Below, piece after piece: positions 1 to 64,000 of a stretch of 64,000 bases of DNA (its first letter is position 1; each line of letters begins with the position of its first letter). The translations under genes and the position numbers were made by a program. The notes beneath the pieces were generated by a model, which was given only the letters and a program-made list of their open reading frames with translations, did no database searches and was not told the origin of the DNA. This DNA comes from Bradyrhizobium paxllaeri (GTDB lineage Bacteria > Pseudomonadota > Alphaproteobacteria > Rhizobiales > Xanthobacteraceae), in NCBI RefSeq assembly GCF_001693515.2, contig NZ_CP042968.1, forward strand, positions 2,418,001 to 2,482,000, written 5' to 3'.

Positions 1-925
1 CAATGACGGTGATGAGGATGTCGTGATTGCCTGCGATCTCCGCAACCCCATAACCCTGATCCAGCAGGCTCTTGAGGATGTCGGTAAAGTCCTTGTAGCG
101 CGGGGTCTGCACGAGCTGCCATTGCGGGGTCAGCGCGCGGATCGGTTTGATGCGCGGCTCCTTCGCCAGCACCTCCGGCGGCAATGTCGCGACCGCAAAC
201 ATGATGTCGCGCGGCTCGTTGTCGCCACCGGCGTCGAGCGCCTTCTGGATCAGCGAGGCGTAGCCGATCTTGACGAAATATTCGGCGCCGAGCGCGAAGT
301 CGCGTTCCCATGTCCGCAATGAACTTGGCGTCGGCGCCGAGATCGCCATTAACCCATCGAGCTTTTCGCGGAACGGATATTTGTACCAGGGGATGGTGTA
401 GAGGAAGGCTGCATAGTCCTGCAGCACCGCGCGGCCGAACTCATCCTGCGGCGTGCGCTTCTCGCCCCTGATCCATTCGAACACGCGGCCGATGGTGTTC
501 TCGTAGAATCCCTTGATGGCGTATTCGACGGAATAGCTGATGCCGATGACGTAAATCATCGTCTTCACTTCAGTCAGCGACTCGCCCGTCGCAGGTACCG
601 CACGGTTGATGGTACAAAAGCTCCGCCAGAATCCGAAGATGTGACCGAGATAGCCAAAATGGCTTTCACTGGAGCGGTCGAGGAAACGGCCGAAATCCTC
701 GAAGGAATAGACGATGTACCATTCGGGGAAGGTGAAGAACGTGTTGTTCAGCTTGCGCCGGTAGCCCGCCTCGTCGATCGCGGGCAGAGTGACGGCCGGG
801 GCGCTCGCTGCCGCGGCGCCGGACGACGGCCGGCACGTGCCCTCGATATAGGCCAGCGGCAAAAGCACCGTCAGCGCAATCAGGATTGCGACGACAGCGA
901 GGATGCGCCGCAGCCATTTAAGCAT
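1..925 (-). CDS. Conserved membrane-anchored protein of unknown function (3' end cut by window)
   Basis: An open frame runs from an ATG at 925 to the left edge without a stop, giving about 308 visible residues; the C-terminus lies outside the window. Residues about 8-26 (LRRILAVVAILIALTVLLPL) form one N-terminal membrane anchor, and the rest looks soluble and mixed alpha/beta, with aromatic-rich segments such as FFTFPEWYIVYSFEDFGRF. The ATG sits inside the last codons of the upstream membrane-protein gene (8-base overlap), so the two are probably translationally coupled. I do not recognise the family; it is a real gene judging by the long frame, codon pattern and coupling, but no function is offered. 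Confidence 0.7.
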   Translation of the reverse strand, partial: MLKWLRRILAVVAILIALTVLLPLAYIEGTCRPSSGAAAASAPAVTLPAIDEAGYRRKLNNTFFTFPEWYIVYSFEDFGRFLDRSSESHFGYLGHIFGFWRSFCTINRAVPATGESLTEVKTMIYVIGISYSVEYAIKGFYENTIGRVFEWIRGEKRTPQDEFGRAVLQDYAAFLYTIPWYKYPFREKLDGLMAISAPTPSSLRTWERDFALGAEYFVKIGYASLIQKALDAGGDNEPRDIMFAVATLPPEVLAKEPRIKPIRALTPQWQLVQTPRYKDFTDILKSLLDQGYGVAEIAGNHDILITVI

Positions 926-1340
926 GAACGACGGTCCGCGTCCGCGGCGCCAGCAGGTATCCGATCATGATCGCCACGCCGCCGAGGCCGAGATGCGGGG
1001 CGTTGGCGAAGAACCGCGTCGAGAGCGGCAGGTTGAGGACACCGTTGATCAGGATGCCGAAGTCGAGATAGCCGCTGCCGGTGAGCAGGCCGAGCATGCC
1101 GTCGGCGAAATAGAACACGCCGAACAGCTGGAAGAATAATTCGGAGGCACGGCGCGAGGTCATTGCCGCGGCGGCCGCCCACAGCGCCGAGACGAGATGC
1201 AGGCCGTCGGCATACCAGGTGCGGCGGAACAGGCCGAAGATCATATCATTGGCGTCGATGAAGGCCGGGATGTAGCCGGTGAGGATCACGAAGCCGAGCA
1301 GGGCGGCATAGCCCCAGGCGCACAGTCTGATGATGTCCAT
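918..1340 (-). CDS. Small multi-pass membrane protein of unknown function
   Basis: A 140-residue protein, mostly hydrophobic, with about four membrane segments (roughly 8-28, 45-62, 68-88 and 115-133). It starts at an ATG and its stop overlaps the start of the next gene by 8 bases, which indicates a two-gene operon. The pattern resembles small DoxX/DUF4383-like inner membrane proteins, but I see no diagnostic motif, so the family stays open. Its partner carries a large domain behind a single anchor, so the two may form a membrane complex; that is inference. Confidence 0.65.
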   Translation of the reverse strand: MDIIRLCAWGYAALLGFVILTGYIPAFIDANDMIFGLFRRTWYADGLHLVSALWAAAAAMTSRRASELFFQLFGVFYFADGMLGLLTGSGYLDFGILINGVLNLPLSTRFFANAPHLGLGGVAIMIGYLLAPRTRTVVHA

Positions 1341-1387
1341 GATGTCTCCGGCGGCGATCTGTAAGACTTGTCGAATCTCTGTCCAGT

Positions 1388-2371
1388 CTAGAGTTTTGCG
1401 AGCGTCTTGAGCAGGGCATCGTTGAACATGCCGGGGTCCTCGATCTGCGGAATGTGGCCGAGCCCGGGCAGCAAGGTCAGGTCCGTATCAGGCGGCAGCA
1501 GCGATTGGAGATCGCGGGCCTGTTCGACCGGCGTTATCGTGTCCTTGTCGCCCCAGAGGATCGCGACCGGGACTTCCAGCTTCGCATAGGCCGCGCGGTC
1601 CGCACTTGCCGCATTCGTGTCGGTGCCGAGGAAGTAGTAGAGCCAGTCGGCGATGTCGCTCGTGCTGTCGCGCTGGGCCAGCGGTCGTTGCAGGATCGCG
1701 ACATATTCGGGCAGCGCGCGCTCCTTCTTCGCGATCATCGATTGCAGCAGCGTTTGCGTCGCGATCGGGTTGGTGATGGTCAGCGACACCAGGATTTCGC
1801 GAATCCATTGCGGCTGGATCACCCAGGGCGCGGCCGATGGCGTGGCCGTCAATCCGAGGGCTGCATCGATCAGCACCAATGCGCGCGCCCGATCCGGATA
1901 TCGCATCACCAGTTCAGTCGCAGCACCGGCGCCGAAGGAGTGACCGACGATGATGGCGGGCGGGGCCTCCAGCGTATCGAGCACGTCGTTGATTCGGGCA
2001 GCCTGGTCCTGCCGCGTATAGTTGCCGGGACGATCCGAGAACCCGAACGGCGGGAGATCAAGGGCGATCACATGAAAGCCGGCGGATGCCAGCGCGTCGC
2101 TGGTCTGCCGCCATAGCTCGCTCCACGCCGCCGTGCCGTGAAACAGGACCACGGGAATGCCGTTCGCGGGGCCCTTCTCCTGCACGAAGACGCCGCCCGA
2201 ACGCGTCGGCACCAGATGGCCCGTTTTTGGCGCCAGTTGGGTACGCATGCCGGTCTCGCGTATCGACGCCGCCATGCGAAACGAGGTGATCAGAAGGATG
2301 ATCGACAGGACGAGGACCAACAGGCCGTTGGCCGACCAGCGCAGGATGTTTGAAACCACGAGGCCTCGCAA
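1388..2371 (-). CDS. Membrane-anchored alpha/beta hydrolase
   Basis: A 327-residue hydrolase with an N-terminal signal anchor (about 14-30) and an alpha/beta-hydrolase fold. Visible motifs are the oxyanion region VVLFHGT (74-80), the nucleophile elbow GHSFG with Ser145, an acid in WGDKD (probably Asp277) and His306 in LGHIP, so the catalytic triad is complete. The substrate cannot be read from sequence; a lipid or ester is plausible for an enzyme held at the membrane surface. The listed start is a TTG at 2371; a GTG at 2359, behind a GAGG, is a good alternative. It stands alone, with 117 bases to the upstream TolC-like gene. Confidence 0.85.
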   Translation of the reverse strand: MRGLVVSNILRWSANGLLVLVLSIILLITSFRMAASIRETGMRTQLAPKTGHLVPTRSGGVFVQEKGPANGIPVVLFHGTAAWSELWRQTSDALASAGFHVIALDLPPFGFSDRPGNYTRQDQAARINDVLDTLEAPPAIIVGHSFGAGAATELVMRYPDRARALVLIDAALGLTATPSAAPWVIQPQWIREILVSLTITNPIATQTLLQSMIAKKERALPEYVAILQRPLAQRDSTSDIADWLYYFLGTDTNAASADRAAYAKLEVPVAILWGDKDTITPVEQARDLQSLLPPDTDLTLLPGLGHIPQIEDPGMFNDALLKTLAKL

Positions 2372-2488
2372 AATCGATCGAAATAAAACGGGGGCGGGAA
2401 CTCCAAAGTTTTAAGACAACGCCGGTTACTGGCGACTGAAAATACCCGACATGATCAGCGTCCGGTTAACACCGGGAGAAAATACAAC

Positions 2489-3904
2489 CTACTGTCCGGA
2501 TGGCGTTCGCAGGCCGTGCCAGGCGTCGCGCACCTGATGATAGTGCACTTCAGGCAGATAATCCGGCGTGTTGAGGTTGAGGGTCTTGACGTCGAGCCGG
2601 CCGATGGCGCTGAGCAGCGTATAGGAGGCGATCACGCGGTCGCGCTGCGCGCCGATCAGCCGCGCCTTGGCCAGGATCAGGTCCTGCTGCGCGTTCAGCA
2701 CGTCGACCGTGGTGCGCTGGCCGCCGGCTGCTTCCCGCTGCACGCCCTGCAACGCGACGGTGGCGGCGCGAACTTCGGCTTCGGAGGCAGAGACCGCAAT
2801 CTTGGCGCCCTCGTTGGCGACCCAGGCGCCCACCGCGGCGGTGCGGGCCTGGTTGCGGACCTGGTCCAGCACCTGCCGGCTTTGAGCTGCGATTTCCTTG
2901 GCCTGCCGGGTCTGGGAGGCGGCCATGCCGCCATCATAGATCGGCTGGGTGAGCTGGCCGGTTATGGAAGCCTGGTCGGTCCCGAAAGTGCCGAGCGTAG
3001 GGTCCGACTGCTTGCTGCGGCTGGCGCTGCCCTGCAGCGTGATGGTCGGCATCAGGCTGCTCTCGGCGACGCGGATCGAGGTGGAGGCGACGTCGAAGTC
3101 GAAGCTTGCCGCCATCACCGCCGGATGCTCCCGGAAGGCAAGACCGGTGGCATCGTCGCGGCTGCGTGGCAGCAGGCGGTCGATGGCATCGGCAGTTCGG
3201 AGCTGGTTGGGTGCGTTGCCGATGACCTGAAGATAAGTCGCCTGGCTGACGGCAAGATTGACCTCGGCGGCATTCAGATCGGCGCGCCCCCGGCTCAGGC
3301 GTGCCTCGGCCTGCGCGGTATCGGTGGGCGTGACGTCGCCGGCATTGAGTCGCTTCTGGGTGATGCCGAGCGTCTCCTGCAGGAACGCGACGTTGGCGCG
3401 CTGCGCTTCCACCAGCGACTGGTTGGCGAGCACGTTGGTATAGACCGTGACGGCATCGAGCAGCACGCCCTGGCCGACATTGCGCAGCGCTTCGCGGCCG
3501 GACTGCACCTGCAACTCCGCCACGCGGACGCTATTGGCGGTCTTGAAGCCGTTGAACAACGTCTGGGACACGGTCACCCCGATGGTCCAGGGCTTCAGAT
3601 TCGCGGATTGGATGGTGTTGTCGGGCAGCAGGTTGCGCACCGCCTGAAAGCCGGCGGAGAGCGTGGCGAGGATCTGCGGCCGATAACCCGAGAGCGCTTG
3701 CGGCACGTTTTCATCCGTCGCGCGCTGGCGGGCGCGTTCGGCATTGAGGGCGGGGTTGGTCTGATAGGCCTTGGCCAGCGCGTCGGGCAGGCTTTCGCCA
3801 TGCGCGGCCGGCGCAGCCAACACGAAGCAACCTGCCGCAAGGCAAATGCCCGATCGAAGCAACCGTCGTATAACGTGGCCAACCCCTGCGGCGCGCCTTG
3901 CCAT
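2489..3904 (-). CDS. TolC-family outer membrane efflux / type I secretion protein
   Basis: A 471-residue outer membrane channel protein. It has a signal peptide (hydrophobic core about 17-33 ending AAHG) followed by PDALAKAYQTNPAL, the usual start of TolC repeats. Two similar coiled-coil halves follow, about 40-245 and 250-450, rich in Ala/Gln/Arg heptads. TolC trimers span the outer membrane and periplasm and join inner-membrane exporters for drugs or proteins. No membrane-fusion protein or ABC/RND pump lies next to it here, so it probably serves a pump encoded elsewhere. It is divergent from the CoA transferase gene. Confidence 0.9.
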   Translation of the reverse strand: MARRAAGVGHVIRRLLRSGICLAAGCFVLAAPAAHGESLPDALAKAYQTNPALNAERARQRATDENVPQALSGYRPQILATLSAGFQAVRNLLPDNTIQSANLKPWTIGVTVSQTLFNGFKTANSVRVAELQVQSGREALRNVGQGVLLDAVTVYTNVLANQSLVEAQRANVAFLQETLGITQKRLNAGDVTPTDTAQAEARLSRGRADLNAAEVNLAVSQATYLQVIGNAPNQLRTADAIDRLLPRSRDDATGLAFREHPAVMAASFDFDVASTSIRVAESSLMPTITLQGSASRSKQSDPTLGTFGTDQASITGQLTQPIYDGGMAASQTRQAKEIAAQSRQVLDQVRNQARTAAVGAWVANEGAKIAVSASEAEVRAATVALQGVQREAAGGQRTTVDVLNAQQDLILAKARLIGAQRDRVIASYTLLSAIGRLDVKTLNLNTPDYLPEVHYHQVRDAWHGLRTPSGQ

Positions 3905-3973
3905 TTGATCCCGTAGTCAACACGAGAACGTGATGACTCTGTTTTGAGTCATCCCGCTCTATCTTCCTGTTTG

Positions 3974-4020
3974 GCATGATCTTCAGGGAATGCCGGTTAT
4001 CCGTCATTCCCGGATCATGC
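3974..4020. repeat. Palindromic extragenic element with GCATGATC / GATCATGC ends
   Basis: Inverted arms GCATGATC (3974-3981) and GATCATGC (4013-4020), with inner arms GGAATG and CATTCC. The same terminal motif closes the larger elements at 48474-48601 and near 55660, so it looks like a member of a dispersed family. It lies in the 343-base divergent gap 3905-4247, in which I see no gene. Confidence 0.55.
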
Positions 4021-4247
4021 GTTGCTTGTCCGCCCCCGCCGACAGCCCCGGCTCCTCTACCTGTTTAGGGGGCGCCGTGGCCACAGGCAAACTGCCGCGC
4101 GACATCAGTACATTAATTCGATGAAATCCGTGCTTGGCTGTTGCCGGTTCGTCACAGACGAAGTTCGACAGCAAATGCGCTATGGTCTGTCGGCTGGCGT
4201 CCGACTCAGGGCGGTTGGCTTCCAAGCTATGCCCGGGTCCGCAACCG

Positions 4248-6101
4248 ATGCCAAAGCTGTTTTCCGATCCCGAAGCGATCGCGGAGGATATCATCCGCGA
4301 TGTCGGAACCGACCTCGTGGTCGGCTTGCCGCTCGGGCTTGGTAAAGCGAATCATGTCGTCAACGCGCTGTACGCGCGCGCCTCGGCCGATCGTTCGATC
4401 AAGCTCACGCTGTTTTCGGCGCTGACGCTGGAGAAGCCGCGACCCTCAAGCCTGCTCGAACGGCGCTTCATCGGCCCGGTGATCGATCGCCTGTTCGGCG
4501 GCTATCCGGACCTCGCCTATGCCGATGCGCTGCATGTCGGCGAACTGCCGCCGAACATTGAGGTGATCGAGTTCTTCTTCCTGGCCGGCAAGTGGCTGCG
4601 CGTTCCGTACGCGCAGCAGCACTACATCTCTGCGAACTACACCCATGCCTCGTCCTATCTGCTGACGCGCGGGCTGAACGTCGTCACCCAACTGGTCGCG
4701 AAACGCGTCGTCGGTGGCGCGACGCGCTATAGCCTGAGCTGCAACACCGACACCACGCTCGACATCCTGCGCGCCCGCAACGAAGGGCGGGCATCGTTCA
4801 AGCTGATCGGGCAGGTCAACTCCGAGCTGCCGTTCATGCCGGGCGCCGGCGACCTGCCGGGCGATGAATTCTCTGCGGTGCTCGATAGCCCTGCGACGGA
4901 TTTCCCGCTGTTCGCGCCGCCGGCCGAGCCGGTTAGCGACACCAAATATGCGATCGGGCTTCACGCGGCGGGCCTCGTGCCCGATGGCGGCACGCTGCAG
5001 ATTGGCATAGGGCAGGTCGGCGATGCGCTGGCGCAAGGGCTGATTGTCCGTCACCGCGACAATGCGCAGTTTCGCGCCATCATGAAGCGGCTCGCGCCGG
5101 GCAGCGAGCCTGCGCAGGCGGGTCCGTTCGAGAAAGGACTCTATGGCGTCAGCGAAATGTTGATCGATGCGTTCCTCGGCCTGATCGATGCGGGCATTCT
5201 CAAGCGCGAGGTCGACGACGCCGTGCTGCATGGGGCATTTTTTCTCGGGCCGAAATCGTTCTATCGCGCGTTGCGCGAGATGGCTCCCGATCAGCTCGCG
5301 CGCATCCAGATGATGCCGGTGTCGTTCACCAACCAGCTCTATGGCGACGAGGAGGCCAAGCGTCGCGCGCGGATCGATGCGCGCTTCATCAATACCGCGA
5401 TGATGGCGACGCTGATGGGAGCGGCGGTCTCCGACGGCCTCGAGGACGGCCAGGTCGTCAGCGGTGTCGGCGGCCAGTACAATTTCGTCGCGCAGGCGTT
5501 CGCGCTAGAGGGCGCGCGATCGCTTCTCGCACTGGAATCGACCCGGCAGGCCGGTCGCAAGACGGTCTCCAACATCCGCTGGAATTACGGTCACCAGACC
5601 ATCCCGCGGCATCTGCGCGACGTGTTCGTCACCGAATATGGCGCAGCCGATGTCCGGGGCAAATCGGATGTCGAGACCATCGCGGCGATGCTGGCGGTCA
5701 CGGATTCGCGTTTCCAGGATGAACTGGCTGGGATCGCCAAGGATGCCGGCAAGCTGCCGAAGGCGTTCGAAATTCCGCGCGCCCATCGCGAGAACTTTCC
5801 GGAACGGATCGCGGAGGCCCTGAGACCTGCGCGCGAGGCCGGGCTGCTGCCGTCATTCCCGTTCGGCAGCGATTTTACCGAGGTCGAGCAGCGGCTGATC
5901 CCGGCGCTGCAGCTGTTGCGGGAAGCGCAGCGGACGCCGCTGCTTCTGCCGGGATTGCTGTGGCAGGGAATGACGCAGCCGCCGGATGCTGCGAAGCGCG
6001 AATGCCTGAAGCGGCTCGGCCTCGATCGCCCCACGACGTTTGCCGAGCGCGGCTACCGCGCGCTGGTGAATGCGGCGCTGGCGAGGAGCCGCAAGCAGTA
6101 A
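4248..6101 (+). CDS. Acetyl-CoA hydrolase/transferase family protein
   Basis: A 617-residue protein of the acetyl-CoA hydrolase / 4-hydroxybutyrate CoA-transferase superfamily, larger form. The N-terminal half begins LVVGLPLGLGKANHVVNALY; the C-terminal domain has the typical run ending VTEYGAADVRGKSD, with SNIRWNYGHQTIPRHL before it. The family moves CoA between acyl-CoA and short-chain acids or hydrolyses acyl-CoA. I chose the ATG at 4248 (MPKLFSDPEAIAEDI) because homology-like sequence begins there; the frame stays open upstream to 4134 without family-like sequence. The enoyl-CoA hydratase downstream is on the opposite strand, so no operon. The exact acyl substrate is unknown. Confidence 0.85.
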   Translation: MPKLFSDPEAIAEDIIRDVGTDLVVGLPLGLGKANHVVNALYARASADRSIKLTLFSALTLEKPRPSSLLERRFIGPVIDRLFGGYPDLAYADALHVGELPPNIEVIEFFFLAGKWLRVPYAQQHYISANYTHASSYLLTRGLNVVTQLVAKRVVGGATRYSLSCNTDTTLDILRARNEGRASFKLIGQVNSELPFMPGAGDLPGDEFSAVLDSPATDFPLFAPPAEPVSDTKYAIGLHAAGLVPDGGTLQIGIGQVGDALAQGLIVRHRDNAQFRAIMKRLAPGSEPAQAGPFEKGLYGVSEMLIDAFLGLIDAGILKREVDDAVLHGAFFLGPKSFYRALREMAPDQLARIQMMPVSFTNQLYGDEEAKRRARIDARFINTAMMATLMGAAVSDGLEDGQVVSGVGGQYNFVAQAFALEGARSLLALESTRQAGRKTVSNIRWNYGHQTIPRHLRDVFVTEYGAADVRGKSDVETIAAMLAVTDSRFQDELAGIAKDAGKLPKAFEIPRAHRENFPERIAEALRPAREAGLLPSFPFGSDFTEVEQRLIPALQLLREAQRTPLLLPGLLWQGMTQPPDAAKRECLKRLGLDRPTTFAERGYRALVNAALARSRKQ

Positions 6102-6107
6102 TCCAGC

Positions 6108-6228
6108 GTCGTCCCTGCGAACGCAGGGACCCATAACCACAGCACGTAGTTGCTTAAAGAAGATGTCTGCCGTCGGTACTTCAACACGATGGCCGCGGCG
6201 TATGGGTCCCTGCGTTCGCAGGGACGAC
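6108..6228. repeat. Long inverted-repeat element with two self-palindromic 28-bp arms
   Basis: Arms at 6108-6135 and 6201-6228 are perfect reverse complements over 28 bases, and each arm is itself a hairpin (GTCCCTGCG-aa-CGCAGGGAC). The 65-base interior codes for nothing obvious. It fills the gap between two convergent genes. It looks like a composite REP/BIME-type element of the kind dispersed in Bradyrhizobium genomes, and it may also act as a bidirectional terminator. Confidence 0.8.
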
Positions 6229-6246
6229 ACGCGGAGAGATCTCGGA

Positions 6247-7026
6247 CTACCTGTTCTTGTTCACCGGCTTGCGCTTCTCGATGAACGCCGCCATGCCTTC
6301 GGAGCGGTCTTCCAGTGCGAAGGTCGAGTGGAACAGGTTGCGCTCGACATTCATGCCTTCCGACAGCGGTGTCTCGAATGCGCGGTTGATGGCTTCCTTG
6401 GCCATGGCCGCGGCAGGACGCGACATCGAGGCGATCTTTTCGGCAGCCGACAGCGCCTCTTCCATCAACTTGTCCGCCGGCACGACGCGGCTGACCAGAC
6501 CGGAACGCTCGGCTTCCGCGGCATCCATCATGCGGCCGGTGAGGCAGAGATCCATCGCCTTCGACTTGCCGATCGCGCGTGTCAGCCGCTGGGTGCCGCC
6601 GATGCCGGGGATGGTGCCGAGCGTGATTTCGGGCTGGCCGAATTTTGCAGTGTCGGAAGCGATGATGATGTCGCACATCATGGCGAGCTCGCAGCCGCCG
6701 CCCAGCGCATAGCCGCTGACGGCTGCAATCGTCGGTTTCCGGCAGGTGGCGACACGGTCGCCGCCGATGGCGGTGAAGTCGCTGGAGAACATGTCGATGA
6801 AGCTTTTCGGCTGCATCTCCTTGATGTCGGCGCCGGCGGCGAACGCCTTTTCGCTGCCGGTGAGCAGGATGCAGCCGATCTTGTCGTCGGCCTCGAGATC
6901 ATCGACGGCCGCCGCGATTTCGCGGAATACGCCGAACGAAAGTGCATTGAGCATTTTCGGACGGTTCAGCGTAATGATGCCAACCGCGCCCTTGCTCTCG
7001 ACAATGATGTGTTCGAACGTCGCCAT
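6247..7026 (-). CDS. Enoyl-CoA hydratase (crotonase family)
   Basis: A 259-residue crotonase, the usual length for short-chain enoyl-CoA hydratase, which adds water to trans-2-enoyl-CoA in beta-oxidation. Diagnostic segments are the CoA/oxyanion region [11 protein letters not shown] (about 61-71), [15 protein letters not shown] with the first catalytic Glu (about 114), and [19 protein letters not shown] with the second Glu (about 134). It starts at an ATG ([20 protein letters not shown]). It is convergent with the CoA-transferase gene across the inverted repeat. It could act in fatty-acid or branched-chain amino-acid degradation. Confidence 0.93.
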
Positions 7027-7137
7027 GATCCACCCCGGGTAGCTGATTTGCGGGCAATGTGCCCGCTGCCGGGATGGGCTTCAAGTGGGCGGTTCTGGTT
7101 CCGGACGCGTCTTGCCGCGCCCGGAACGGAAGGGCCG

Positions 7138-7827
7138 CTACGCCATGAACATGCGCGCGGCCGAGGCCATCGTCAGCAGGGCGCCGAAGGCGATGAAGAT
7201 CTTTCCGATCAGTGAAGTCTTGTCCAGGGTGGAGCTGTCGTTGTTGGCAGCCTGAGCGGCCGCTTCCGATGCCGGTTTGGCCGCCGAAGCCATCGCGACC
7301 GTCTGCGTGGAGGGGGTCTCGGGCGAGCCCACCTGCAGCGCCCGGTCGACATCGTTGAGCTGGTCGGAGGCAACCACGGCTGTTTCAGCCGGCGACGTCT
7401 CGGCGTCTGCAGGCTTTTCCGCCGCCTGCAGGACCGTGTTAGCCTTCTCGGACATTGCGGCCGACATCCCCTTGGCGCTGTCGGCCGGCGCATCGGCGGC
7501 GGTCATCTGGGCATTGGCGTTGGCGAGCCATTCGGGGATCGCGGGCGGTGTGCCGCCACTGGCATCGGCGACCTGCTTCTCCTCAGGCTTCTTGCTCTCG
7601 TTGGTCTCGTTGGATTTTTCAGCCGCGCGCGTGGTTTTACGATGGGCGTCGCGCTTCTTCAGGGAACGCGAACCTTGCCTGACGGACTTGTCAGACGTCG
7701 CGCTCTCCGATTTCGAGACGGCGGCGGCATCTGCATCGGCGCCCGCGGCCATCGCCGGTAGCGGTACTGCGAAACCTGCCAAGAACCCTGCCGCAATAAT
7801 CAAGGCCGCGCTGGCTTTGATTGTCAT
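7138..7827 (-). CDS. Secreted or anchored low-complexity protein of unknown function
   Basis: A 229-residue protein with an N-terminal signal-like segment (MTIKASAALIIAAGFLAGFA), a long Ala/Ser/Lys/Glu-rich central region predicted disordered, and one C-terminal hydrophobic helix (about 205-225, LIGKIFIAFGALLTMASAAR). It probably sits in the inner membrane with the disordered region outside. No catalytic motif is visible. It is divergent from the ECF sigma gene across a 304-base gap (7828-8131) and could belong to that regulon, but I cannot show a shared promoter. Confidence 0.7.
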   Translation of the reverse strand: MTIKASAALIIAAGFLAGFAVPLPAMAAGADADAAAVSKSESATSDKSVRQGSRSLKKRDAHRKTTRAAEKSNETNESKKPEEKQVADASGGTPPAIPEWLANANAQMTAADAPADSAKGMSAAMSEKANTVLQAAEKPADAETSPAETAVVASDQLNDVDRALQVGSPETPSTQTVAMASAAKPASEAAAQAANNDSSTLDKTSLIGKIFIAFGALLTMASAARMFMA

Positions 7828-8131
7828 TATCGAATCTCCCCATTGGCCGCCGCCCAGCGGCGAAATGAGACCCTACGGATGTCCACAGCGCGGCAAAAAA
7901 AGGGAATCTTCGGGCAACACCCGGCGAAAGCTGGGCAATCGTGTTGCAGCCGACCGGATGCGAGCCCGCGCAATCGATGTTATGAGCCTGCCGTCGTGCA
8001 AGTGGGCCGGTCGGATGTTTCGGACAGCGGCCAGTCCAAGTGCGGCCGGGATATTCGATCACGACTTCGTGATCGGAGCGTCCTGACGTAACAAATTGAA
8101 AGATCGACCGAATTGCAGGGTAGGAGCGCGG

Positions 8132-8677
8132 GTGCGCGAGCGGGATGACGAATGGACCGGCCTGATGCGGTCGGCCATCGCAGGCGACGGTGCGGCGTAT
8201 CATCGCCTGCTCAAGGCCGTCACGCCGGTGCTCCGGGCCGCGGCGCGCCGTGGCTTGGCGCGGGCAGGGCAACCGGTCGATCAGTCCGAGGACATCGTGC
8301 AGGACATTTTGCTGGCGGTTCATCTGAAGCGGCACACCTGGGACGTCAGCGCCCCGTTTGCCCCATGGTTGTTCGCGATCGCCCGCAACAAGCTGATCGA
8401 TGCGCTGCGCCGCCGCGGCCGGCGCATTTTCGTCGATATCGACGATTTCGCCGAGACGCTGCCGGGCGAAACGCCGGCCGAGACCGCCTCGCCAAGCGAG
8501 GTCGCCGCCCAGCTTCAGACGCTGCCGGCGCGGCAGCGCGACGTGCTGCAGGCGATCGCGGTCGATGCCGCCTCGATCAAGGATACGGCGGCGAAATTTT
8601 CGATGAGCGAGGGTGCGGTGCGGGTGGCGTTGCACCGGGGGCTGACCAGCCTGATGGCCAAGCTACGGGAACGATGA
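8132..8677 (+). CDS. ECF-type RNA polymerase sigma factor, NrsF/OsrA-associated class
   Basis: A 181-residue ECF sigma factor. Region 2 is recognisable from QSEDIVQDILLAVHLKRHTWD to PWLFAIARNKLIDALRRRGRR, and region 4 from LPARQRDVLQAIAVDAASIKDTAAKF to the helix-turn-helix SEGAVRVALHRGLTSLMAKLR. I chose GTG 8132 because AGGAG lies about 6 bases upstream; the frame also has an earlier start at 8096. Its stop overlaps the ATG of the downstream anti-sigma gene (ATGA), a typical coupled sigma/anti-sigma pair. The EcfF-OsrA pair of B. japonicum, responsive to reactive oxygen, has this layout; equivalence is inferred. Confidence 0.88.
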   Translation: MRERDDEWTGLMRSAIAGDGAAYHRLLKAVTPVLRAAARRGLARAGQPVDQSEDIVQDILLAVHLKRHTWDVSAPFAPWLFAIARNKLIDALRRRGRRIFVDIDDFAETLPGETPAETASPSEVAAQLQTLPARQRDVLQAIAVDAASIKDTAAKFSMSEGAVRVALHRGLTSLMAKLRER

Positions 8678-9318
8678 GAATGGATACCGATCGGCTCATT
8701 CGAACGTTGGCTGCCGACAATGCGCACCGGGCGCGCCCCGTTGGTTTCGCGCTGATGCTCGCGCTCCTGGCCGCCGCGCCGGTCTCGCTGTTGATGTTCT
8801 TCACGGAGCTCGGCGTCAGGCCCGACGTGATGGTCGCGATGCACAATCCGTTCTTCAACCTGAAATTTGCGGTGACGCTGGCGCTGGCGATCGCGGCGAT
8901 CGCCGTCAGCCTGCATCTGTCGCGGCCCGAGGCCTCGCTGCGCGGATTTGGCTGGTTGCTGCTGGCCCCCGTCGGGATCCTGGCCGCAGCGATCGGCGGC
9001 GAGATGATGATGCCGCAGCGATTGCCGATGATGACGCGGCTGGTCGGCAAGAATTCATCGACCTGCCTGGTAGCGATCCCGCTGATGTCGCTGCCGCTCC
9101 TTGCCGGCGCGCTGTTCGGATTGCGTCACGGCGCGCCGTCGCGCCCCGCAGTTGCCGGCGCCATCGCCGGACTGTTGTCGGCGGGATTGGCGGCGACGCT
9201 CTACGCATCGCATTGCACGGATGATTCGCCGCTGTTCGTGGCGGCCTGGTACACGATCGCGACCGCGCTGGTGACGGCGATCGGCGCGCTCGCCGGGGCA
9301 AAGCTGCTGAGGTTTTGA
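8674..9318 (+). CDS. NrsF-family (DUF1109-like) membrane anti-sigma factor
   Basis: A 214-residue protein with a short cytoplasmic N-terminus (MRMDTDRLIRTLAADN) and about six membrane helices, the architecture of NrsF/DUF1109 anti-sigma factors that hold an ECF sigma factor at the membrane. Two cysteines stand out, in SSTC (residue 131) and ASHC (residue 181), near the ends of membrane segments. In this family paired conserved cysteines have been linked to sensing of metals or reactive oxygen. The ATG overlaps the sigma stop. A second ATG two codons in (MDTDRL) is an equal start candidate. Confidence 0.85.
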   Translation: MRMDTDRLIRTLAADNAHRARPVGFALMLALLAAAPVSLLMFFTELGVRPDVMVAMHNPFFNLKFAVTLALAIAAIAVSLHLSRPEASLRGFGWLLLAPVGILAAAIGGEMMMPQRLPMMTRLVGKNSSTCLVAIPLMSLPLLAGALFGLRHGAPSRPAVAGAIAGLLSAGLAATLYASHCTDDSPLFVAAWYTIATALVTAIGALAGAKLLRF

Positions 9319-9325
9319 AGGTCCA

Positions 9326-9410
9326 GTAGCCCGGATGGAGCGAAGCGAAATCCGGGACTCTTTCGCCCGTGGTAGGAATCCCGGATTGCGCTGCGCTCCA
9401 TCCGGGCTAC
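9326..9410. repeat. REP-like palindrome with 32-bp arms
   Basis: Arms 9326-9357 and 9379-9410 pair over 32 bases with two mismatches; the outer 17 (GTAGCCCGGATGGAGCG) are perfect. It sits between the convergent anti-sigma and DUF2336 genes. This motif is a common dispersed palindrome in Bradyrhizobium as I remember it; here it probably also stops transcription from both sides. Confidence 0.8.
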
Positions 9411-9423
9411 ATGAACTAGCTGC

Positions 9424-10533
9424 TCACGCCGGCACGTTCTGCTGCATGCGGTGGAAGCGCAGCACCTGCTGCGCCGTCGACGGCCGCAATCGCTCATAGG
9501 TGTCCTGGCTGGCGAAAAGGTCGGTCGGCTCCGCGCCGGACAGTTCGTCGCGCATCTTGATGATGGTCCGGACCGTCGACCATGACAGCCCGGCGACCTT
9601 CGCCAGGATCATCACCCCTTCGGCCCGGCTTTCAATCATCATGTTCTCGGCGATCGCAACCGGTACGTTGGCAAGCGCCGCGATCGAGGCGTTGGCCTCG
9701 TCGAATTTCCCGGCCTTGGCAAACGACGCCACCTCCGATTCGTCGAGCCGGCCGTCCTCGTACAGTGACTTGACCAGCGCGTGCGCAATCGCAGTGTCTT
9801 TGGTGATCGTCGAAGTCGCCGAGCGCGCGCGTCGCGTTGCCTCCTTGACCACGGTCGGCACCTCGGCCGCCTGCTGCGGATTGGCGGCCTCCAGTCGTTG
9901 CCGCACCGTGTCGGAGGCCTTGGCGAGCAGTTTCAGATAGAGATGCCGCGGTACGGACGGGCGCATGCCGATCGAGGCCGTGAGATCGTCGTCGCCATCG
10001 GCGCGGTTGACGAGGCGGGTAAAGCCGCGCTCGGTGAATTCCGCGCCGGGATTGTTCACGGTCGAGGCGACCACCTGGTCGTTGCCGCGCTGGACCAGCA
10101 CGTCGGTGACCGCGCCGCTCAGGGTCTTGCGGGTCGAGATCGCCATCAAATGCGCCTGGCTCTTGCTGCGCGCATTCTCGATCAGGGTCTTGTCGTCGAG
10201 CCGCATCGACTGCGACAGCACGGGACCCGCCACCTCGATGACGTCATCGAATGCGAGTGCGCGGATCGTGAGCGGCGGCGCCGTGTCGATCGGAGCGAGA
10301 CGGTTGGCCAGCAGCATCTTGGCCGAGGTTTCGATGTGATCTATCAGGCACTGGAAGACGTCGTCGAACAGCCCGATCTGCTCGTCCGAATAATCCACCG
10401 CGCCGTTGATGAAGAGGTCGGTCACCCGGCGCAGGGTTTCTACCCGGCGCGCGACGGTTCCGTGCGCGAGCGTGGACTGCAACTCGTCGAGCAGACTTCC
10501 GGGCGAGAGAGAAGTGGCGGTCTTCGAAATCAT
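9424..10533 (-). CDS. DUF2336 domain-containing protein
   Basis: A 369-residue, mainly alpha-helical soluble protein. The run RRVETLRRVTDLFINGAVDYSDEQIGLFDDVFQCLIDHIE, and repeated helical hairpins later, match DUF2336, a family common in Alphaproteobacteria whose biochemical role is unknown and which is often found near signalling genes. I chose ATG 10533, with AGGA about 8 bases upstream, over a TTG at 10551. It follows the diguanylate cyclase on the same strand with a 66-base gap, so co-transcription is possible. A second DUF2336 protein lies at 48601-49578. Confidence 0.82.
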   Translation of the reverse strand: MISKTATSLSPGSLLDELQSTLAHGTVARRVETLRRVTDLFINGAVDYSDEQIGLFDDVFQCLIDHIETSAKMLLANRLAPIDTAPPLTIRALAFDDVIEVAGPVLSQSMRLDDKTLIENARSKSQAHLMAISTRKTLSGAVTDVLVQRGNDQVVASTVNNPGAEFTERGFTRLVNRADGDDDLTASIGMRPSVPRHLYLKLLAKASDTVRQRLEAANPQQAAEVPTVVKEATRRARSATSTITKDTAIAHALVKSLYEDGRLDESEVASFAKAGKFDEANASIAALANVPVAIAENMMIESRAEGVMILAKVAGLSWSTVRTIIKMRDELSGAEPTDLFASQDTYERLRPSTAQQVLRFHRMQQNVPA

Positions 10534-10599
10534 GACTCTGTCCTGGAGCAAAAGCCGGCGGCGGATTCTTCACTGCCGGAGGGAGCTGAAAATGTCGGA

Positions 10600-11748
10600 T
10601 CAGGCGCTGGTAATACGGTTGCGTCCCTGCGCCTTGGCTGCATAAAGCGCGCTGTCGGCGCGCGCGAGGAATGTGTCTGAGGTCTCGTTCGGGTTCAGCA
10701 TTGCAACGCCTGCCGACATCGTCACCTTCATGCCCGGCGAGAATGCGCTCCAATCGAGCTCGGCGATGATAACGCGCAGGCGGTCGAGCGCCCGCATGGC
10801 CTGGCCGGTGTCCATGCCGGGCAGCACCAGCAAAAATTCCTCGCCGCCATATCGGCCGAACCGGTCGACGCTGCGGATGTTGGCGAAGGTGGTGATCGAG
10901 AATGTCCGCAGCACTTCGTCGCCCGTCGGATGGCCGTAGGCGTCGTTGATGCGCTTGAACCAGTCGAGGTCGATCAGTGCGATGGAGCAGGGCGATCCGC
11001 CGCGGGCTGCGCGGTCAGTCTCCTCCTCCAGCATCCGCATGATGCTGCGGCGGTTGGACGAGCCGGTCAGTTCGTCGAGCTCCGCAAGCTCTTCGATTCG
11101 CTTGTACGCCGCCTTCAGTTCGAAGCTGCGGTCGTAGAGCATCTTGCGCATGGTGGAGCCATACAGTCCCACGAAGGCGCATTGCCCGATCGTGAAGACA
11201 AAGGAAAGCATGGCCGCGACGCGTTCGGCCTGCGTGGTGATCGGCAGGCCGATCGGCGTGTTGGTAAAGAGGAAGATCGGCGCCAGGCCGATCATGGTGA
11301 GCGTCCAGGTGATGATTGCCTGCCGGGACGTCATTCGCAGCGCGCCGAACCCGAAGATCAGGAATACGACGCTCAGGAAGGCAAATCCGATTTCGGGCGC
11401 CGCCAGCAGAAAGCCGAGCTGGATCACGACGTGGCCGGCGACCTGGAAGATCGTGAGATAGTGGTCCTCGAACCGGTCGTTGAAGTGGGCTTCCGACAGC
11501 ACGACGAAGATCGAGAGCAAACCGATGCCGGAAAGGAAATAGGCTGACGGGATGATGATCGGGACCGTGCCGGCGTAGCAGTAGACCAGCAGGACCGAGG
11601 TGATGAGCGAATAGCTGACGCCCTGGACCGCGAGCATATGGCGGCGCTGGCCGACCCGGCGCTTCAATACTTCCGAGGGCAGGCGGACCGGATATGCGGT
11701 CGCACTGTGGGAGGCTTGCCCCTGAAGCAATGAAGCCGCGCTGCTCAT
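10600..11748 (-). CDS. Membrane diguanylate cyclase (GGEEF) with product-inhibition site
   Basis: A 382-residue protein with about six N-terminal membrane helices (45-200), a short coiled linker, then a GGDEF domain (about 222-380). The active-site loop is GGEEF at 301-305, preceded by DLDWFKRINDAYGH. An RSVD motif at 292-295, five residues before GGEEF, fits the RxxD inhibitory site, so feedback inhibition by c-di-GMP is expected. It should make c-di-GMP from two GTP, controlling motility or surface growth. No EAL domain is present. The membrane part is not a named sensor that I recognise. Confidence 0.93.
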   Translation of the reverse strand: MSSAASLLQGQASHSATAYPVRLPSEVLKRRVGQRRHMLAVQGVSYSLITSVLLVYCYAGTVPIIIPSAYFLSGIGLLSIFVVLSEAHFNDRFEDHYLTIFQVAGHVVIQLGFLLAAPEIGFAFLSVVFLIFGFGALRMTSRQAIITWTLTMIGLAPIFLFTNTPIGLPITTQAERVAAMLSFVFTIGQCAFVGLYGSTMRKMLYDRSFELKAAYKRIEELAELDELTGSSNRRSIMRMLEEETDRAARGGSPCSIALIDLDWFKRINDAYGHPTGDEVLRTFSITTFANIRSVDRFGRYGGEEFLLVLPGMDTGQAMRALDRLRVIIAELDWSAFSPGMKVTMSAGVAMLNPNETSDTFLARADSALYAAKAQGRNRITSA

Positions 11749-12166
11749 GTCCGTCGCTGTTGGTGTGCGTCGGACGAAACTTTAGGGAATAAAGCCTTTA
11801 GGTTTGGTATCTTTTGACGTCGAATCGGGTCCGTTAAAACCCTGCCATTGCACTGTTTTCGCAGCAGAAATCTGCCGAATTCCGATAGGGTGGAACCCGC
11901 CTCCAGGGGGCGGCCGACCTCACGCAGATGCTGTCCTGCCGGCGAAGCCTTGATAAGGTCGCGGGTGGCGCGTCTTTAGGAAAGTGTTTCCGTAATATGG
12001 TACCAATAATGGGGCTCAACTTGCTTCGGCCGGGAAAATGGCCGGACCATGTCCGTCTGTGGGGTAGGTCACACATGCAATTCCGGCATTGCCGTAATGT
12101 GAAGAATCTCACTCTTCCCATCGAACCGCCGGCCACTCCCGTCCGACCAACCTTGCGAGACGGCCA
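11749..12166. other. 418-base divergent intergenic region with a small palindrome
   Basis: This gap separates the diguanylate cyclase (minus) from the second ECF sigma gene (plus) and must hold both promoters. I see no ORF with coding character. A perfect 5-bp palindrome GGAAA-gtg-TTTCC lies at 11979-11991, about 175 bases before the sigma start; it could be an operator but nothing further supports it. Confidence 0.4.
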
Positions 12167-12736
12167 TTGAGCGCGACACAGGCGGCTTCAGACGAAATTC
12201 TGATCGCTCGGATCGCTCAAGGCGACCGGCTCGCCATGCAGGTGCTTTACGGAAGGCACCATGTCAGGGTGTTCCGTTTCGGGCTTCGGCTCGTAAGGGA
12301 CGAACAGATTGCGGAAGATCTCATCAGCGAGGTTTTTCTCGATGTGTGGCGTCAGGCCGGTAAGTTCGAAGGCCGATCCGCCGTTACCACCTGGCTCCTG
12401 GCGATTACGCGTTTCAAGGCCCTTTCGGCACTTCGGCGCCGCAAGGACGTTGGACTGGACGACGAAACCGCGAACGCGATCGAGGACACGTCCGACGATC
12501 CGGAAGTGGTGGTTCAGAAGAAGGATACGGGTGAAGCGTTGCGGAAGTGCCTGACGGGCCTTTCGCCAGAGCATCGGGAGATCGTCGATCTCGTCTACTA
12601 CCACGAGAAATCCGTGGAAGAGGTGGCCGAAATCGTCGGTATTCCGGAGAACACCGTCAAGACGCGCCTGTTTTATGCGCGCAAGAAATTGGCCGAGTTG
12701 CTCAAGGCAGCAGGCATAGAGCGAGGTTGGCCATGA
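12167..12736 (+). CDS. ECF sigma factor (RpoE-like), first gene of a sigma/anti-sigma/subtilisin cassette
   Basis: A 189-residue ECF sigma factor. Region 2 spans about 25-90 (LYGRHHVRVFRFGLRLVRDE, then AEDLISEVFLDVW and SAVTTWLLAITRFKALSALRRR). Region 4 spans about 125-180 (LSPEHREIVDLVYYHEKSVEEVAEIVG, then PENTVKTRLFYARKKL). The start used is TTG 12167, as no good ATG lies nearby. Its stop overlaps the ATG of the next gene (ATGA), so sigma and anti-sigma are coupled. It probably transcribes its own operon, including the secreted protease, once the anti-sigma releases it; the signal is unknown. Confidence 0.9.
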   Translation: MSATQAASDEILIARIAQGDRLAMQVLYGRHHVRVFRFGLRLVRDEQIAEDLISEVFLDVWRQAGKFEGRSAVTTWLLAITRFKALSALRRRKDVGLDDETANAIEDTSDDPEVVVQKKDTGEALRKCLTGLSPEHREIVDLVYYHEKSVEEVAEIVGIPENTVKTRLFYARKKLAELLKAAGIERGWP

Positions 12737-13443
12737 TGGCAGCGAGCAAAAAAATGCTGGATCACGAGCCCAGCGAAGTCGAGACGCTGTTGCCCTTCCA
12801 CGCGGCCGGTACCCTGAACGCGCGCGATGCGCGCCGCGTCGAGGAAGCGCTCGCGAGCGATCCCGAACTGGCCCGGCAGTACGCCGTCATCCGTGAAGAA
12901 TACGCCGAGACGATCAGCCTCAACGAGAGCCTGGGTGCGCCGTCTGCGCGCGCCATGCAAAAGCTGTTCGCGGCGATCGACGCGGAGCCGGCGCGCGAAC
13001 CGGCGCGTTCGGTCAGCCTGTCGGCGCGGTTATCGGGATTCTTTGCAAGTCTGTCGCCGCGTACGCTGGCCTGGTCGGCGAGCCTCGGCGCCGTATTGCT
13101 GGTGTTGCAGGCCGGCGTCATCGGCACGGTGCTGATGAAGAACCAGACCGCTTCATTCCAGACCGCGTCGCTGAGCCTGAACGAGAAGCCGGCCGCGCCG
13201 CTTACGCGCGATCTCGGCAGCAGCATCACGCCGACGCGTGCGCTGGTGCGGTTTACACCCGAAGCCCGCATTGCCGACATCACCGCGCTGCTCGACAATT
13301 ACGAGGCTTCGATCGTCGATGGCGCCAAGGGCGGTATGTTCCGCCTTCAGTTCGGCAAGGCGATGAGCAAGGACGAGGCCGCAAGCCTGTTGAGCAGGCT
13401 GCAGCGTGAGAAGATCGTCAGCCTGGCGGTCGCAACGCCGTAG
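12733..13443 (+). CDS. Single-pass membrane anti-sigma factor
   Basis: A 236-residue protein. The N-terminus (VETLLPFHAAGTLNARDARRVEEAL, about 14-38) is the helical anti-sigma domain found in RskA/ChrR-like proteins, here without the zinc-binding HxxxCxxC. One membrane helix follows at about 115-137 (WSASLGAVLLVLQAGVIGTVLM), then a periplasmic domain of about 100 residues (RALVRFTPEARIADITALLDNY) that resembles a small inhibitor or sensor fold. It is coupled to the sigma gene by ATGA and precedes a subtilisin-like gene by about 35 bases. The periplasmic domain may interact with that protease; this is inference. Confidence 0.85.
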   Translation: MMAASKKMLDHEPSEVETLLPFHAAGTLNARDARRVEEALASDPELARQYAVIREEYAETISLNESLGAPSARAMQKLFAAIDAEPAREPARSVSLSARLSGFFASLSPRTLAWSASLGAVLLVLQAGVIGTVLMKNQTASFQTASLSLNEKPAAPLTRDLGSSITPTRALVRFTPEARIADITALLDNYEASIVDGAKGGMFRLQFGKAMSKDEAASLLSRLQREKIVSLAVATP

Positions 13444-13477
13444 AGGCTCCGGCGCGCCCCGGGAAAGCCGAGGTCCC

Positions 13478-15226
13478 ATGGTTCACGATGGCCCGAATTG
13501 GCTGATGAAGACGCGCCGCGCGGCATTGATTTTGCCGGCGGCGCTTTTGCCTTTGATCGCGGCGGCAGCTTCGCCGGTTCATGCGCAAAGCATCATGCGC
13601 ACGCCCAATCTCAATGTCGGGGTGCGGACGCCCACCATCAATCCGACGGTAACGCCGCGCATAAATCCCACCATCGCTGCGCGCCCGACTGTCGCTGCCC
13701 GCCCGAGCGTGAGCGCCGATCGGGTGGCGCGGACGCCGCCGACCCGGATCGGGACCATGAGTTCGACCCTGCGGGTACGTCCGGGCGCCGGCGTGCAGTC
13801 GACGCTGCCTTACGCGCGGTTTTCGCCCAACCTCTATCCGGCCTGCCAATATGCGATGCGCGGTCCCGACGGCGAATGCTTCGACCGCCCGGTCATGTCG
13901 GCCGGCGGCGGCAATGGCGCCTCGGCCAAGAAGGGCAAGGGCGGATCGGGCAACAACAACGCGCAGGCGGCGGTCAATCTGCGCGCGGTCAAGAATGAAC
14001 TCGTCGCCGAAATCGACGGCGCGTTATCGACCGCCGAGGCCGATGAACTGGCGCGGCGTCACGGCCTGGAGCGCATCTCCTCGCAGAGTTTCCCGTTGCT
14101 CGGCGGCACCATCGGCCTGTTCCGCATCGTCGATAACCGGTCGGTGGAAACCGTACGCCGCGAGTTCGCGGCCGACGGCAGCGTGCGTTCGGTGCAGCTC
14201 AATTTCCGGTACTTCCTGCAGGACCAGAAGAAGGCCTCGACCGAGGGCGACGCCGCGCAATACGCCGTCACCCAGCTTCGGCTGCCGCAGGCGCACAAGC
14301 TTGTCCGCGGCATGAACGTCACCATTGCGGTGATCGATTCAGGCGTCGACGCCAGGCATCCCGAACTCGCCAACTCGGTCGCCGATAGTTTTGACGCGCT
14401 CGGCAGCAAGGAAGGCCCGCATACCCACGGCACCGGGATTGCCGGCGCGATCGTCGCGCATGCCCGGCTGATGGGCAGCGCGCCGGAAGCGAGGTTGATT
14501 GCGATCCGCGCATTTGGCGCGGGATCGAAGGGCGCGGAGAGCACGTCCTACGTGATCCTTCGCGGATTGGACTATGCGGCCGAGCACGGCGCGCAGATCA
14601 TCAACATGAGCTTTGCCGGTCCGAAGGATCCGCTGATCGAGCGCGGCATCGCCGCGACGGCGGCCCGCGGCATCCTGATGGTCGCCGCGGCCGGCAATGC
14701 CGGTGCGAAATCGCTGCCGCTCTATCCGGCCGCCAATCCCAACGTCATCGCGGTCAGCGGCACCGACGCGCAGGAAAGGCTGTTTACGGCATCGAACCGC
14801 GGCAACCACATCGCGGTTGCCGCGCCTGGCGCGGATATCTTCCTGCCGGCGCCCGATGAAAAATATCAGATCACGTCGGGCACCTCGTTCTCCGCGGCCT
14901 ATATCAGCGGCGTTGCAGCGCTGATCATGGAGCGCAACCCGGCACTGAAGCCTGGCGATGTGCGCGCGATCCTCACGAACACCGCTCGCGATCTCGGTAT
15001 CCCCGGCCGCGACGATCAGTTCGGAGCGGGCGAAGCCGACGCCTTTGCGGCCGTGACCGCCGCAGCCGCCGCGCCGGCGGTTCCACTCGCCTCGGCCTCG
15101 GGCAAGCCGGGAGAAAAAGCGCCGGCGCTGGACCCATCCGCCGATAACGCTTCCGTGAGCCGGGCCCTGAATGACCCCCCGCCGTCGATGGCAGCGGACA
15201 AATCGGCCGCAAACGCCGCGAAATAA
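13478..15226 (+). CDS. Secreted subtilisin-like serine protease (S8 family)
   Basis: A 582-residue S8 peptidase. After the signal peptide (LPAALLPLIAAAASPVHA) comes a Thr/Pro/Arg-rich low-complexity stretch, then a propeptide-like segment (about 165-270). The catalytic domain carries the full triad: Asp287 in IAVIDSGVD, His317 in THGTGIAG and Ser470 in SGTSFSAA, with the oxyanion Asn in AAAGNAG. The start at 13478 has GAGG upstream; ATG 13505 would give a shorter n-region. It is third in the ECF sigma/anti-sigma cassette, so it is probably an exported product of the regulon or a feedback protease. Confidence 0.92.
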   Translation: MVHDGPNWLMKTRRAALILPAALLPLIAAAASPVHAQSIMRTPNLNVGVRTPTINPTVTPRINPTIAARPTVAARPSVSADRVARTPPTRIGTMSSTLRVRPGAGVQSTLPYARFSPNLYPACQYAMRGPDGECFDRPVMSAGGGNGASAKKGKGGSGNNNAQAAVNLRAVKNELVAEIDGALSTAEADELARRHGLERISSQSFPLLGGTIGLFRIVDNRSVETVRREFAADGSVRSVQLNFRYFLQDQKKASTEGDAAQYAVTQLRLPQAHKLVRGMNVTIAVIDSGVDARHPELANSVADSFDALGSKEGPHTHGTGIAGAIVAHARLMGSAPEARLIAIRAFGAGSKGAESTSYVILRGLDYAAEHGAQIINMSFAGPKDPLIERGIAATAARGILMVAAAGNAGAKSLPLYPAANPNVIAVSGTDAQERLFTASNRGNHIAVAAPGADIFLPAPDEKYQITSGTSFSAAYISGVAALIMERNPALKPGDVRAILTNTARDLGIPGRDDQFGAGEADAFAAVTAAAAAPAVPLASASGKPGEKAPALDPSADNASVSRALNDPPPSMAADKSAANAAK

Positions 15227-15324
15227 GCCCGTTACGTGGTGATTTTCGGCAATCGTCCCCTGAAGAGAACGTTAAAAAAATCTCCCGGCGTTTTGAACGT
15301 CCGGTGAGGGTGCCGCGACTTATC

Positions 15325-15432
15325 TATGTGGGAGCGGTTATCCCTCCCAGTGGCTGTATTCGGCGCGAGCGCCCATCCACCCCAAGCGCCCATATGGCTT
15401 GACCCGTCCGGTTGTCCCCCCGGACGGGTCTT
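15325..15432 (+). ncRNA. Candidate small RNA with C-rich hairpin loops and intrinsic terminator
   Basis: About 105 bases hold three consecutive hairpins: TGGGAG...CTCCCA (15329-15334/15344-15349), GGCG-CGAG-CGCC (15362-15373) and a strong terminator (15401-15430). Unpaired or loop segments are C-rich (ATCC, CCACCCC, TGTCCCC), as in rhizobial sRNAs that carry anti-Shine-Dalgarno motifs. A TTGAAC at 15293 and TATCTA at 15321 are imperfectly spaced promoter elements. No coding frame with an RBS fits. The 5' end is a guess. Confidence 0.4.
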
Positions 15433-15433
15433 T
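15401..15433 (+). terminator. Intrinsic terminator, 11-bp perfect stem
   Basis: GACCCGTCCGG (15401-15411) pairs perfectly with 15420-15430 around an 8-base loop, followed by TTT. It is too far (about 175 bases) from the protease stop to be its obvious terminator, which supports a separate short transcript. Confidence 0.75.
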
Positions 15434-15775
15434 CATTTTCGGCACAAGCTTTCAAAGAAGTTGCGTCGCATGCGGCGGTGCGCCTGCTTGCCGGGTACAA
15501 GTTTCTCGTTTGCCGGTGCGATGTGCAATTTTCCCGTGCGTCTTCTCACGCGCAACTGTCGGCGTGTGCTTCACAACGCGCCCATGCTGCTGTGCGGCCG
15601 GACGGTGGATTGAGGTGACAACTCCGTATTTGTGGCGGGTTTCTTTGTTTGCTGGCGCAATCCGTAGCTGCACGTACTGGACAACCAAAAAGTTTTCCAC
15701 AGAATATCCCTGTCATCTCCAAACTGATTCGTCTCTGGTTGCGTCTGCGTCCGTCTCTCTCTTACGGGCTGATTT
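15434..15775. other. Intergenic stretch, no gene seen
   Basis: Between the terminator and the next gene I see no frame with coding character. It probably holds the promoter for the 15776 gene. Confidence 0.5.
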
Positions 15776-16318
15776 ATGGCACATCCTGCAGACGTGGCAC
15801 GTGGCCGCAACATCGTTGCGCGCTGGTGCAACCTTGCCGAGCAACGGCTGGAATACCTTACTGAATTGTTCGAGACCGGGCGCTGGCGCCGCTTTCACAC
15901 CGAACGCGAATTTCTCGAAAACATCCGGGAAGCCAAGGCTGCGGTTGCAACCTGGCGCGACCTGCTGAGCCGTGAGGCCGCGCTCGACAACACGCAAATC
16001 GATTTGGCCTGGCTCGGCCGGCGTCGAACGCTGCCGCTGCCGCTGACGCCGCTGCCGCGCGATGAGGGGTACCGTCAGCCGGTCGTGCATCTTCAGCCGC
16101 AGCCGGTGGTGCAGCTTCAGCCGCAACCGGCGCCGATTGCGCCCACGCCGCCGCGCGATGTTCCCGCCGACGTTCTGGTCGCGCTGGAAAGCCAGCTCGC
16201 TGTGGTGGACGCCGCGCCGTCCGTGGCCGATCCGCTGGCGCTGGACGAGATATCGTTCCCGGCACTCGATCTCGATGCGATGAAAGAGCGCTACCCGCTG
16301 CTGCGCAACGCGCTGTAG
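15776..16318 (+). CDS. TIGR03809-like conserved protein
   Basis: A 180-residue protein. The N-terminal half (RWCNLAEQRLEYLTELFETGRW, then FLENIREAKAAVATWRDLL) matches what I remember of TIGR03809, a small family restricted to Bradyrhizobium-like bacteria and without known function. A Pro/Gln-rich linker follows, with the near-repeat QPVVHLQPQPVVQLQPQP at about 101-118, then an acidic C-terminus. It is convergent with the TIGR03808-like gene, 15 bases apart. No signal peptide or catalytic motif is visible. Confidence 0.75.
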   Translation: MAHPADVARGRNIVARWCNLAEQRLEYLTELFETGRWRRFHTEREFLENIREAKAAVATWRDLLSREAALDNTQIDLAWLGRRRTLPLPLTPLPRDEGYRQPVVHLQPQPVVQLQPQPAPIAPTPPRDVPADVLVALESQLAVVDAAPSVADPLALDEISFPALDLDAMKERYPLLRNAL

Positions 16319-16333
16319 GCGGGCGAGGGCAGG

Positions 16334-17704
16334 CTACCGCCTGACCGCGTTGCCGCCGACCACCACCTGCGCGTAACGCTGGGTGCCTTCGGCTGACAGA
16401 TCGGTCGTAATCGTGCGGGCGTGGTCGAGCCCGACCACGGCGCCGCGCGGGGTTTCCGAGATCATGTTGTTGTTGACCAGCGCCGTTCCCGCGCCCGGCA
16501 GCACCGATACGCCGACGCCGACGAAGGCCTTGCGGATCACGTTGCCGGTGATGGCGACATCGCGGAGATATTTGCCCCACCCGGCGATGATGCCGAAGGA
16601 AGGGGCGTTCTCCACCACATTGCCGGTGACCGTCGAGTCCGCCTCGACATAGATGCCGATCCCGGCGTCATCGTCGGGCGCGGTGCCGATCGGCCGCTTT
16701 GGCAGCAGGTTGCGGATGACGTTGCCCTGCACGACGGCGATGCGGCCGCCTTCGTTGAAATTGCACACGGAGACGCCGACGGCGGCGCCGTCGACGGTGT
16801 TGTTGGCGATCACGGCGCCTTCGAACGCGAATTCCGAATAGAGCGCGACCTCGCGGACATTGCTGACGCTGTTGTCGGTGATGTGAATATTCGACGCTGA
16901 ATTGCCGCGCACCGCCGAGTAGTCGCAATTTCTGATGCGGTTGCCGCGCACGATCACGTTGCCGGCGCGGAAGGCGTTGATGGCGTTGCCATACTGCCCG
17001 GAGCCGCCGGGGCCGGCCTTGATGTCCTCGATGCGGTTGTCGAGCACCAGGGTGCCGTCGTCGCCGATCGACGTGCGCAAGATCTCGATGCCGTTGTCGT
17101 TGGTATCGGTGACGGTGTTGCGCGAGACGATCAGGCCGAGCGCGTCAAAGGATACGACCGCGGTGGTCTCGATCTTGGTGAAGATGTTGTTGGAAATATC
17201 GCCCGAGACCTGCTCGAGCCAGATGCCGTTGCCGCCGCTGCCGGTGATTTCGCAGTCGGCGATGCGGACGTCGCGGCCGCCGAGGCAATGGACGAGGCCG
17301 CGCCGCGTCGGCAGCGGGATGCGGCCGCCATCGAAGGTGATGCCGGTCAGGCCGATATTGTTGGCGCCTTCGCTTTGCAGGATCGAGGCGCCGCCGGTGA
17401 ACACGAGCTTGGTCGCGCCGCGGATCCCGATCAGTTGGGTACCGTTTGCAAGCCGCAGCATGCCGGTGCGGTAGACGCCCGGCGGCAGCGCCAGCGGCAC
17501 CTGCGCGCGCGCGGCTTCATCGATCGCGCGCTGCAGTTTCGCCGTCTGATCGTCCGGACTGCCGGGGCGGACACCGAATTGCGTGACATCGCGGCCGAGC
17601 GTGGAGGTGAGGGGCGCGGCGCGCGCGGCGTCAGGCGACATCGCCAGCGCGCCGGCAACGCCGGCGGCGGAAGCACCAATGAGATGGCGGCGGTTCATGT
17701 CCAT
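16334..17704 (-). CDS. Twin-arginine-exported parallel beta-helix repeat protein (TIGR03808-like)
   Basis: A 456-residue protein with a Tat signal at its start (MNRRHLIGASAAG, then an Ala-rich core ending ARA). The N-terminus resembles pectate-lyase-like glycan enzymes (FGVRPGSPDDQTAKLQRAIDEA), followed by many right-handed beta-helix turns of the form ITGNVIRKAF or VRGNRIRNCD. The pattern fits the family I remember as TIGR03808 (RR_plus_rpt_1). It should fold in the cytoplasm and be exported, perhaps to bind or cleave envelope polysaccharide. I chose ATG 17704; the upstream in-frame ATG at 17779 would bury the Tat signal. Confidence 0.82.
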   Translation of the reverse strand: MDMNRRHLIGASAAGVAGALAMSPDAARAAPLTSTLGRDVTQFGVRPGSPDDQTAKLQRAIDEAARAQVPLALPPGVYRTGMLRLANGTQLIGIRGATKLVFTGGASILQSEGANNIGLTGITFDGGRIPLPTRRGLVHCLGGRDVRIADCEITGSGGNGIWLEQVSGDISNNIFTKIETTAVVSFDALGLIVSRNTVTDTNDNGIEILRTSIGDDGTLVLDNRIEDIKAGPGGSGQYGNAINAFRAGNVIVRGNRIRNCDYSAVRGNSASNIHITDNSVSNVREVALYSEFAFEGAVIANNTVDGAAVGVSVCNFNEGGRIAVVQGNVIRNLLPKRPIGTAPDDDAGIGIYVEADSTVTGNVVENAPSFGIIAGWGKYLRDVAITGNVIRKAFVGVGVSVLPGAGTALVNNNMISETPRGAVVGLDHARTITTDLSAEGTQRYAQVVVGGNAVRR

Positions 17705-17844
17705 GGTGAATGGCCCTCGCGCAATGCAGGTCGCGGCATTCGCAGGCCTCATAGGTATCGCGAAAATGCGACCGGGCATGGTGAAGACCGGGAAGAGAGG
17801 CGGCGATAGTTGAGGGTAGGGTTAATGTTGGGTGCGCCGGAATC

Positions 17845-17928
17845 CGTAGGGTGGGCAAAGCGTAGCGTGCCCACCGTTCTAATCCGGTGAACGCAATGGT
17901 GGGCACGCTACGCTTTGCCCACCCTACG
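17845..17928. repeat. REP-like palindrome with perfect 31-bp arms
   Basis: Arms 17845-17875 and 17898-17928 are perfect reverse complements (CGTAGGGTGGGCAAAGCG...), with a 22-base loop. The right arm includes the TAG stop of the adjacent C15 peptidase gene (17924-17926). It is a dispersed element type and probably also a 3' stabiliser or terminator. Confidence 0.85.
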
Positions 17929-18577
17929 CAGCTCTCCGCGCCAGCCGCACCATTTCCAGCAGCATCGCTTCGCCGGCATCGACCAGTTCCTCCAGCGTGA
18001 TGCGCGGAAAACCCTTGCGCCTGACCGCGCCGCCGCGCGCCAGCGGCGGGATGTGGATGAAGGCGGCGAGGCGAGGGCCGTTATCCGCATCGACGGATTC
18101 GATCGCGCGCCAGCTCAAGTAGTTGCAGAGATAGCTGCCGGCATCGCGCGAGGCGCGGGCGTCGAGGCCGGTGCCGCTAGCTGCACGCAGCAGCTTCGCG
18201 GTGTGCGGGCCGAACCGTTGCGCGTCGGCGCCGTCGGCGATCGAGCCCTTGCGCGCGCGGGTTTGCGCGGCGTCGGGCCACAGCATGGTGACGGCGTTGC
18301 GTGCGCGGGTTTCGATCCGGAGATAGTCGGTGCGGCCGGCAAGCCCGAACATCAACAGTGCGTGCGGCTTGTATTTCGCGAGCGCCAGCGGCAATTCGCG
18401 GTCGACTGCTGTGTAGGTGACGGGGAAGATGTGGCTGGAGAGTTGAACATCGGTGAAGGCCGGCCGGCGCAGCCGCGTTAGCCGCGCCACCAGCGGCTGC
18501 GTCGGATTATAAGGCGCGCCCGGGAATGGACCGAAGCCGGTGACGAGAATGCGAAGGTTTTCGCTCACCGCAGCCAC
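17924..18577 (-). CDS. Pyroglutamyl-peptidase I family protein (peptidase C15)
   Basis: A 217-residue cysteine peptidase. The opening ILVTGFGPFPGAPYNPT is the C15 signature. The triad positions are visible as Glu in LRIETRARN, Cys in AGSYLCNYL and His in AFIHIPP, so it should remove N-terminal pyroglutamate from peptides in the cytosol. It starts inside the end of the MeaB-like gene (13-base overlap), so the two are coupled. Its stop lies in a palindromic repeat. The middle region differs from classical Pcp, so substrate preference may differ. Confidence 0.85.
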   Translation of the reverse strand: MAAVSENLRILVTGFGPFPGAPYNPTQPLVARLTRLRRPAFTDVQLSSHIFPVTYTAVDRELPLALAKYKPHALLMFGLAGRTDYLRIETRARNAVTMLWPDAAQTRARKGSIADGADAQRFGPHTAKLLRAASGTGLDARASRDAGSYLCNYLSWRAIESVDADNGPRLAAFIHIPPLARGGAVRRKGFPRITLEELVDAGEAMLLEMVRLARRAA

Positions 18578-19557
18578 TCCGCGATCTGTTCGGCGGCGAC
18601 TGCCGGCGTGATGCGGCCGTCGGCGACTTCGGCCTCGGTCTTCTTCACCTTGGCGCGGATGGCGGCGTCAGAGCGCAGACGGGCCATCATGCGCTGCTCC
18701 AGCATCGACCACATCCATTTCACCTGCTGCTCGCGCCGCCGCGCGGCGAACTCGCCCGAGGCATTCATGGCGGTGCGGTGATCCAGAATCTTCTGCCACA
18801 GCGTGTCCATGCCGGTGCCGGTCAGCGCCGAATAGGTCACGACCGGCGGGTGCCAGTGCTCCGAGCGCGGGCTCAGGATGTGCAGCGCGCCGCGATATTC
18901 GGCGGCGGCCAGATTGGCGCGCTTGATGTTGTCGCCGTCGGCCTTGTTGATCGCGATCATGTCGGCGAGCTCGACCAGGCCTTTCTTGATGCCCTGCAAT
19001 TCGTCGCCGGCGCCGGGCAGCATCAGGGCGAGAAAGAAATCGGTCATGTCGCACACTGCAGTTTCGGACTGGCCGATGCCGACGGTTTCCACCAGCACCA
19101 CGTCGAAGCCGGCGGCTTCGCAGAGCAGCATCGCCTCGCGGGTCTTTGCGGCGACGCCGCCGAGCGTGCCTGACGAGGGCGAGGGGCGGATGAACGCGGC
19201 TTCGGAATTCGCCAGCCGCGCCATCCGCGTCTTGTCGCCGAGGATCGAACCACCGGTGCGGGCCGAGGAGGGGTCCACCGCGAGAACCGCGACCTTGTGG
19301 CCGCGCTCGATCAGGAACATGCCGAGCGCGTCGATGGTGGTGGATTTGCCGACCCCCGGTGAGCCGGTGATGCCGACACGGACGGCTTTCCCGGTGTCGG
19401 GCAGCAGCGCCTGCACCAGCTCGCGTGCGGCGGCCTGGTGATCGGCACGGCGGCTCTCGATCAAGGTAATCGCGCGCGCCAGCGCCGCGCGGTGGCCCGC
19501 GCGGAGGTCCTTGGCAAGCTTCTTGAAATCGGGGGAAACAGTCTTCGGCAGGGTCAT
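18565..19557 (-). CDS. meaB: MeaB/ArgK-type P-loop GTPase, chaperone of methylmalonyl-CoA mutase
   Basis: A 330-residue G3E-family GTPase. The P-loop is GSPGVGKST, followed by VLAVDPSSARTGGSILGDKTRM and the switch/Walker B region VVLVETVGIGQSE, then INKADGDN (NKxD). MeaB loads and protects adenosylcobalamin on methylmalonyl-CoA mutase, whose subunits are encoded at 25013-29549 in this window. The old name ArgK (arginine transport kinase) is misleading. I chose ATG 19557 (MTLPKTVSPDF). It sits 49 bases after tctA and overlaps pcp, so the run tctCBA-meaB-pcp may be one transcript. Confidence 0.92.
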   Translation of the reverse strand: MTLPKTVSPDFKKLAKDLRAGHRAALARAITLIESRRADHQAAARELVQALLPDTGKAVRVGITGSPGVGKSTTIDALGMFLIERGHKVAVLAVDPSSARTGGSILGDKTRMARLANSEAAFIRPSPSSGTLGGVAAKTREAMLLCEAAGFDVVLVETVGIGQSETAVCDMTDFFLALMLPGAGDELQGIKKGLVELADMIAINKADGDNIKRANLAAAEYRGALHILSPRSEHWHPPVVTYSALTGTGMDTLWQKILDHRTAMNASGEFAARRREQQVKWMWSMLEQRMMARLRSDAAIRAKVKKTEAEVADGRITPAVAAEQIAEWLR

Positions 19558-19606
19558 GCCATGGTTTACAACGCCCACGCCGTGCAGGCGAGGGGGCCTG
19601 CGCGGA

Positions 19607-21118
19607 TCAGCGCGACGCCGTCGCGGCGGCAGGCTCACGCCTGAGCTTCCGCCACACCCAGACCAGCACCGGCCAGATCAGTGCGCCGATCGCCATGGCG
19701 GCGAGGATGGCGGCGATCGGCCGCTCGAAGAACGGCAACACGCTGCCGTCGGACTTGATCAGCGAGGTGACGAAGCTCTGCTCGATCATGGTGCCCATGA
19801 CGATGCCGAGCACCATCGCGGCGACCGGATAGCCGTTTTCTTCCATGACATAGCCGATGATCCCGAAGGTCGCGACGGTCACGACGCCGAACATGTTGTT
19901 GCCGATGGCGAAGGAGCCGACCGCGCAGCACAGCATGATGACGGGCATCACGGTGGAGCGCGGCGCGCGCAACACGTGGCTCGCGAGCCGGATCATGACG
20001 ATGCCGAGCGGGATCATGATGATGTTGGCGATGATGAACATCAGGTAGATCGCATACATGCTCGACGCCTTCTCGGTGAACAGCGTCGGGCCGGGGTTCA
20101 GCCCCTTCATGTAGAGCACGCCGATCGCAATCGCCGCGATGGTGTCGCCGGGAATGCCGAACAGCAGCGACGGCACCCAGCCCGAGGCGATGCTGGCATT
20201 GTTGCTGGCGCCGGCTTCGACCAGGCCTTCGACATGGCCGGTTCCGAACTTCTCGGGTTCTTTCGAAAACCGTTTCGACATGGCGTAGCTGACCCAGGCG
20301 GCCATGTCGGCGCCGGCGCCCGGCAACACGCCGATGATGATCCCGATGATGTTCCCGCGGGTCATCTGCCAATTGTATTTTTTGGTCAGCCGCCACTGGC
20401 CCGCCATGATGCTCCCGAACTTGCGCTTCGGGATCGGCGGCGGCTCCGGCGTCAGCATCGCGCGCATCACCTGCGCCACGGCGAACACGCCAACCAGCGC
20501 CGGGATCGGCTCGATGCCGCCGAACAAATTGGTGATGCCGAAGGTGAAGCGCGGCACGCCGCCGGGGTTCTCGATGCCGATGCATGCGACCAGCAGGCCG
20601 ATAAACATGCTGGCGATCGCCTTCACCGGGGAGGAGCGCGCGACCAGCGTGGCACACATCAGGCCGAGGAATGCGAGCCAGAAATATTCGAAGGTCGAGA
20701 ACGACAACGCGATTTCGGCAAGCGGGGGCGCCAGGATCATCAGCGACAGCGTGCCCGCAATGCCGCCGACGGCGGAGAACCAGACGCCGGCGCCGAGCGC
20801 CAGTTCAGCCTCGCCCTTGCGGGTCATGGCATAGGCTTCGTCGGCATAGGCCGCCGAGGCAGGGGTGCCGGGAATGCGCAGCAGCGCGCCTGGAATGTCA
20901 CCCGCGAAGATTGCCATCGTGGATGCCGCCACGATGGTGGCGATCGCGGCGATCGGCGACAGATAGAAGGTAACGGGGACCAGGAGGGCGGTCGCCATGG
21001 TCGCTGATAGCCCGGGCAGTGATCCGATAACGAGACCATAGACCGATGCCGCGAACATCGCGACGATGACTTCCCAGGTGGTGATGAGCGCGAAGGCTTG
21101 GCTGAGGGTATTGAGCAT
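19607..21118 (-). CDS. tctA: Tripartite tricarboxylate transporter large permease (TctA)
   Basis: A 503-residue inner-membrane protein with about 11-12 helices. The family signature GSLPGLSATMATALLVPVTF is near residues 32-51, and a second one, PGAGADMAAWVSYAMSKRFSK, in the middle. It forms the proton- or sodium-driven uptake channel for a carboxylate delivered by the periplasmic TctC protein. It starts 3 bases after the tctB stop. The substrate (citrate, another tricarboxylate or an aromatic acid) cannot be told from sequence. Confidence 0.93.
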   Translation of the reverse strand: MLNTLSQAFALITTWEVIVAMFAASVYGLVIGSLPGLSATMATALLVPVTFYLSPIAAIATIVAASTMAIFAGDIPGALLRIPGTPASAAYADEAYAMTRKGEAELALGAGVWFSAVGGIAGTLSLMILAPPLAEIALSFSTFEYFWLAFLGLMCATLVARSSPVKAIASMFIGLLVACIGIENPGGVPRFTFGITNLFGGIEPIPALVGVFAVAQVMRAMLTPEPPPIPKRKFGSIMAGQWRLTKKYNWQMTRGNIIGIIIGVLPGAGADMAAWVSYAMSKRFSKEPEKFGTGHVEGLVEAGASNNASIASGWVPSLLFGIPGDTIAAIAIGVLYMKGLNPGPTLFTEKASSMYAIYLMFIIANIIMIPLGIVMIRLASHVLRAPRSTVMPVIMLCCAVGSFAIGNNMFGVVTVATFGIIGYVMEENGYPVAAMVLGIVMGTMIEQSFVTSLIKSDGSVLPFFERPIAAILAAMAIGALIWPVLVWVWRKLRREPAAATASR

Positions 21119-21121
21119 CGA

Positions 21122-21607
21122 TCACCAGGGCATCGGCAAAACGCCGGGCGGCAGCGGCACGCGCAGCAACTTTGAGAAAATCAGGTGGATGCCGATCGGC
21201 GCCAGCAGCGCGAGCGGCAACGCAACCTTCCAGCGGGCGCCGAGCGCGGTCGAGGTCACGTAGACGATCATTGCCGCCGTGAGGATGAAGCCGAGCCGCT
21301 CGGCTATCGCGACGTAAAGCAGCAGCAACGCCGGCGGGAGCAGGGCGCGCAGACCATAGAGCTTGCTGGTCGGCGGCTCCGGTTGGCCGCCCTCGACCGG
21401 AATAAGGTGTTCTTCTTCTTCGAAGCTGCGGCCAATCCCGAGTGCAATCGCAAGCCCGCACAGCGCCAGACCCGTTCCGATCACCAGCGGGAAGACGTTG
21501 GGTCCGACCGGCTGGCCGGGCACCGGCGGCAGTTGCCACCCGCCATAGGCGGCAGCCGCGCCGAGGCCAACGAGAAACAGACCCGTGACGCGATCGGGTA
21601 GACGCAT
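21122..21607 (-). CDS. tctB: Tripartite tricarboxylate transporter small permease (TctB)
   Basis: A 161-residue membrane protein with four helices (about 7-25, 38-56, 84-110 and 120-140), the expected size and topology of TctB. The start MRLPDRVTGLFLVGLGAAAAYG is typical. It works with TctA and TctC, and lies between them, 46 bases after tctC and 3 before tctA. Confidence 0.88.
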   Translation of the reverse strand: MRLPDRVTGLFLVGLGAAAAYGGWQLPPVPGQPVGPNVFPLVIGTGLALCGLAIALGIGRSFEEEEHLIPVEGGQPEPPTSKLYGLRALLPPALLLLYVAIAERLGFILTAAMIVYVTSTALGARWKVALPLALLAPIGIHLIFSKLLRVPLPPGVLPMPW

Positions 21608-21653
21608 GGACCAACTCCGCGGATTTCGAACGATGTCAGCCGGCGAGGACGGA

Positions 21654-22649
21654 TCAGGCCTTCGACAGGCCGGCGGCCTTCATCGCCACGCCCATCTGGG
21701 CGTCGCCCTTGTCCATGAAGGCAGCGAATTCGGTCGCATCGCCCCACACCGTTCCGAAGCCGCGATTGCTCATGAACTCCTTGAACTCCTTGGAGTCGTA
21801 AACCTTCTTGAGTGCCGCGGTCAGCTTGGTGGCGACGTCGGCAGGCAGGCCCTTGGGGCCGGCAATGCCGCGCCACGCGCCGGTCGAATAGTCGATGCCC
21901 ATCGCTTCCTTCAGCGTCGGCACATCGGGGAATGCCGGGTTGCGCGCCTTGGCCATGACGGCGAGGCTGCGCGCCTTGCCGGCCTCGATGATCGCGCGGG
22001 CTTCCGGCACCGAGCAGGTGGTGAGGTCGAGCCCGCCCGCCGCGAGATCCTGCATTGCCGGCGCGGCACCGTTCGATGGCACCCACGCAACATGATTGGG
22101 GGCAAGTCCCATCGCCTGCATCCAGCCGACCAGCGCCAGATGCCAGATGCCGCCCTGGCCGGTGCCCGAGGCCTTGAACTTGCCGGCGGGCGCGGCCTTG
22201 ATGGCGTCGGCGAGTTCCTTCACGATCTTGTAGGGCGAGGTGGAACTGACCTGGATGCCGGGCGGATCTTCGTTCATCAGCGCCAGCGGCGTGTAGCTCT
22301 TCGGTCCGAGTTCGGTGAGCCCCTGCCAGTGCATCATCGAGATTTCCACCGTCAGCATGCCGATGGTGTAGCCGTCCGCCGGTGCGGTCGCGATCGCGGT
22401 ATGGCCGACCACGCCAGAGCCGCCGGTGCGGTTGACCACGTTGAAGGGCTGGCCGAGATCTTTTTCCAAAAGCGCCGCAACGATGCGCGCGGTCGCGTCG
22501 GTGCCGCCGCCGGCGCCCCAGGGCACGATCACGGTCACCGGCCGCGCCGGATAGGCTTGCGCCAAGGCCGGCTTGAAACCAAGGCCCGCGACAGCCGCCG
22601 CAGCAGCAGACGAAGCCGCAAAGGCGCGGCGGGTAATCTTTTTGGACAT
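21654..22649 (-). CDS. tctC: Tripartite tricarboxylate transporter solute-binding protein (TctC/Bug family)
   Basis: A 331-residue periplasmic binding protein. The signal is twin-arginine-like (KKITRRAFAASSAAAAA, cut near ALA-QAYP). The mature N-terminus YPARPVTVIVPWGAGGGTDATAR is the Bug-family signature that binds the ligand carboxylate, and VVNRTGGSGVVGHTAIATAPADGYT is the second signature. It captures a carboxylate in the periplasm for TctAB. First gene of its operon; divergent from the SRPBCC gene, with 220 bases between. Confidence 0.93.
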   Translation of the reverse strand: MSKKITRRAFAASSAAAAAVAGLGFKPALAQAYPARPVTVIVPWGAGGGTDATARIVAALLEKDLGQPFNVVNRTGGSGVVGHTAIATAPADGYTIGMLTVEISMMHWQGLTELGPKSYTPLALMNEDPPGIQVSSTSPYKIVKELADAIKAAPAGKFKASGTGQGGIWHLALVGWMQAMGLAPNHVAWVPSNGAAPAMQDLAAGGLDLTTCSVPEARAIIEAGKARSLAVMAKARNPAFPDVPTLKEAMGIDYSTGAWRGIAGPKGLPADVATKLTAALKKVYDSKEFKEFMSNRGFGTVWGDATEFAAFMDKGDAQMGVAMKAAGLSKA

Positions 22650-22869
22650 GGTGATCCTCCCTGCGGCGCCGTGAGGTCAGGCGCTCTTGTAATGCCGGCA
22701 TTCTAGGCGGCTTTAGGCTCTGCTCGCAAGGCATTGGTCGTGAAAGCAGTTTTATCGCCGGTGGGCATCTCGCCACATCCGGAAATCGGGTGGCCGCAAC
22801 AGGGCTGCGCGAAATAGGTATCCGTGTGCGGCCCGGTGATCGAGCCGCGATTGAATTGCGGAGAGAACC

Positions 22870-23340
22870 ATGACGACAGCCTATTACAGCACCGTGCTGG
22901 ACCATCCCCTCGAAACCGTGTGGGCCCTGATCCGCGATTTCAACAACTACCCGGCCTATATCGACGGGGTCAGCGAAAGCGTGATCGAGGATGACAGAGG
23001 CGGCGATGAGGTCGGCGCAGTCAGGCGCTTCTGCTATCTCGGCAACTGGGTCCGCCAGCGGCTCGCCGGCCATTCCGACGAGGCGCATTCGCTCACCTAT
23101 GCGGGCATGGATCCGTTTCCATTTCCGTTCGAGTCGCCGTCGGACGTTCCGGCTCCGACGCGCTACGAGGGAACGATGCATCTGCTGCCGATCGTCGAAG
23201 GCAACCGAACCTTCATCGAATGGTCGGTGAAGCTCGACACCGCGCCGCAGGATGAAGATCGCTGGCATGAGCTGTTCCAGTCATGGATTCCGGATTGGAC
23301 GCATTCGCTCGAACGGTCGCTCGGCCGCCTTGCCGCCTGA
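22870..23340 (+). CDS. SRPBCC (START/Bet v1-like) family protein
   Basis: A 156-residue single-domain protein. It starts AYYSTVLDHPLETVWALIRDFNNYPAYIDGVSES, typical of polyketide-cyclase/SRPBCC lipid-binding folds, and ends with an amphipathic helix (LERSLGRLAA). It probably binds a small hydrophobic ligand; no catalytic residues can be assigned. ATG 22870 has GAGAG upstream. It converges on the DUF3298-like gene with an 8-base gap. Confidence 0.82.
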   Translation: MTTAYYSTVLDHPLETVWALIRDFNNYPAYIDGVSESVIEDDRGGDEVGAVRRFCYLGNWVRQRLAGHSDEAHSLTYAGMDPFPFPFESPSDVPAPTRYEGTMHLLPIVEGNRTFIEWSVKLDTAPQDEDRWHELFQSWIPDWTHSLERSLGRLAA

Positions 23341-23348
23341 GGCGGGCG

Positions 23349-24113
23349 TTATTGCGGTCGGTTTTCGTCGTCCTTCGGTCGCGAACCGCCGAAAATTCTG
23401 GCGCCCTCCGGCGTCAGATACGGCTTCAACGTTTCCCACGGCACGAAGGCGACATACTCGCCTTCGGCATAGGAGCCGACCGCGTAAGGCGCGTAGTAGA
23501 AGTTCAGGCCGGAGCTCTTGCCTGGCTCGGTCGACGGCGCCAGCGCGACCGGGCCGATCTTGAGAAGCTTCGGCTCGATGCCTTCGATGGCGCTGGCGTC
23601 GGTGCCATCAGCGCCGCGCTTCTTCTTCTCGGCCGCGAGCGAAGCAATGACGCCTAGCCGCATCGCTTTCAGCGTCGGGCCGTTGTCGGCGGTTTCGGTG
23701 AAGAACGGACGGATGCTGATGCGCTTGTTCGCCGACTTGTCCCACAGGATGGTGTCAGAAGTGCTGTTGGGGTGCGCGCCTCCAGTGTATTCGTAGTCCG
23801 CCCTGATGATGCTGATATAGCGGCCGTCGATCACCGATCGCGTCTCGTATTTCCGCTCATACGACCACGCATTGTGGAACAGGTCCGGATCCTGCTTGCG
23901 CTCCTTGTCGGCATCGGCCTTGTTCTTCGTGGCCCACGCCTTGCCCTCGGCCAGGCAGTTCGCCGCCAGCGCCGGTTCGGCCTTGATCCTGGCGTCGAGG
24001 ATGACGCTGGCTTCGACCCATTTGGTCTTGATGGAAAAGTCCGGCTTGGGGTCGGCGGCGAACGCAGAACTTATGAATCCAAGCCAGATGAGGGCGACTT
24101 TGACGGTCTGCAT
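23349..24113 (-). CDS. Secreted DUF3298 (RsiV-like) domain protein
   Basis: A 254-residue exported protein: signal peptide (VALIWLGFISSAFA), then a DUF4163-like N-terminal part and a DUF3298 domain with YEYTGGAHPNS and the C-terminal PYAVGSYAEGEYVAFVPW. In RsiV this fold is the extracytoplasmic part that binds lysozyme, but here there is no sigma-binding N-terminus or partner sigma gene. It lies 10 bases after the frameshifted gene on the same strand. Function unknown; a periplasmic ligand or enzyme binder is a guess. Confidence 0.8.
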   Translation of the reverse strand: MQTVKVALIWLGFISSAFAADPKPDFSIKTKWVEASVILDARIKAEPALAANCLAEGKAWATKNKADADKERKQDPDLFHNAWSYERKYETRSVIDGRYISIIRADYEYTGGAHPNSTSDTILWDKSANKRISIRPFFTETADNGPTLKAMRLGVIASLAAEKKKRGADGTDASAIEGIEPKLLKIGPVALAPSTEPGKSSGLNFYYAPYAVGSYAEGEYVAFVPWETLKPYLTPEGARIFGGSRPKDDENRPQ

Positions 24114-24123
24114 ACTGCGCTCT

Positions 24124-25016
24124 TCAAGGAAAGATCTCGAAATAGATCAACGACAATGTCGATGCAATTTCGTCGCTATCTAATTCCGGTCGCATTAGCG
24201 CGTGTGCGATTAAGTGACGGCATAGAACAACAACATTGCTTAAGGCCAGCTCGATGCCGCATTCTTGCGAATAGAAGCGTCTAAGATCGCGACACACGTA
24301 TTGATATGCGATCAACAAAAACAAATGGAAAAGTAGCCCAAAGAACTTGAATTCGATCGACTGCTGCACCACCGCAGTGCCCGGCGTCTCGCGAATAACA
24401 AAATGCTTTTGTGCCTCAAATTCCATGTGGGAAAACCGCGACAATGCGCCGTAAAGTAGCCCCGCGGCGGCAAATCGCTCTTTGAAGAGCCCTTGCGATC
24501 AAATTTCACACCAACGGCATAAGCCCACGACAATTGCTCCAGACTACTTCGAAGAATTGTCAAAGGTTCGGCGAAGAAACCCCAGTTGATCAGGCGTCGC
24601 GCCGCTTCGAACGACGTCAATAGTCGCAGCAGGAACAACTCCGCGTGAATGACGCCAGAATACTCTTCTTTGACGATACCATTCGGTCTCGTTTGCTGGA
24701 GAAAATGTAGGCTAGTAGAGTGAAATCGTGTCTCGGCAAAATCAACAATGTTCTCAAATCGAGGAATGCCGGCTGGAGCCTTTGGTCCGCTTCTCTCGTT
24801 CATAGTCTTCAGCGCACTTGCAAAGGAAACGTCGCTGAAATGGCTGACGATCGCTGCCGCAATCTTTGTCTTTAGTTGTTCGTCGTAGTCGTAATCTACT
24901 CCAACCTTTATCCAGTGACGGCCTAGCCAGGTCTGATATTGCTTGTCCGGATATCGCGAAACGAACGAGTGGAAGAATTCAGGATTCGCTGTTGCATGAA
25001 TCCGTTGTCCGCTCAC
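24124..25016 (-). pseudogene. A+T-rich orphan gene split by a one-base frameshift
   Basis: Two frames join into one protein of about 297 residues. The first starts at GTG 25016 and runs to about 24490; the second continues from there to the stop at 24124. Adding one G to the GGG run at 24490-24492 (minus strand) restores the sequence VKFDRKG-LFKERFAAAG. The GTG overlaps the mutase stop (GTGA). Line 24301-24360 is 35% G+C (21/60) against 72% (43/60) at 25021-25080, so the gene is a likely acquisition. It has helical hydrophobic parts (FFGLLFHLFLLIAYQYV) and SSLEQLSWAY. Family unknown; it could be a pseudogene or a sequencing error in a live gene. Confidence 0.7.
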
Positions 25017-27172
25017 TCCGCCGCCTCGCTGCTGTGGCCGAGCCGGGCGTTGAGCTTGCGGATCAGCTCTTCGGCGGCGTCCGAGATCACGGTGCCGGGC
25101 GGGAAGATCGCTTCGGCGCCGGCTGCATAGAGCGCGTCATAATCCTGCGGCGGCACCACGCCGCCGATGATGATCATGATGTCCTCGCGGCCGTGCTTCT
25201 TCAGCGCGGCCTTCAGTTCCGGCACCGCGGTGAGGTGGGCGGCCGCCAGCGACGAGACGCCGAGAATATGCACGTCGTTCTCGACCGCCTGCCGCGCCGC
25301 CTCGTCGGCCGTCGCAAACAGCGGCCCGATATCGACGTCGAAGCCGACATCGGCGAAGGCGGATGCGATCACCTTCTGGCCGCGGTCGTGACCGTCCTGG
25401 CCGATCTTGGCGACGAGGATGCGGGGGCGGCGGCCTTCCGCATTCTCGAACGCATCGATCAGTTCCTGCACCTTCTCGACCCGGTTGGACATGGCGGACG
25501 CCTCCCGCTTGTAGACGCCGGTGATGGATTTGATCTCGGCGCGGTGACGCCCGAAAACCTTCTCCATCGCGTCCGAAATTTCGCCGACAGTTGCCTTGGC
25601 GCGCGCCGCGTCGATCGCGAGCGCCAGGAGATTGCCGTTGCCTTCGCCGGCGCTGCGCGTCAGCGCCGCCAGCGCCTGCTCGACTTCCTTCTGGTCGCGC
25701 TCGGTGCGGAGCCGCTTCAGCTTGTCGATCTGCAGCCGCCGCACGGTGGAATTCTCCACCTTCAGCACGTCGATCGCGGCCTCGTTGACCGGCTTGTACT
25801 TGTTGACGCCGATCACCGCCTGCCGGCCGGCATCGATCCGCGCTTGCGTCTTGGCGGAAGCTTCCTCGATCCGCAGTTTCGGCACGCCGGCCTCGATCGC
25901 CTTGGCCATGCCGCCGAGCGCCTCGACTTCCTGGATATGCCCCCAGGCTTTCTCCGCAAGGTCGCGGGTCAGCCGCTCGACGTAATAGGAGCCGCCCCAG
26001 GGATCGATGATGCGGTTGGTGCCGCTTTCCTGCTGCAGGAATAGCTGCGTATTGCGCGCGATCCGGGCCGAGAAATCCGTCGGCAGCGCCAGCGCCTCGT
26101 CGAGCGCGTTTGTGTGCAGCGATTGCGTATGGCCCTGCGTCGCCGCCATCGCCTCGATGGTGGTGCGCATCACATTGTTGAAGACGTCCTGCGCGGTCAG
26201 CGACCAGCCGGAGGTCTGGCAATGCGTGCGCAGCGAGAGCGAGCGCGGGTCCTTCGGGTTGAACTGCTTCAAGAGTTTTGCCCAGAGCAGCCGCGCGGCG
26301 CGCATCTTGGCAACTTCCATGAAGAAGTTCATGCCGATCGCCCAGAAGAACGACAGCCGCGGTGCGAAGCGGTCGACATCGAGGCCGGCGGAAAGGCCGG
26401 CGCGTAAGTATTCGACGCCGTCGGCCAGCGTGTAGGCGAGCTCGAGGTCTTGCGTAGCTCCAGCTTCCTGCATGTGATAGCCGGAGATCGAGATCGAATT
26501 ATACTTCGGCATCCGTTGCGAGGTGTACGCAAAGATGTCGGAAATGATCCGCATCGAGGGCGCGGGGGGATAGATATAGGTATTGCGCACCATGAACTCT
26601 TTCAGAATGTCGTTCTGAATGGTGCCCGACAGTTTCTCCGGCGGAACGCCCTGTTCCTCGGCGGCCGCGACGAACAGCGCGAGGATCGGCAGCACCGCGC
26701 CGTTCATGGTCATCGACACGCTCATCTGGTCGAGCGGAATGCCCGCAAACAGCGTGCGCATGTCGTAGATGGAGTCGATCGCGACGCCCGCCATGCCGAC
26801 GTCGCCCGAGACGCGCGGATGATCGGAATCGTAGCCGCGGTGGGTGGCGAGGTCGAACGCGACCGACAGGCCCTTCTGACCGGCGGCGAGATTGCGGCGA
26901 TAGAACGCGTTGGAATCTTCCGCCGTGGAGAAGCCGGCATATTGCCGGATGGTCCAGGGCTGGTTGACATACATGGTCGGGTAGGGGCCGCGCAGATAGG
27001 GCGCGACGCCCGGCCACGTATCGAGGAAATCGATGCCTTCGAGATCGGCCTCGCTGTAGGCCGGCTTGACCGGAATGCCTTCCGGCGTCAGCCACGGCTC
27101 GGCGCTGCCAGCGGGGGCAGCAGGCGCGACGGCTTCAAAGGCGATATCAGCGAAATTCGGGATGCGGCTCAT
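25013..27172 (-). CDS. mutB: Methylmalonyl-CoA mutase large (alpha) subunit
   Basis: A 719-residue adenosylcobalamin enzyme, full length for the large subunit. The N-terminal TIM-barrel domain has [20 protein letters not shown] and [16 protein letters not shown], which line the CoA and substrate site. The C-terminal B12 domain has the base-off ligand motif DGHDRG with the cobalt-binding His, and [10 protein letters not shown]. It interconverts methylmalonyl-CoA and succinyl-CoA in propionate and branched-chain metabolism. I chose ATG 27172 ([12 protein letters not shown]); earlier ATGs at 27184 and 27181 are possible. It is preceded by the GFA gene and the small subunit; MeaB is encoded 6 kb away. 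Confidence 0.95.
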
Positions 27173-27213
27173 GGTACCCATCATAGCATATGTGAAGTCG
27201 AGGCAGGTCACCC

Positions 27214-27681
27214 CTAATCATGATCCGGATGCTGGTGGCTGGTGATGGTCGCCATCTTCTCCGGTCCGTAATTCTGCATGGTGGTCTGGCTCGGCAGGTT
27301 GGCGATGCCGACCACCCAGCCGAGCCGCGACTCGGTTCCATATTGCCGCGTCGGCACCACCCGGTCGGGGCGGTCGAAGGTGCCGGTCATGATCTCGATC
27401 CGGGGGCCGCCGATCAGCCGGTAGGTCAGCGGTGTGCCGCAGGCCGCACAGAAATCGCGCTCGGCGATGGAGGAGGACTGAAACGTCGCCGGCTTGCCGC
27501 GGGTCCAGGTGAAATGCTCGTGCTCGATGTCGGCGAGGGAGGCAAACGGCGCGCCGGATGCCTTCTGGCACATCCGGCAATGGCAGATGCTGACCTTGGG
27601 CGGCACTTTCGACACCGCAAAGCGGACGGCGCCGCATTGGCAGCCGCCGGTCAGGACCGTCTTGTGGTTGTTCTCCGTCAT
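27214..27681 (-). CDS. GFA/CENP-V family zinc protein
   Basis: A 155-residue protein of the glutathione-dependent formaldehyde-activating-like family. Zinc ligands are visible in [23 protein letters not shown] and FCAACGTPL (CxC, CxxC and CxxC). Family members bind two zinc ions and mostly have unknown substrates. The ATG at 27681 lies 2 bases after the small-subunit stop, and its own stop is about 40 bases before the large subunit, so it is embedded in the mutase operon. Upstream in-frame sequence to 27885 is only the mutase gene in another frame. Confidence 0.88.
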
Positions 27682-27683
27682 GC

Positions 27684-29549
27684 TCACTCCATCCGCCGCC
27701 AGGCTTCCTGCAGCACGGCCAGCGCGTCGCCGCCGGCAAAGATGAAATCGCCGACGCCGGCCGAGCGCAGCGCGGTCTCCTGCTCGCCGGGCCGCCCTGC
27801 CAGATAGATATGCTTGGCGCCGGCCGCTTGAAGGGCCTTTGCGCCCGCGGCCGCGTGTTCCGCATAAACCTTGTCGGACGAGCATAGGCAGGCGGTCGCT
27901 GCACCCGATGCTTTGAACGCAGCGGCGAGTGCCGCCGGATCAGCAAAGCCTTGCGTGTCGATCGCCTCGATGCCGCCGGTCTCGAAAAAGCTCTTGGCAA
28001 AGGTGGCGCGTGCGGTGAAGGCGGCGGGCGTGCCCAAATTGGCGAGGAAGATTTTTGGCCGCGCGCCTGACGTCTTGAGCTGTTCGTCCGATTTGTCGCG
28101 CAGCGCCTCGAACGGCGCGGCGAGGCGGATCGGCGGCAGTGGGTCGAACTTGAATTTGGCCTCGCCATAGGACGGCAGCACGATCGGCGTGACGTCGAGC
28201 ACTTCGATCTCAGCCTCATGCAGGTTCGGGAATTCGCTTGCGCCGGTCAGCACGTCTCGGCGCTTGGCGATATTGGCTTCGCGTGCGGCCCGCGTCGCGG
28301 CGACCTTCTTCTGGATCAGGTTCTGTTCGAGCGCAGCAAAGATGCCGCCGGTTTTTTCGATCTCCTGAAACAACGACCATGCGGCTTCGCAAAGCTGCTT
28401 CGTCAATGTTTCGATGCCGCCGGAGCCGGCCGCGGGATCGGAAACTTTCGCGAGATTGGATTCCTCCAGCAGCACCAGTTGCGTGTTGCGCGCGACACGC
28501 CGCGCGAACGGATCAGGCAATCCCAGCGCCAGCGTGTGCGGCAAGACGGTGATGGCATTGGCGCCGCCGAGGCCAGCGGAGAACGTCGCCATCGTCGCGC
28601 GCAGCATGTTCACATAGGCATCGCGCTGCGTCAGCATGCGCCATGCTGTATCGGCCGCGATGAACAGCGGTTTGGGCGTGAGGCCGCAGGCCTGTTCGAT
28701 CCTTGCCCAGAGCAGCCGCAACGCACGGAATTTCGCCAGCGTCAGGAACTGGTCGGCGTCTGCGGCAAGCCGCGCATAGACCATGCCTTGGGCGTCCTCG
28801 AGCGAAACCCCGGCCTGCTCGATCGCGCGCAGATAGGCGACGCCGCACGCCAGCACGAATGCCAATTCCTGGACTTCCGATCCGCCGGCATCGTGTATCA
28901 CCCGTCCATCGGCAGCGGCGAGCGGACCCTTGAAGCCCATCGCGGCGAGGCCTTTGATCGCGCCCGTGACAGCGGGCACGATCTCCTCCCAGCTATAGGG
29001 ACTGGAGCCCCACACCGCGCCGGCTCCCAGCGGGTCGAGGCCGAAACGGATGTCGCAGGCTGCGAGATCAATACCCCTGCGCTTGATGTATTCGGCGACG
29101 TGAATGGCCGCCATGCGCGACTGTGGGCCGATCTGCAGTTCGATGCCGATCCCGGCATCGAGAAAAATGCCGTCGAGAACCTGCGCGACGGCCTCCGGCG
29201 AGGGATCGAGCCCGAAACCATGAGCGCCATTGGCGCCCGCGAATACCAGCGTCAGCCCGGTGGCGCCGTTTTCGAGGTCATGCAGCGCCTGCGCATTGGC
29301 CGCTTTCGCGTCGGGATGGTCGATCCGCTGCATGACCTGCCACGGCGCGGCGGCGGCACGGCCGGCGACCGGCGCGGCGCCCTGCGCACGGCGATAGATC
29401 GGATCGATCTTCAACCCATCGGATGTCTTGCTGACCAGTTTCTCGAACGGCGCGCCTTTCAGCACCCCATCGACCAGCTTGCGCCAGTCCTCGTAGGTCG
29501 CCGGGACAAATTCCGCGGCCAGGGTCAGTTCGTCAGTTTTCGTGGTCAT
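27684..29549 (-). CDS. mutA: Methylmalonyl-CoA mutase small (beta) subunit
   Basis: A 621-residue protein. The barrel domain shows TYEDWRKLVDGVLKGAPFEKL, IDPIYRRA and ARNTQLVLLEESNLAKVSDPAAGSGG, the mutase family signature. The C-terminal half is a degenerate B12-like domain (IFLANLGTPAAFTARATFAKSFFETGG) without the DxHxxG cobalt ligand, as in all small subunits, so it is structural. ATG 29549 (MTTKTDELTL) has a GAGG upstream; the open frame to 29714 has no family-like sequence. First gene of the mutase operon, 83 bases after folK. Confidence 0.93.
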   Translation of the reverse strand: MTTKTDELTLAAEFVPATYEDWRKLVDGVLKGAPFEKLVSKTSDGLKIDPIYRRAQGAAPVAGRAAAAPWQVMQRIDHPDAKAANAQALHDLENGATGLTLVFAGANGAHGFGLDPSPEAVAQVLDGIFLDAGIGIELQIGPQSRMAAIHVAEYIKRRGIDLAACDIRFGLDPLGAGAVWGSSPYSWEEIVPAVTGAIKGLAAMGFKGPLAAADGRVIHDAGGSEVQELAFVLACGVAYLRAIEQAGVSLEDAQGMVYARLAADADQFLTLAKFRALRLLWARIEQACGLTPKPLFIAADTAWRMLTQRDAYVNMLRATMATFSAGLGGANAITVLPHTLALGLPDPFARRVARNTQLVLLEESNLAKVSDPAAGSGGIETLTKQLCEAAWSLFQEIEKTGGIFAALEQNLIQKKVAATRAAREANIAKRRDVLTGASEFPNLHEAEIEVLDVTPIVLPSYGEAKFKFDPLPPIRLAAPFEALRDKSDEQLKTSGARPKIFLANLGTPAAFTARATFAKSFFETGGIEAIDTQGFADPAALAAAFKASGAATACLCSSDKVYAEHAAAGAKALQAAGAKHIYLAGRPGEQETALRSAGVGDFIFAGGDALAVLQEAWRRME

Positions 29550-29631
29550 CCGGACTATTGTTCCTCGGTCGTCTCTTCTGTTTGGCCGGAAATTGCCACG
29601 GGGCGGCCGCCAAGCCAAACGATGTTTTGGG

Positions 29632-30123
29632 TCAATCGAGGTCGGGCAGCCGCCGGATACCCTCGGTTGAAAGCTCTGCCAGCGCGTCGGCGACGCGGCG
29701 TCCCGCGATGACACGGTCGGGCGCGATTTCGGCGAGCGGCACGAGCACGAAGGCGCGCTCGAACGCCCGCGGATGCGGCAGTGTCAGTTCCGGCTTGTCG
29801 AGCCTGACATCGTCATAGGCGATCAAATCGAGGTCGAGGGTGCGCGGACCCCAGCGCGTCTCGTGCGCGCGATCGCGGCCGAACTTCTTCTCGATCTTGT
29901 GCAGCGTGAACAGCAACGCATGGGGATCGAGGCCGGTCTCGATCTCGATGACGGCGTTGGTGAAGGGCGCCTGGTCTTCCTCGCCCCAGGGCGGGGTGGT
30001 GTAATCGGAGGAGCGCGCGAGCAGGGCGGCCTGTGTCATGCCGCAAATGTTGGCAATGGCTTTCTTGAATGTCGTGCGGACGTCGCCGACATTGCCGCCG
30101 AGCGCGATCAGCACATCCGCCAT
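29632..30123 (-). CDS. folK: 2-amino-4-hydroxy-6-hydroxymethyldihydropteridine diphosphokinase
   Basis: A 163-residue HPPK, which transfers pyrophosphate from ATP to the pterin alcohol in folate synthesis. Signatures are IALGGNVGD near the N-terminus, NAVIEIETGLDP, and RWGPRTLDLDLIAYDD with the two Mg-binding Asp residues, then LPHPRAFERAFVLVPL. Normal length. ATG 30123 lies 1 base after the folB stop, so the three fol genes form a tight operon folP-folB-folK. Confidence 0.96.
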   Translation of the reverse strand: MADVLIALGGNVGDVRTTFKKAIANICGMTQAALLARSSDYTTPPWGEEDQAPFTNAVIEIETGLDPHALLFTLHKIEKKFGRDRAHETRWGPRTLDLDLIAYDDVRLDKPELTLPHPRAFERAFVLVPLAEIAPDRVIAGRRVADALAELSTEGIRRLPDLD

Positions 30124-30124
30124 G

Positions 30125-30496
30125 TCAGGGTGATGGCCGCTTGCGCACCAGCACCACGCCGACATCCTCGAAGATCTCGGCGATCGGCGCATGCGGCTTG
30201 TGGACCGTGACCTTGACCGCATGGACGCGTGGGAACGCCGCGAAGATCGCGTCCGAGACGGCGCCGGCCGCACGCTCCAAAAGCTTGTAATGGGTGTTCG
30301 TGAACGCAGCGGTCGCAGTCTCGACCACGCTGGCATAAGAAACGGTGTCGGACAGCCGATCGGAGTGCGAGGATTCCGACAGGTCGATGGAGAGTTCGAG
30401 ATCGATTACGAACCGTTGCCCGACTTTGGTCTCGTGCTCCATCACGCCGTGGCGGGCATGGGTAACGAGGCCGGTGATGAAGATCGTATCGCTCAT
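30125..30496 (-). CDS. folB: Dihydroneopterin aldolase
   Basis: A 123-residue enzyme that cleaves dihydroneopterin to hydroxymethyldihydropterin and glycolaldehyde. Recognisable parts are IFITGLVTHARHGVMEHE at the start, VSYASVVETATA and HYKLLERAAGAVSDAIFAAFPRV, containing the active-site Glu, with KVTVHKPHAP near the end carrying the catalytic Lys. It overlaps the folP stop by 4 bases (ATGA) and is followed 1 base later by folK. Confidence 0.94.
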   Translation of the reverse strand: MSDTIFITGLVTHARHGVMEHETKVGQRFVIDLELSIDLSESSHSDRLSDTVSYASVVETATAAFTNTHYKLLERAAGAVSDAIFAAFPRVHAVKVTVHKPHAPIAEIFEDVGVVLVRKRPSP

Positions 30497-31350
30497 TCCC
30501 GCTCCCTGATTGCCGTGGTTACACGCAAAGCCTGTACGGTTTCGGCCACGTCATGCGCCCGGATGATCCGGGCGCCGTTCTGCGCCGCCAAGAGATGCGC
30601 GGCAATCGAGCCGCCGAGGCGCTGATGCGGCTCCGACGGCGTCACCATGCTGATGAAACGCTTGCGCGAGGCGCCGACCAGGAGCGGCAATCCGAACGAC
30701 TGCAACTCGCCGAGCCGCGCCAGCGCGGTCATGCTCTGTTCGGGTGTCTTGCCGAAGCCGATGCCGGGATCGAGCACGATTCCGTCGGGCGAAATGCCGC
30801 GTTTGGCGGCGATGTCGAGCGAACGGCCGAAGAAATCAGCGATATCCTGCATGATGTCGATGGCGGGATCGGCGCTGTCGCGATTGTGCATGATGATGAC
30901 GGGTACGCCGCGCTCGGCGACGAGGCCCGCCATGCCGGAATCGCGCTGCAGCCCCCAGACATCGTTGGCGATGGCGGCGCCCTGATCCAGCGCCCAGGCG
31001 ACGACGGCCGATTTCATGCTGTCGATCGACACGGGAATGCCGAGTGCCACGACGTCTGATAGCACCGGCTGCAGGCGCTTCAATTCTTCTTCCGCCGGGA
31101 TCGGTTCCGACCCGTAGGGGCGGGTGGATTCCGCGCCGATGTCGATGATGTCCGCGCCTTCGGCGATCATCCGCCGGGCCTGGGCCAGCGCCTGTTCGGG
31201 GGCCGTAAATTGCCCGCCGTCCGAGAATGAATCCGGCGTTACGTTCAGTACGCCCATCACCGCCGGATAGGGCCTGGACAGCAGCGCAGGCAGCACCGGC
31301 TGACCGGCCGGACCGGTTGCGGCGGTTGGTCTGGACTTGGCTGCGATCAT
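30493..31350 (-). CDS. folP: Dihydropteroate synthase
   Basis: A 285-residue TIM-barrel enzyme joining p-aminobenzoate to the pterin diphosphate; it is the sulfonamide target. Signatures are MGVLNVTPDSFSDGGQF, the DIIDIGAESTRP loop (about 71-82), SIDSMKSAVV, LDPGIGFGKTPEQS, and the C-terminal RIIRAHDVAETVQAL. The N-terminus carries a short extra segment before the barrel. First gene of the folate operon on the minus strand. Confidence 0.96.
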   Translation of the reverse strand: MIAAKSRPTAATGPAGQPVLPALLSRPYPAVMGVLNVTPDSFSDGGQFTAPEQALAQARRMIAEGADIIDIGAESTRPYGSEPIPAEEELKRLQPVLSDVVALGIPVSIDSMKSAVVAWALDQGAAIANDVWGLQRDSGMAGLVAERGVPVIIMHNRDSADPAIDIMQDIADFFGRSLDIAAKRGISPDGIVLDPGIGFGKTPEQSMTALARLGELQSFGLPLLVGASRKRFISMVTPSEPHQRLGGSIAAHLLAAQNGARIIRAHDVAETVQALRVTTAIRERE

Positions 31351-31422
31351 GCGGTCGCTTTGCGCGGTCCGCGCCGGGGAGTCAAGGTGTGAGAGCGTGC
31401 CCGCGGGCCGGCCTGTCCGGGC

Positions 31423-31830
31423 TCAGTAGCTGATCTTCGGCTGGAGCTTGCGCGCCTGCTCGATCAGTTGCTCGACCGATCGTTCGGAAGGCAGAACCCG
31501 GACGAGTTTACGCTTTGTGTTCACGTCTTTCATGTTCTGGGCCAGGCGTGCCGGATTGCGGTGGGCGAGTTCACGCACGGTGGTGACGCCGGCCGCGCGG
31601 ACCAGACCCACCTTGGCCTTGCCCATTCCGGGAATGCGCATGTAGTCGGAAAAATTGGCCCATTCGAGCAGTTGCTGTTCGCTGATGCCGGTCTTTGCCG
31701 CAAGCGCCTTGCGCCCTTTCACCGTGCGGGCGGCTTCCAGCAGCGCGTCGGTGGTGCGAATGCCCACCGATTTCAGTTTCGAGGCAGAGTAGGCGGTCAA
31801 GCCGTCGATCTCGGAAAGGGAGTAAGTCAT
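31423..31830 (-). CDS. DUF4332 (helix-hairpin-helix-like) protein
   Basis: A 135-residue protein of two helix-hairpin-helix-like repeats: LTAYSASKLKSVGIRTTDALLEAA and MRIPGMGKAKVGLVRAAGVTTVRELA. This pattern is DUF4332, related to DNA-binding HhH domains of the radA/RuvA kind. A nucleic-acid role is plausible but unproven. ATG 31830 sits alone, with 72 bases to folP downstream. Confidence 0.82.
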   Translation of the reverse strand: MTYSLSEIDGLTAYSASKLKSVGIRTTDALLEAARTVKGRKALAAKTGISEQQLLEWANFSDYMRIPGMGKAKVGLVRAAGVTTVRELAHRNPARLAQNMKDVNTKRKLVRVLPSERSVEQLIEQARKLQPKISY

Positions 31831-31883
31831 GATACCAGATGAAAAAAACTGTGTCCGGGCTGAATATGCGTAACCGCTGCTGA

Positions 31884-32249
31884 CTATGCGAACTGGCTGA
31901 GGCCCGGCGTCCCTGAAATGATTTCGCTCATTTGATCCGCTCCGATTTTGTCGCGACCGAACCTGAAAAGTTCACGTGCCACGTTCTGAATCTCGTTCAT
32001 GCCCAGGCCCAGCGCCATCAGCCTGGTGCCAACCGCCATCAGGCCTCCACTCATCAGCCTCGCGAACCCGCTATTGCTGCTGGAAGCGGCAATTGCAGCT
32101 TCGGCACCCGGAATTTGGTCGATCAGAGCCTGAACCTTGTCGGAGGGCCCCTCGTTACGGAGAAAACCCAGAACGATGCCGATGGTTTTTTCAGCGACAG
32201 CGCTATCGATGCCGGCCTTTGAGGCCAGCCGCCCAATCAGTTCGTCCAT
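31884..32249 (-). CDS. Small helical protein (DUF2267/DUF2780-like)
   Basis: A 121-residue protein starting MDELIGRLASKAGIDSAVAEKTIGIVLGF, followed by DKVQALIDQIPGAEAAI and a Gly/Leu-rich amphipathic segment (GGLMAVGTRLMALGLGM). This resembles the DUF2267/DUF2780 group of small helical proteins; I am not certain which. I chose ATG 32249 because the open frame upstream to 32384 looks non-coding. Function unknown. Confidence 0.68.
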   Translation of the reverse strand: MDELIGRLASKAGIDSAVAEKTIGIVLGFLRNEGPSDKVQALIDQIPGAEAAIAASSSNSGFARLMSGGLMAVGTRLMALGLGMNEIQNVARELFRFGRDKIGADQMSEIISGTPGLSQFA

Positions 32250-32582
32250 AATTTGCCCCGTCCCCAGCAACCGGCTTTTGCCGTGTCGCTGCTCGTCTAT
32301 TGATCTTGAGCGCCTGCGATCTGAAATACAAGCAACCGCGCCCATCGAGATGATTTTGATTCGCCGAGTGTTGCAGCAATGCAAGAGTGAAGGCTGGATT
32401 CACGCGAACTTGTTGCGCTGCGTTCTCGTTTTCTCCGCCGGAGACAGGAAAAAAGTATGAAAGGCGCGAGCGATGAGGCAGGCGAACGCGCAATGTATGC
32501 GGCGGCCGACGGTTTCAATCGGGGGGCAGGATGCGATATGATTGCCATACCAAATCTTTCCGATGCGTGAAGAGGCGATGCG
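32250..32582. other. 333-base divergent intergenic region
   Basis: Promoter region for the DUF2267-like gene (minus) and the HerA-like ATPase gene (plus). Antisense frames exist but look like chance reading. No hairpin or operator stands out. Confidence 0.4.
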
Positions 32583-34220
32583 ATGGTGACCTCCGACAAC
32601 AAGACCGCCGATACCGATGAGAAAATTTTCATCGGAAAAGGCGAACAGACGGCGTGGCTGACGCTCGCGCTTGCCAATCGGCATGGCCTTGTCACCGGCG
32701 CGACCGGTACCGGCAAGACCGTGTCGCTCCAGATAATGGCGGAGGGCTTTGCGCGTGCCGGCGTTCCCGTGTTCGCGGCCGATATCAAGGGCGACCTGTC
32801 CGGAATTTCCGAGGTCGGCGAAGCCAAGGACTTCATCCTCAAGCGCGCCGGAGAGATGGGGCTCAATTTCCAGCCCGACCAGTTCTCGACCGTGTTCTGG
32901 GATGTGTTCGGCGAGCAGGGCCATCCCGTCCGCGCCACGGTCACGGAAATGGGGCCGCTCTTGCTGTCGCGGATGCTCGAGCTGAACGACGTGCAGGAGG
33001 GCGTTCTCAACGTCGCATTCCGTGTGGCGGATGAAAACGGGCTGACGCTGATCGACATGAAGGATCTGCGAGCGCTGCTGGATGCGATCGCGCCGGTCGC
33101 CAAGAAGGCAGCCGCCGCGGACGATGATCCTGACGACAACGAGGAACTCAAGGCCGCGCTTCGAAAGGCCGCGCAGAGCTACGGCAATGTCAGCAAGGCA
33201 ACGGTCGGAACCATTCAGCGTCAGCTCCTGGTGCTGGAAAACCAGGGCGCATCGAAATTCTTCGGCGAGCCGGCGCTGACGCTGAAGGACTTCATGAAGA
33301 CCGACAGCGACGGCCGCGGCGTGGTCAACATCCTGGTCGCCGACAAGCTGATGCAGAGCCCGAGGCTATACGCTACCTTCCTGCTGTGGATGCTGTCGGA
33401 GCTGTTCGAGGAACTGCCGGAAGCCGGTGACCTGGCGAAGCCGAAACTGGTGTTCTTCTTCGACGAGGCGCATCTGTTGTTCGACGATGCGCCGGATGCG
33501 CTGATGGACAAGATCGAGCAGGTGGTGCGCCTGATCCGTTCCAAGGGCGTCGGCGTCTACTTCGTCACGCAGAATCCGATCGACGTGCCGGACAAGGTGC
33601 TGGCCCAGCTGGGCGGCCGCGTGCAGCACGCGTTGCGCGCCTTTACGCCGCGCGATCAGAAAGCGGTGAAAGCGGCGGCGCAGACCTTTCGGCCGAATCC
33701 GAAGCTCGATACCGCCCGCGTCATCATGGAACTCGGCAAGGGCGAAGCGCTGGTGTCGTTCCTTGAAGGCGGCGGTACGCCGACCATGGTCGAGCGCGTG
33801 ATGATCCGGCCGCCGACCGCGCGGATCGGGCCGATCACGCCGGAAGAGCGCAAGGCGATCATGAGCAAGAGCCCGTTCAAGGGCAAATACGACACCGCGA
33901 TCGACGCCGAATCCGCCTATGAAATGCTGCAGAAGCGCGTGGCCGACACGGCGGCGCCGGCGGATGGCCAGGGCGACGGTAGCGGCGGCGGCGTTCTCGG
34001 ACAGATCGGTTCGATCGTCGGCACGATCTTCGGCACCAACGTCAAGCGCGGCCGGCTGTCGACCGGCCAGGTTATCGCGCGCGATGTCACGCGCTCTGTC
34101 ACCAACAAGGTGATCGGCGGCGTCGTCGCCGATCTCGGCAAATCGGTCGGCGGATCGCTCGGCAGTTCGGTCGGACGCGCGCTGGTGCGCGGCGCGCTGG
34201 GCGGATTGCTGCGGCGGTAA
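32583..34220 (+). CDS. HerA/FtsK-type ATPase of the DUF853 family
   Basis: A 545-residue P-loop ATPase. Walker A is GATGTGKT near residues 39-46, Walker B is [13 protein letters not shown] (about 294-306), and [16 protein letters not shown] sequence ([26 protein letters not shown]) is sensor and arginine-finger region. The C-terminus (about 465-545) is Gly/Val-rich and possibly membrane-associating. DUF853 proteins resemble the DNA-translocating HerA helicases, but their substrate is not established. ATG 32583 follows GAGGCGATGCG. Monocistronic or paired with the M20 gene 61 bases downstream. Confidence 0.88.
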
Positions 34221-34281
34221 GGCCGCGGCAAGCTACAACTTGACGTCAAATAACAAGGCTCGCAGCCAGGAATAATCAACC

Positions 34282-35688
34282 ATGCCCAATGCCAAGATCC
34301 AGCCGGTCCTCGATCATATCGACGCCGATTTCAACAACAGCCTCGAGCGGCTGTTTGCGCTGTTGCGGATCAAGTCGATCTCGGCCGATCCGGCCTTCGC
34401 CGGCGATTGCAAGGCGGCGGCCGATCATCTGGCGAAGGATATTGCGACGCTCGGCTTCAAGGCGGAGGTGAGGCCGACGGCGGGGCATCCCGCGATCGTC
34501 GCCAAAGCGAACGGCAGCACCGACGGCCGCCCGCACGTGCTGTTCTATGGGCATTATGATGTGCAGCCGGTCGATCCGCTCAATCTGTGGCACCGTCCGC
34601 CGTTCGAGCCTGTCGTCACCGATCACGCCGACGGCCGCAAGATCATCGTGGCGCGCGGCGCGGAGGACGACAAGGGCCAGTTGATGACTTTCATCGAGGC
34701 CTGCCGCGCCTGGAAGAAGGTCACGGGATCGCTGCCGATCGACGTCACGATCCTGATCGAAGGCGAAGAAGAAGTCGGTTCGAAGAATTTCGTGCCGTTC
34801 ATGGAGGCGATCAAGGATGAGTTGAAGGCAGACTTCGCGCTGGTCTGCGACACCAGCATGTGGGACCCGAACACGCCCGCCATCACAACCTCGCTGCGCG
34901 GCTTGATGTATGACGAGGTCACCATCAAGGCCGCCAACCGCGATCTGCATTCCGGTGTGTTCGGCGGCGGCGCGCGCAACCCGATCCGCGTGCTGACCAG
35001 CATCCTCGGCGGCCTGTTTGATGACAACGGCCGCATCACCATTCCCGGCTTCTACGACGGCGTGAAGGATCTGCCGCCGGATATCCTGGCGCAGTGGAAG
35101 AACCTGAACCTCACGCCGGAGTCGTTCCTTAAGCCGATCGGCCTCTCGATCCCCGCCGGCGAAAAGGATCGCCTGCTGATCGAGCAAATATCCTCGCGTC
35201 CGACCTGCGACATCAACGGCATTTTCGGCGGCTATACCGGCGAGGGCTCGAAAACCGTGATCCCGGCGGAAGCTTCCGCAAAGATCTCCTTCCGTCTGGT
35301 CGAAGGCCAGGACCCGCAGAAGATCAAGAAGGCCTTCCGCGACTATGTCACCGCGCGGCTTCCGGGCGACTGCAAGGCCGTCTTCACCGAGCACTCCAGT
35401 GGCGCGGCCATCGCGCTCGACTGGAACATGAAGCCGCTGGCGGCTGCCAAGCGCGCATTGACCGAGGAATGGGGCCAGGAGGCGCTCTTGGTCGGCTCCG
35501 GCGCCTCGATCCCGATCGTCGCGGATTTCAAGCGCACGCTCGGCCTCGACAGCCTGCTGATCGGCTTCGGTCTCGACGACGACAACATCCATTCGCCGAA
35601 CGAGAAGTATGATCTGAAGAGCTACCACAAGGGCATCCGCTCCTGGGCGCGGATCCTGGGTGCGTTCGCGGAGGCGCAGCGCGGATAG
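34282..35688 (+). CDS. M20-family dinuclear zinc peptidase (dipeptidase-like)
   Basis: A 468-residue M20 peptidase. Metal ligands are visible in FYGHYDVQP (His), GAEDDKGQL (bridging Asp), EGEEEVGS (Glu-Glu, catalytic and metal), VCDTSM (Asp) and NIHSPNEKY (His). The lid domain is at about 200-370. It should cleave dipeptides or N-acyl amino acids in the cytosol, like the CNDP/PepV group. No signal peptide. 61 bases after the HerA-like gene, so they may share a transcript. Confidence 0.92.
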   Translation: MPNAKIQPVLDHIDADFNNSLERLFALLRIKSISADPAFAGDCKAAADHLAKDIATLGFKAEVRPTAGHPAIVAKANGSTDGRPHVLFYGHYDVQPVDPLNLWHRPPFEPVVTDHADGRKIIVARGAEDDKGQLMTFIEACRAWKKVTGSLPIDVTILIEGEEEVGSKNFVPFMEAIKDELKADFALVCDTSMWDPNTPAITTSLRGLMYDEVTIKAANRDLHSGVFGGGARNPIRVLTSILGGLFDDNGRITIPGFYDGVKDLPPDILAQWKNLNLTPESFLKPIGLSIPAGEKDRLLIEQISSRPTCDINGIFGGYTGEGSKTVIPAEASAKISFRLVEGQDPQKIKKAFRDYVTARLPGDCKAVFTEHSSGAAIALDWNMKPLAAAKRALTEEWGQEALLVGSGASIPIVADFKRTLGLDSLLIGFGLDDDNIHSPNEKYDLKSYHKGIRSWARILGAFAEAQRG

Positions 35689-36019
35689 TTGTCCTCAAAC
35701 AGCGGGTGTGTATCCCCTCCGCGTTTCCCGCGGCGATACGACCCGCCTGTGCATATATTTCCGTCCGATGGAACATGGGCTGGTTCCAGGTCGATTCCGC
35801 GCAGGTCCGGGCTTCCCGGGACCTATTGCGCGCCACCCCATTGAGGCGTTCAATCCCGCAGATGCCGTCTCGTCGCCCGGGACGGACCGGTTCGATCTGC
35901 CGTGGGCAGACGAGACGGTCGGCGACATGATCCGGATCCCTGGCGGTACGCATGCCGAAGCGATCACTACCTCTACAAACGTATCGGGTTTAGTTGCGTT
36001 GCGCCCGGGAGGATTGGCG
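35689..36019. other. 331-base gap before the histidine kinase
   Basis: No convincing gene. A frame from 35660 runs through to 36043 but has Arg/Pro-rich composition that looks like chance; only its last seven codons have an RBS (see next entry). Confidence 0.4.
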
Positions 36020-36043
36020 ATGGAAGCCAATAGCAGCCGATGA
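36020..36043 (+). CDS. Seven-codon upstream ORF coupled to the kinase start
   Basis: GGGAGGA (36007-36013) lies 6 bases before an ATG that encodes M-E-A-N-S-S-R and ends in TGA, overlapping the kinase start as ATGA. The kinase ATG itself has no Shine-Dalgarno sequence. Ribosomes probably load here and reinitiate on the kinase. It could also be the end of a longer real ORF from 35660. Confidence 0.5.
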   Translation: MEANSSR

Positions 36044-37656
36044 CTCCGTATCAACCCTCGATCGCGACCGGCGTACCGCCGCGATTTTCAGACGAGGTGT
36101 TCGATCCGCGGCAGCCGACGCTGCAACTGATCTACGACACCGCGCCGGTCGGCCTTGCGTTCCTGTCGCCTGACTGCCGCTACCTGCAGATCAACCAGCG
36201 CCTGACCGATATCTGCGGCATTTCCGTAGAGGACCATCTTGGCCGCTATGTGCGGGATTGCGTACCGGCGCTGGCGGACGCGGTCGAAGGCATTGTGCAG
36301 TCAATCCTGCGCACCGGCGATCCCGTCACCGGCGTCGAGGTGGCCGGCCAGCGCGCCGACCAAACCGATGAGCGCTTCTGGGTCACCTACTGGCATCCGC
36401 ATCGCAACGCCGACGGTGAGATCGTTGGCGTCAATGTCGCCGCCGAGGAGATCACCGAGCGCAAGCGCGCCGAGGCCGCGCTGAGGGCCAGCGAACGCCA
36501 GTTCCACACGCTGGCGGATTCGATTCCGCAGCTGGTGTGGATGACGCACGCCGATGGCGCGATCTACTGGCTCAACAGTCACTGGTACGAATACACGGGC
36601 AGGCCTGCGGGCGAGATCGATCCGCATGCCTGGCATACGGTGCTTGGCAATCGCTGGACCGAAGCATTGGCAACCGGCACCGCCATGGAGTCGGAGCTGT
36701 CGCTGCTCGGCAAGGATGGCGAGTATCGCCCGTTCCTGACGCGTGTCGTTCCGCTGCGCGATCCCCAGGGCGTGGTCTATGGCTGGATCGGCACCCATAT
36801 CGACATCAGCGAACGCAAGCGCAGCGAGCGGGAAGTGCGCAGGGCAAGGGATGCGGCCGAAGCGGCGTTGCAAAATCTGCGCGAAACCCAGAACTCGCTG
36901 ATCGAGGCGGAAAAGCTAGCAGCGCTCGGTCGGCTGGTTGCGGGTGTCGCGCACGAAATCAACAATCCGCTCGGCACCAGTCTGACGGTCGCGTCATCGC
37001 TGGAGCGCAAAAGCCGGCAGTTTGCCGCGGAAACGACGCTGGGAACGCTCAAGCGGTCGAGCCTTAACGAGTTTGTGAAGGCCGTGCGCGACGGCTCCGC
37101 CCAGCTTCAGGAGAGCCTGAACCGTGCGGCCGAATTGATCCAGTCGTTCAAGCAGGTGGCGTCCGACCGCAACACTTCGGATCTTCGGTCGTTCGATCTC
37201 GGCGATCTCACCGAGCAGGTCGCCACGGGCTTGCGGCCGGCTCTGCCAAAGCACGGCGTGATGCTGAACGTCGAGTGCGAGCAGGGGCTTTCGGTCAGCA
37301 GCTATCCCGGCTCCTACGGGCAGGTGCTGACCAACCTTTTCCTCAACGCGATCGCGCATGCGTTTCCGGACGGCCGGCGGGGGAACATTGCCATCAAGGT
37401 GAGCGCATGCGGCGCCGATGACGTCGAAATCATCTTTAGCGATGACGGCTGCGGCATGAGCCCGGACGTCAGGCGGCAGGCGTTCGATCCGTTCTTTACC
37501 ACCCGCCGCCACCAGGGCGGCACGGGCCTCGGCCTGCATATCGTCTACAGCGTGGTGACGGATCGCCTGGGCGGCCAGCTCCGCTTGAGCAGCGAACCCG
37601 GGAAGGGGACTGACGTAAGGATCATACTCCCAAGACAGATGCCGGACAGGACGTGA
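36040..37656 (+). CDS. Soluble sensor histidine kinase with two PAS domains
   Basis: A 538-residue kinase without membrane helices. PAS 1 is at about 28-145 (LQLIYDTAPVGLAFLSPD), PAS 2 at about 152-270 (TLADSIPQLVWMTHADGAIYWLN) ending in its PAC motif YGWIGTHIDISERKRSE. A coiled linker leads to the dimerisation domain with the phospho-accepting His305 in GVAHEINNPLGT, and the ATPase domain holds DDGCGMSP and GGTGLGLHIVYSVV. It should autophosphorylate in response to a small-molecule or redox cue bound by PAS. No response regulator lies beside it. Its start overlaps a seven-codon ORF. Confidence 0.93.
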   Translation: MTPYQPSIATGVPPRFSDEVFDPRQPTLQLIYDTAPVGLAFLSPDCRYLQINQRLTDICGISVEDHLGRYVRDCVPALADAVEGIVQSILRTGDPVTGVEVAGQRADQTDERFWVTYWHPHRNADGEIVGVNVAAEEITERKRAEAALRASERQFHTLADSIPQLVWMTHADGAIYWLNSHWYEYTGRPAGEIDPHAWHTVLGNRWTEALATGTAMESELSLLGKDGEYRPFLTRVVPLRDPQGVVYGWIGTHIDISERKRSEREVRRARDAAEAALQNLRETQNSLIEAEKLAALGRLVAGVAHEINNPLGTSLTVASSLERKSRQFAAETTLGTLKRSSLNEFVKAVRDGSAQLQESLNRAAELIQSFKQVASDRNTSDLRSFDLGDLTEQVATGLRPALPKHGVMLNVECEQGLSVSSYPGSYGQVLTNLFLNAIAHAFPDGRRGNIAIKVSACGADDVEIIFSDDGCGMSPDVRRQAFDPFFTTRRHQGGTGLGLHIVYSVVTDRLGGQLRLSSEPGKGTDVRIILPRQMPDRT

Positions 37657-37682
37657 GCGTTATGCAGCCGCCGCTCCAAACA

Positions 37683-37712
37683 AAAACGCCGCCCGGGATT
37701 GGGCGGCGTTTT
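37683..37712. terminator. Bidirectional intrinsic terminator
   Basis: A perfect 12-bp stem, AAAACGCCGCCC (37683-37694) with 37701-37712, around a GGGATT loop, with T-tracts on both strands. It lies between the plus-strand kinase and the minus-strand epimerase and probably ends both transcripts. Confidence 0.88.
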
Positions 37713-37791
37713 GATGCCAAACGCGTAGAGGGTGTGTGGCCGGCAGTTTAGCGCATCGGCGCGACTCGTCCAATCGATATCTTCGGCAGCC

Positions 37792-38775
37792 TCACTCCAC
37801 GGGGTAAGGCCCCTCGCTGAAAACGCGATCGTGATAACCCTTGCTGCCGATCTCGCGCGCGAGGGGGCTGCGGATGTCCTCGTCGGTCCGCAGCCGCGCC
37901 ATCAGCGCGCGGAAATCATGGCGCGGCCGCCAGCCGAGTTCGGCGCGGGCGCGGTCGTTGATATAGACGCGATCGATGCCCGGAAGCATCGTCCAGCCAC
38001 GGCCTGCATATTCGGCCTCATAGTCCGGCACGCAGCGGCGGATCACGGCCGGCGCGTTGGTGCGCAATTCCGCCGCGTCGTGGCGCGCGAACGGCGTAGT
38101 GGCGCTGATGATGTATTTTGCGAAGCCGGCCGATGGCGCGTGCTGTGCCGCCAGGAGATGCGCGCTGACCACGTCCTCGATGTCGACACGACGATACAGG
38201 AACTCGTTGGTCTTGGCGTTGGCGTCGCTAAACGCCTCGCGTGTCGCGCGATTGTCGTCTTCCTCGGGAAAGAAACGCGAGGTGCGCAGCACGATGGCGC
38301 AAAGCGAATGATTGCGCGCGAATAGCTGGCACAGATCCTCCGCTGCCGCCTTGGTGACGCCATAGATATTTTTCGGCACCGCCGTGACGTCTTCGGTGAT
38401 CCAGGCGGCCGGCTCGCCCGGCGGCGGCACCAGCGCATCACCGAAGACGCTTGTCGTGCTGGTGTAGACGAATGCCGAGACACCCGCTGCCGCGGCTTCT
38501 TCGAGCAGGTTGAGCGTGCCCGTGATGTTGACGTCGACGAAGTCCTGGCGGCTATGCGTTGCCACATGCGGCTTGTGCAGCGTTGCGGCGTGCAGCACCG
38601 TCGCGGCGCCTCTCATGCAACGGCGCACGAACGCCCGGTCAGCGATCGAGCCTGTGTGATGCGTGAACGCGCCGGGCAGAATGTCGATGCCGATGGCCTC
38701 GCGCCGCTGCGCCTGCAGCGTACGGATCAACGCCTCGCCCAAATGGCCGGAACTGCCGGTCACCAGTACCGTCAC
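37792..38775 (-). CDS. NAD(P)-dependent epimerase/dehydratase (extended SDR)
   Basis: A 327-residue extended short-chain dehydrogenase. The dinucleotide site is GSSGHLGEALI (GxxGxxG) at 7-17, and the catalytic set is Ser-Thr in VYTSTTSVFGD with YGVTK (Tyr and Lys) at about 168-172. It resembles NDP-sugar epimerases, and might act on an envelope sugar precursor. It is followed by a class II aldolase-like gene upstream on the same strand (30 bases), so the pair may be an operon. Confidence 0.88.
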   Translation of the reverse strand: MTVLVTGSSGHLGEALIRTLQAQRREAIGIDILPGAFTHHTGSIADRAFVRRCMRGAATVLHAATLHKPHVATHSRQDFVDVNITGTLNLLEEAAAAGVSAFVYTSTTSVFGDALVPPPGEPAAWITEDVTAVPKNIYGVTKAAAEDLCQLFARNHSLCAIVLRTSRFFPEEDDNRATREAFSDANAKTNEFLYRRVDIEDVVSAHLLAAQHAPSAGFAKYIISATTPFARHDAAELRTNAPAVIRRCVPDYEAEYAGRGWTMLPGIDRVYINDRARAELGWRPRHDFRALMARLRTDEDIRSPLAREIGSKGYHDRVFSEGPYPVE

Positions 38776-38805
38776 GCGCTACAACCTTTTTCACGTTCGC
38801 CAGGT

Positions 38806-39582
38806 TCAGGTCTTGTAGCTCGGATCGATGCGATCGAGTTTTCGCAACAGCGGCGGCCACACCAATTGCGTCGAGCGCCGCTCGGCGAAATCGGCATTGC
38901 TGAACAGTTGTTCGTTCTTGTCGACCACAGCCTGCTCGATCGGGTAGGCGGTCGGGCCCAGCATGCGGGTGCGCACCTGCATCGTGCAGGCGCGCTCCAG
39001 GTGATACATGCGCTCGAAGGCGGAGGCGACCGAACGGCCAACCGTCAGCGTGCCGTGGTTGCGCAGCAGCATGTGGTTCTTGTTGCCAAGGTCCTTCTGC
39101 AGCCGCGGGCGCTCGTCATGGTCCAGCGCCACGCCTTCATAGTCGTGATAGGCGAGGTCGTGGGTGACGAATTGCGCGGTCTGGTTCATCGGCAACAGGC
39201 CTTCCATGCAACTCGCGACCGCCGTTCCGTCCGGCGTATGCAGATGAAGCACGCAGCCGGCATCCTCGCGCACCTCGTGGATCGCCGAATGGATGGTGAA
39301 GCCTGCGGGGTTGATGCTGTATTCGCTTTCGCTGAGTTGGTTGCCGTGGAGATCGACCTTCACCAGGCTCGACGCCGTGATCTCCTCGAACATCAGCCCG
39401 TACGGGTTGATCAGGAAATGATGGTCGGGGCCGGGCACGCGCGCCGAGATGTGGGTGTCGACCAGATCGTCCCAGCCATAGAGAGCGACGAGGCGATAGC
39501 AGGCGGCGAGGTTGATCCGCTGGTTCCACTCAGCGTCCGTCATGCCGGGAACCCGCTTCAGGCGAGCTTCTGCTGGCGACAT
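38806..39582 (-). CDS. Class II aldolase/adducin-family protein
   Basis: A 258-residue protein. Zinc ligands of the family are visible as HLHTPDG (about 123-129) and His in LRNHGTLTVG (about 186). The segment DLVDTHISARVPGPDHHFLINPYG is the usual phosphate/substrate loop. Members are aldolases, decarboxylases or epimerases of small sugars or hydroxyacids. Upstream of and probably co-transcribed with the epimerase. The real substrate is unknown. Confidence 0.87.
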   Translation of the reverse strand: MSPAEARLKRVPGMTDAEWNQRINLAACYRLVALYGWDDLVDTHISARVPGPDHHFLINPYGLMFEEITASSLVKVDLHGNQLSESEYSINPAGFTIHSAIHEVREDAGCVLHLHTPDGTAVASCMEGLLPMNQTAQFVTHDLAYHDYEGVALDHDERPRLQKDLGNKNHMLLRNHGTLTVGRSVASAFERMYHLERACTMQVRTRMLGPTAYPIEQAVVDKNEQLFSNADFAERRSTQLVWPPLLRKLDRIDPSYKT

Positions 39583-39693
39583 GGCGCGGTCTCCCGAAAA
39601 TGATCGATTTGAAGAGCAAGCCTAGCCGTGTGCCGGACGGCCAGCAAGGCAGCCATCCTGCGTGGCAGTCATGCCATCGCAGGCACCGGGTCG

Positions 39694-41343
39694 TTACGGC
39701 GCCGGAATGGCGAGAAGTGTCGAGATGGCGCGGCCGCGAATATCGTAGACGCGCGCGAACACGACATCATCGCGCTTGATCTCCACCATGACGGGCGCGG
39801 TGAGGCCCTTGCAGTAGAACTCGCCCAGCGTCATCGCGAAGTCGGCGGACTGGCTGTCCCAGCCGATCGTGAAGTCAGGGCCGAGCGCGACCTGCGCCGG
39901 CCGCTGCGGACCACACACCGCGACCTTCCACTTGCGACCCGCCGGAGCCACTTCCTGGCGCTCTACCAGCTCTTCGCGCAGACCGTCGGAAGCCTGCTTC
40001 AGCGCCAGACCCCAATAGTCCAGCATGAAGTAATTGTCGGCGGTCCGCACCGTGCCGGCGATGTGATTGAAGTGGGTGTATTCGTAAGGGTGCAGGCGGA
40101 TCATTTCGCTGAGCGGCAGCAGCAGGCCGAACGTGAACACCGCCAGCGCGGCAGGCTGCCAGCGGCGGTGATTGTCCTTGAGCCAGTTCATGCCCCAGGC
40201 GAACGATACGCCGGCGAGCACCGCCATAGGCGGGATGACGAAAACGAAATGCCGGATGCCGTTGTAGAGCGCCGGCCGCTTCACCATCGCGATCACCAGC
40301 GGCAAGGTCGCCGCCAGCGTCAGCATCAGGTATATGGTCTTGCGGCGGGCCTTCACGTCTTTGCGCGATAGCGACATGAAGGTGCCGACGATGCCGGCGA
40401 ACAGAAGCGCGAGCATGACCTCGGGAAGCTGCAGCGCGAACAGGGTCGGCAGGTAGGACCACGGCATATCAGGCACCGACACCAGCGCGCCGTCGAACAT
40501 TTCCTTCCAGGGCTTCTCGAAGAAGTGCGAGAAATAGGTCAGCGCCTTGAAGGGATGGTCCGCTTCCATGATCGACCACGGCCACACCAGGCCCATGATC
40601 AGGTAACCGAGCACGAGGCCGGGCAGCAGCACGTACACGACATGGGCGAAGCGACGGCCGGCTTCGCGCGCGCCCTGGTTGCGAACTTCCTCGATAAGCA
40701 GCGGGACGAAGCCCACCATCGCATAGACCAGCGCCATCCCGCCGAGAATCCGGCAGCCGATGGAGAGGCCGGCGCCGATGCCGACGATCAAAATGGTTCG
40801 CGGCGAGGGCGCGGGGTATTCCTCGGCGAGACGCACCAAACCCAGGATCAGGATCACCATCGAGACGGCAAACGGCGCATCCTTCGGGTTCATGAACATG
40901 TGGCCATAGAAGGTCGGGCACAGCACCAGCAGCAGCAGCGTTGCGAGCCCGGCAAGCGGACCGCCGACCCGCCGCGCCAGCCGCCAGGTCACGCCAAGGC
41001 CGATCAGGCCGACGATGGCACCGAGCAGGCGGCGCGTTTCAAACAATTCGAGCGGGATGACCTTGTGCAGCAGCGCCGCCGCCATGTCGAAGCCGCCGCC
41101 ATACATGTAGAGATTGGCGAACGACAGCGCGCCGGTGTCCTTGAAGCCGGAACCGTACATCCGCAACAGCAGGTCGGCATATTCAGCGTGCGTGTAGTCG
41201 TCCCAGCCCAGCCCGTAGTCGCGGAAAGTCAGGCCCGCGACCAGGGCGACCACGGCCAGCACGAAGATGGCAAGGTCGTCACAGGTCCGCTCCACCGAGC
41301 GCCGCGCGGGCGTATCGAGGGCAGAAGTCGTGATGGATGACAT
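39694..41343 (-). CDS. GT39/ArnT-like membrane glycosyltransferase
   Basis: A 549-residue inner-membrane protein with about 11-13 helices. The first periplasmic loop carries FRDYGLGWDDYTHAEY, the acidic catalytic motif of polyprenyl-phosphate-sugar-dependent transferases (PMT/ArnT type). The C-terminal part from about 430 is soluble and periplasmic. It should move a sugar from a lipid carrier onto an envelope acceptor. I chose ATG 41343 (MSSITTSALDTPA); the earlier in-frame ATG at 41478 lies in A+T-rich intergenic sequence. Confidence 0.83.
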   Translation of the reverse strand: MSSITTSALDTPARRSVERTCDDLAIFVLAVVALVAGLTFRDYGLGWDDYTHAEYADLLLRMYGSGFKDTGALSFANLYMYGGGFDMAAALLHKVIPLELFETRRLLGAIVGLIGLGVTWRLARRVGGPLAGLATLLLLVLCPTFYGHMFMNPKDAPFAVSMVILILGLVRLAEEYPAPSPRTILIVGIGAGLSIGCRILGGMALVYAMVGFVPLLIEEVRNQGAREAGRRFAHVVYVLLPGLVLGYLIMGLVWPWSIMEADHPFKALTYFSHFFEKPWKEMFDGALVSVPDMPWSYLPTLFALQLPEVMLALLFAGIVGTFMSLSRKDVKARRKTIYLMLTLAATLPLVIAMVKRPALYNGIRHFVFVIPPMAVLAGVSFAWGMNWLKDNHRRWQPAALAVFTFGLLLPLSEMIRLHPYEYTHFNHIAGTVRTADNYFMLDYWGLALKQASDGLREELVERQEVAPAGRKWKVAVCGPQRPAQVALGPDFTIGWDSQSADFAMTLGEFYCKGLTAPVMVEIKRDDVVFARVYDIRGRAISTLLAIPAP

Positions 41344-41681
41344 GGCGATTGGTAACCCAGCGTCCCCTATGGCCCACGAAGGATATTGTTGAGCCGCATT
41401 CCCCGGGTACCCATATAGCCTAGTTCCATTTCCAAGTAATTGGGAATTGTGGCCTAAAGCCCTGATGCAATGCAACAAAAGGGCGGTATTTAGTAGATGG
41501 TAAAACTACGGCCGGCGGGCTGAACGATACCTGAATGGCCGCCGAGATCGGATCCGGCAAACGAACGAGCGCCGTTATGGAACCGGGGACGCAATTGGCG
41601 GTTGGCGGTGCGCACAAGATGACGGTATCGTGGCCTGGGGCGGCTGGCGAGCGTTAAGGGCGCGGCTGAGGGGTTAGTTCA
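41344..41681. other. 338-base divergent intergenic region
   Basis: Relatively A+T-rich for the window. Probably holds promoters of the GT39-like gene (minus) and the proline-rich membrane protein (plus). No clear operator or hairpin seen. Confidence 0.4.
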
Positions 41682-42557
41682 ATGATGTTTGTGGTGTTGG
41701 TCGCGGCGATCGGCCTCGCTTTGGCAGGCCTGCTGGCGATCGGCTTCGGGATACCGATCAAGGAATTCAGCACCGGTAACACGCTGATTATCGCCGGCGT
41801 AACCGGCATTTGCACCGGCGCGATCATGTTTGCGCTGTGGGTAGCGGTCCGGGAGTTGAAGAACATCGCACGCCGGCTCGGCGCCGGCCTGCCCGAAGCG
41901 CGCGGTGAGGCCGCGGCGCTGCCGCCGCTTCCTGTCGCTGCGGCGCGGGATACCGCTCCGGTCGTCCCCAGTTTCCCGGCCGCGGAACAGGCGAGCGGTC
42001 CCGGACCATTCTCGCCAGTGGCACCGCCGCCGTGGCAGAACGAGACTGTCTTGCGCGATCACCCGATCCCGGAACCGACCCACCCCGAACCGCCGCCGTC
42101 GACGCCGAAACCGAAGCGCAATCTGCTGTTTTCCTCGACATCACGAAAGGAACGCGAGCGTGCGCAATCGCGGGGCGGCGAACCGCTGCCGCCGGATCTG
42201 TTGTCATCCGACTTTCGCTCCAATCCGCCCGCCGTGCCGCCGGTCGAACCGGCCGAACCGCCACGGGGGGCGTTCGATGACGCCTGGCCGAGAACGGATC
42301 GCAAGACTGCTGAAGCCCCGCTACCGCCGCTGCCGCCGCGGCGCGGTGGCCGCATGTCTCCGACGCTCGCGGAAGCCAATGCTGGACCGGGGCGCACGGA
42401 GGATCAGCCGGCGGTGACGGTGCTGAAGTCCGGCATTGTCGATGGCATGGCCTATTCGCTCTATTCCGATGGTTCGATCGAGGCCCAGATGCCGGAGGGG
42501 ATGATGCGCTTCGCCTCCATCGACGAACTGCGCGCGCATCTCGATCAGCGGCCCTAG
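41682..42557 (+). CDS. Proline-rich two-helix membrane protein of unknown function
   Basis: A 291-residue protein: two N-terminal membrane helices (about 4-26 and 34-58), a long disordered Pro/Arg/Glu linker (65-235), and a short folded C-terminus (VTVLKSGIVDGMAYSLYSDGSIEAQMP then MMRFASIDELRAHLDQ). I have seen this C-terminal motif only in Bradyrhizobium-type hypothetical proteins. It could tether a cytoplasmic domain to the membrane. The stop codon overlaps the start of a hairpin. Confidence 0.75.
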   Translation: MMFVVLVAAIGLALAGLLAIGFGIPIKEFSTGNTLIIAGVTGICTGAIMFALWVAVRELKNIARRLGAGLPEARGEAAALPPLPVAAARDTAPVVPSFPAAEQASGPGPFSPVAPPPWQNETVLRDHPIPEPTHPEPPPSTPKPKRNLLFSSTSRKERERAQSRGGEPLPPDLLSSDFRSNPPAVPPVEPAEPPRGAFDDAWPRTDRKTAEAPLPPLPPRRGGRMSPTLAEANAGPGRTEDQPAVTVLKSGIVDGMAYSLYSDGSIEAQMPEGMMRFASIDELRAHLDQRP

Positions 42558-42686
42558 AGCCCTTTTTCCGTTCCGATGGAATCGGAACGGGGCTCCAGAT
42601 TTTTGATTTGACGCGTTTTCTTGACGCGAACCGGTGCCCACCCACGGATCAAGTCCGAGGGCATGCTTCGCTGGAAAACGCTTTAG
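42557..42686. repeat. Dispersed extragenic repeat beginning with a hairpin at the stop codon
   Basis: Nested arms GAGCCC/GGGCTC (42557-42562/42590-42595) and CCGTTCCGAT/ATCGGAACGG (42568-42577/42581-42590) form a strong hairpin, and the stretch continues to GAAAACGCTTTAG. The same type of unit is frequent in Bradyrhizobium genomes as I remember it. The hairpin may terminate the upstream gene. The rest of the gap to 42868 shows no gene. Confidence 0.65.
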
Positions 42687-42868
42687 TGCCGGCCAATACT
42701 TGCTGCGAAGCAGGCTATCGAAAATAAAACGCCGCCGTTCTTGTCAGTTTCCCGGCACTTCGGTCATATACGCCAAGTTGTACGAGCTTTCGTTGATGTA
42801 TAGGCGCGGTCGGATACTGTCCGAACCGTGTGGCCGACAGATGCGTTGGTGACCCAGAAGGTTGAGCC

Positions 42869-43282
42869 ATGACTGATCCCGCCGGCAAAACGCCCGTCGA
42901 ACTGACCGCCAATATCGTTTCGGCCTATCTCAGCAACAATCCGACCCAGGCCTCTGAAATCCCGAACCTGATCAGCCAGGTCCACGCCGCGCTGATGCGG
43001 GTGTCGAGCGGCCGCCCCGAGACGCCGCTCGAGCCGGCCAAGCCGGCAGTGTCGATGAAGAAGTCGATAACCCCGGAATATCTGGTGTGTCTGGAAGACG
43101 GCAAGCGCTTCAAGTCGCTCAAGCGCCATCTGCGCACGCAGTACAACATGACGCCGGAACAGTACCGCGACAAATGGGGCCTGCCGCCGGATTACCCGAT
43201 GGTGGCGCCGAACTACGCGGTGGCGCGTTCGCAGCTCGCCAAGAAGATGGGCCTCGGTCAGCAGGCGCGGAAGCGGAAGTAA
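42869..43282 (+). CDS. MucR/Ros-family zinc-finger-type transcriptional regulator with altered zinc ligands
   Basis: A 137-residue regulator. The DNA-binding domain (about 66-137) has CLEDGKRFKSLKRHLRTQYNMT, then PEQYRDKWGLPPDYPMVAPNYAVARSQLAKKMG. In Ros the zinc ligands are CxxC...H...H; here the second Cys is Asp (CLED) and the His four after the first is Gln (HLRTQ), so zinc is probably weak or absent, as reported for some MucR homologues. The N-terminus (10-40) is an oligomerisation helix. MucR proteins bind A+T-rich DNA and control exopolysaccharide, motility and symbiosis. Confidence 0.93.
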   Translation: MTDPAGKTPVELTANIVSAYLSNNPTQASEIPNLISQVHAALMRVSSGRPETPLEPAKPAVSMKKSITPEYLVCLEDGKRFKSLKRHLRTQYNMTPEQYRDKWGLPPDYPMVAPNYAVARSQLAKKMGLGQQARKRK

Positions 43283-43294
43283 CTGCGCGAAACG

Positions 43295-43735
43295 TCAGGA
43301 AGCCGCGGCCAGCGACTCGCGCGCGTCGGAGCGGATGCGCTCGACCATGGAGCGCAGGCCGTTGGAACGCTGCGGCGTCAGATGCTCGCGGAATCCAAAC
43401 TCGTCGAACACGGCGAGCGCATCGGTCGAAAGAATCTGTTGTGGCGTGCGGCCGGAATACAGCGTGAGCAGGATTGCGATCAGGCCGCGCACGATGTGAG
43501 CGTCGCTGTCACCCAGATACTTCAGCCGCGGCTCGCCATTGCCGCTGCGGTCGATCTGCCTGGAAAGCCAGACCTGGCTGACGCAGCCATTGACCTTGTT
43601 CTCGGCGGAATGCTCGGCCTCCGGCATCGGATCGAGCATGCGGCCGAGTTCGATGACATACCGGTAGCGGTCGTCCCACTCGTCCAGCAGTTCGAAATTG
43701 TCCCTGATTTCGTCGATCGTCATCCTGGTCCGCAT
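43295..43735 (-). CDS. sufE: SufE-family sulfur acceptor protein
   Basis: A 146-residue protein with the SufE signature EHSAENKVNGCVSQVWL, where the Cys is the sulfur acceptor, and LDEWDDRYRYVIELGR near the start. SufE takes persulfide sulfur from the SufS cysteine desulfurase for iron-sulfur cluster assembly. ATG 43735 follows AAGGAAACGG; a second ATG four codons later is possible. No other suf gene is here, so this may be a separate copy. It converges on mucR with a 12-base gap. Confidence 0.92.
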   Translation of the reverse strand: MRTRMTIDEIRDNFELLDEWDDRYRYVIELGRMLDPMPEAEHSAENKVNGCVSQVWLSRQIDRSGNGEPRLKYLGDSDAHIVRGLIAILLTLYSGRTPQQILSTDALAVFDEFGFREHLTPQRSNGLRSMVERIRSDARESLAAAS

Positions 43736-43805
43736 CCGTTTCCTTGAAGTCTTATATAGGACGCGGATTGGACGAAAGCGACGGAAATGGAACCGGTTCC
43801 GCCGC

Positions 43806-44234
43806 CTATTTTGCAGCCAACGGCGTCCGCGGCATCCGCCATTCGATCGCCATGTCGTCGTCCGTCAGCGCGTCGGTGGGCGACGTGTTCGCGGCAACGG
43901 CCTCGGCGTCGGTGCCGATCGAACTGGTATGGTCGGGCTTCTTGTCGGGGACCCTGGGTTGCTCGGACTTCTTGTCGTCGGTGATGATCTTGTACAACTG
44001 GCGGGCGCCATCCTGGGCGCGCTGGCCGATCGCCGTTGCGGCCTGGCCGCCGACCTCGCAAGCCGCCGGCTGGCGCTTGCAGAACTGGCTCATGTCGGAG
44101 GCGGCGGCGGTGGCAGCCGATACAGCCTCGGACGCGCTGATCTGCGGCGTCTTGTCCGATTCGGGCGTCTTTTCCCTGGGCAGCAGCACGAGCACGAGCC
44201 CGAGCCAGAACGCCATGCGAAGCATAAAAAACAT
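43806..44234 (-). CDS. DUF5330 protein
   Basis: A 142-residue protein with an N-terminal membrane anchor or signal (MFFMLRMAFWLGLVLVLLP), then SASEAVSAATAAASDMSQFCKRQPAACEVG, the two-cysteine motif I associate with DUF5330. The C-terminus is Lys/Asp-rich and disordered. Found in Alphaproteobacteria, function unknown. The two Cys (QFCKRQPAAC) may form a periplasmic disulfide. Confidence 0.8.
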   Translation of the reverse strand: MFFMLRMAFWLGLVLVLLPREKTPESDKTPQISASEAVSAATAAASDMSQFCKRQPAACEVGGQAATAIGQRAQDGARQLYKIITDDKKSEQPRVPDKKPDHTSSIGTDAEAVAANTSPTDALTDDDMAIEWRMPRTPLAAK

Positions 44235-44655
44235 CTCGCGATCCCGGTCGTCTTTTGGTTGTGCCGCGGTTAACCCGCAGCTTCGTTTCTGACTAACAGT
44301 CGTCGATAAATCCTAAGTGTTTGCATTGAAGTAAATTCGGCGAAAACTCGCAGAAAATTTGAAAGATGCGATTCGACGTAAATTTTCGATTGATGGCGAT
44401 GAATACGCGCAAAGGCTGCGTCGGCAGCGCGTCCACCATTTCGAAACCATAGAACCTCAGTGCTGGAAACCTATCGTTCACCATCCGCGTCGAATGGAGC
44501 TCGCGCAAGGCGCGAAATCCCTGCGAAGACGCGGTGCCCGGCGCCAATCCGCATCGCCTTAGCGTTCGCTTAAGCTCGCTCTGACACGGTGGCGTCAAGG
44601 ATAATGGGGGCGTTCCGGCGCGTCTGTCTGACGAACGAGCCGAAGCGCGAGAGCC
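44235..44655. other. 421-base divergent intergenic region
   Basis: A+T-rich part about 44285-44400, probably promoters for the DUF5330 gene (minus) and the sensor kinase (plus). A 67-residue frame at 44359-44562 lacks coding character and an RBS, so I do not call it. Confidence 0.4.
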
Positions 44656-46467
44656 GTGATTGTTTTGAGTATCATCCGCGATTGTCTCGATGCGTTGCTG
44701 CATCCCTCGGCACGATATGATGCGCTGACGCGTGCGCGTCATCGCGCGTTCATGGCGCCGCGGCTGCTCGGCAGCCTGGTGGCGCTTGCCGCTTTTCCGA
44801 TCTATCTGGCGATGCGCGGAGCGCCCACGGCGCTCGAGGTTGCGGCCTTCGCCTGGCTGATCGCTCCCATTCTGTTGTCCTGGTTCCTGTCGCGCACCGG
44901 CCGCTACGAAGGCGCGCATATCCTTTCCGCGCTGGCGCTGGCCGGCCTTGTCATGATGGTTGCCGTGACCACCGGCGGCATCGAATCCTTCGCCGCGGTC
45001 TGGCTCATCGTCGTTCCGCTGGAAGCTGCGCTATCGGCCTCGCGCCGCGTGGTCGCGTTCGCTTCCGCGCTGGCGCTGTCATGCGCCGCCATGTTGATCG
45101 CGCTTGGACATTTTCATCTCCTGCCGGTGGCGGAGCCGAACGCGGCCCTGCGCGGCGTCCTGATGGGGGCGGGCGTCGCTTCGGCGACGCTCTACGCGGC
45201 GGGACTCGCCGTCAGCGCCGAATCGCTGGCGCGCACGTCTGTGTCGTTGCTCTATCTCGAAGAGGATCGTTACCGCCTGCTGGCGCGGAACATGAGCGAC
45301 GTGATTTCGCGTCACAGTCGCAACGGCGCCGTGGGGTTCATTTCACCGGCGGCGGAAGCCATGCTCGGCACGCCCGGCGCCCGACTTACCGGCCACGGCC
45401 TGTTCGACCGCGTCCATGTCGCCGATCGGCCGGCCTATCTTACGGCGCTATCGGATGCCGCGGGCGGCAGCGAGCAGCGCAGCGTCGAATTCCGCCTGCG
45501 CCGCGATGCGGTGCGCGGCCAGAACACATCAGCCGATTTCATCTGGGTCGAGATGCGCTGCCGGCTGCTCGAGCAGGCTTCGCCCGAGGCCGAGGTCGTC
45601 GCCGTGATGCGCGACATCACCGACCGCAAGATGCAGGAGCAGGCCCTCGAAACGGCGCGCGCCGCCGCCGAGCAGGCCGATGCCTCCAAGACGCGCTTCC
45701 TCGCCACCATGAGCCACGAACTGCGCACGCCGCTCAACGCCATCATCGGTTTCTCCGAGATGATCGTGCATGAAGAGGCGATGATGCTCGATACCGCGCG
45801 CCGCAGGGAATATGCGCAGCTGATCAACGATTCCGGTCAGCATCTGTTGTCGGTCGTCAACGGCATCCTCGACATGTCCAAGATGGAAACCGGCAATTTC
45901 GAAATTTCGCCGGAGCCGTTCGCGCCGCGCGCGGCGCTGCTGCACTGCTGCAATCTGCTGGCGCTGAAGGCGCGCGACAACGGCGTCGATCTGATCACCC
46001 GCGCGGCGGAAGACTTGCCCGTCATGAATGGCGATCCCCGTGCGTTCAAGCAGATCGCGCTGAACCTCATCACCAATGCCATCAAGTTCACCGAGCGCGG
46101 CGGCAGCGTGACGGTTTCCGCCGCCGTCGAGGGATCGCGGCTGATGCTGGGTGTCACCGACACCGGGGTCGGTATCGCGGCCGAGGACCTCGCGCGGATC
46201 GGCGATCCGTTCTTCCAGGCCGGCAAGACCTATCAGCGCAAGCACGAAGGCACCGGCCTCGGCCTGTCGATCGTGAAGGGACTGGTCGCATTGCATAATG
46301 GCGAGATGAACGTGCAGAGCAGCGTCGGCGAGGGCACCACGGTGACCGTTACCTTGCCGCTTGACTTTGCGCCGTCGCTGGCGCCTTCAAACAACATCGC
46401 GACGCTGAAACCGGCGCAGCGACCCGAATCTCAGGACGAAGCCCAGCAGGTGAAGAAGCGTGCCTAG
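44656..46467 (+). CDS. Multi-pass PAS sensor histidine kinase (DivJ/PdhS-like)
   Basis: A 603-residue kinase. About five or six membrane helices (33-185) are followed by a PAS domain (about 205-325, VISRHSRNGAVGFISPAAEAML), the dimerisation domain with His354 in MSHELRTPLNAIIGFSEM, and an ATPase domain with NLITNAIKF, DTGVGI and GTGLGLSIVKGLV. The His-box and layout are those of cell-cycle kinases such as DivJ or PdhS, but I cannot confirm orthology. The start is GTG 44656. It overlaps the peptidoglycan-binding gene by 8 bases, suggesting an envelope-linked signal or output. Confidence 0.9.
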   Translation: MIVLSIIRDCLDALLHPSARYDALTRARHRAFMAPRLLGSLVALAAFPIYLAMRGAPTALEVAAFAWLIAPILLSWFLSRTGRYEGAHILSALALAGLVMMVAVTTGGIESFAAVWLIVVPLEAALSASRRVVAFASALALSCAAMLIALGHFHLLPVAEPNAALRGVLMGAGVASATLYAAGLAVSAESLARTSVSLLYLEEDRYRLLARNMSDVISRHSRNGAVGFISPAAEAMLGTPGARLTGHGLFDRVHVADRPAYLTALSDAAGGSEQRSVEFRLRRDAVRGQNTSADFIWVEMRCRLLEQASPEAEVVAVMRDITDRKMQEQALETARAAAEQADASKTRFLATMSHELRTPLNAIIGFSEMIVHEEAMMLDTARRREYAQLINDSGQHLLSVVNGILDMSKMETGNFEISPEPFAPRAALLHCCNLLALKARDNGVDLITRAAEDLPVMNGDPRAFKQIALNLITNAIKFTERGGSVTVSAAVEGSRLMLGVTDTGVGIAAEDLARIGDPFFQAGKTYQRKHEGTGLGLSIVKGLVALHNGEMNVQSSVGEGTTVTVTLPLDFAPSLAPSNNIATLKPAQRPESQDEAQQVKKRA

Positions 46468-47203
46468 GCGTATTGACGACGACGAAGACGAGATGCCGCG
46501 CCGCCGCCGCCGTGGCGCGAAGGCGGTTGCGATCGAAGCGGAGGAAGAGCGTCGCGGTCTCCTGACGCGCATCTTCCTGCACAGTCCGAAGGACGTGATC
46601 GCGGGCCTGCTTGCGGCTGCCGCGATCTGCGCCATCGTCGCCAATGCATTGTTTCTGCAGGCTGGCCGCCATCCCTCGCCGATGTTCGGCTCGGTCGTGA
46701 CGCTGCCGGCGCCGCAGGCTGCCGTGTCGAACCCGTTGCCGCGCCCGCGCCCGGTCGAATTGACCGGAAGGCCAGGCGATTCAGATCCGCCGGAAATCCG
46801 GCCGGTCGAGGTGAGGAGCGCGGAACCCAAGACCTCTGATTCCAGGAGTTCTGATTTCAGGAGTTCCGATTCCAGGAACGCCGAACCCAAGAATGCCGAT
46901 CCCATGGCCAATCTGGTGGTCAAGTCGACCGGCGCGCCTACTACGGCGCCTGCCAATGTAGCGCGGCCGCCGGCGCCGATTCCGGCCACTACGCAAAGCG
47001 CCGGCGCGCGCCGCGTGGCGGCGGTGCAGCGCGCGCTCACGCAATATGGCTATGGCCAGTTGAAGCCGACCGGGGCGGTCGGTTCGGACACGCAGGCCGC
47101 GATCTCGAAATTCGAGCGCGACCGCAAGCTCCCGGTGACCGGACAAATGTCCGATCGGCTGGTGAAGGAGCTCACGGCCATGATTGGGCACCCGATCGAC
47201 TAG
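46460..47203 (+). CDS. Membrane-anchored peptidoglycan-binding domain protein
   Basis: A 247-residue protein starting at a GTG in the last codons of the kinase gene. It has a basic/acidic N-terminus (MPRRIDDDEDEMPRRRRRG), a membrane helix (about 47-68), a disordered periplasmic linker including a three-copy SDSRS-type repeat, and a C-terminal PG_binding_1 domain (about 183-245, RRVAAVQRALTQYGYGQLKPTG). The domain should bind the cell wall. Coupling to a sensor kinase suggests that the pair works in envelope or division control; this is inference. Confidence 0.85.
   Translation: MPRRIDDDEDEMPRRRRRGAKAVAIEAEEERRGLLTRIFLHSPKDVIAGLLAAAAICAIVANALFLQAGRHPSPMFGSVVTLPAPQAAVSNPLPRPRPVELTGRPGDSDPPEIRPVEVRSAEPKTSDSRSSDFRSSDSRNAEPKNADPMANLVVKSTGAPTTAPANVARPPAPIPATTQSAGARRVAAVQRALTQYGYGQLKPTGAVGSDTQAAISKFERDRKLPVTGQMSDRLVKELTAMIGHPID
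46835..46879 (+). repeat. Three 15-bp tandem coding repeats
   Basis: TCTGATTCCAGGAGT-type units at 46835-46849, 46850-46864 and 46865-46879, with one to three base differences, encode SDSRS, SDFRS and SDSRN in the linker of the peptidoglycan-binding protein. In-frame copy-number change here would lengthen or shorten the linker. Confidence 0.85.
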
Positions 47204-47222
47204 GCGGAAAGCTCTCGTTTGT

Positions 47223-47237
47223 AATGACAATGTCATT
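47223..47237. promoter_or_regulatory. Palindromic operator candidate of the toxin-antitoxin operon
   Basis: AATGACA-a-TGTCATT is a perfect inverted repeat of 7-bp arms, 40 bases before the antitoxin ATG and overlapping the expected promoter. DUF1778 antitoxins repress their own operon by binding such sites through a ribbon-helix-helix domain. Confidence 0.65.
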
Positions 47238-47276
47238 GCATATCTGATATGGTTCCCCGACGAGGAGAAATGGACC

Positions 47277-47546
47277 ATGTCAGCGACTGCCCGTGACACC
47301 CTGAACATGCGCATCAAGCCCGAGGATCGGACTCTGTTCGATTGGGCCGCCAAGGTTCAAGGCAAGACACGCACCGACTTCATTCTTGAGGCCGCCCGAC
47401 GCGCTGCCGAAGAGGCGCTGCTCGATCGCGCCGTCATCCAGGTAAGTGCCAAGGCTTACGCGGACTTTATTGCACGGCTCGAGGCGCCACCATCGCCGAA
47501 CAAACGACTCAAGCGCACCATGCAGGGTAAGGCTCCCTGGGAATGA
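47277..47546 (+). CDS. DUF1778 (TacA-type) antitoxin
   Basis: An 89-residue antitoxin. The N-terminus (ARDTLNMRIKPEDRTLFDWAAKVQGKTRTDFILEAARRAAEE) is a ribbon-helix-helix domain for DNA binding and dimerisation; the C-terminus (about 58-89, KAYADFIARLEAPPSPNKRLKRT) is the toxin-wrapping segment. ATG 47277 has GAGGAGA upstream and overlaps the toxin start by 4 bases. It should neutralise the GNAT toxin and repress the operon at the palindrome at 47223. Confidence 0.92.
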   Translation: MSATARDTLNMRIKPEDRTLFDWAAKVQGKTRTDFILEAARRAAEEALLDRAVIQVSAKAYADFIARLEAPPSPNKRLKRTMQGKAPWE

Positions 47547-48034
47547 AGCTCGGTCCTCCGTCGTCGATCGAGGATGGTCACGATGTGTCGGCGTTTTCGT
47601 GCGGTCATCCAGCTCTTGATGATTGGCTCAGGCGTCGCGCGTTAGCCAATCACAAGAGTGGTGCATCGCGAACTTTCGTTGTTTGCGAGGGAAGTCGTGT
47701 CGTTGCCTATTATGCGCTGGCGGCAGGCGCACTCGCCTGCGCGGAGGCGACGGGAAGATTCAGGCGCAACATGCCTGACCCAATTCCGGTAGCTATCCTT
47801 GCCCGCCTTGCCATCGACAATGGATACCAGAAACGAGGTTTGGGACGGGCCCTGTTCCGTGACGCAGCGCTACGCATACTTGGTGCCGCCGACGCCATCG
47901 GCATACGCGGACTTCTGGTGCACGCAATCTCCGAGGAAGCCGCAAGTTTTTATCGCGCTGTCGGCGTGGAATCCTCACCCGCAGACCCCCAAACGCTGAT
48001 GGTGACTCTGGCCGACCTGCAGGCCGCTTTGTGA
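47543..48034 (+). CDS. GNAT-family toxin (TacT-type)
   Basis: A 163-residue acetyltransferase. The acetyl-CoA site is ARLAIDNGYQKRGLGRALFRDA (about 93-114), and the catalytic Tyr region is ASFYRAVGV (about 136-144). TacT-type toxins acetylate the amino acid on charged tRNAs and stop translation; which tRNA is hit cannot be read here. The ATG overlaps the antitoxin stop (ATGA), a standard coupled toxin-antitoxin pair. Confidence 0.92.
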   Translation: MKLGPPSSIEDGHDVSAFSCGHPALDDWLRRRALANHKSGASRTFVVCEGSRVVAYYALAAGALACAEATGRFRRNMPDPIPVAILARLAIDNGYQKRGLGRALFRDAALRILGAADAIGIRGLLVHAISEEAASFYRAVGVESSPADPQTLMVTLADLQAAL

Positions 48035-48131
48035 GACACTCGATCGTGCGAAGGATATCTGTCGTGAAGCGTCACGGACGTGAGGCTGGTGGTACTAGCG
48101 TCCGCCCGGTCGCTGGCCTATCGTCGATTCC

Positions 48132-48476
48132 ATGCGATTGAAATCATCCATCTGGGTGGCCGCTTACCTGCGCCGCTGCCAGAATGAGGGAATATTTGGC
48201 GCCGTGCGCAAGCGCGGTGCGGAAGAGGCGGGGGCGGTGTTTATCAAGGTGGCGTTGCTTGACGGCAACGCCATGCTGTATGCGCCCGCGCCGCAGACCG
48301 TCTATGACGAGAGCCGGCCGGCCGAGCGGCTGTTCGCGCCGGCTTCGCCGCAGCCGGTGCCGGAGCAATCGGTGGAAGAACGCCTTGCCAAGGAGCTGCG
48401 TTTCGATCCCGACGCCTGGATCGTCGAGACCGAGGACCGGGCAGGGCGGCATTTTCTGGAGCTGGCGAAAGCCTAA
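48132..48476 (+). CDS. DUF1491 protein
   Basis: A 114-residue protein opening LKSSIWVAAYLRRCQNEGIFGAVRKRGAEEAGAVFIKV, then RFDPDAWIVETEDRAGRHFL. This is DUF1491, an alphaproteobacterial family of unknown function, here at its usual size. No signal peptide. The TAA stop is part of the next repeat's hairpin. Confidence 0.85.
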   Translation: MRLKSSIWVAAYLRRCQNEGIFGAVRKRGAEEAGAVFIKVALLDGNAMLYAPAPQTVYDESRPAERLFAPASPQPVPEQSVEERLAKELRFDPDAWIVETEDRAGRHFLELAKA

Positions 48477-48601
48477 AGCGAGATGACGTTTCTTCGAATC
48501 GTCATCCCGCTTTAGCTATTTGTTTGAGCATGATCTCCGCGCAAACGCGTTCCGCGTTTGTCGCGAGGGAAAACCGCTACACACTTTTCCGGATCATGCT
48601 C
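48474..48601. repeat. Composite palindromic element filling a convergent gap
   Basis: Hairpin 1: 48474-48487 with 48501-48514, 14 bp and one mismatch, starting at the DUF1491 stop codon. Hairpin 2: CAAACGCG/CGCGTTTG (48542-48549/48553-48560), inside long arms GAGCATGATC/GATCATGCTC (48526-48535/48592-48601). It ends exactly at the DUF2336 stop. The GATCATGC end recurs at 3974-4020 and near 55660, so the family is dispersed. Confidence 0.78.
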
Positions 48602-49578
48602 TAGCGTTTCGAACCGTCGGTGCCGGTGCGAACCGCCGGCGCAGTTCCGGGCTGCACGGCCGGCCGCGTTTGCGAATTCGGCACGCGGGCGCGATGGCGT
48701 TCGTCATCGTACAGCGCGGCGCGATATTTGGCGCGGCTGACTGCCATGGTCGAGCCACGCCACGCGGCCAGCATGACCAGCGCGGATCGTTCGCTCAAAC
48801 GGTCGTAAAGCCGTGACAAGCGATAGACATTGTGCACGGACGAGCCGAACTCGGGATTGAGGAACAGCAGCACGCGCTGGAACGCCGCGCTCGGCATGTC
48901 AAGCGCGCGTGCCGCACAGGCCAGTGGCTCGCCGCCGGGGTCGTTGACGACCTGCGCCGCGATCCGCGATGGCAGGATCAGGGCGTCGCCGAGTTCGAGT
49001 GTGAAGTTTTCGATGTCCTCGGCGAAGGCGGCCATCTCCAGGATATGGAGCGCGCGGGCGGCGCGCGCTGCGGAAATTCGCGGCGCAGCCTTCAGCGGCG
49101 TGTCGGAGAGATTGTGCAGGATCTGCGCGCGCTCGCTCGGGCCGGCCGAGAAGAACATGTCGGTGATTTCGGCGGCATCATTGGGCCGCATCGACAGGTT
49201 GGATGCCATTCGCAACTGTGCTTCGCTCAGTGGCTTCACCGTCGGCGCATCGGCAGGAGCGGCGGCAATCGCAGCCGCAAGCGGCGGGGCTTCGCTGGGT
49301 TGCGAGCGCCGCAGGCCGAGCTTGACCATGATCGCGGCCGGTGTCGCCGGATAGATCGCAAGCCGTGCCCGCACCGCGGCGCGGGTGGCGTCGTCGACCT
49401 GGTCGATCAGGCGGGAGGCGAGTTCGACGAACTGCCGTTCCTCGTCGGCGGAGTGGGCGCTGGCCTGGACATAGAGGTCGGTCAGCACGCGCAGCAAGGT
49501 CGGGCGGATATCGACGCCCTCGCGGCGCGAGAGCGTCATCAGCCCGTCGAATCCCGGAAACAATGGAGCTGCCGTCAT
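48601..49578 (-). CDS. DUF2336 domain-containing protein (second copy in window)
   Basis: A 325-residue, mostly helical soluble protein. The core is recognisable from LTLSRREGVDIRPTLLRVLTDLYVQ-type helices and VDDATRAAVRARLAIYPATP, matching DUF2336, as at 9424-10533 but with low similarity to it. No catalytic motif. Upstream on the opposite strand is the small gene at 49827. The function of the family is not known. Confidence 0.8.
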   Translation of the reverse strand: MTAAPLFPGFDGLMTLSRREGVDIRPTLLRVLTDLYVQASAHSADEERQFVELASRLIDQVDDATRAAVRARLAIYPATPAAIMVKLGLRRSQPSEAPPLAAAIAAAPADAPTVKPLSEAQLRMASNLSMRPNDAAEITDMFFSAGPSERAQILHNLSDTPLKAAPRISAARAARALHILEMAAFAEDIENFTLELGDALILPSRIAAQVVNDPGGEPLACAARALDMPSAAFQRVLLFLNPEFGSSVHNVYRLSRLYDRLSERSALVMLAAWRGSTMAVSRAKYRAALYDDERHRARVPNSQTRPAVQPGTAPAVRTGTDGSKR

Positions 49579-49826
49579 GTGAGGTTGTACGCGACTTCGG
49601 TAATTCCCTTCGCGGCAGCCTACGCAGGGCGCTTTAAGAGTTGGTTAAGGAAAACAGCCCTTGAAAAAATCCGATAAAATTTGAGCTTTCGGTGCGCTGG
49701 TGGGAGCGCCGGAGCCCGTAGCTGTACCGTCTGCACAAATTAAGATGCCGTTAACCACGTTCTGTTCTGAATAATGGCATGTCGCCGGTCAAATCGTGTC
49801 CGCGCGGCAACCAGAGAGAACGGAAC

Positions 49827-50027
49827 ATGGGCACCATCATTGAATTTCCGGCGGATGCGGCTTCGCGACGGCCGGGCTCAACCATGGATGGCGCTCCACG
49901 CGATGGTCTGGGAACCGTGCTGATTCTTCCTGTTGTCCGTATCGAGCGTAGAGCCGGCGAGACCGGCGATGGGCGCGGACCGGAAGAGGGCACTGCGCCC
50001 GGTCGCCGTCGCCGTCGGCGCCCCTGA
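49827..50027 (+). CDS. Short basic conserved protein
   Basis: A 66-residue protein starting MGTIIEFPADAASRRPGSTMDG, with an Arg-rich tail ending GRRRRRRP. ATG 49827 has GAGAGAACGG upstream. The N-terminus MGTIIEFP is a pattern I have seen in several short rhizobial proteins. It lies 16 bases before the lipoprotein gene. Function unknown. Confidence 0.62.
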   Translation: MGTIIEFPADAASRRPGSTMDGAPRDGLGTVLILPVVRIERRAGETGDGRGPEEGTAPGRRRRRRP

Positions 50028-50043
50028 ACGACGGAATTTTGAA

Positions 50044-50817
50044 ATGCCGGAGAAGTGCCTCCCGATCCGGACCGCCGGGCTTCGGTCACTCCCGGCTCTC
50101 ATGCTGCTTGTTCTCGGAGTGGCGCTCGGCGGCTGCAGCGGCGGCGATTTCGGCCGCACCCGCGCCGACATGCGCAACGACGACATGCACCGCTGGATCG
50201 GCGCCGAGGCCACCGCAAGCGTCGGCCTCAAGCCTTCACACTTCCAGCTCACCGAAAACGAGCGCCAGCTTCGCGATCTCGCCTATCCCCTGATCGAGCC
50301 GCCGCATTCGCGGCCGGCATGGAAGAGCGTGTTCGGCGATTACCAGCCGCTACCCTCGCCATGGCGGCAGAAGGTCGTGTTCGACCGCACGACCTACGGG
50401 CGCGCCTTGATCGACGAGCCGCACCGTTCGCATACCTCGCGCTATCAGCAGATCATCGAGGATGTTCGCAACGACATTACGCGGTTCGAACCGTTCTTTG
50501 CCTCCGCCGTGCGCGTCATCGAACTCGACCGCAAGCGCAGCGCCAGCCTGAAGATGGTGTCGGAACTGTCGCCGGCCGAGCAGGCCGATGCGATCGCCCG
50601 CATGGAAGAGAACACGCTGATCGTGCAATGGGTCCAGCAATGCCTGGAGCGGCGCATCTCTTCATACCGGTGGGCGCTGGAGCGGCTGGTGATCCACGCG
50701 CCCGACGGCATCGCCGCCGACGCCGACCGCCTGATCGGCGAACTCGCGGCGCAGACCGCCAATCCGCCGGTCGCAGCCCAGCCCGTGATCGGACGCGCGG
50801 TGACCGTGAAAGGCTAG
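50044..50817 (+). CDS. Lipoprotein of unknown function
   Basis: A 257-residue protein with a lipoprotein signal peptide: basic N-terminus, hydrophobic core (SLPALMLLVLGVALGG) and lipobox LGGC (Cys at about 30). The mature part is mostly helical, with acidic and Arg-rich segments (SRYQQIIEDVRNDITRFEPFF). It should be anchored in the outer or inner membrane. I chose ATG 50044 over upstream starts because the signal begins there. No domain recognised. Confidence 0.82.
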   Translation: MPEKCLPIRTAGLRSLPALMLLVLGVALGGCSGGDFGRTRADMRNDDMHRWIGAEATASVGLKPSHFQLTENERQLRDLAYPLIEPPHSRPAWKSVFGDYQPLPSPWRQKVVFDRTTYGRALIDEPHRSHTSRYQQIIEDVRNDITRFEPFFASAVRVIELDRKRSASLKMVSELSPAEQADAIARMEENTLIVQWVQQCLERRISSYRWALERLVIHAPDGIAADADRLIGELAAQTANPPVAAQPVIGRAVTVKG

Positions 50818-50843
50818 GGCGGTTTGGTGTCGCCCTGCCGCAC

Positions 50844-52352
50844 TCAGGCCGCGCGAACGTAGCCGTAGCGGAGGTTCGAGGGCTGCGTCGCCGCTTGAGC
50901 GTACTCGTTCTTGAGCGCCGCGAGGCGGTCCTCGGAATAGGTTGGCATCCTCGTGTTTTCGGCCGCCTTGAGCTTGATCTTGTAAAACCTGAGTGCATTG
51001 CCCGAGAAGATCTGCTGCTTGGTGGCGCTATTGGCGTCGCCGAGCGGCGCAAAGCCGTATTTCTTCTGCATGTCCTCGGGAATTTCGAGGCGGCGCAGCG
51101 CCTCGATCTGCCACTGCGGTGAGCCGTACCAGACCGAGTCAGTACCCCACATGACGTGATCAACCCCCATGCCCTTGATCAACGTGCCGACCAGCGCGGC
51201 GCAGAACTTCGGATGCGCCACCGCCGAGTTGGCAAAGGACGTGCCGAGCTCGGCATAGACATTGGTGACGCCGAACTTCTGCGGGATTTCCGCGAGGTCC
51301 GTGGCCCACTGGATGCGGCCGGTCTGCTCGAACTCCGCCCACGCCTTGTCCGGCAGTTCGAGGAACGCCCGCAGCGCCGAGTGATAGATCACGAAATTCA
51401 TCTGCGGCCAGTCCTTCGCCGCCTTTCCGATGTCCCACGCGGTTGCGTATTCCCACACGCCGGCGAACGACTTCTCGTAATCGGGCGGCAGCAGCCCCTT
51501 GTGGATGCACAGCGTGTTGATGCCGGCCTTCACGGCTTTTTCGTAGAACGGATACATCACCTGCTCGTCGTCGAGCCGCCAGGGGAACTTGGAGGGCGCC
51601 AGCGGATCGCCGATCGTGTAGGACTTCCAGGAATCCGGCTTGTAGACCTCGATCGCCTTGTCGACCTCCTCCATCCAGCCGGGCTGCTTTGGGGTGATGA
51701 CGCTGTGCGCCAGCAGACGGCGCGAACCGGCGAAGTCGTTGATGAGTTCGCGTGCCTTGACGATCTGCTCGTTGGAAAGGAGCCACCAGCTCGGATCGTC
51801 GAACGGCGCTCCGCTCAGGAGCGCCACGTTGGTGTCGCTGTCGTAGTAGATCTCTTTCACATAATTCTGGAACTTGTAGCGGCCGAGCGAGGAGACGCCC
51901 TCTTCCTTCATCTTCGGATTCCAGTGCTGGCTTGCAAAGTCGGCCAGCCCCAGAAGCTCCTTGTGATCGAAGTCGTCGCGCACGAAATGGGTCTGAACGT
52001 CGAAAATGAACTGGCTTGAGAGTCCCTGCGCCCGCGCCAGCATCAATTCAGGCTCTCGCGCCTCCGCGGCCGCGACCTGGAAAACATTGCCATAGACGTC
52101 GTTCATGGCGAGGAATGCCGCCGCCATTCCGCAACTCGTGTGCAGGAACTGCCTGCGGCTCAAGCCGAGGTGCTTGCCGTTAGCGTCGGCGAGCTCGTTG
52201 ATCCGTGCCTCGACCTTTTTTTGCACCGCGCTCTGCGGGGGCGGCAGATACTCGCCGTTGGAAACAATCTGAGTGGGAATAGGCATTGGCGCCGATGCTG
52301 CCTCCGCGCCTGCGACAAGACGTTGCTCTCGCTCACTAAGCCAGGTGCTCAT
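50844..52352 (-). CDS. Amidohydrolase-2 family protein with internal twin-arginine motif
   Basis: A 502-residue metallo-hydrolase of the TIM-barrel amidohydrolase-2 group (decarboxylases and hydrolases). Visible parts are FDVQTHF, SALRAFLELP and MWGTDSVWYGSPQWQIEA, with the Asp of the metal site in GTD. A Tat-like signal SRRQFLHTSCGMAAAFLA begins at residue 65, after a charged N-terminal extension, which is unusual. ATG 52352 has GGAGAAGAAC directly upstream, so the extended start is well supported. Export would place it in the periplasm, if the internal motif is used. Substrate unknown. Confidence 0.82.
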   Translation of the reverse strand: MSTWLSEREQRLVAGAEAASAPMPIPTQIVSNGEYLPPPQSAVQKKVEARINELADANGKHLGLSRRQFLHTSCGMAAAFLAMNDVYGNVFQVAAAEAREPELMLARAQGLSSQFIFDVQTHFVRDDFDHKELLGLADFASQHWNPKMKEEGVSSLGRYKFQNYVKEIYYDSDTNVALLSGAPFDDPSWWLLSNEQIVKARELINDFAGSRRLLAHSVITPKQPGWMEEVDKAIEVYKPDSWKSYTIGDPLAPSKFPWRLDDEQVMYPFYEKAVKAGINTLCIHKGLLPPDYEKSFAGVWEYATAWDIGKAAKDWPQMNFVIYHSALRAFLELPDKAWAEFEQTGRIQWATDLAEIPQKFGVTNVYAELGTSFANSAVAHPKFCAALVGTLIKGMGVDHVMWGTDSVWYGSPQWQIEALRRLEIPEDMQKKYGFAPLGDANSATKQQIFSGNALRFYKIKLKAAENTRMPTYSEDRLAALKNEYAQAATQPSNLRYGYVRAA

Positions 52353-52685
52353 TGTTCTTCTCCATCCTTGGGCGCCATCGACGATGCTGGTCGGTGCGCG
52401 CATGAGGCCCGCGTTTGGCCACTGCCGATCAGTTAGATGGACGAAATAGCCGTACCCTCTCGTTCGGCTGCGCATGAGGCCATCACACGCGCCTCATTGC
52501 CCAGGCGAGTCTCTTCATCATTTCGTGTTGCGAGAGTACGGACGCACTTTGCAAAGCTACTTGCGGTAGTGGCGGCATCAGCGCCGAATTCAATGCTCAA
52601 ACTTCCATTGGCGCAAGCAAGTTATCCGACAGTCACACTGTCCCAACGCGCCATTGCGACTGGCTGGGTTTGCTGGAGCACTATG

Positions 52686-52790
52686 CGCATCGAAAACCAG
52701 GAGCGCTTGCGGGCGCTCAAGGCCAATCACGGTGACGCCGTGACCATCTTCAACAGCCATGATCCCGTGGACTACGACAACTGCCGTTGT
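52686..52790 (+). pseudogene. Possible C-terminal remnant of an MBL-fold hydrolase
   Basis: About 35 codons encode NQERLRALKANHGDAVTIFNSHDPVDYD, which resembles the last segment of metallo-beta-lactamase-fold hydrolases such as AHL lactonases. The frame before it lacks the expected HxHxDH motif and helices. It lies in the 742-base gap 52353-53094. Confidence 0.35.
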
Positions 52791-52874
52791 GGTCAGCACC
52801 AGGCCGGACCATCCGCCACAGGGTGTTGATGTCCCTGCGCATCATCCATATTCCGCGACGCCAAGCGGCCGGCG

Positions 52875-52903
52875 TTGACGCTTGAGCGTTTTGCCGCCAT
52901 ATA
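52875..52903 (+). promoter_or_regulatory. Promoter of the threonine attenuator
   Basis: TTGACG (52875-52880) and CATATA (52898-52903) are separated by 17 bases. The start of transcription, about 7 bases after the -10 element, falls at or next to 52910, the A of the leader ATG, so the leader peptide would be leaderless. Confidence 0.6.
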
Positions 52904-52909
52904 CAGCGC

Positions 52910-52987
52910 ATGAATAAGCTTCGCTCAGCCGCATTGACCACCACCGCGACCGCTTACGGCGGATCGCCTGCTGGTTGCGCGCGCTAG
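52910..52987 (+). CDS. Threonine-rich leader peptide of an attenuator
   Basis: A 25-codon ORF, MNKLRSAALTTTATAYGGSPA then GCAR, with four threonine codons in five (ACC ACC ACC GCG ACC at 52937-52951). There is no Shine-Dalgarno sequence, and the promoter places the transcript start at its ATG. It ends 19 bases before a strong terminator stem, and the gene after the terminator encodes a threonyl-tRNA synthetase. Ribosome stalling at the Thr codons when charged tRNA-Thr is low should prevent termination. The rhizobial trpL leader has the same leaderless layout. Translation is not shown. Confidence 0.7.
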   Translation: MNKLRSAALTTTATAYGGSPAGCAR

Positions 52988-53006
52988 AGACAAGCGTACT
53001 TCACCC

Positions 53007-53050
53007 AGAAAAGGCCCCGCCGGCGACGGACGGGGCCTTTTCTGGTTTTT
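53007..53050 (+). terminator. Attenuator terminator before the ThrRS-like gene
   Basis: AGAAAAGGCCCCG (53007-53019) pairs perfectly with 53031-53043. The loop can fold further (CCG/CGG around GCGA), and T-runs follow. An alternative pairing CGGCGG (52957-52962) with CCGCCG (53017-53022) would break the stem and is the best antiterminator I can find. Confidence 0.82.
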
Positions 53051-53094
53051 GATGGTCCCCGTCCGCGCTTTTCCCATCACAAGGAACTTGAGCC

Positions 53095-54321
53095 ATGGAC
53101 GATCTCGACCACAGAAATCTCGGCGTACAACTCAAACTCTGGCACCTTCAAGAAGATGCGCCGGGCATGGTGTTCTGGCATCCGCGCGGCTATGCCGTCT
53201 ACCGGGTGCTGGAGGACTATCTCCGACGCAAGATGCGCCAAGCCGGCTATGCCGAGGTCCGGACGCCGCAGCTGCTGCCAAAGGAGTTCTGGGGCCGCAG
53301 CGGCCACTGGGACAAATTCCGCGAGCACATGTTCCGGGTCGACGACGGCGAGCTGGCGATGGCGCTGAAGCCGATGTCGTGCCCGTGCCATGTGCAGATC
53401 TTCAACAAGGGGCTGCGCTCGTGGCGGGAGCTTCCGATCCGCTATGCCGAGTTCGGCTCCTGTCACCGCAATGAGCCTTCCGGTTCGCTCCACGGCATCA
53501 TGCGGACGCGCGCCTTCGAGCAGGACGATGCGCATGTGTTCTGCCGGGAGGAGGACGTGGAGGGCGAAGTCGCGCGCTTCATTGCCCTGCTGGGCGAGGT
53601 CTACCGCGACCTCGGTTTTCCTGACTACGAGGTGGCGCTGGCGACGCGGCCGGCGGTGCGCGCCGGCGACGACGCGACGTGGGACTGGTCGGAGGCGAAG
53701 CTCGGCGATGCTGCGCGGCAATGCGGTCTCGTGCCTCAAATCAATCCCGGCGAAGGCGCGTTCTACGGACCGAAGCTGGAATTCGCGTTGCGCGACCGGC
53801 TGGGACGATCCTGGCAGTGCGGCACGGTGCAACTCGACGGCGTCCTGCCGCAGCGGCTCGAGGCGTCCTACATCGCTCCCGACGGCAGCCGCGCCAGGCC
53901 CTTGATGATCCATCACGCCATCTTCGGATCGCTCGGCCGCATGCTGGCGATCCTGCTCGAGCACCATGGCGGCGCGCTTCCGTTCTGGCTGTCACCGGAC
54001 CAGGTTGCGGTTGCGCCGATCTCGAAAGACCAGGCCGGATACGGCGCGGACGTTCTGGCAGCGTTCGAGGATGCCGGGATCAGAGCCGTTGCCTATGACG
54101 GCGCCGATACCCTTTCGCGACGCATCGTGGCGGCGCATGAAATGGCGGTGCCGGTGATGGCTATTGTCGGCGGGCGCGAGATGAGGGAAGGCCGGGTGAC
54201 CTTGCGCGAGCGCGACGGCTCGCAGGCCGCCGTTCCGCTGGCCGAGGCGGTGTCGCGCCTGCAGGCGAGAGCGCGGCCGGGCGCCCTTGTGGCTGAGCCG
54301 TCGCTGGTCAGTAACTCCTGA
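53095..54321 (+). CDS. Threonyl-tRNA synthetase lacking TGS and editing domains (second-type ThrRS)
   Basis: A 408-residue class II synthetase against about 640 for standard ThrRS. Missing are the N-terminal TGS and the editing (SAD) domain. The catalytic core is complete: motif 2 region EFGSCHRNEPSGSLHG, zinc ligands Cys96, His147 and His273 (in ALKPMSCPCH, DDAHVF and MIHHAIFGS), and motif 3 Arg in GSLGRML. The anticodon-binding domain is about 305-395 (VAVAPISKDQ, VGGREMREGRVTLR). It joins threonine to tRNA-Thr but cannot clear seryl-tRNA by itself. An attenuator precedes it. It may be an extra copy for stress or inhibitor resistance. Confidence 0.92.
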   Translation: MDDLDHRNLGVQLKLWHLQEDAPGMVFWHPRGYAVYRVLEDYLRRKMRQAGYAEVRTPQLLPKEFWGRSGHWDKFREHMFRVDDGELAMALKPMSCPCHVQIFNKGLRSWRELPIRYAEFGSCHRNEPSGSLHGIMRTRAFEQDDAHVFCREEDVEGEVARFIALLGEVYRDLGFPDYEVALATRPAVRAGDDATWDWSEAKLGDAARQCGLVPQINPGEGAFYGPKLEFALRDRLGRSWQCGTVQLDGVLPQRLEASYIAPDGSRARPLMIHHAIFGSLGRMLAILLEHHGGALPFWLSPDQVAVAPISKDQAGYGADVLAAFEDAGIRAVAYDGADTLSRRIVAAHEMAVPVMAIVGGREMREGRVTLRERDGSQAAVPLAEAVSRLQARARPGALVAEPSLVSNS

Positions 54322-54942
54322 TCAGCGCTTGGAGCGCGGCGCGGGGGCGGCGGGCGGCGGGGGCGCGGCCGATTCGGGTTGCTTGGCCGGTGGCGGCTCG
54401 GTCTCGATCGTGCAACGCGATGCCGCGAGCGAGGCCTGTGCCTGCGGCATCAGGCCGGGCTCCGGCGCCAGCGCCTTCAGCACGATCAGCCCGGTGACGG
54501 TCGGCGAGTCGATGATCAGCCGGTCGGCGGCGGTGACTTCCTCATCCTCCGGCAATTCGGAATGCTGCGCTTCCGTCATCAAATCGAGCTCGATCACCTT
54601 GCGGCCGGCGGAGCGGTCGTTGATGGCGTAATAGGCGACCTCGTTGCGCGTGTAGAACGACACCGAGGTATAGGCCTGGCTGACCGGTACCGTGAGTTTC
54701 AGCGGACCATCCTTGAGGTCGTAGCGGCAGATCGCCACCGCAAAGGCCGGGTCCATGAACGGCATCGGCGCGTTGTTGGGCTCGGCCAGCGGCAGCGCCG
54801 TGACGGCGTTCTCCTTGGTCATCGGCGTCAGCCGCGAATAGGCGTCCTGGGTGGCAATCCGCGGCAGCGCCAGCACGCTGACGAGATGCACCACGCCGCC
54901 CAGCAGCACGCCCGCAATGATGGTGAACATCAGCCGGATCAT
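54322..54942 (-). CDS. DUF1254-like membrane-anchored protein
   Basis: A 206-residue protein with one N-terminal membrane anchor (about 5-28) and a domain resembling DUF1254 (AICRYDLKDGPLKLTVPVSQAYTSVSFYTRNE); the C-terminal 35 residues are Pro/Ala-rich. It overlaps the DUF1214 gene by 4 bases, so the two halves of the usual DUF1254-DUF1214 pair are made from adjacent genes. Function of the pair is unknown. Its stop lies directly beside the ThrRS stop. Confidence 0.82.
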   Translation of the reverse strand: MIRLMFTIIAGVLLGGVVHLVSVLALPRIATQDAYSRLTPMTKENAVTALPLAEPNNAPMPFMDPAFAVAICRYDLKDGPLKLTVPVSQAYTSVSFYTRNEVAYYAINDRSAGRKVIELDLMTEAQHSELPEDEEVTAADRLIIDSPTVTGLIVLKALAPEPGLMPQAQASLAASRCTIETEPPPAKQPESAAPPPPAAPAPRSKR

Positions 54943-55517
54943 GGGCAGTTCACCGTGGATATCGAGGGCATCGGCGCGTCGCGCTGCGTCCGCGTCGCAA
55001 CGCCGACCGGCGTATCATACAGCCGCAGCATCAGCGCATAACGCTCGATGCCGCCGGTCGGCAGCCAGTTGCCGGCGCGCGAGCGTGCGGCGACCCGGAT
55101 CTCGAACCCGCCATCGGAGCCGCGGACGATTTCCTGGCTGGTGAAGCCGTAACGCTGCAGCGAATTGGCGACCAGGTGCCCCTTGCGGTCGAACAGCGTC
55201 AGCGTCCAGAACCGGGCCGCCGGCGTCACCCCGCTGACGACGACATCGCAGCGCCCGTCGAGCGGCTTCTTGTTGTCATCGGTGGTGGCCGTAAAGGCGA
55301 TGCCGTCGCCGGTGCCGACAGGCAATTCGCCGCTGCGGGCAATCGAGGCGCGCGAATAGGGGTCGATGTCGGAACTGCCGCTCTTGGGCCGCGCGGTCCA
55401 GGCGCCGATCGTGAGCGTGCCGAGATCGGTGCCGCGCGTCGCCGTCATATAGGTCGAGCCGAGGCCGACGGCCGTGGCAAGCGCCAACGCCAGCAAGGTG
55501 ATGAAGATCAGCCGCAC
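54939..55517 (-). CDS. DUF1214 domain protein
   Basis: A 192-residue exported protein with a signal or anchor (MRLIFITLLALALATAVGLG) and a DUF1214 domain (RASIARSGELPVGTGDGIAF, RFWTLTLFDRKGHLVANSLQRYGFTS, NWLPTGGIERYALMLRLYD). This fold resembles the C-terminal half of proteins of the DUF1254/DUF1214 group. Upstream of and overlapping the DUF1254-like gene on the minus strand. Likely in the periplasm; role unknown. Confidence 0.85.
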   Translation of the reverse strand: MRLIFITLLALALATAVGLGSTYMTATRGTDLGTLTIGAWTARPKSGSSDIDPYSRASIARSGELPVGTGDGIAFTATTDDNKKPLDGRCDVVVSGVTPAARFWTLTLFDRKGHLVANSLQRYGFTSQEIVRGSDGGFEIRVAARSRAGNWLPTGGIERYALMLRLYDTPVGVATRTQRDAPMPSISTVNCP

Positions 55518-55558
55518 GGGCCAGTGCTCCGAAATCTCACGGCATCAGATTCCGCTTG

Positions 55559-55664
55559 AACCGGCTTCATCCGAAAGGCGAAGCGCATCTTTTTGCTTGG
55601 GCATGCCGGCACAGGCGCTTCGCACCTGTTCCGAGGAAAGCCGGTTAAGATTCTGCCGGATCAT
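55559..55664. repeat. Nested inverted-repeat element, GGATCATGC end
   Basis: Arms AACCGGCTT/AAGCCGGTT (55559-55567/55638-55646) enclose GCGAAGCGC/GCGCTTCGC (55578-55586/55615-55623). The element closes with GGATCATGC, as in the elements at 3974 and 48601. It lies in the gap between the DUF1214 gene and the penicillin-binding protein gene. Confidence 0.6.
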
Positions 55665-55669
55665 GCTTA

Positions 55670-57955
55670 TTAATTCTTCCGCTGCGCCGGTGCAGGCTGG
55701 TCGCCGGCGGCTGCGATATAATTCTCCGGAAACGCCAGCGCACCGGAATTGATCGGCTTGGCGGGCTGCTTCTGGTCGTTGGAGGAGGTCTTGCCCGCGG
55801 CCTTGCCGGCCTCGTCGAGCAGCTTTTCGACACGCACCAGAATATCGGCGCCGCGCTTGGTCAATACCGGCGGCGGCCCCGGCTTGGTATCCAGCACCCG
55901 TGCCGCGCCGTTGGCCGCGGCGCTGGCGGACTGGGCGGGCTGCGGCAGCTTCGGGCCCATGCCGATGCCGGGGATTTCCTTCACCTCGACGCCCTGATGC
56001 GCGACGACCATGATGTCGTGCCAGGTTTGCGCCGGCAGTGAACCGCCGGTCATGCGGTTGGTCGGCGAATAGTCGTCATTGCCGTACCAGACCGCGCAGG
56101 TGAAGTTGCCGGTGTAGCCGACGAACCAGGCGTCACGGTAGGCGTTGGTGGTGCCGGTCTTGCCCGCGGTCGGAATGCCGTCGATCGCGGCGCGGCGGGC
56201 GGTGCCTTCGCTGACGACATGGCTCATCATCTCCGCCATGTCGGAGGCGACGGAGGCCGGGATGGCCTGCGTTGGCTTCTTGCCGTCGCGGTCGAAGCGC
56301 CAGACCAGGTCGCCGGTACCGGTGCGCACTTCCAGCACCGCGTGAGGTTTGGCCGCCTTGCCCCTGTTCGGGAAGGTCGCATAGGCGACCGCGTGTTCGA
56401 GCACGGTGACTTCGTCCGAGCCGATCGGCATCGACGGCGTATCCGGCAGCGGTGCGGTGAGGCCAAACTTTCTCGCCACTTCGGTGATCTTGGCACGGCC
56501 GGCTTTGGCTGGGTTGGGCGTCTTGCCGCCGAGCGCAATCGAGAGCTTTACCGGCACGACGTTGATCGAGCGAGTGATTGCCTGGGTCAGCGTCACCGAG
56601 CCGGAATAGTTGTGGCCATAATTCTGAGGGCACCAGTTGCCGATGCAGACTGGCCCGTCGACCACTTTCGAGTTCGGAGTGTAACCGTTCATCAGAGCGG
56701 TGGCATAGACATAGGGCTTGAACGACGAACCGGGCTGCCGGTAGGCGTCGGTCGCGCGGTTGAACTGGCTTGCGCCGTAGTCGCGGCCGCCAACCATGGC
56801 ACGCACGCCGCCGTCGAGATCGGCGACCACGACGGAAGCCTGGGTCGCGTGGTAGTCGCGGCCGAACTGGCGGAGCTGGTTTTCGACCGTTTCCTCGGCG
56901 GCGCGTTGCACGGTCATGTCGATCGCGGCGCGGACCACGAATACGCGCTCGGTGTAGGATTTCGGGAAGGTGTCGACCAGCTTGCGCATCTCGTCGAAGG
57001 CGTAGTCGAGATAATAGTTCGGCGAATTCTCGTCGCGCCGGTCGACGGCGACGGCCGGATTGCGCCGGGCGCCGAACACCTGGCCCTCGGTCATGAAGCC
57101 GGCATCGACGAGGTTGTCGAGCACGACGTTGGCGCGGGCGCGGGCGGCGGGCAGGTTGATGTGCGGGGCGTATTTGGTCGGCGCCTTGAACAGGCCGGCG
57201 AGCATGGCCGATTCCGCCAGAGTGACATCGCGCGCTGACTTGTTGAAGTAGAAATGGGCCGCGCCGTCGACGCCGAAGGTGCCGCCGCCCATATAGGCGC
57301 GGTCGAGATACAGTTTCAGGATCTCGTTCTTGGTCAGCCGTGTCTCCAGCCAGATCGCCAGGAACGCTTCCTTCACCTTGCGTTCGATGGTGCGCTCGTT
57401 GCTGAGGAACAGGTTCTTCGCCAATTGCTGCGTGATCGACGAACCGCCCTGGCGCACGCCGCCGGCCTGCGCGTTGGTGACGAGCGCGCGCGCGGTGCCG
57501 GGGATGTCGATGCCGAAATGGTCGTAGAAGCGGCGGTCTTCGGTGGCGAGCGTCGCCTTGATCAGATTGTCCGGAAAATCTTCCAGCGGGATCGAGTCGT
57601 TGTGCTTGATGCCGCGGCTGCCGATCGGGTTGCCGTAACGGTCGAGAAACGACACCGCGAGATCGGATTTCTTCAGCCAGTCGTCATCGGAGGTTTCGCG
57701 AAACGCCGGGATCGCCAGCGCCAGCATCAGGATCAGCCCGCCGAGGCCGATGGTGGCGGCCTCCGAAAACGGCTCGATGAAGACCCAGCGCTTCCAGCGG
57801 CCGACATAGAAGCGGTCCATGAAGGTGGAGTAGCGCTCGTAGAGCTCGCGCAGGCCCTTGCCCGACGAGAACAGCGTCGAGTCGATACGCGCGTCCAGAT
57901 CCAGAAAGAAGTTCCGGATCTTCTGCTTCACATCAGGAGGTAGGATCTGGCGCAC
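55670..57955 (-). CDS. Class A penicillin-binding protein (PBP1A-type)
   Basis: A 761-residue bifunctional cell-wall enzyme. One membrane anchor (about 66-86) is followed by a GT51 glycosyltransferase domain with catalytic Glu139 in ATEDRRFYDH, and GGSSITQQLAKN. The transpeptidase domain has SxxK as S410-S-F-K413 in PGSSFKPY and KTGTTNAY later. It polymerises glycan strands and cross-links stems. The GTG start at 57955 gives a cytoplasmic N-terminus of about 60 residues, longer than usual. The C-terminus is a Lys/Pro-rich tail. Penicillin target. Confidence 0.95.
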   Translation of the reverse strand: MRQILPPDVKQKIRNFFLDLDARIDSTLFSSGKGLRELYERYSTFMDRFYVGRWKRWVFIEPFSEAATIGLGGLILMLALAIPAFRETSDDDWLKKSDLAVSFLDRYGNPIGSRGIKHNDSIPLEDFPDNLIKATLATEDRRFYDHFGIDIPGTARALVTNAQAGGVRQGGSSITQQLAKNLFLSNERTIERKVKEAFLAIWLETRLTKNEILKLYLDRAYMGGGTFGVDGAAHFYFNKSARDVTLAESAMLAGLFKAPTKYAPHINLPAARARANVVLDNLVDAGFMTEGQVFGARRNPAVAVDRRDENSPNYYLDYAFDEMRKLVDTFPKSYTERVFVVRAAIDMTVQRAAEETVENQLRQFGRDYHATQASVVVADLDGGVRAMVGGRDYGASQFNRATDAYRQPGSSFKPYVYATALMNGYTPNSKVVDGPVCIGNWCPQNYGHNYSGSVTLTQAITRSINVVPVKLSIALGGKTPNPAKAGRAKITEVARKFGLTAPLPDTPSMPIGSDEVTVLEHAVAYATFPNRGKAAKPHAVLEVRTGTGDLVWRFDRDGKKPTQAIPASVASDMAEMMSHVVSEGTARRAAIDGIPTAGKTGTTNAYRDAWFVGYTGNFTCAVWYGNDDYSPTNRMTGGSLPAQTWHDIMVVAHQGVEVKEIPGIGMGPKLPQPAQSASAAANGAARVLDTKPGPPPVLTKRGADILVRVEKLLDEAGKAAGKTSSNDQKQPAKPINSGALAFPENYIAAAGDQPAPAQRKN

Positions 57956-58252
57956 CGGGACCCTTGGTCTGTTCTAGGCGCTCTCGCACCCGCCCGGGCG
58001 CTGTCGAGACGTCTTGCTTTCATGTTGCGGCAAACCCAAGGCGCTTTTACGGCTCGCTCTCGCGACCCTGGGGGACTCATATTTGTTCTATCCGAGCAGG
58101 GGCCATAAACCAATGCTGCCGCTCACCATTTTGGTGGTCAGGCCTAACGCCGTTCCAGCTTTTTTGCCCTTGTTGCCGGCCCGCTTGCGCGCCGGTCTCC
58201 GGACCCACTAGATGTGCCACAGCCGACACCAACCCGGAAACCTATCGACTTC

Positions 58253-58768
58253 ATGACCGCGCCGCCCAAGCGACCCTCGGCCCAAGAGGGATTCTTCTGG
58301 AAAACCAAGACGTTGGAGGAGATGTCCAACGCCGAATGGGAAAGCCTGTGCGACGGCTGCGCGCGCTGCTGCCTGGAGAAGCTCGAGGACGAGGACACCG
58401 GGAAAATCTACTTCACCCATGTTTCCTGCAAACTGCTCGATTCCGGCCTGTGCGCCTGCAAGGACTACCCGAACCGTTCCGACAAGGTTCCGGATTGCGT
58501 CCGCCTGACACCCGAGAACGTCCGCACCCTGAACTGGCTGCCGCCGAGCTGCGGCTACAAGCTGGTCGCCGAGGGCCGCGACCTTTACTGGTGGCACCCG
58601 CTGATTTCGGGTGATCCCAATACCGTGCATGAAGCCGGCGTTTCCGTGCGCGGGAGGGTGCAGGGCACCGAGAACGAGATCCCCGACGAGGAGCTCGAGG
58701 ATCACATCGTGCAATGGCCGGCACTGTTGCCGAAGCGGGCGCGGCTGAAGAAGCGGCCGAAAGCCTGA
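58253..58768 (+). CDS. YcgN/UPF0260-family cysteine cluster protein
   Basis: A 171-residue protein with several clustered cysteines ([41 protein letters not shown]), the YcgN/UPF0260 signature, which may bind a metal or iron-sulfur cluster. Function unknown in all members I know. I chose ATG 58253 ([10 protein letters not shown]); a GTG at 58214 in frame is the alternative. It is divergent from the PBP gene (297-base gap, no clear feature) and upstream of the MFS gene. Confidence 0.88.
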
Positions 58769-58930
58769 GAGTAAATCCCTGAACCTTTCACGGAAACGCG
58801 ATGGTCCCTGCGCGGGATGCTCCCATGCGCGCACATGTCTGCCGCGAGGGAAGTTTGCCCTCTAAGGTGCCTCGCATATGGCGATTCCATCCCGGCGGGC
58901 TTGGCCGCGCAGAAGAATATTACGTCCGAC

Positions 58931-60505
58931 ATGAACCAGCACCAGCGGCTGGGCCGCGAGCCCGCCGACCAGACGACATTGCCTGATGATATTGGCCGCG
59001 AGCTTTCGCACATCACGACCGAGGTCATGGATGTCAGCGATGCGCCGCCGATCGTGCCGCCCGCGCCGCTGAGCCAGGACGAGGTCCGCACCATCCTGAT
59101 GAGCCTGTTGCTGACGATGTTCCTGGCCGCCCTGGACCAGACCATCGTGGCGACGGCGCTGCCGACCATCGGCCGCCAGTTCAACGACGTCAGCAACCTG
59201 TCCTGGGTGATCACGGCCTATCTTTTGGCCTCGACCGCGGTAGCCCCCGTGTTCGGCACGCTGAGCGACATCTATGGTCGCCGCGTCATGATCACGGTTT
59301 CGCTTGTCTTGTTCACCGCCGGCTCGATCCTCTGCGCGGTGGCGCCGAACATGGCGGTCTTGATCGTCGCGCGCGGCCTGCAGGGGCTCGGCGGCGGCGG
59401 CATCATGCCGGTCGTGCAGACCGTGATTTCCGACGTGGTCTCACCGCGCGAGCGCGGCAAATACCAGGCCTATTTCAGCGGCGTCTGGATGACGGCGGGG
59501 CTGTTGGGCCCTGTGCTCGGCGGCGTGTTCGCCGAGCATCTGCACTGGTCGATGATCTTCTGGATCAACGTGCCGCTCGCGGTTGGCGCGCTGTTCCTGC
59601 TGCTGCCCAAGATGGGCAAGATCCCGGTGTACCACCGCCGCCGCAAGGTCGACTGGCTCGGCGGACTGCTGCTGATGGCCGCCGCCGTCGTGGTCATGCT
59701 GGTGCTGACCTGGGGCGGCAACCGTTACGCCTGGCTGTCGCCTGCGATCATGGCGATGATCGGTGCATCGGTCGCACTGGCGTTCGCCTTTGTCTGGCAT
59801 GCGCGCAACGCCGAGGAGCCGTTCCTGCCGCTGTCGCTGCTGGGCGGAACGGTGGTGCCTTATGCCATCGTGGCCGGCGCCTGCGCGCTGGGCGCCATCA
59901 CCGGGCTGACCGTGCATCTGCCGCTATATTACGAGGTGGTCTACCATCTCACGGCCAGCGAGGCGGGACTGGCGCTGATCCCGCTCGCCGCGATCTCCAC
60001 CTGTGGCGCGGCGATCGCCGGACGGACCATGGCGCGCGCCAGGCACTACAAGCGGGTCGCCATCGCCGGAACGTTGGTGTCGACCACCTTCGGCGTCGTG
60101 CTGACCGTGACGACGCTGCCGCTGTGGGGCTTGCTGATCGTCCTGTCGCTGTTCGCGCTCGGGCTCGGCACGACTTTCCCGGTCAGCGTGGTCTCGCTGC
60201 AGAACTCGGTGGCACGCCCGCAAATCGGCACCGTCACCGGTGCGATGAATTTTTTCCGTGCGCTGATGTCGTCGTTCGCGGTCGCTGCCTTTAGCGCGAT
60301 CCTGTTGATGTCGCTGGGTGCGGGCATCTCGATCGGCGAGCATCGCGGACCGGCGAATGCGATTCCCGTCGCCGACATGATCACCGCGTTCCGCTATGTC
60401 TTCGGTGCCGCCACCGCGCTGCTCGCGTGTGCCGCGGTTTGCATCCTCGCGATGGAGGAACGGCCGCTGGCCGGCCCCTCGACGCCGGCGGAGATGGCGG
60501 AGTAG
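58931..60505 (+). CDS. MFS drug exporter of the DHA2 (EmrB/QacA) family
   Basis: A 524-residue transporter with 14 predicted helices. Helix 1 has the motif LDQTIVATALPTIG, loop 2-3 GTLSDIYGRRVMI (motif A) and motif C GPVLGG near residue 190. A charged N-terminal tail of about 50 residues precedes the first helix. It should export drugs or toxic compounds by proton antiport. ATG 58931 (MNQHQRLG) begins the tail; the frame upstream is open without homology-like sequence. It converges on the cyclase gene with a 10-base gap. Confidence 0.92.
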   Translation: MNQHQRLGREPADQTTLPDDIGRELSHITTEVMDVSDAPPIVPPAPLSQDEVRTILMSLLLTMFLAALDQTIVATALPTIGRQFNDVSNLSWVITAYLLASTAVAPVFGTLSDIYGRRVMITVSLVLFTAGSILCAVAPNMAVLIVARGLQGLGGGGIMPVVQTVISDVVSPRERGKYQAYFSGVWMTAGLLGPVLGGVFAEHLHWSMIFWINVPLAVGALFLLLPKMGKIPVYHRRRKVDWLGGLLLMAAAVVVMLVLTWGGNRYAWLSPAIMAMIGASVALAFAFVWHARNAEEPFLPLSLLGGTVVPYAIVAGACALGAITGLTVHLPLYYEVVYHLTASEAGLALIPLAAISTCGAAIAGRTMARARHYKRVAIAGTLVSTTFGVVLTVTTLPLWGLLIVLSLFALGLGTTFPVSVVSLQNSVARPQIGTVTGAMNFFRALMSSFAVAAFSAILLMSLGAGISIGEHRGPANAIPVADMITAFRYVFGAATALLACAAVCILAMEERPLAGPSTPAEMAE

Positions 60506-60515
60506 GGTTGCCCAG

Positions 60516-61763
60516 CTATTCAAGCTGCATACGGACACCCTTCGCGCCGTTGAGCAGCCGCTTCAGGTGAAAGTTGGCCAGAGGATCTTCGGCATGCGCG
60601 CCGACAAGAGCCGCGAAGGCCGGCATTGCATTGCCATCACCGGCCTCAAGCTTGGCGAAAGCTTCGCCGTACTGCGATGTCGCCGGCGCACCAAAACTCG
60701 CCGCCGATAACGGCTCGTAGGCGCGCAACGGCTCGCTGCGCCCACGCAGCACGAGATCGCCGACCGGTCGTCCCGTGAAATTCTCCGCCGCGTTTGCAAT
60801 TGTCGCGCTGACGCAGATCCGGGTGCCGAGCGCCTTGTTCGCCGCTTCAAGCCTCGCCGCCGTGTTGATGGCGTCGCCATAAGCAGTGTAGTCAAAGAAG
60901 CGGCCGCCTCCGAAATTGCCGACCAGCGCAGGACCGGCGTGAACGCCGATGCGGGTGGCGCCGAAATTCACGCCTCTCGCCCTCCATCGTTCGCGAAACG
61001 CCTCCGCCCATGCGTCGAGTTCCGCCGCGCAGGCGACTGCGCGCGTCGCATAATCGGGCTGGTCGCTGGGTGCATTGAACAGTACCTCGATCGCATCGCC
61101 GATCACCTTTGCCACGGTCCCCTCATGCGCGAAGACGACGTCGGTCATTCCGGCCACGTATTCGTTGAGCAGTTCGCCAAGGAGTTCGGGCGCGGCAGTC
61201 TCCACGAGCGAGGTGAAGCCGGTAATGTCGGTGAAGATGACCGCAACCTCGCGCCAGGTCACCTCCGTGCTGTCGCCGACGCTCGACGCAAGCCGCTTGG
61301 CGAGCTCGGGAGAGAAATAGCGGGAGAGCGAGGCATGGGCGCGCTCGGCTTCCGCCTGACGGCGACGTGTCTCGCGCAGCATCTCGATATGCCGCAGGGT
61401 CTTTTCGATCGTCGCTTCGAGATCGACGAAATCGATCGGCTTGGTCACGAAGTCGAATGCACCGCGATTCATCGCAGTGCGGATGTTGCTCATGTCGCCG
61501 TAAGCCGACACGATAATAGTCGATTTCTTGTCCTCGAATTCCTGCAGTTTGGCGAGCAGCGACAAGCCGTCCATTCGCGGCATGTTGATGTCGGAAACCA
61601 CCAGGTCGACGTGCGGATGCGCTTCGAGCGACTGCAACGCCTCGAGCCCGTCACGCGCAAACATGAAGCTGACCAGACCCTCGCGAACCTGCCGCCGGAA
61701 TTTCTGAAGGATCAGCGCTTCCAGATCCGGCTCGTCATCGACCACAAGGATGGTTGCAGTCAT
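60516..61763 (-). CDS. Response regulator fused to a class III adenylate/guanylate cyclase
   Basis: A 415-residue signalling protein. The receiver domain (1-125) has the phospho-acceptor Asp58 in [12 protein letters not shown] and the conserved Lys in VTKPID. A linker with coiled-coil features leads to the cyclase domain (about 165-345) with metal ligands Asp179 (IFTDITGF) and Asp223 (VIGDAIEV), Lys219, Asp297 and Arg304 (GDAINTAAR). The Lys and Asp pattern fits ATP as substrate. The kinase upstream may control cAMP output by phosphorylation. Its ATG overlaps the preceding receiver gene's stop (ATGA). Confidence 0.93.
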
Positions 61764-62149
61764 GCGGCTTGCTCGAGCCTGGCATCGATCTCCTGGCGCA
61801 GCGTTGCGAAGTCGATCGGTTTGGTCAGAAGGTCGGTTGCGCCGTTCTCGAGCGCCTTGCGCTTGGTGTCGGCATCGCCATAGGCCGTGATCATGATGAC
61901 CGGCACCTCGGGCCGCATTTCCTTGACCTTCGGCAGCATTTCCAGCCCTGTCATGCCGGGCATGTTGATGTCGGACAGGATCAGGATCAGTGAATGCTCG
62001 GTGGGCGAGCCGACGCGCGCCAGCGCGTCCGACGCGGAACGGGCGAAGTCCATGACGAAACGCTGCGCGCGCAGGTCGCGGCGGAATTGCTGGCGGAACA
62101 ACGCTTCCACGTCGGGCTCGTCATCGACAACCAGGACCAGAACACTCAC
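61760..62149 (-). CDS. Single-domain response regulator
   Basis: A 129-residue CheY-like receiver: DD at 9-10, phospho-acceptor Asp60 in [13 protein letters not shown], Thr/Ser and Lys in [11 protein letters not shown] and LLTKPIDF. No output domain, so it signals by binding or acts as a phosphate sink. It resembles the receiver of the cyclase gene, so a duplication is likely. The GTG start at 62149 is 2 bases after the kinase stop; its stop overlaps the cyclase start. Confidence 0.93.
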
Positions 62150-62151
62150 GG

Positions 62152-64000
62152 CTATTCTTTCGATCTTTCTGCAAAATTGCTTGTTCGCGGCAACACGATG
62201 CGGAATTCGGTGAAATGGCCCGGCTGGGTATCCACGTCAATTGTGCCGCCATGCTGTTTCACGATGATGTCGTGGCTCATCGATAGGCCCAACCCGGTCC
62301 CTTCGCCGGCCGGCTTGCTGGTGAAGAAGGGGTTGAACATCTTTTCCTTTACCTCGGGCGGAATGCCGGTGCCGTTGTCGCGGATGCGGATTTCGACGCT
62401 TTCGCCGAGGTCTTTCGTGCTCGCCCGCAGCGTCGGCTCGAAGCCGGCCTCGCGGCCTTCCTTGTTGCGCTTGGTTATCGCGTAAAAACCATTCGAGACC
62501 AGATTAAGGATCACGCGGGTGATCTCCTGCGGGAACAGGTCGAGCTCGCCTGCGGCCGGATCGAAATCGCGCTCCAGCGTGACGTTGAAGCCAGGCTTCT
62601 CGGCGCGGGCGCCGTGATAGGCAAGATTGAGGCTCTCATCCACCAGTGCGTTGATATCGGACAGCCGGTGCTCGCCGCCACCCTCGCGCGAATGCAGGAG
62701 CATGTTCTTGATGATGGAATCAGCGCGCTTGCCGTGCTGCACGACTTTCTCAAGGTTGCCTCTCAAGAGCCCTGTCAGTTCGTCGACTTCTGAGCGGATC
62801 TTGTCGGCGAGTTCGGTGGGCTTGAGGACGTCGTTCAACTCCTCGGTCAATTCGGCTGAAAGAGCGGCGAAATTGTTGACGAAGTTGAGTGGGTTCTTGA
62901 TCTCATGGGCGATGCCCGCGGTGAGCTGACCAAGCGAAGCCAGTTTTTCGGTCTGCACCAGGCGGTCCTGCGCGGCGCGGAGGTCTTCAAGCGATTTTGA
63001 CAGCTCATGCGTTCTGGCCTGCACCTCCTCGAACAGGTGGACATTGCCGATGGCGATCACCGCCTGATCGGCAAAGGTTTGCAGCAAGGCGATCTGCTTA
63101 TCGCTGAATGGCTCTACCTCCTGGCGGCGAAGCGTGAGCGCTCCCAGGCTTTCGCCCTCACGCAGCAGGGGGACGCTCAGGACGGTGCGGACGCCGTCCC
63201 CGCCGGTGTGATGCGACAGTTCCCGGCTGCCGGCGAAGTCGTTCGCTTGTTCCGAAAAGACGTCAGTCACGTGGACTGTGGCCTGATCCAGGAAAGCCCG
63301 GCCGGCCGCCCAGTCGCGGCCAACCGGCCATTTCTCGACATTGATCTCGATCGGGCCGTGATGCGCCCTGAAGCGCAGATCGTCGCCGTCTCTGAGCTGC
63401 ACGACCGCATCGCTGGCCGCGCACAGCTCGCAGGCGCTTTCGACGATAGACTGCAGAACCGGATCGAGGTCCGTCGGTGAGGAGGCGATCACCTTCAGGA
63501 TGTTGGCACTGCCGGTCTGGTAGGTGAGGGCTTCGGAGAGGTCGCGGGTCTTGGCCTGCACCTCGTCGAACAGGCGGACATTCTTGATCGCGATCACGGC
63601 CTGGTCGGCGAACATCTGCAGCAAGCGGGTGTGTTGTTCGCCGAACGGGCCGGGCGCGACGCGGGTGACGGTGATGATGCCGACGGCCTCACCGTCATTC
63701 ATCAGCGGCGCGAACAGCATGCTGCGATAGCCGCGGGCCCGCGCAATGTCGCGCGCCGCCAGCTCGAGTTCGGTATCAGTTAGTTCTGCCGGCGCGCCCT
63801 TCCGCGTCAGTTGGTAGGGCGGAAACTTCTCCAGCGGGATCGGGAAGGCAGATTGCAATGCGGAATCGCCGGCCGTGTCGGTCGGTGTGAAGGCGGCCAG
63901 ATGAATCTTGCCATCGGTGTAGCGGAACACAGCGGCTGAAAAGCCGCCGACCAGGCGGTTGGCGCTGTCGGCAATGGCGTCGAACACCGGCTGCACGTCG
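62152..64000 (-). CDS. GAF-domain sensor histidine kinase (5' end beyond window)
   Basis: More than 614 residues are visible; the start lies outside the right edge. GAF 1 is at about 1-140 of the visible part, GAF 2 at about 170-325, then a dimerisation domain with GIAHEIKNPLNFVNNFAAL (phospho-accepting His) and an ATPase domain with GTGIPPEV and GEGTGLGLSMSHD. No membrane helix is seen here. It is the first gene of the operon kinase - receiver - receiver/cyclase, with 2-base and 4-base junctions, so it probably phosphorylates both receivers. Confidence 0.93.
   Translation of the reverse strand, partial: DVQPVFDAIADSANRLVGGFSAAVFRYTDGKIHLAAFTPTDTAGDSALQSAFPIPLEKFPPYQLTRKGAPAELTDTELELAARDIARARGYRSMLFAPLMNDGEAVGIITVTRVAPGPFGEQHTRLLQMFADQAVIAIKNVRLFDEVQAKTRDLSEALTYQTGSANILKVIASSPTDLDPVLQSIVESACELCAASDAVVQLRDGDDLRFRAHHGPIEINVEKWPVGRDWAAGRAFLDQATVHVTDVFSEQANDFAGSRELSHHTGGDGVRTVLSVPLLREGESLGALTLRRQEVEPFSDKQIALLQTFADQAVIAIGNVHLFEEVQARTHELSKSLEDLRAAQDRLVQTEKLASLGQLTAGIAHEIKNPLNFVNNFAALSAELTEELNDVLKPTELADKIRSEVDELTGLLRGNLEKVVQHGKRADSIIKNMLLHSREGGGEHRLSDINALVDESLNLAYHGARAEKPGFNVTLERDFDPAAGELDLFPQEITRVILNLVSNGFYAITKRNKEGREAGFEPTLRASTKDLGESVEIRIRDNGTGIPPEVKEKMFNPFFTSKPAGEGTGLGLSMSHDIIVKQHGGTIDVDTQPGHFTEFRIVLPRTSNFAERSKE

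Follow-up and report, generated by a model that had tools for sequence, protein, structure and literature searches.

The window analysed here is a 64-kb stretch of the Bradyrhizobium paxllaeri genome (64,000 nucleotides of contig NZ_CP042968.1), which contains a gene for a short threonyl-tRNA synthetase (ThrRS) and, directly upstream of it, a leader with a small open reading frame (ORF), a run of threonine codons and a strong hairpin. The leader can be divided into six RNA segments, some of which are able to pair in more than one way. The features of the locus, numbered from the first base of the window, are as follows.

52875..52903, + strand: predicted promoter, with TTGACG (52875-52880), a 17-nt spacer and CATATA (52898-52903); from the sequence and from relatives
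52910..52987, + strand: putative leaderless leader-peptide ORF MNKLRSAALTTTATAYGGSPAGCAR, 25 codons plus TAG at 52985-52987; from the sequence and the indel pattern
52937..52951, + strand: putative regulatory threonine codons, ACC ACC ACC GCG ACC, inside segment 1; from the sequence and from relatives
52946..52967, + strand: 1:2 hairpin, GCGACCGC with GGCGGATCGC; from folds, the pairing being kept with other letters in distant relatives
52957 onwards, + strand: segment 2, CGGCGG (52957-52962) and the bases after it; from the sequence and folds
53017..53022, + strand: segment 3, CCGCCG, which can pair with 52957-52962 (antiterminator 2:3) or within the terminator
53005..53050, + strand: predicted terminator hairpin 3:4, with a 15-bp outer stem, an inner CCG/CGG and TTTTT; from folds and covariation
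53027..53035, + strand: segment 4, CGGACGGGG, which forms the terminator 3' half and has a strongly conserved sequence
53057..53065, + strand: segment 5, CCCCGTCCG, whose bases are complementary to those of segment 4 and, in part, to GGACG (53097-53101) in the start region
53081..53101, + strand: segment 6, comprising the Shine-Dalgarno sequence AAGGA and, from the ThrRS gene itself, the start codon with GGACG; from the sequence and a fold
53095..54321, + strand: gene for the short ThrRS, 408 residues, ATG at 53095; from domains, the thrS model, an alignment with the E. coli enzyme and a tree

The hexamers TTGACG and CATATA with their 17-nt spacer, the ATG at 52910 and the 25-codon ORF with its Thr-Thr-Thr-Ala-Thr run, all of which had been pointed out in an earlier reading of the letters without database searches (the sequence-only reading), are present at base level, with the threonine codons at 52937-52945 and 52949-52951. 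CATATA is separated from the leader ATG by 6 nt, and the predicted transcription start is the A of this ATG or a base adjacent to it. When the 50 bases preceding each of 50 leaders were searched for the best match, a TTGAC box, a spacer of 16-18 nt and a distance of 5-8 nt between the -10 element and the ATG were found in 48 (L038 and L040 are the exceptions), and the best -10 match lies 4-8 nt from the ATG in all 50, so that hardly any space remains for a Shine-Dalgarno sequence of the leader ORF itself. Each of the 50 leaders has between two and nine threonine codons, the orthologue L005 having only two because a 6-nt indel removed two others. A simple consensus scan of positions 52000-54000 returned no sigma-70 site and left the terminator hairpin on the + strand unflagged; the promoter and the terminator therefore rest on conservation, and the case for them is made via comparison.

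The gene at 53095 does encode a ThrRS, as had been proposed, but it is a second copy without editing domains. A full-length ThrRS is encoded elsewhere in the genome (a 684-codon open frame, G000:C1:3459063-3461114), which rules out the short gene as the housekeeping one. The 408-residue protein is limited to two domains, the class II catalytic core and the one for anticodon binding (positions 172-563 of the 565 of the thrS model); the N-terminal TGS and editing domains of full-length bacterial ThrRSs are absent, and over the shared part it is 46% identical to its full-length paralogue. C96, H147 and H273, the equivalents of the E. coli zinc ligands Cys334, His385 and His511, are invariant in 22 aligned short ThrRSs. 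The same holds for the equivalents of Tyr462 and Gly463. The short ThrRS is apparently catalytic though editing-less. In most short ThrRSs, the segment NEKI..K(I/V)REH of the full-length enzymes is replaced by ETLSRKI or a similar sequence (residues ~330-345), and anticodon reading may therefore differ.

Of the 16 genomes with a ThrRS behind a threonine leader that were checked, 15 encode both a short and a full-length ThrRS. In a 55-row tree (30 short, 25 full-length), the two kinds are separated by a single branch (support 100/100), and the short side unites Bradyrhizobium, other Alphaproteobacteria, Burkholderia, Paraburkholderia, an uncultured bacterium and a myxobacterium; L146, whose matched stretch passes a stop, was omitted from the alignment of short ThrRSs. 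An Acidocella assembly is nested in the Burkholderiaceae group of the short enzymes (100/98), which suggests transfer between lineages. Within the genus, 7 of 40 short-ThrRS matches are partial or contain a stop, and in two loci (L174 in G092, L175 in G064) the leader is intact but is followed by a ThrRS gene that looks disrupted. These two loci suggest that the spare ThrRS is being lost in some strains, and together with the seven damaged matches they point to an enzyme that is dispensable there.

Among the matches listed, all 67 short ThrRS genes found by their protein sequence at the score cut-offs have a threonine-codon leader upstream, a count that excludes broken copies under these cut-offs, and the pair extends over Alphaproteobacteria, Burkholderiaceae and one myxobacterium. 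A short ThrRS is encoded at E<=1e-130 in 40 of the 265 genomes of the genus, and at all 40 loci the leader lies upstream. A scan of named genomes (best 80 of 580) placed it before 10 of 10 further short ThrRS genes, in Azospirillaceae, uncultured, Inquilinus and Acidocella assemblies as well as in three Paraburkholderia, two Burkholderia and Citreicoccus (Myxococcota). Six rows are not counted: L073, on a contig too short to include the leader, and L033-L037, which duplicate loci of the genus. While the first 50 leaders were recognised from the upstream DNA, the last 17 were identified with a covariance model lacking them (R1), built from 21 of the 50; a leader alignment contained 26 of the 50. 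Genomes of the class and of the phylum were searched with a profile of 22 short ThrRSs. The class search (385 genomes) yielded 13 short ThrRS genes at 660 bits or more, with the next matches at 621.3 or less, and all 13 loci, B. paxllaeri included, match R1, so that 12 of 12 further ones have the leader. From the phylum search (398 genomes) came nine at 659 bits or more versus 617 or less for the next; five of the nine are further ones, and all five match R1. At full-length ThrRS loci, R1 matched once in 52, in a test that reached 1500 bases past the match or up to the contig end and omitted L195 and L197, two pieces of one full-length gene, and L259. This one match (L187, the same place as L178, in G315) is a threonine-rich leader, MRTHPVLRSTATTTTTATGGRWRMRA, before a full-length ThrRS, the sole ThrRS found in that genome.

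The comparison of relatives proposed in the sequence-only reading thus finds the threonine codons, the terminator and the position of the ATG conserved while the flanks drift, and this extends far beyond Bradyrhizobium. Conservation supports a threonine attenuator on a ThrRS gene, and the element occurs outside Alphaproteobacteria too, in Burkholderiaceae and the myxobacterium. Among 31 close sequences (B. paxllaeri included), the leader ORF has a single indel, of 6 nt, as against 19 distinct indels in the leader outside the ORF, of which 18 have lengths that are not divisible by three: the reading frame is protected from indels. Variation at the three codon positions (9, 7 and 10 of 24) is without a clear excess at the third, so the peptide itself is not clearly under selection apart from its threonine codons. 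It drifts except for these codons and a GGS..G..R-like tail, the latter coinciding with RNA segment 2.

On the RNA level, positions 52910-53060 fold at -74.1 kcal/mol (z -5.8), an energy as low as which was reached in none of 200 shuffles. The strong perfect stem with its T-run was described correctly at the outset, but not its length, given as 13 bp: the outer terminator stem has 15 perfect pairs (53005-53019 with 53031-53045), followed by TTTTT. A strong hairpin is found in all leaders, and the U-tract, good in the B. paxllaeri window, is weak in L039, L041 and L049 (Paraburkholderia) and absent in L081 (the myxobacterium), so that termination in these lineages may be less simple. In the 1:2 hairpin, the threonine codons form one side, and the letters vary by lineage (ACGACC/GGUCGU, for example, CACUAC/GUGGUG in L081 and GCCACC/GGUGGC in L121). 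CGGCGG at 52957-52962 and CCGCCG at 53017-53022, which had been proposed to compete with the terminator, are complementary, and the resulting 2:3 pairing of GGCGG with CCGCC in the terminator 5' half stands only moderately above shuffles (mean z -1.79; p<=0.1 in 21 of 32 leaders). RNAalifold, applied to a plain MAFFT alignment of 26 sequences, gave no stem beyond the terminator and one 3-bp stem; of the 14 consensus pairs, three, the outermost of the terminator, have both partners changed. It probably missed 1:2 and 2:3 because the threonine repeats slip in register, and given this sparse consensus, both were judged one sequence at a time.

Stalling was simulated by folding the nascent RNA before the terminator 3' half is fully out, with an assumed ribosome footprint of 12 nt, and an antiterminator was called when at least 5 of 8 segment-3 bases paired with the leader ORF. 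A stall at the second threonine codon gave the antiterminator in 34 of 36 leaders, a ribosome at the last threonine codon in 5 of 36. Without a ribosome, 20 of 36 leaders formed it, including the one of the B. paxllaeri window, in which 7, 3 and 7 of the 8 segment-3 bases were paired with an early stall, a ribosome at the last threonine codon and no ribosome, respectively. In these simulations, the position of the ribosome would set which of the mutually exclusive hairpins 1:2, 2:3 and 3:4 forms, as in a classical attenuator, with an uncertain ribosome-free state; since ribosome-free leaders often fold as antiterminators, the off state may be leaky. The 36 leaders are the 32 used for z-scores, shared-base and control-gene tests plus four, and also served for the anchored pairs described below. 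The 32 consist of 19 of the 26 aligned leaders, chosen by dropping close copies, and 13 from the class scan, one of which, L178, precedes a full-length ThrRS. For L040, the thrS start used for the z-scores lay 12 nt downstream of the proper position; the shared-base test, the anchored pairs and the stall simulations used the corrected start.

Judged from its sequence, the element is real and conserved, and it is very probably a leaderless, ribosome-dependent threonine attenuator of a backup ThrRS. The ORF, the threonine codons, the promoter spacing and the alternative pairings are conserved, and the linkage to the short ThrRS is constant. For the transcription start, termination, the starvation response and enzyme activity, we infer the following course. 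RNA polymerase would start at the ATG of the 25-codon ORF. When Thr-tRNA is plentiful, the ribosome would pass the threonine codons and cover segment 2, segment 3 would go to the terminator, and the short ThrRS would stay off. When Thr-tRNA is scarce, the ribosome would stall on the threonine codons, one side of the 1:2 hairpin, and thereby free segment 2 (GGCGG) to pair with segment 3 (CCGCC). Transcription would then read through, and the editing-less ThrRS would be made and restore charging.

A leader that senses starvation would presumably also sense inhibition of the main enzyme, and second ThrRS genes can be ObaO-like (PMC11252418), so that the short ThrRS might be an inhibitor-tolerant, self-resistance enzyme, induced when the housekeeping ThrRS is inhibited. 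We consider this unlikely: ObaO-type inhibitor-tolerant enzymes have Gly463Ser in E. coli numbering (PMC11252418), whereas the corresponding residue 225 is Gly in 22 of 22 short ThrRSs and residue 251 (E. coli Leu489) is Leu in at least 90%. With the key Gly463Ser missing in all 22, an ObaO-type enzyme was rejected.

The leader could also, like S. meliloti trpL, mainly yield a trans-acting small RNA or peptide, with control of the ThrRS being secondary. Its predicted leaderless attenuator RNA with an ORF has the layout of rnTrpL/peTrpL (PMC7298713), and L174 and L175 retain it in front of disrupted-looking genes, but the drift of the peptide and the invariable pairing of the leader with a short ThrRS gene (67 of 67, among the matches listed) make a mainly trans-acting role quite improbable. 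Finally, an ordinary terminator of the upstream region with a chance ORF, compatible with the shortness of each element and the negative consensus scan, has next to no probability and was ruled out by the conservation of the leader, whose order and spacing are kept across families and in a second phylum; the early judgement that chance is an unlikely explanation is borne out by all 40 same-genus loci.

A T-box leader was excluded as well, with no Rfam T-box match in the 64-kb window or in 12 loci of relatives. In these 12 loci, the enterobacterial threonine operon leader of Rfam gave no match at E up to 0.5, and in window and loci together no Rfam family matched the ThrRS leaders, with three weak matches falling outside them. 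In the whole window, a single Rfam match reaches the gathering level, a Rhizobiales-2 RNA at 15330-15430 (+), with 94 bits.

The threonine attenuator may be extended by a second layer at the ribosome-binding site, a six-segment coupled switch to which we give slightly less than an even chance. In its on state, segment 3 would be held by segment 2, and segment 4 would be free to pair with segment 5, leaving the ribosome-binding site open. In its off state, with the terminator formed and the polymerase escaping nevertheless, segment 5 would pair with the Shine-Dalgarno or start region and block translation. Several observations are consistent with this extension. Segment 4 (ACGGACGGGG) is more conserved in sequence than a hairpin alone requires, and a stretch with its complement follows the terminator (CCCCGTCCG in B. 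paxllaeri, CTCCGTTTG in two Paraburkholderia). In many relatives, segment 5 also matches the Shine-Dalgarno sequence (CTCCGTTTG/CAAACGGAG, CTCCGTTTC/GAAACGGAG, CTCCGTG/CACGGAG, CTCCGTC/GACGGAG); in Bradyrhizobium, it pairs with the start region instead. The 4:5 duplex has a mean z of -1.87 (p<=0.1 in 23 of 32 leaders; z -4.1 in B. paxllaeri) and the post-terminator fold one of -1.63 (p<=0.1 in 18 of 32). The initiation regions are more structured than those of 19 control genes of the window, chosen by length, codon-position G+C and Shine-Dalgarno match (MWU p 9e-5; 22 representatives, p 4e-4), and 284 bases are common to 4:5 and 5:6 versus 215 expected, with 26 of 32 leaders above expectation.

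Other results are mixed. In the leaders anchored by CTCC/GGAG (15 of 36), the pairs at positions 1 to 6 of the extension form in 13, 14, 8, 8, 11 and 4 of 15, so that the next two pairs after the anchor are nearly always present, but positions 3 and 4 pair in only 8 each (p 0.16) and position 6 in 4. The Shine-Dalgarno sequences are less accessible than those of the controls, though not significantly so (0.33 vs 0.38, p 0.19; representatives, p 0.14). In 13 leaders of the related asd type described below, the arrangement is present on average, with mean z-scores of -1.26 and -1.05; B. paxllaeri, however, has an asd leader without it (z +1.3 and +0.3). As the leader rows are related, the p values are optimistic and flatter the coupled-switch model. 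The possible coupling of termination to hiding of the ribosome-binding site, which is new here, thus has moderate support, with one test negative.

Somewhat more tentatively, the whole may be seen as a portable module of a leaderless threonine-sensing attenuator and an editing-less ThrRS that has moved between distant bacteria. In its six-segment RNA, a single stall would decide on both transcription and translation: segment 4, which resembles the Shine-Dalgarno/start region, would compete with it for segment 5, so that an error-prone synthetase would be locked twice and released only under a shortage of Thr-tRNA. For asd, this architecture would have been used again, with threonine, lysine and methionine codons.

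The E. coli thrABC operon has a threonine-rich leader, thrL, and pheST is a tRNA synthetase operon under leader-peptide attenuation; both leaders have untranslated 5' ends. The element described here shares the threonine-rich leader with the former and the predicted leader-peptide attenuation of a tRNA synthetase gene with the latter, but differs from them in target gene or amino acid, and its leaders are without an Rfam match. In Bacillus subtilis, thrZ encodes a spare ThrRS, and T-box RNAs read uncharged tRNA directly. The spare ThrRS proposed here would likewise be switched on when tRNA-Thr charging falls, but its sensor would be the ribosome and not a T-box.

The closest known mechanism is that of the leaderless rhizobial trpL (PMC7298713), which the sequence-only reading had named as an attenuator of the same layout. 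According to the available text of that report, the ORF of S. meliloti trpLE(G) (peTrpL/rnTrpL) is leaderless, with its ATG being the 5' end of the RNA (PMC7298713). Our element has the same succession of ORF, cognate-codon run, predicted terminator and downstream gene, and its ORF is likewise predicted to be leaderless. Unlike trpL (PMC7298713), it has threonine instead of tryptophan codons, targets an aminoacyl-tRNA synthetase paralogue, possibly has a second layer at the ribosome-binding site and occurs beyond Alphaproteobacteria. As for the enzyme, the Anabaena ThrRS T2 is described in the available text as a proofreading-impaired second ThrRS of nearly the size of T1, induced by stress, at low zinc via Zur (PMC4787780). 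The short ThrRS resembles T2 as a second, apparently proofreading-impaired ThrRS that would be induced under stress, but it wholly lacks the N-terminal editing region.

That a ThrRS attenuator of this kind is undescribed, as had been suspected, agrees with the open-access literature, a scope outside which many journals lie: we found no report of a leader-peptide attenuator on a ThrRS gene there. The available text of an attenuator survey mentions threonyl-tRNA synthetase once, for E. coli autoregulation (PMC2965389), and that of a review on duplicated synthetases names, for ThrRS, Anabaena T2 and the animal ThrRS-L (PMC9437257). If our reading is true, the element is a Gram-negative, ribosome-sensed counterpart to the T-box control of spare ThrRS genes, leaderless attenuators occur well outside rhizobial trp, and an apparently proofreading-less synthetase is tied to starvation. 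This raises the question of whether some mistranslation of threonine by serine is accepted when Thr-tRNA is short.

Beyond the ThrRS genes, the covariance model joins a leader family without an Rfam entry, with ThrRS, asd and a further Bradyrhizobium target. At E<=0.01, R1 has matches in 246 of the 257 genomes of the genus. Among the matches listed, 39 exceed 95 bits, 37 of them in genomes with a short ThrRS and two (G064, G092) before the disrupted-looking ThrRS genes, and two other kinds recur among the weaker matches fetched from the genus and the class. In the first kind, leaders with threonine, lysine and often methionine codons precede asd in Alphaproteobacteria; the finding that leaders related to the ThrRS leader precede asd is new here. 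SEP5 of S. meliloti, a translated small ORF with six threonine and three lysine codons in the 5'-UTR of an "aspartate dehydrogenase" gene (PMC10117765, available text), is probably such an asd-type relative. It differs from the B. paxllaeri leader in that its target is not a ThrRS gene (PMC10117765).

B. paxllaeri itself has an asd-type leader, MTISTKATAKTKAPSGGWGAVRA, at G000:C1:4465355-4465467 (L165:656-768), which contains threonine and lysine codons, has TTGACG upstream and is followed by a terminator-like hairpin and an asd-like gene. Further fetched matches (L160, L162, L163 and L177, for example) were assigned neither to the ThrRS nor to the asd kind, nor to the second recurrent kind. 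This last kind is a Bradyrhizobium leader with the peptide MIKSSRK(L/T)NRNHMTRFG(W/R)AVGGVVR or similar and the same kind of hairpin (L148, L166-L173, L179). It precedes a small ORF starting with MPPQ... in several loci, and in L172 and L173 it is present in two copies about 1 kb apart.
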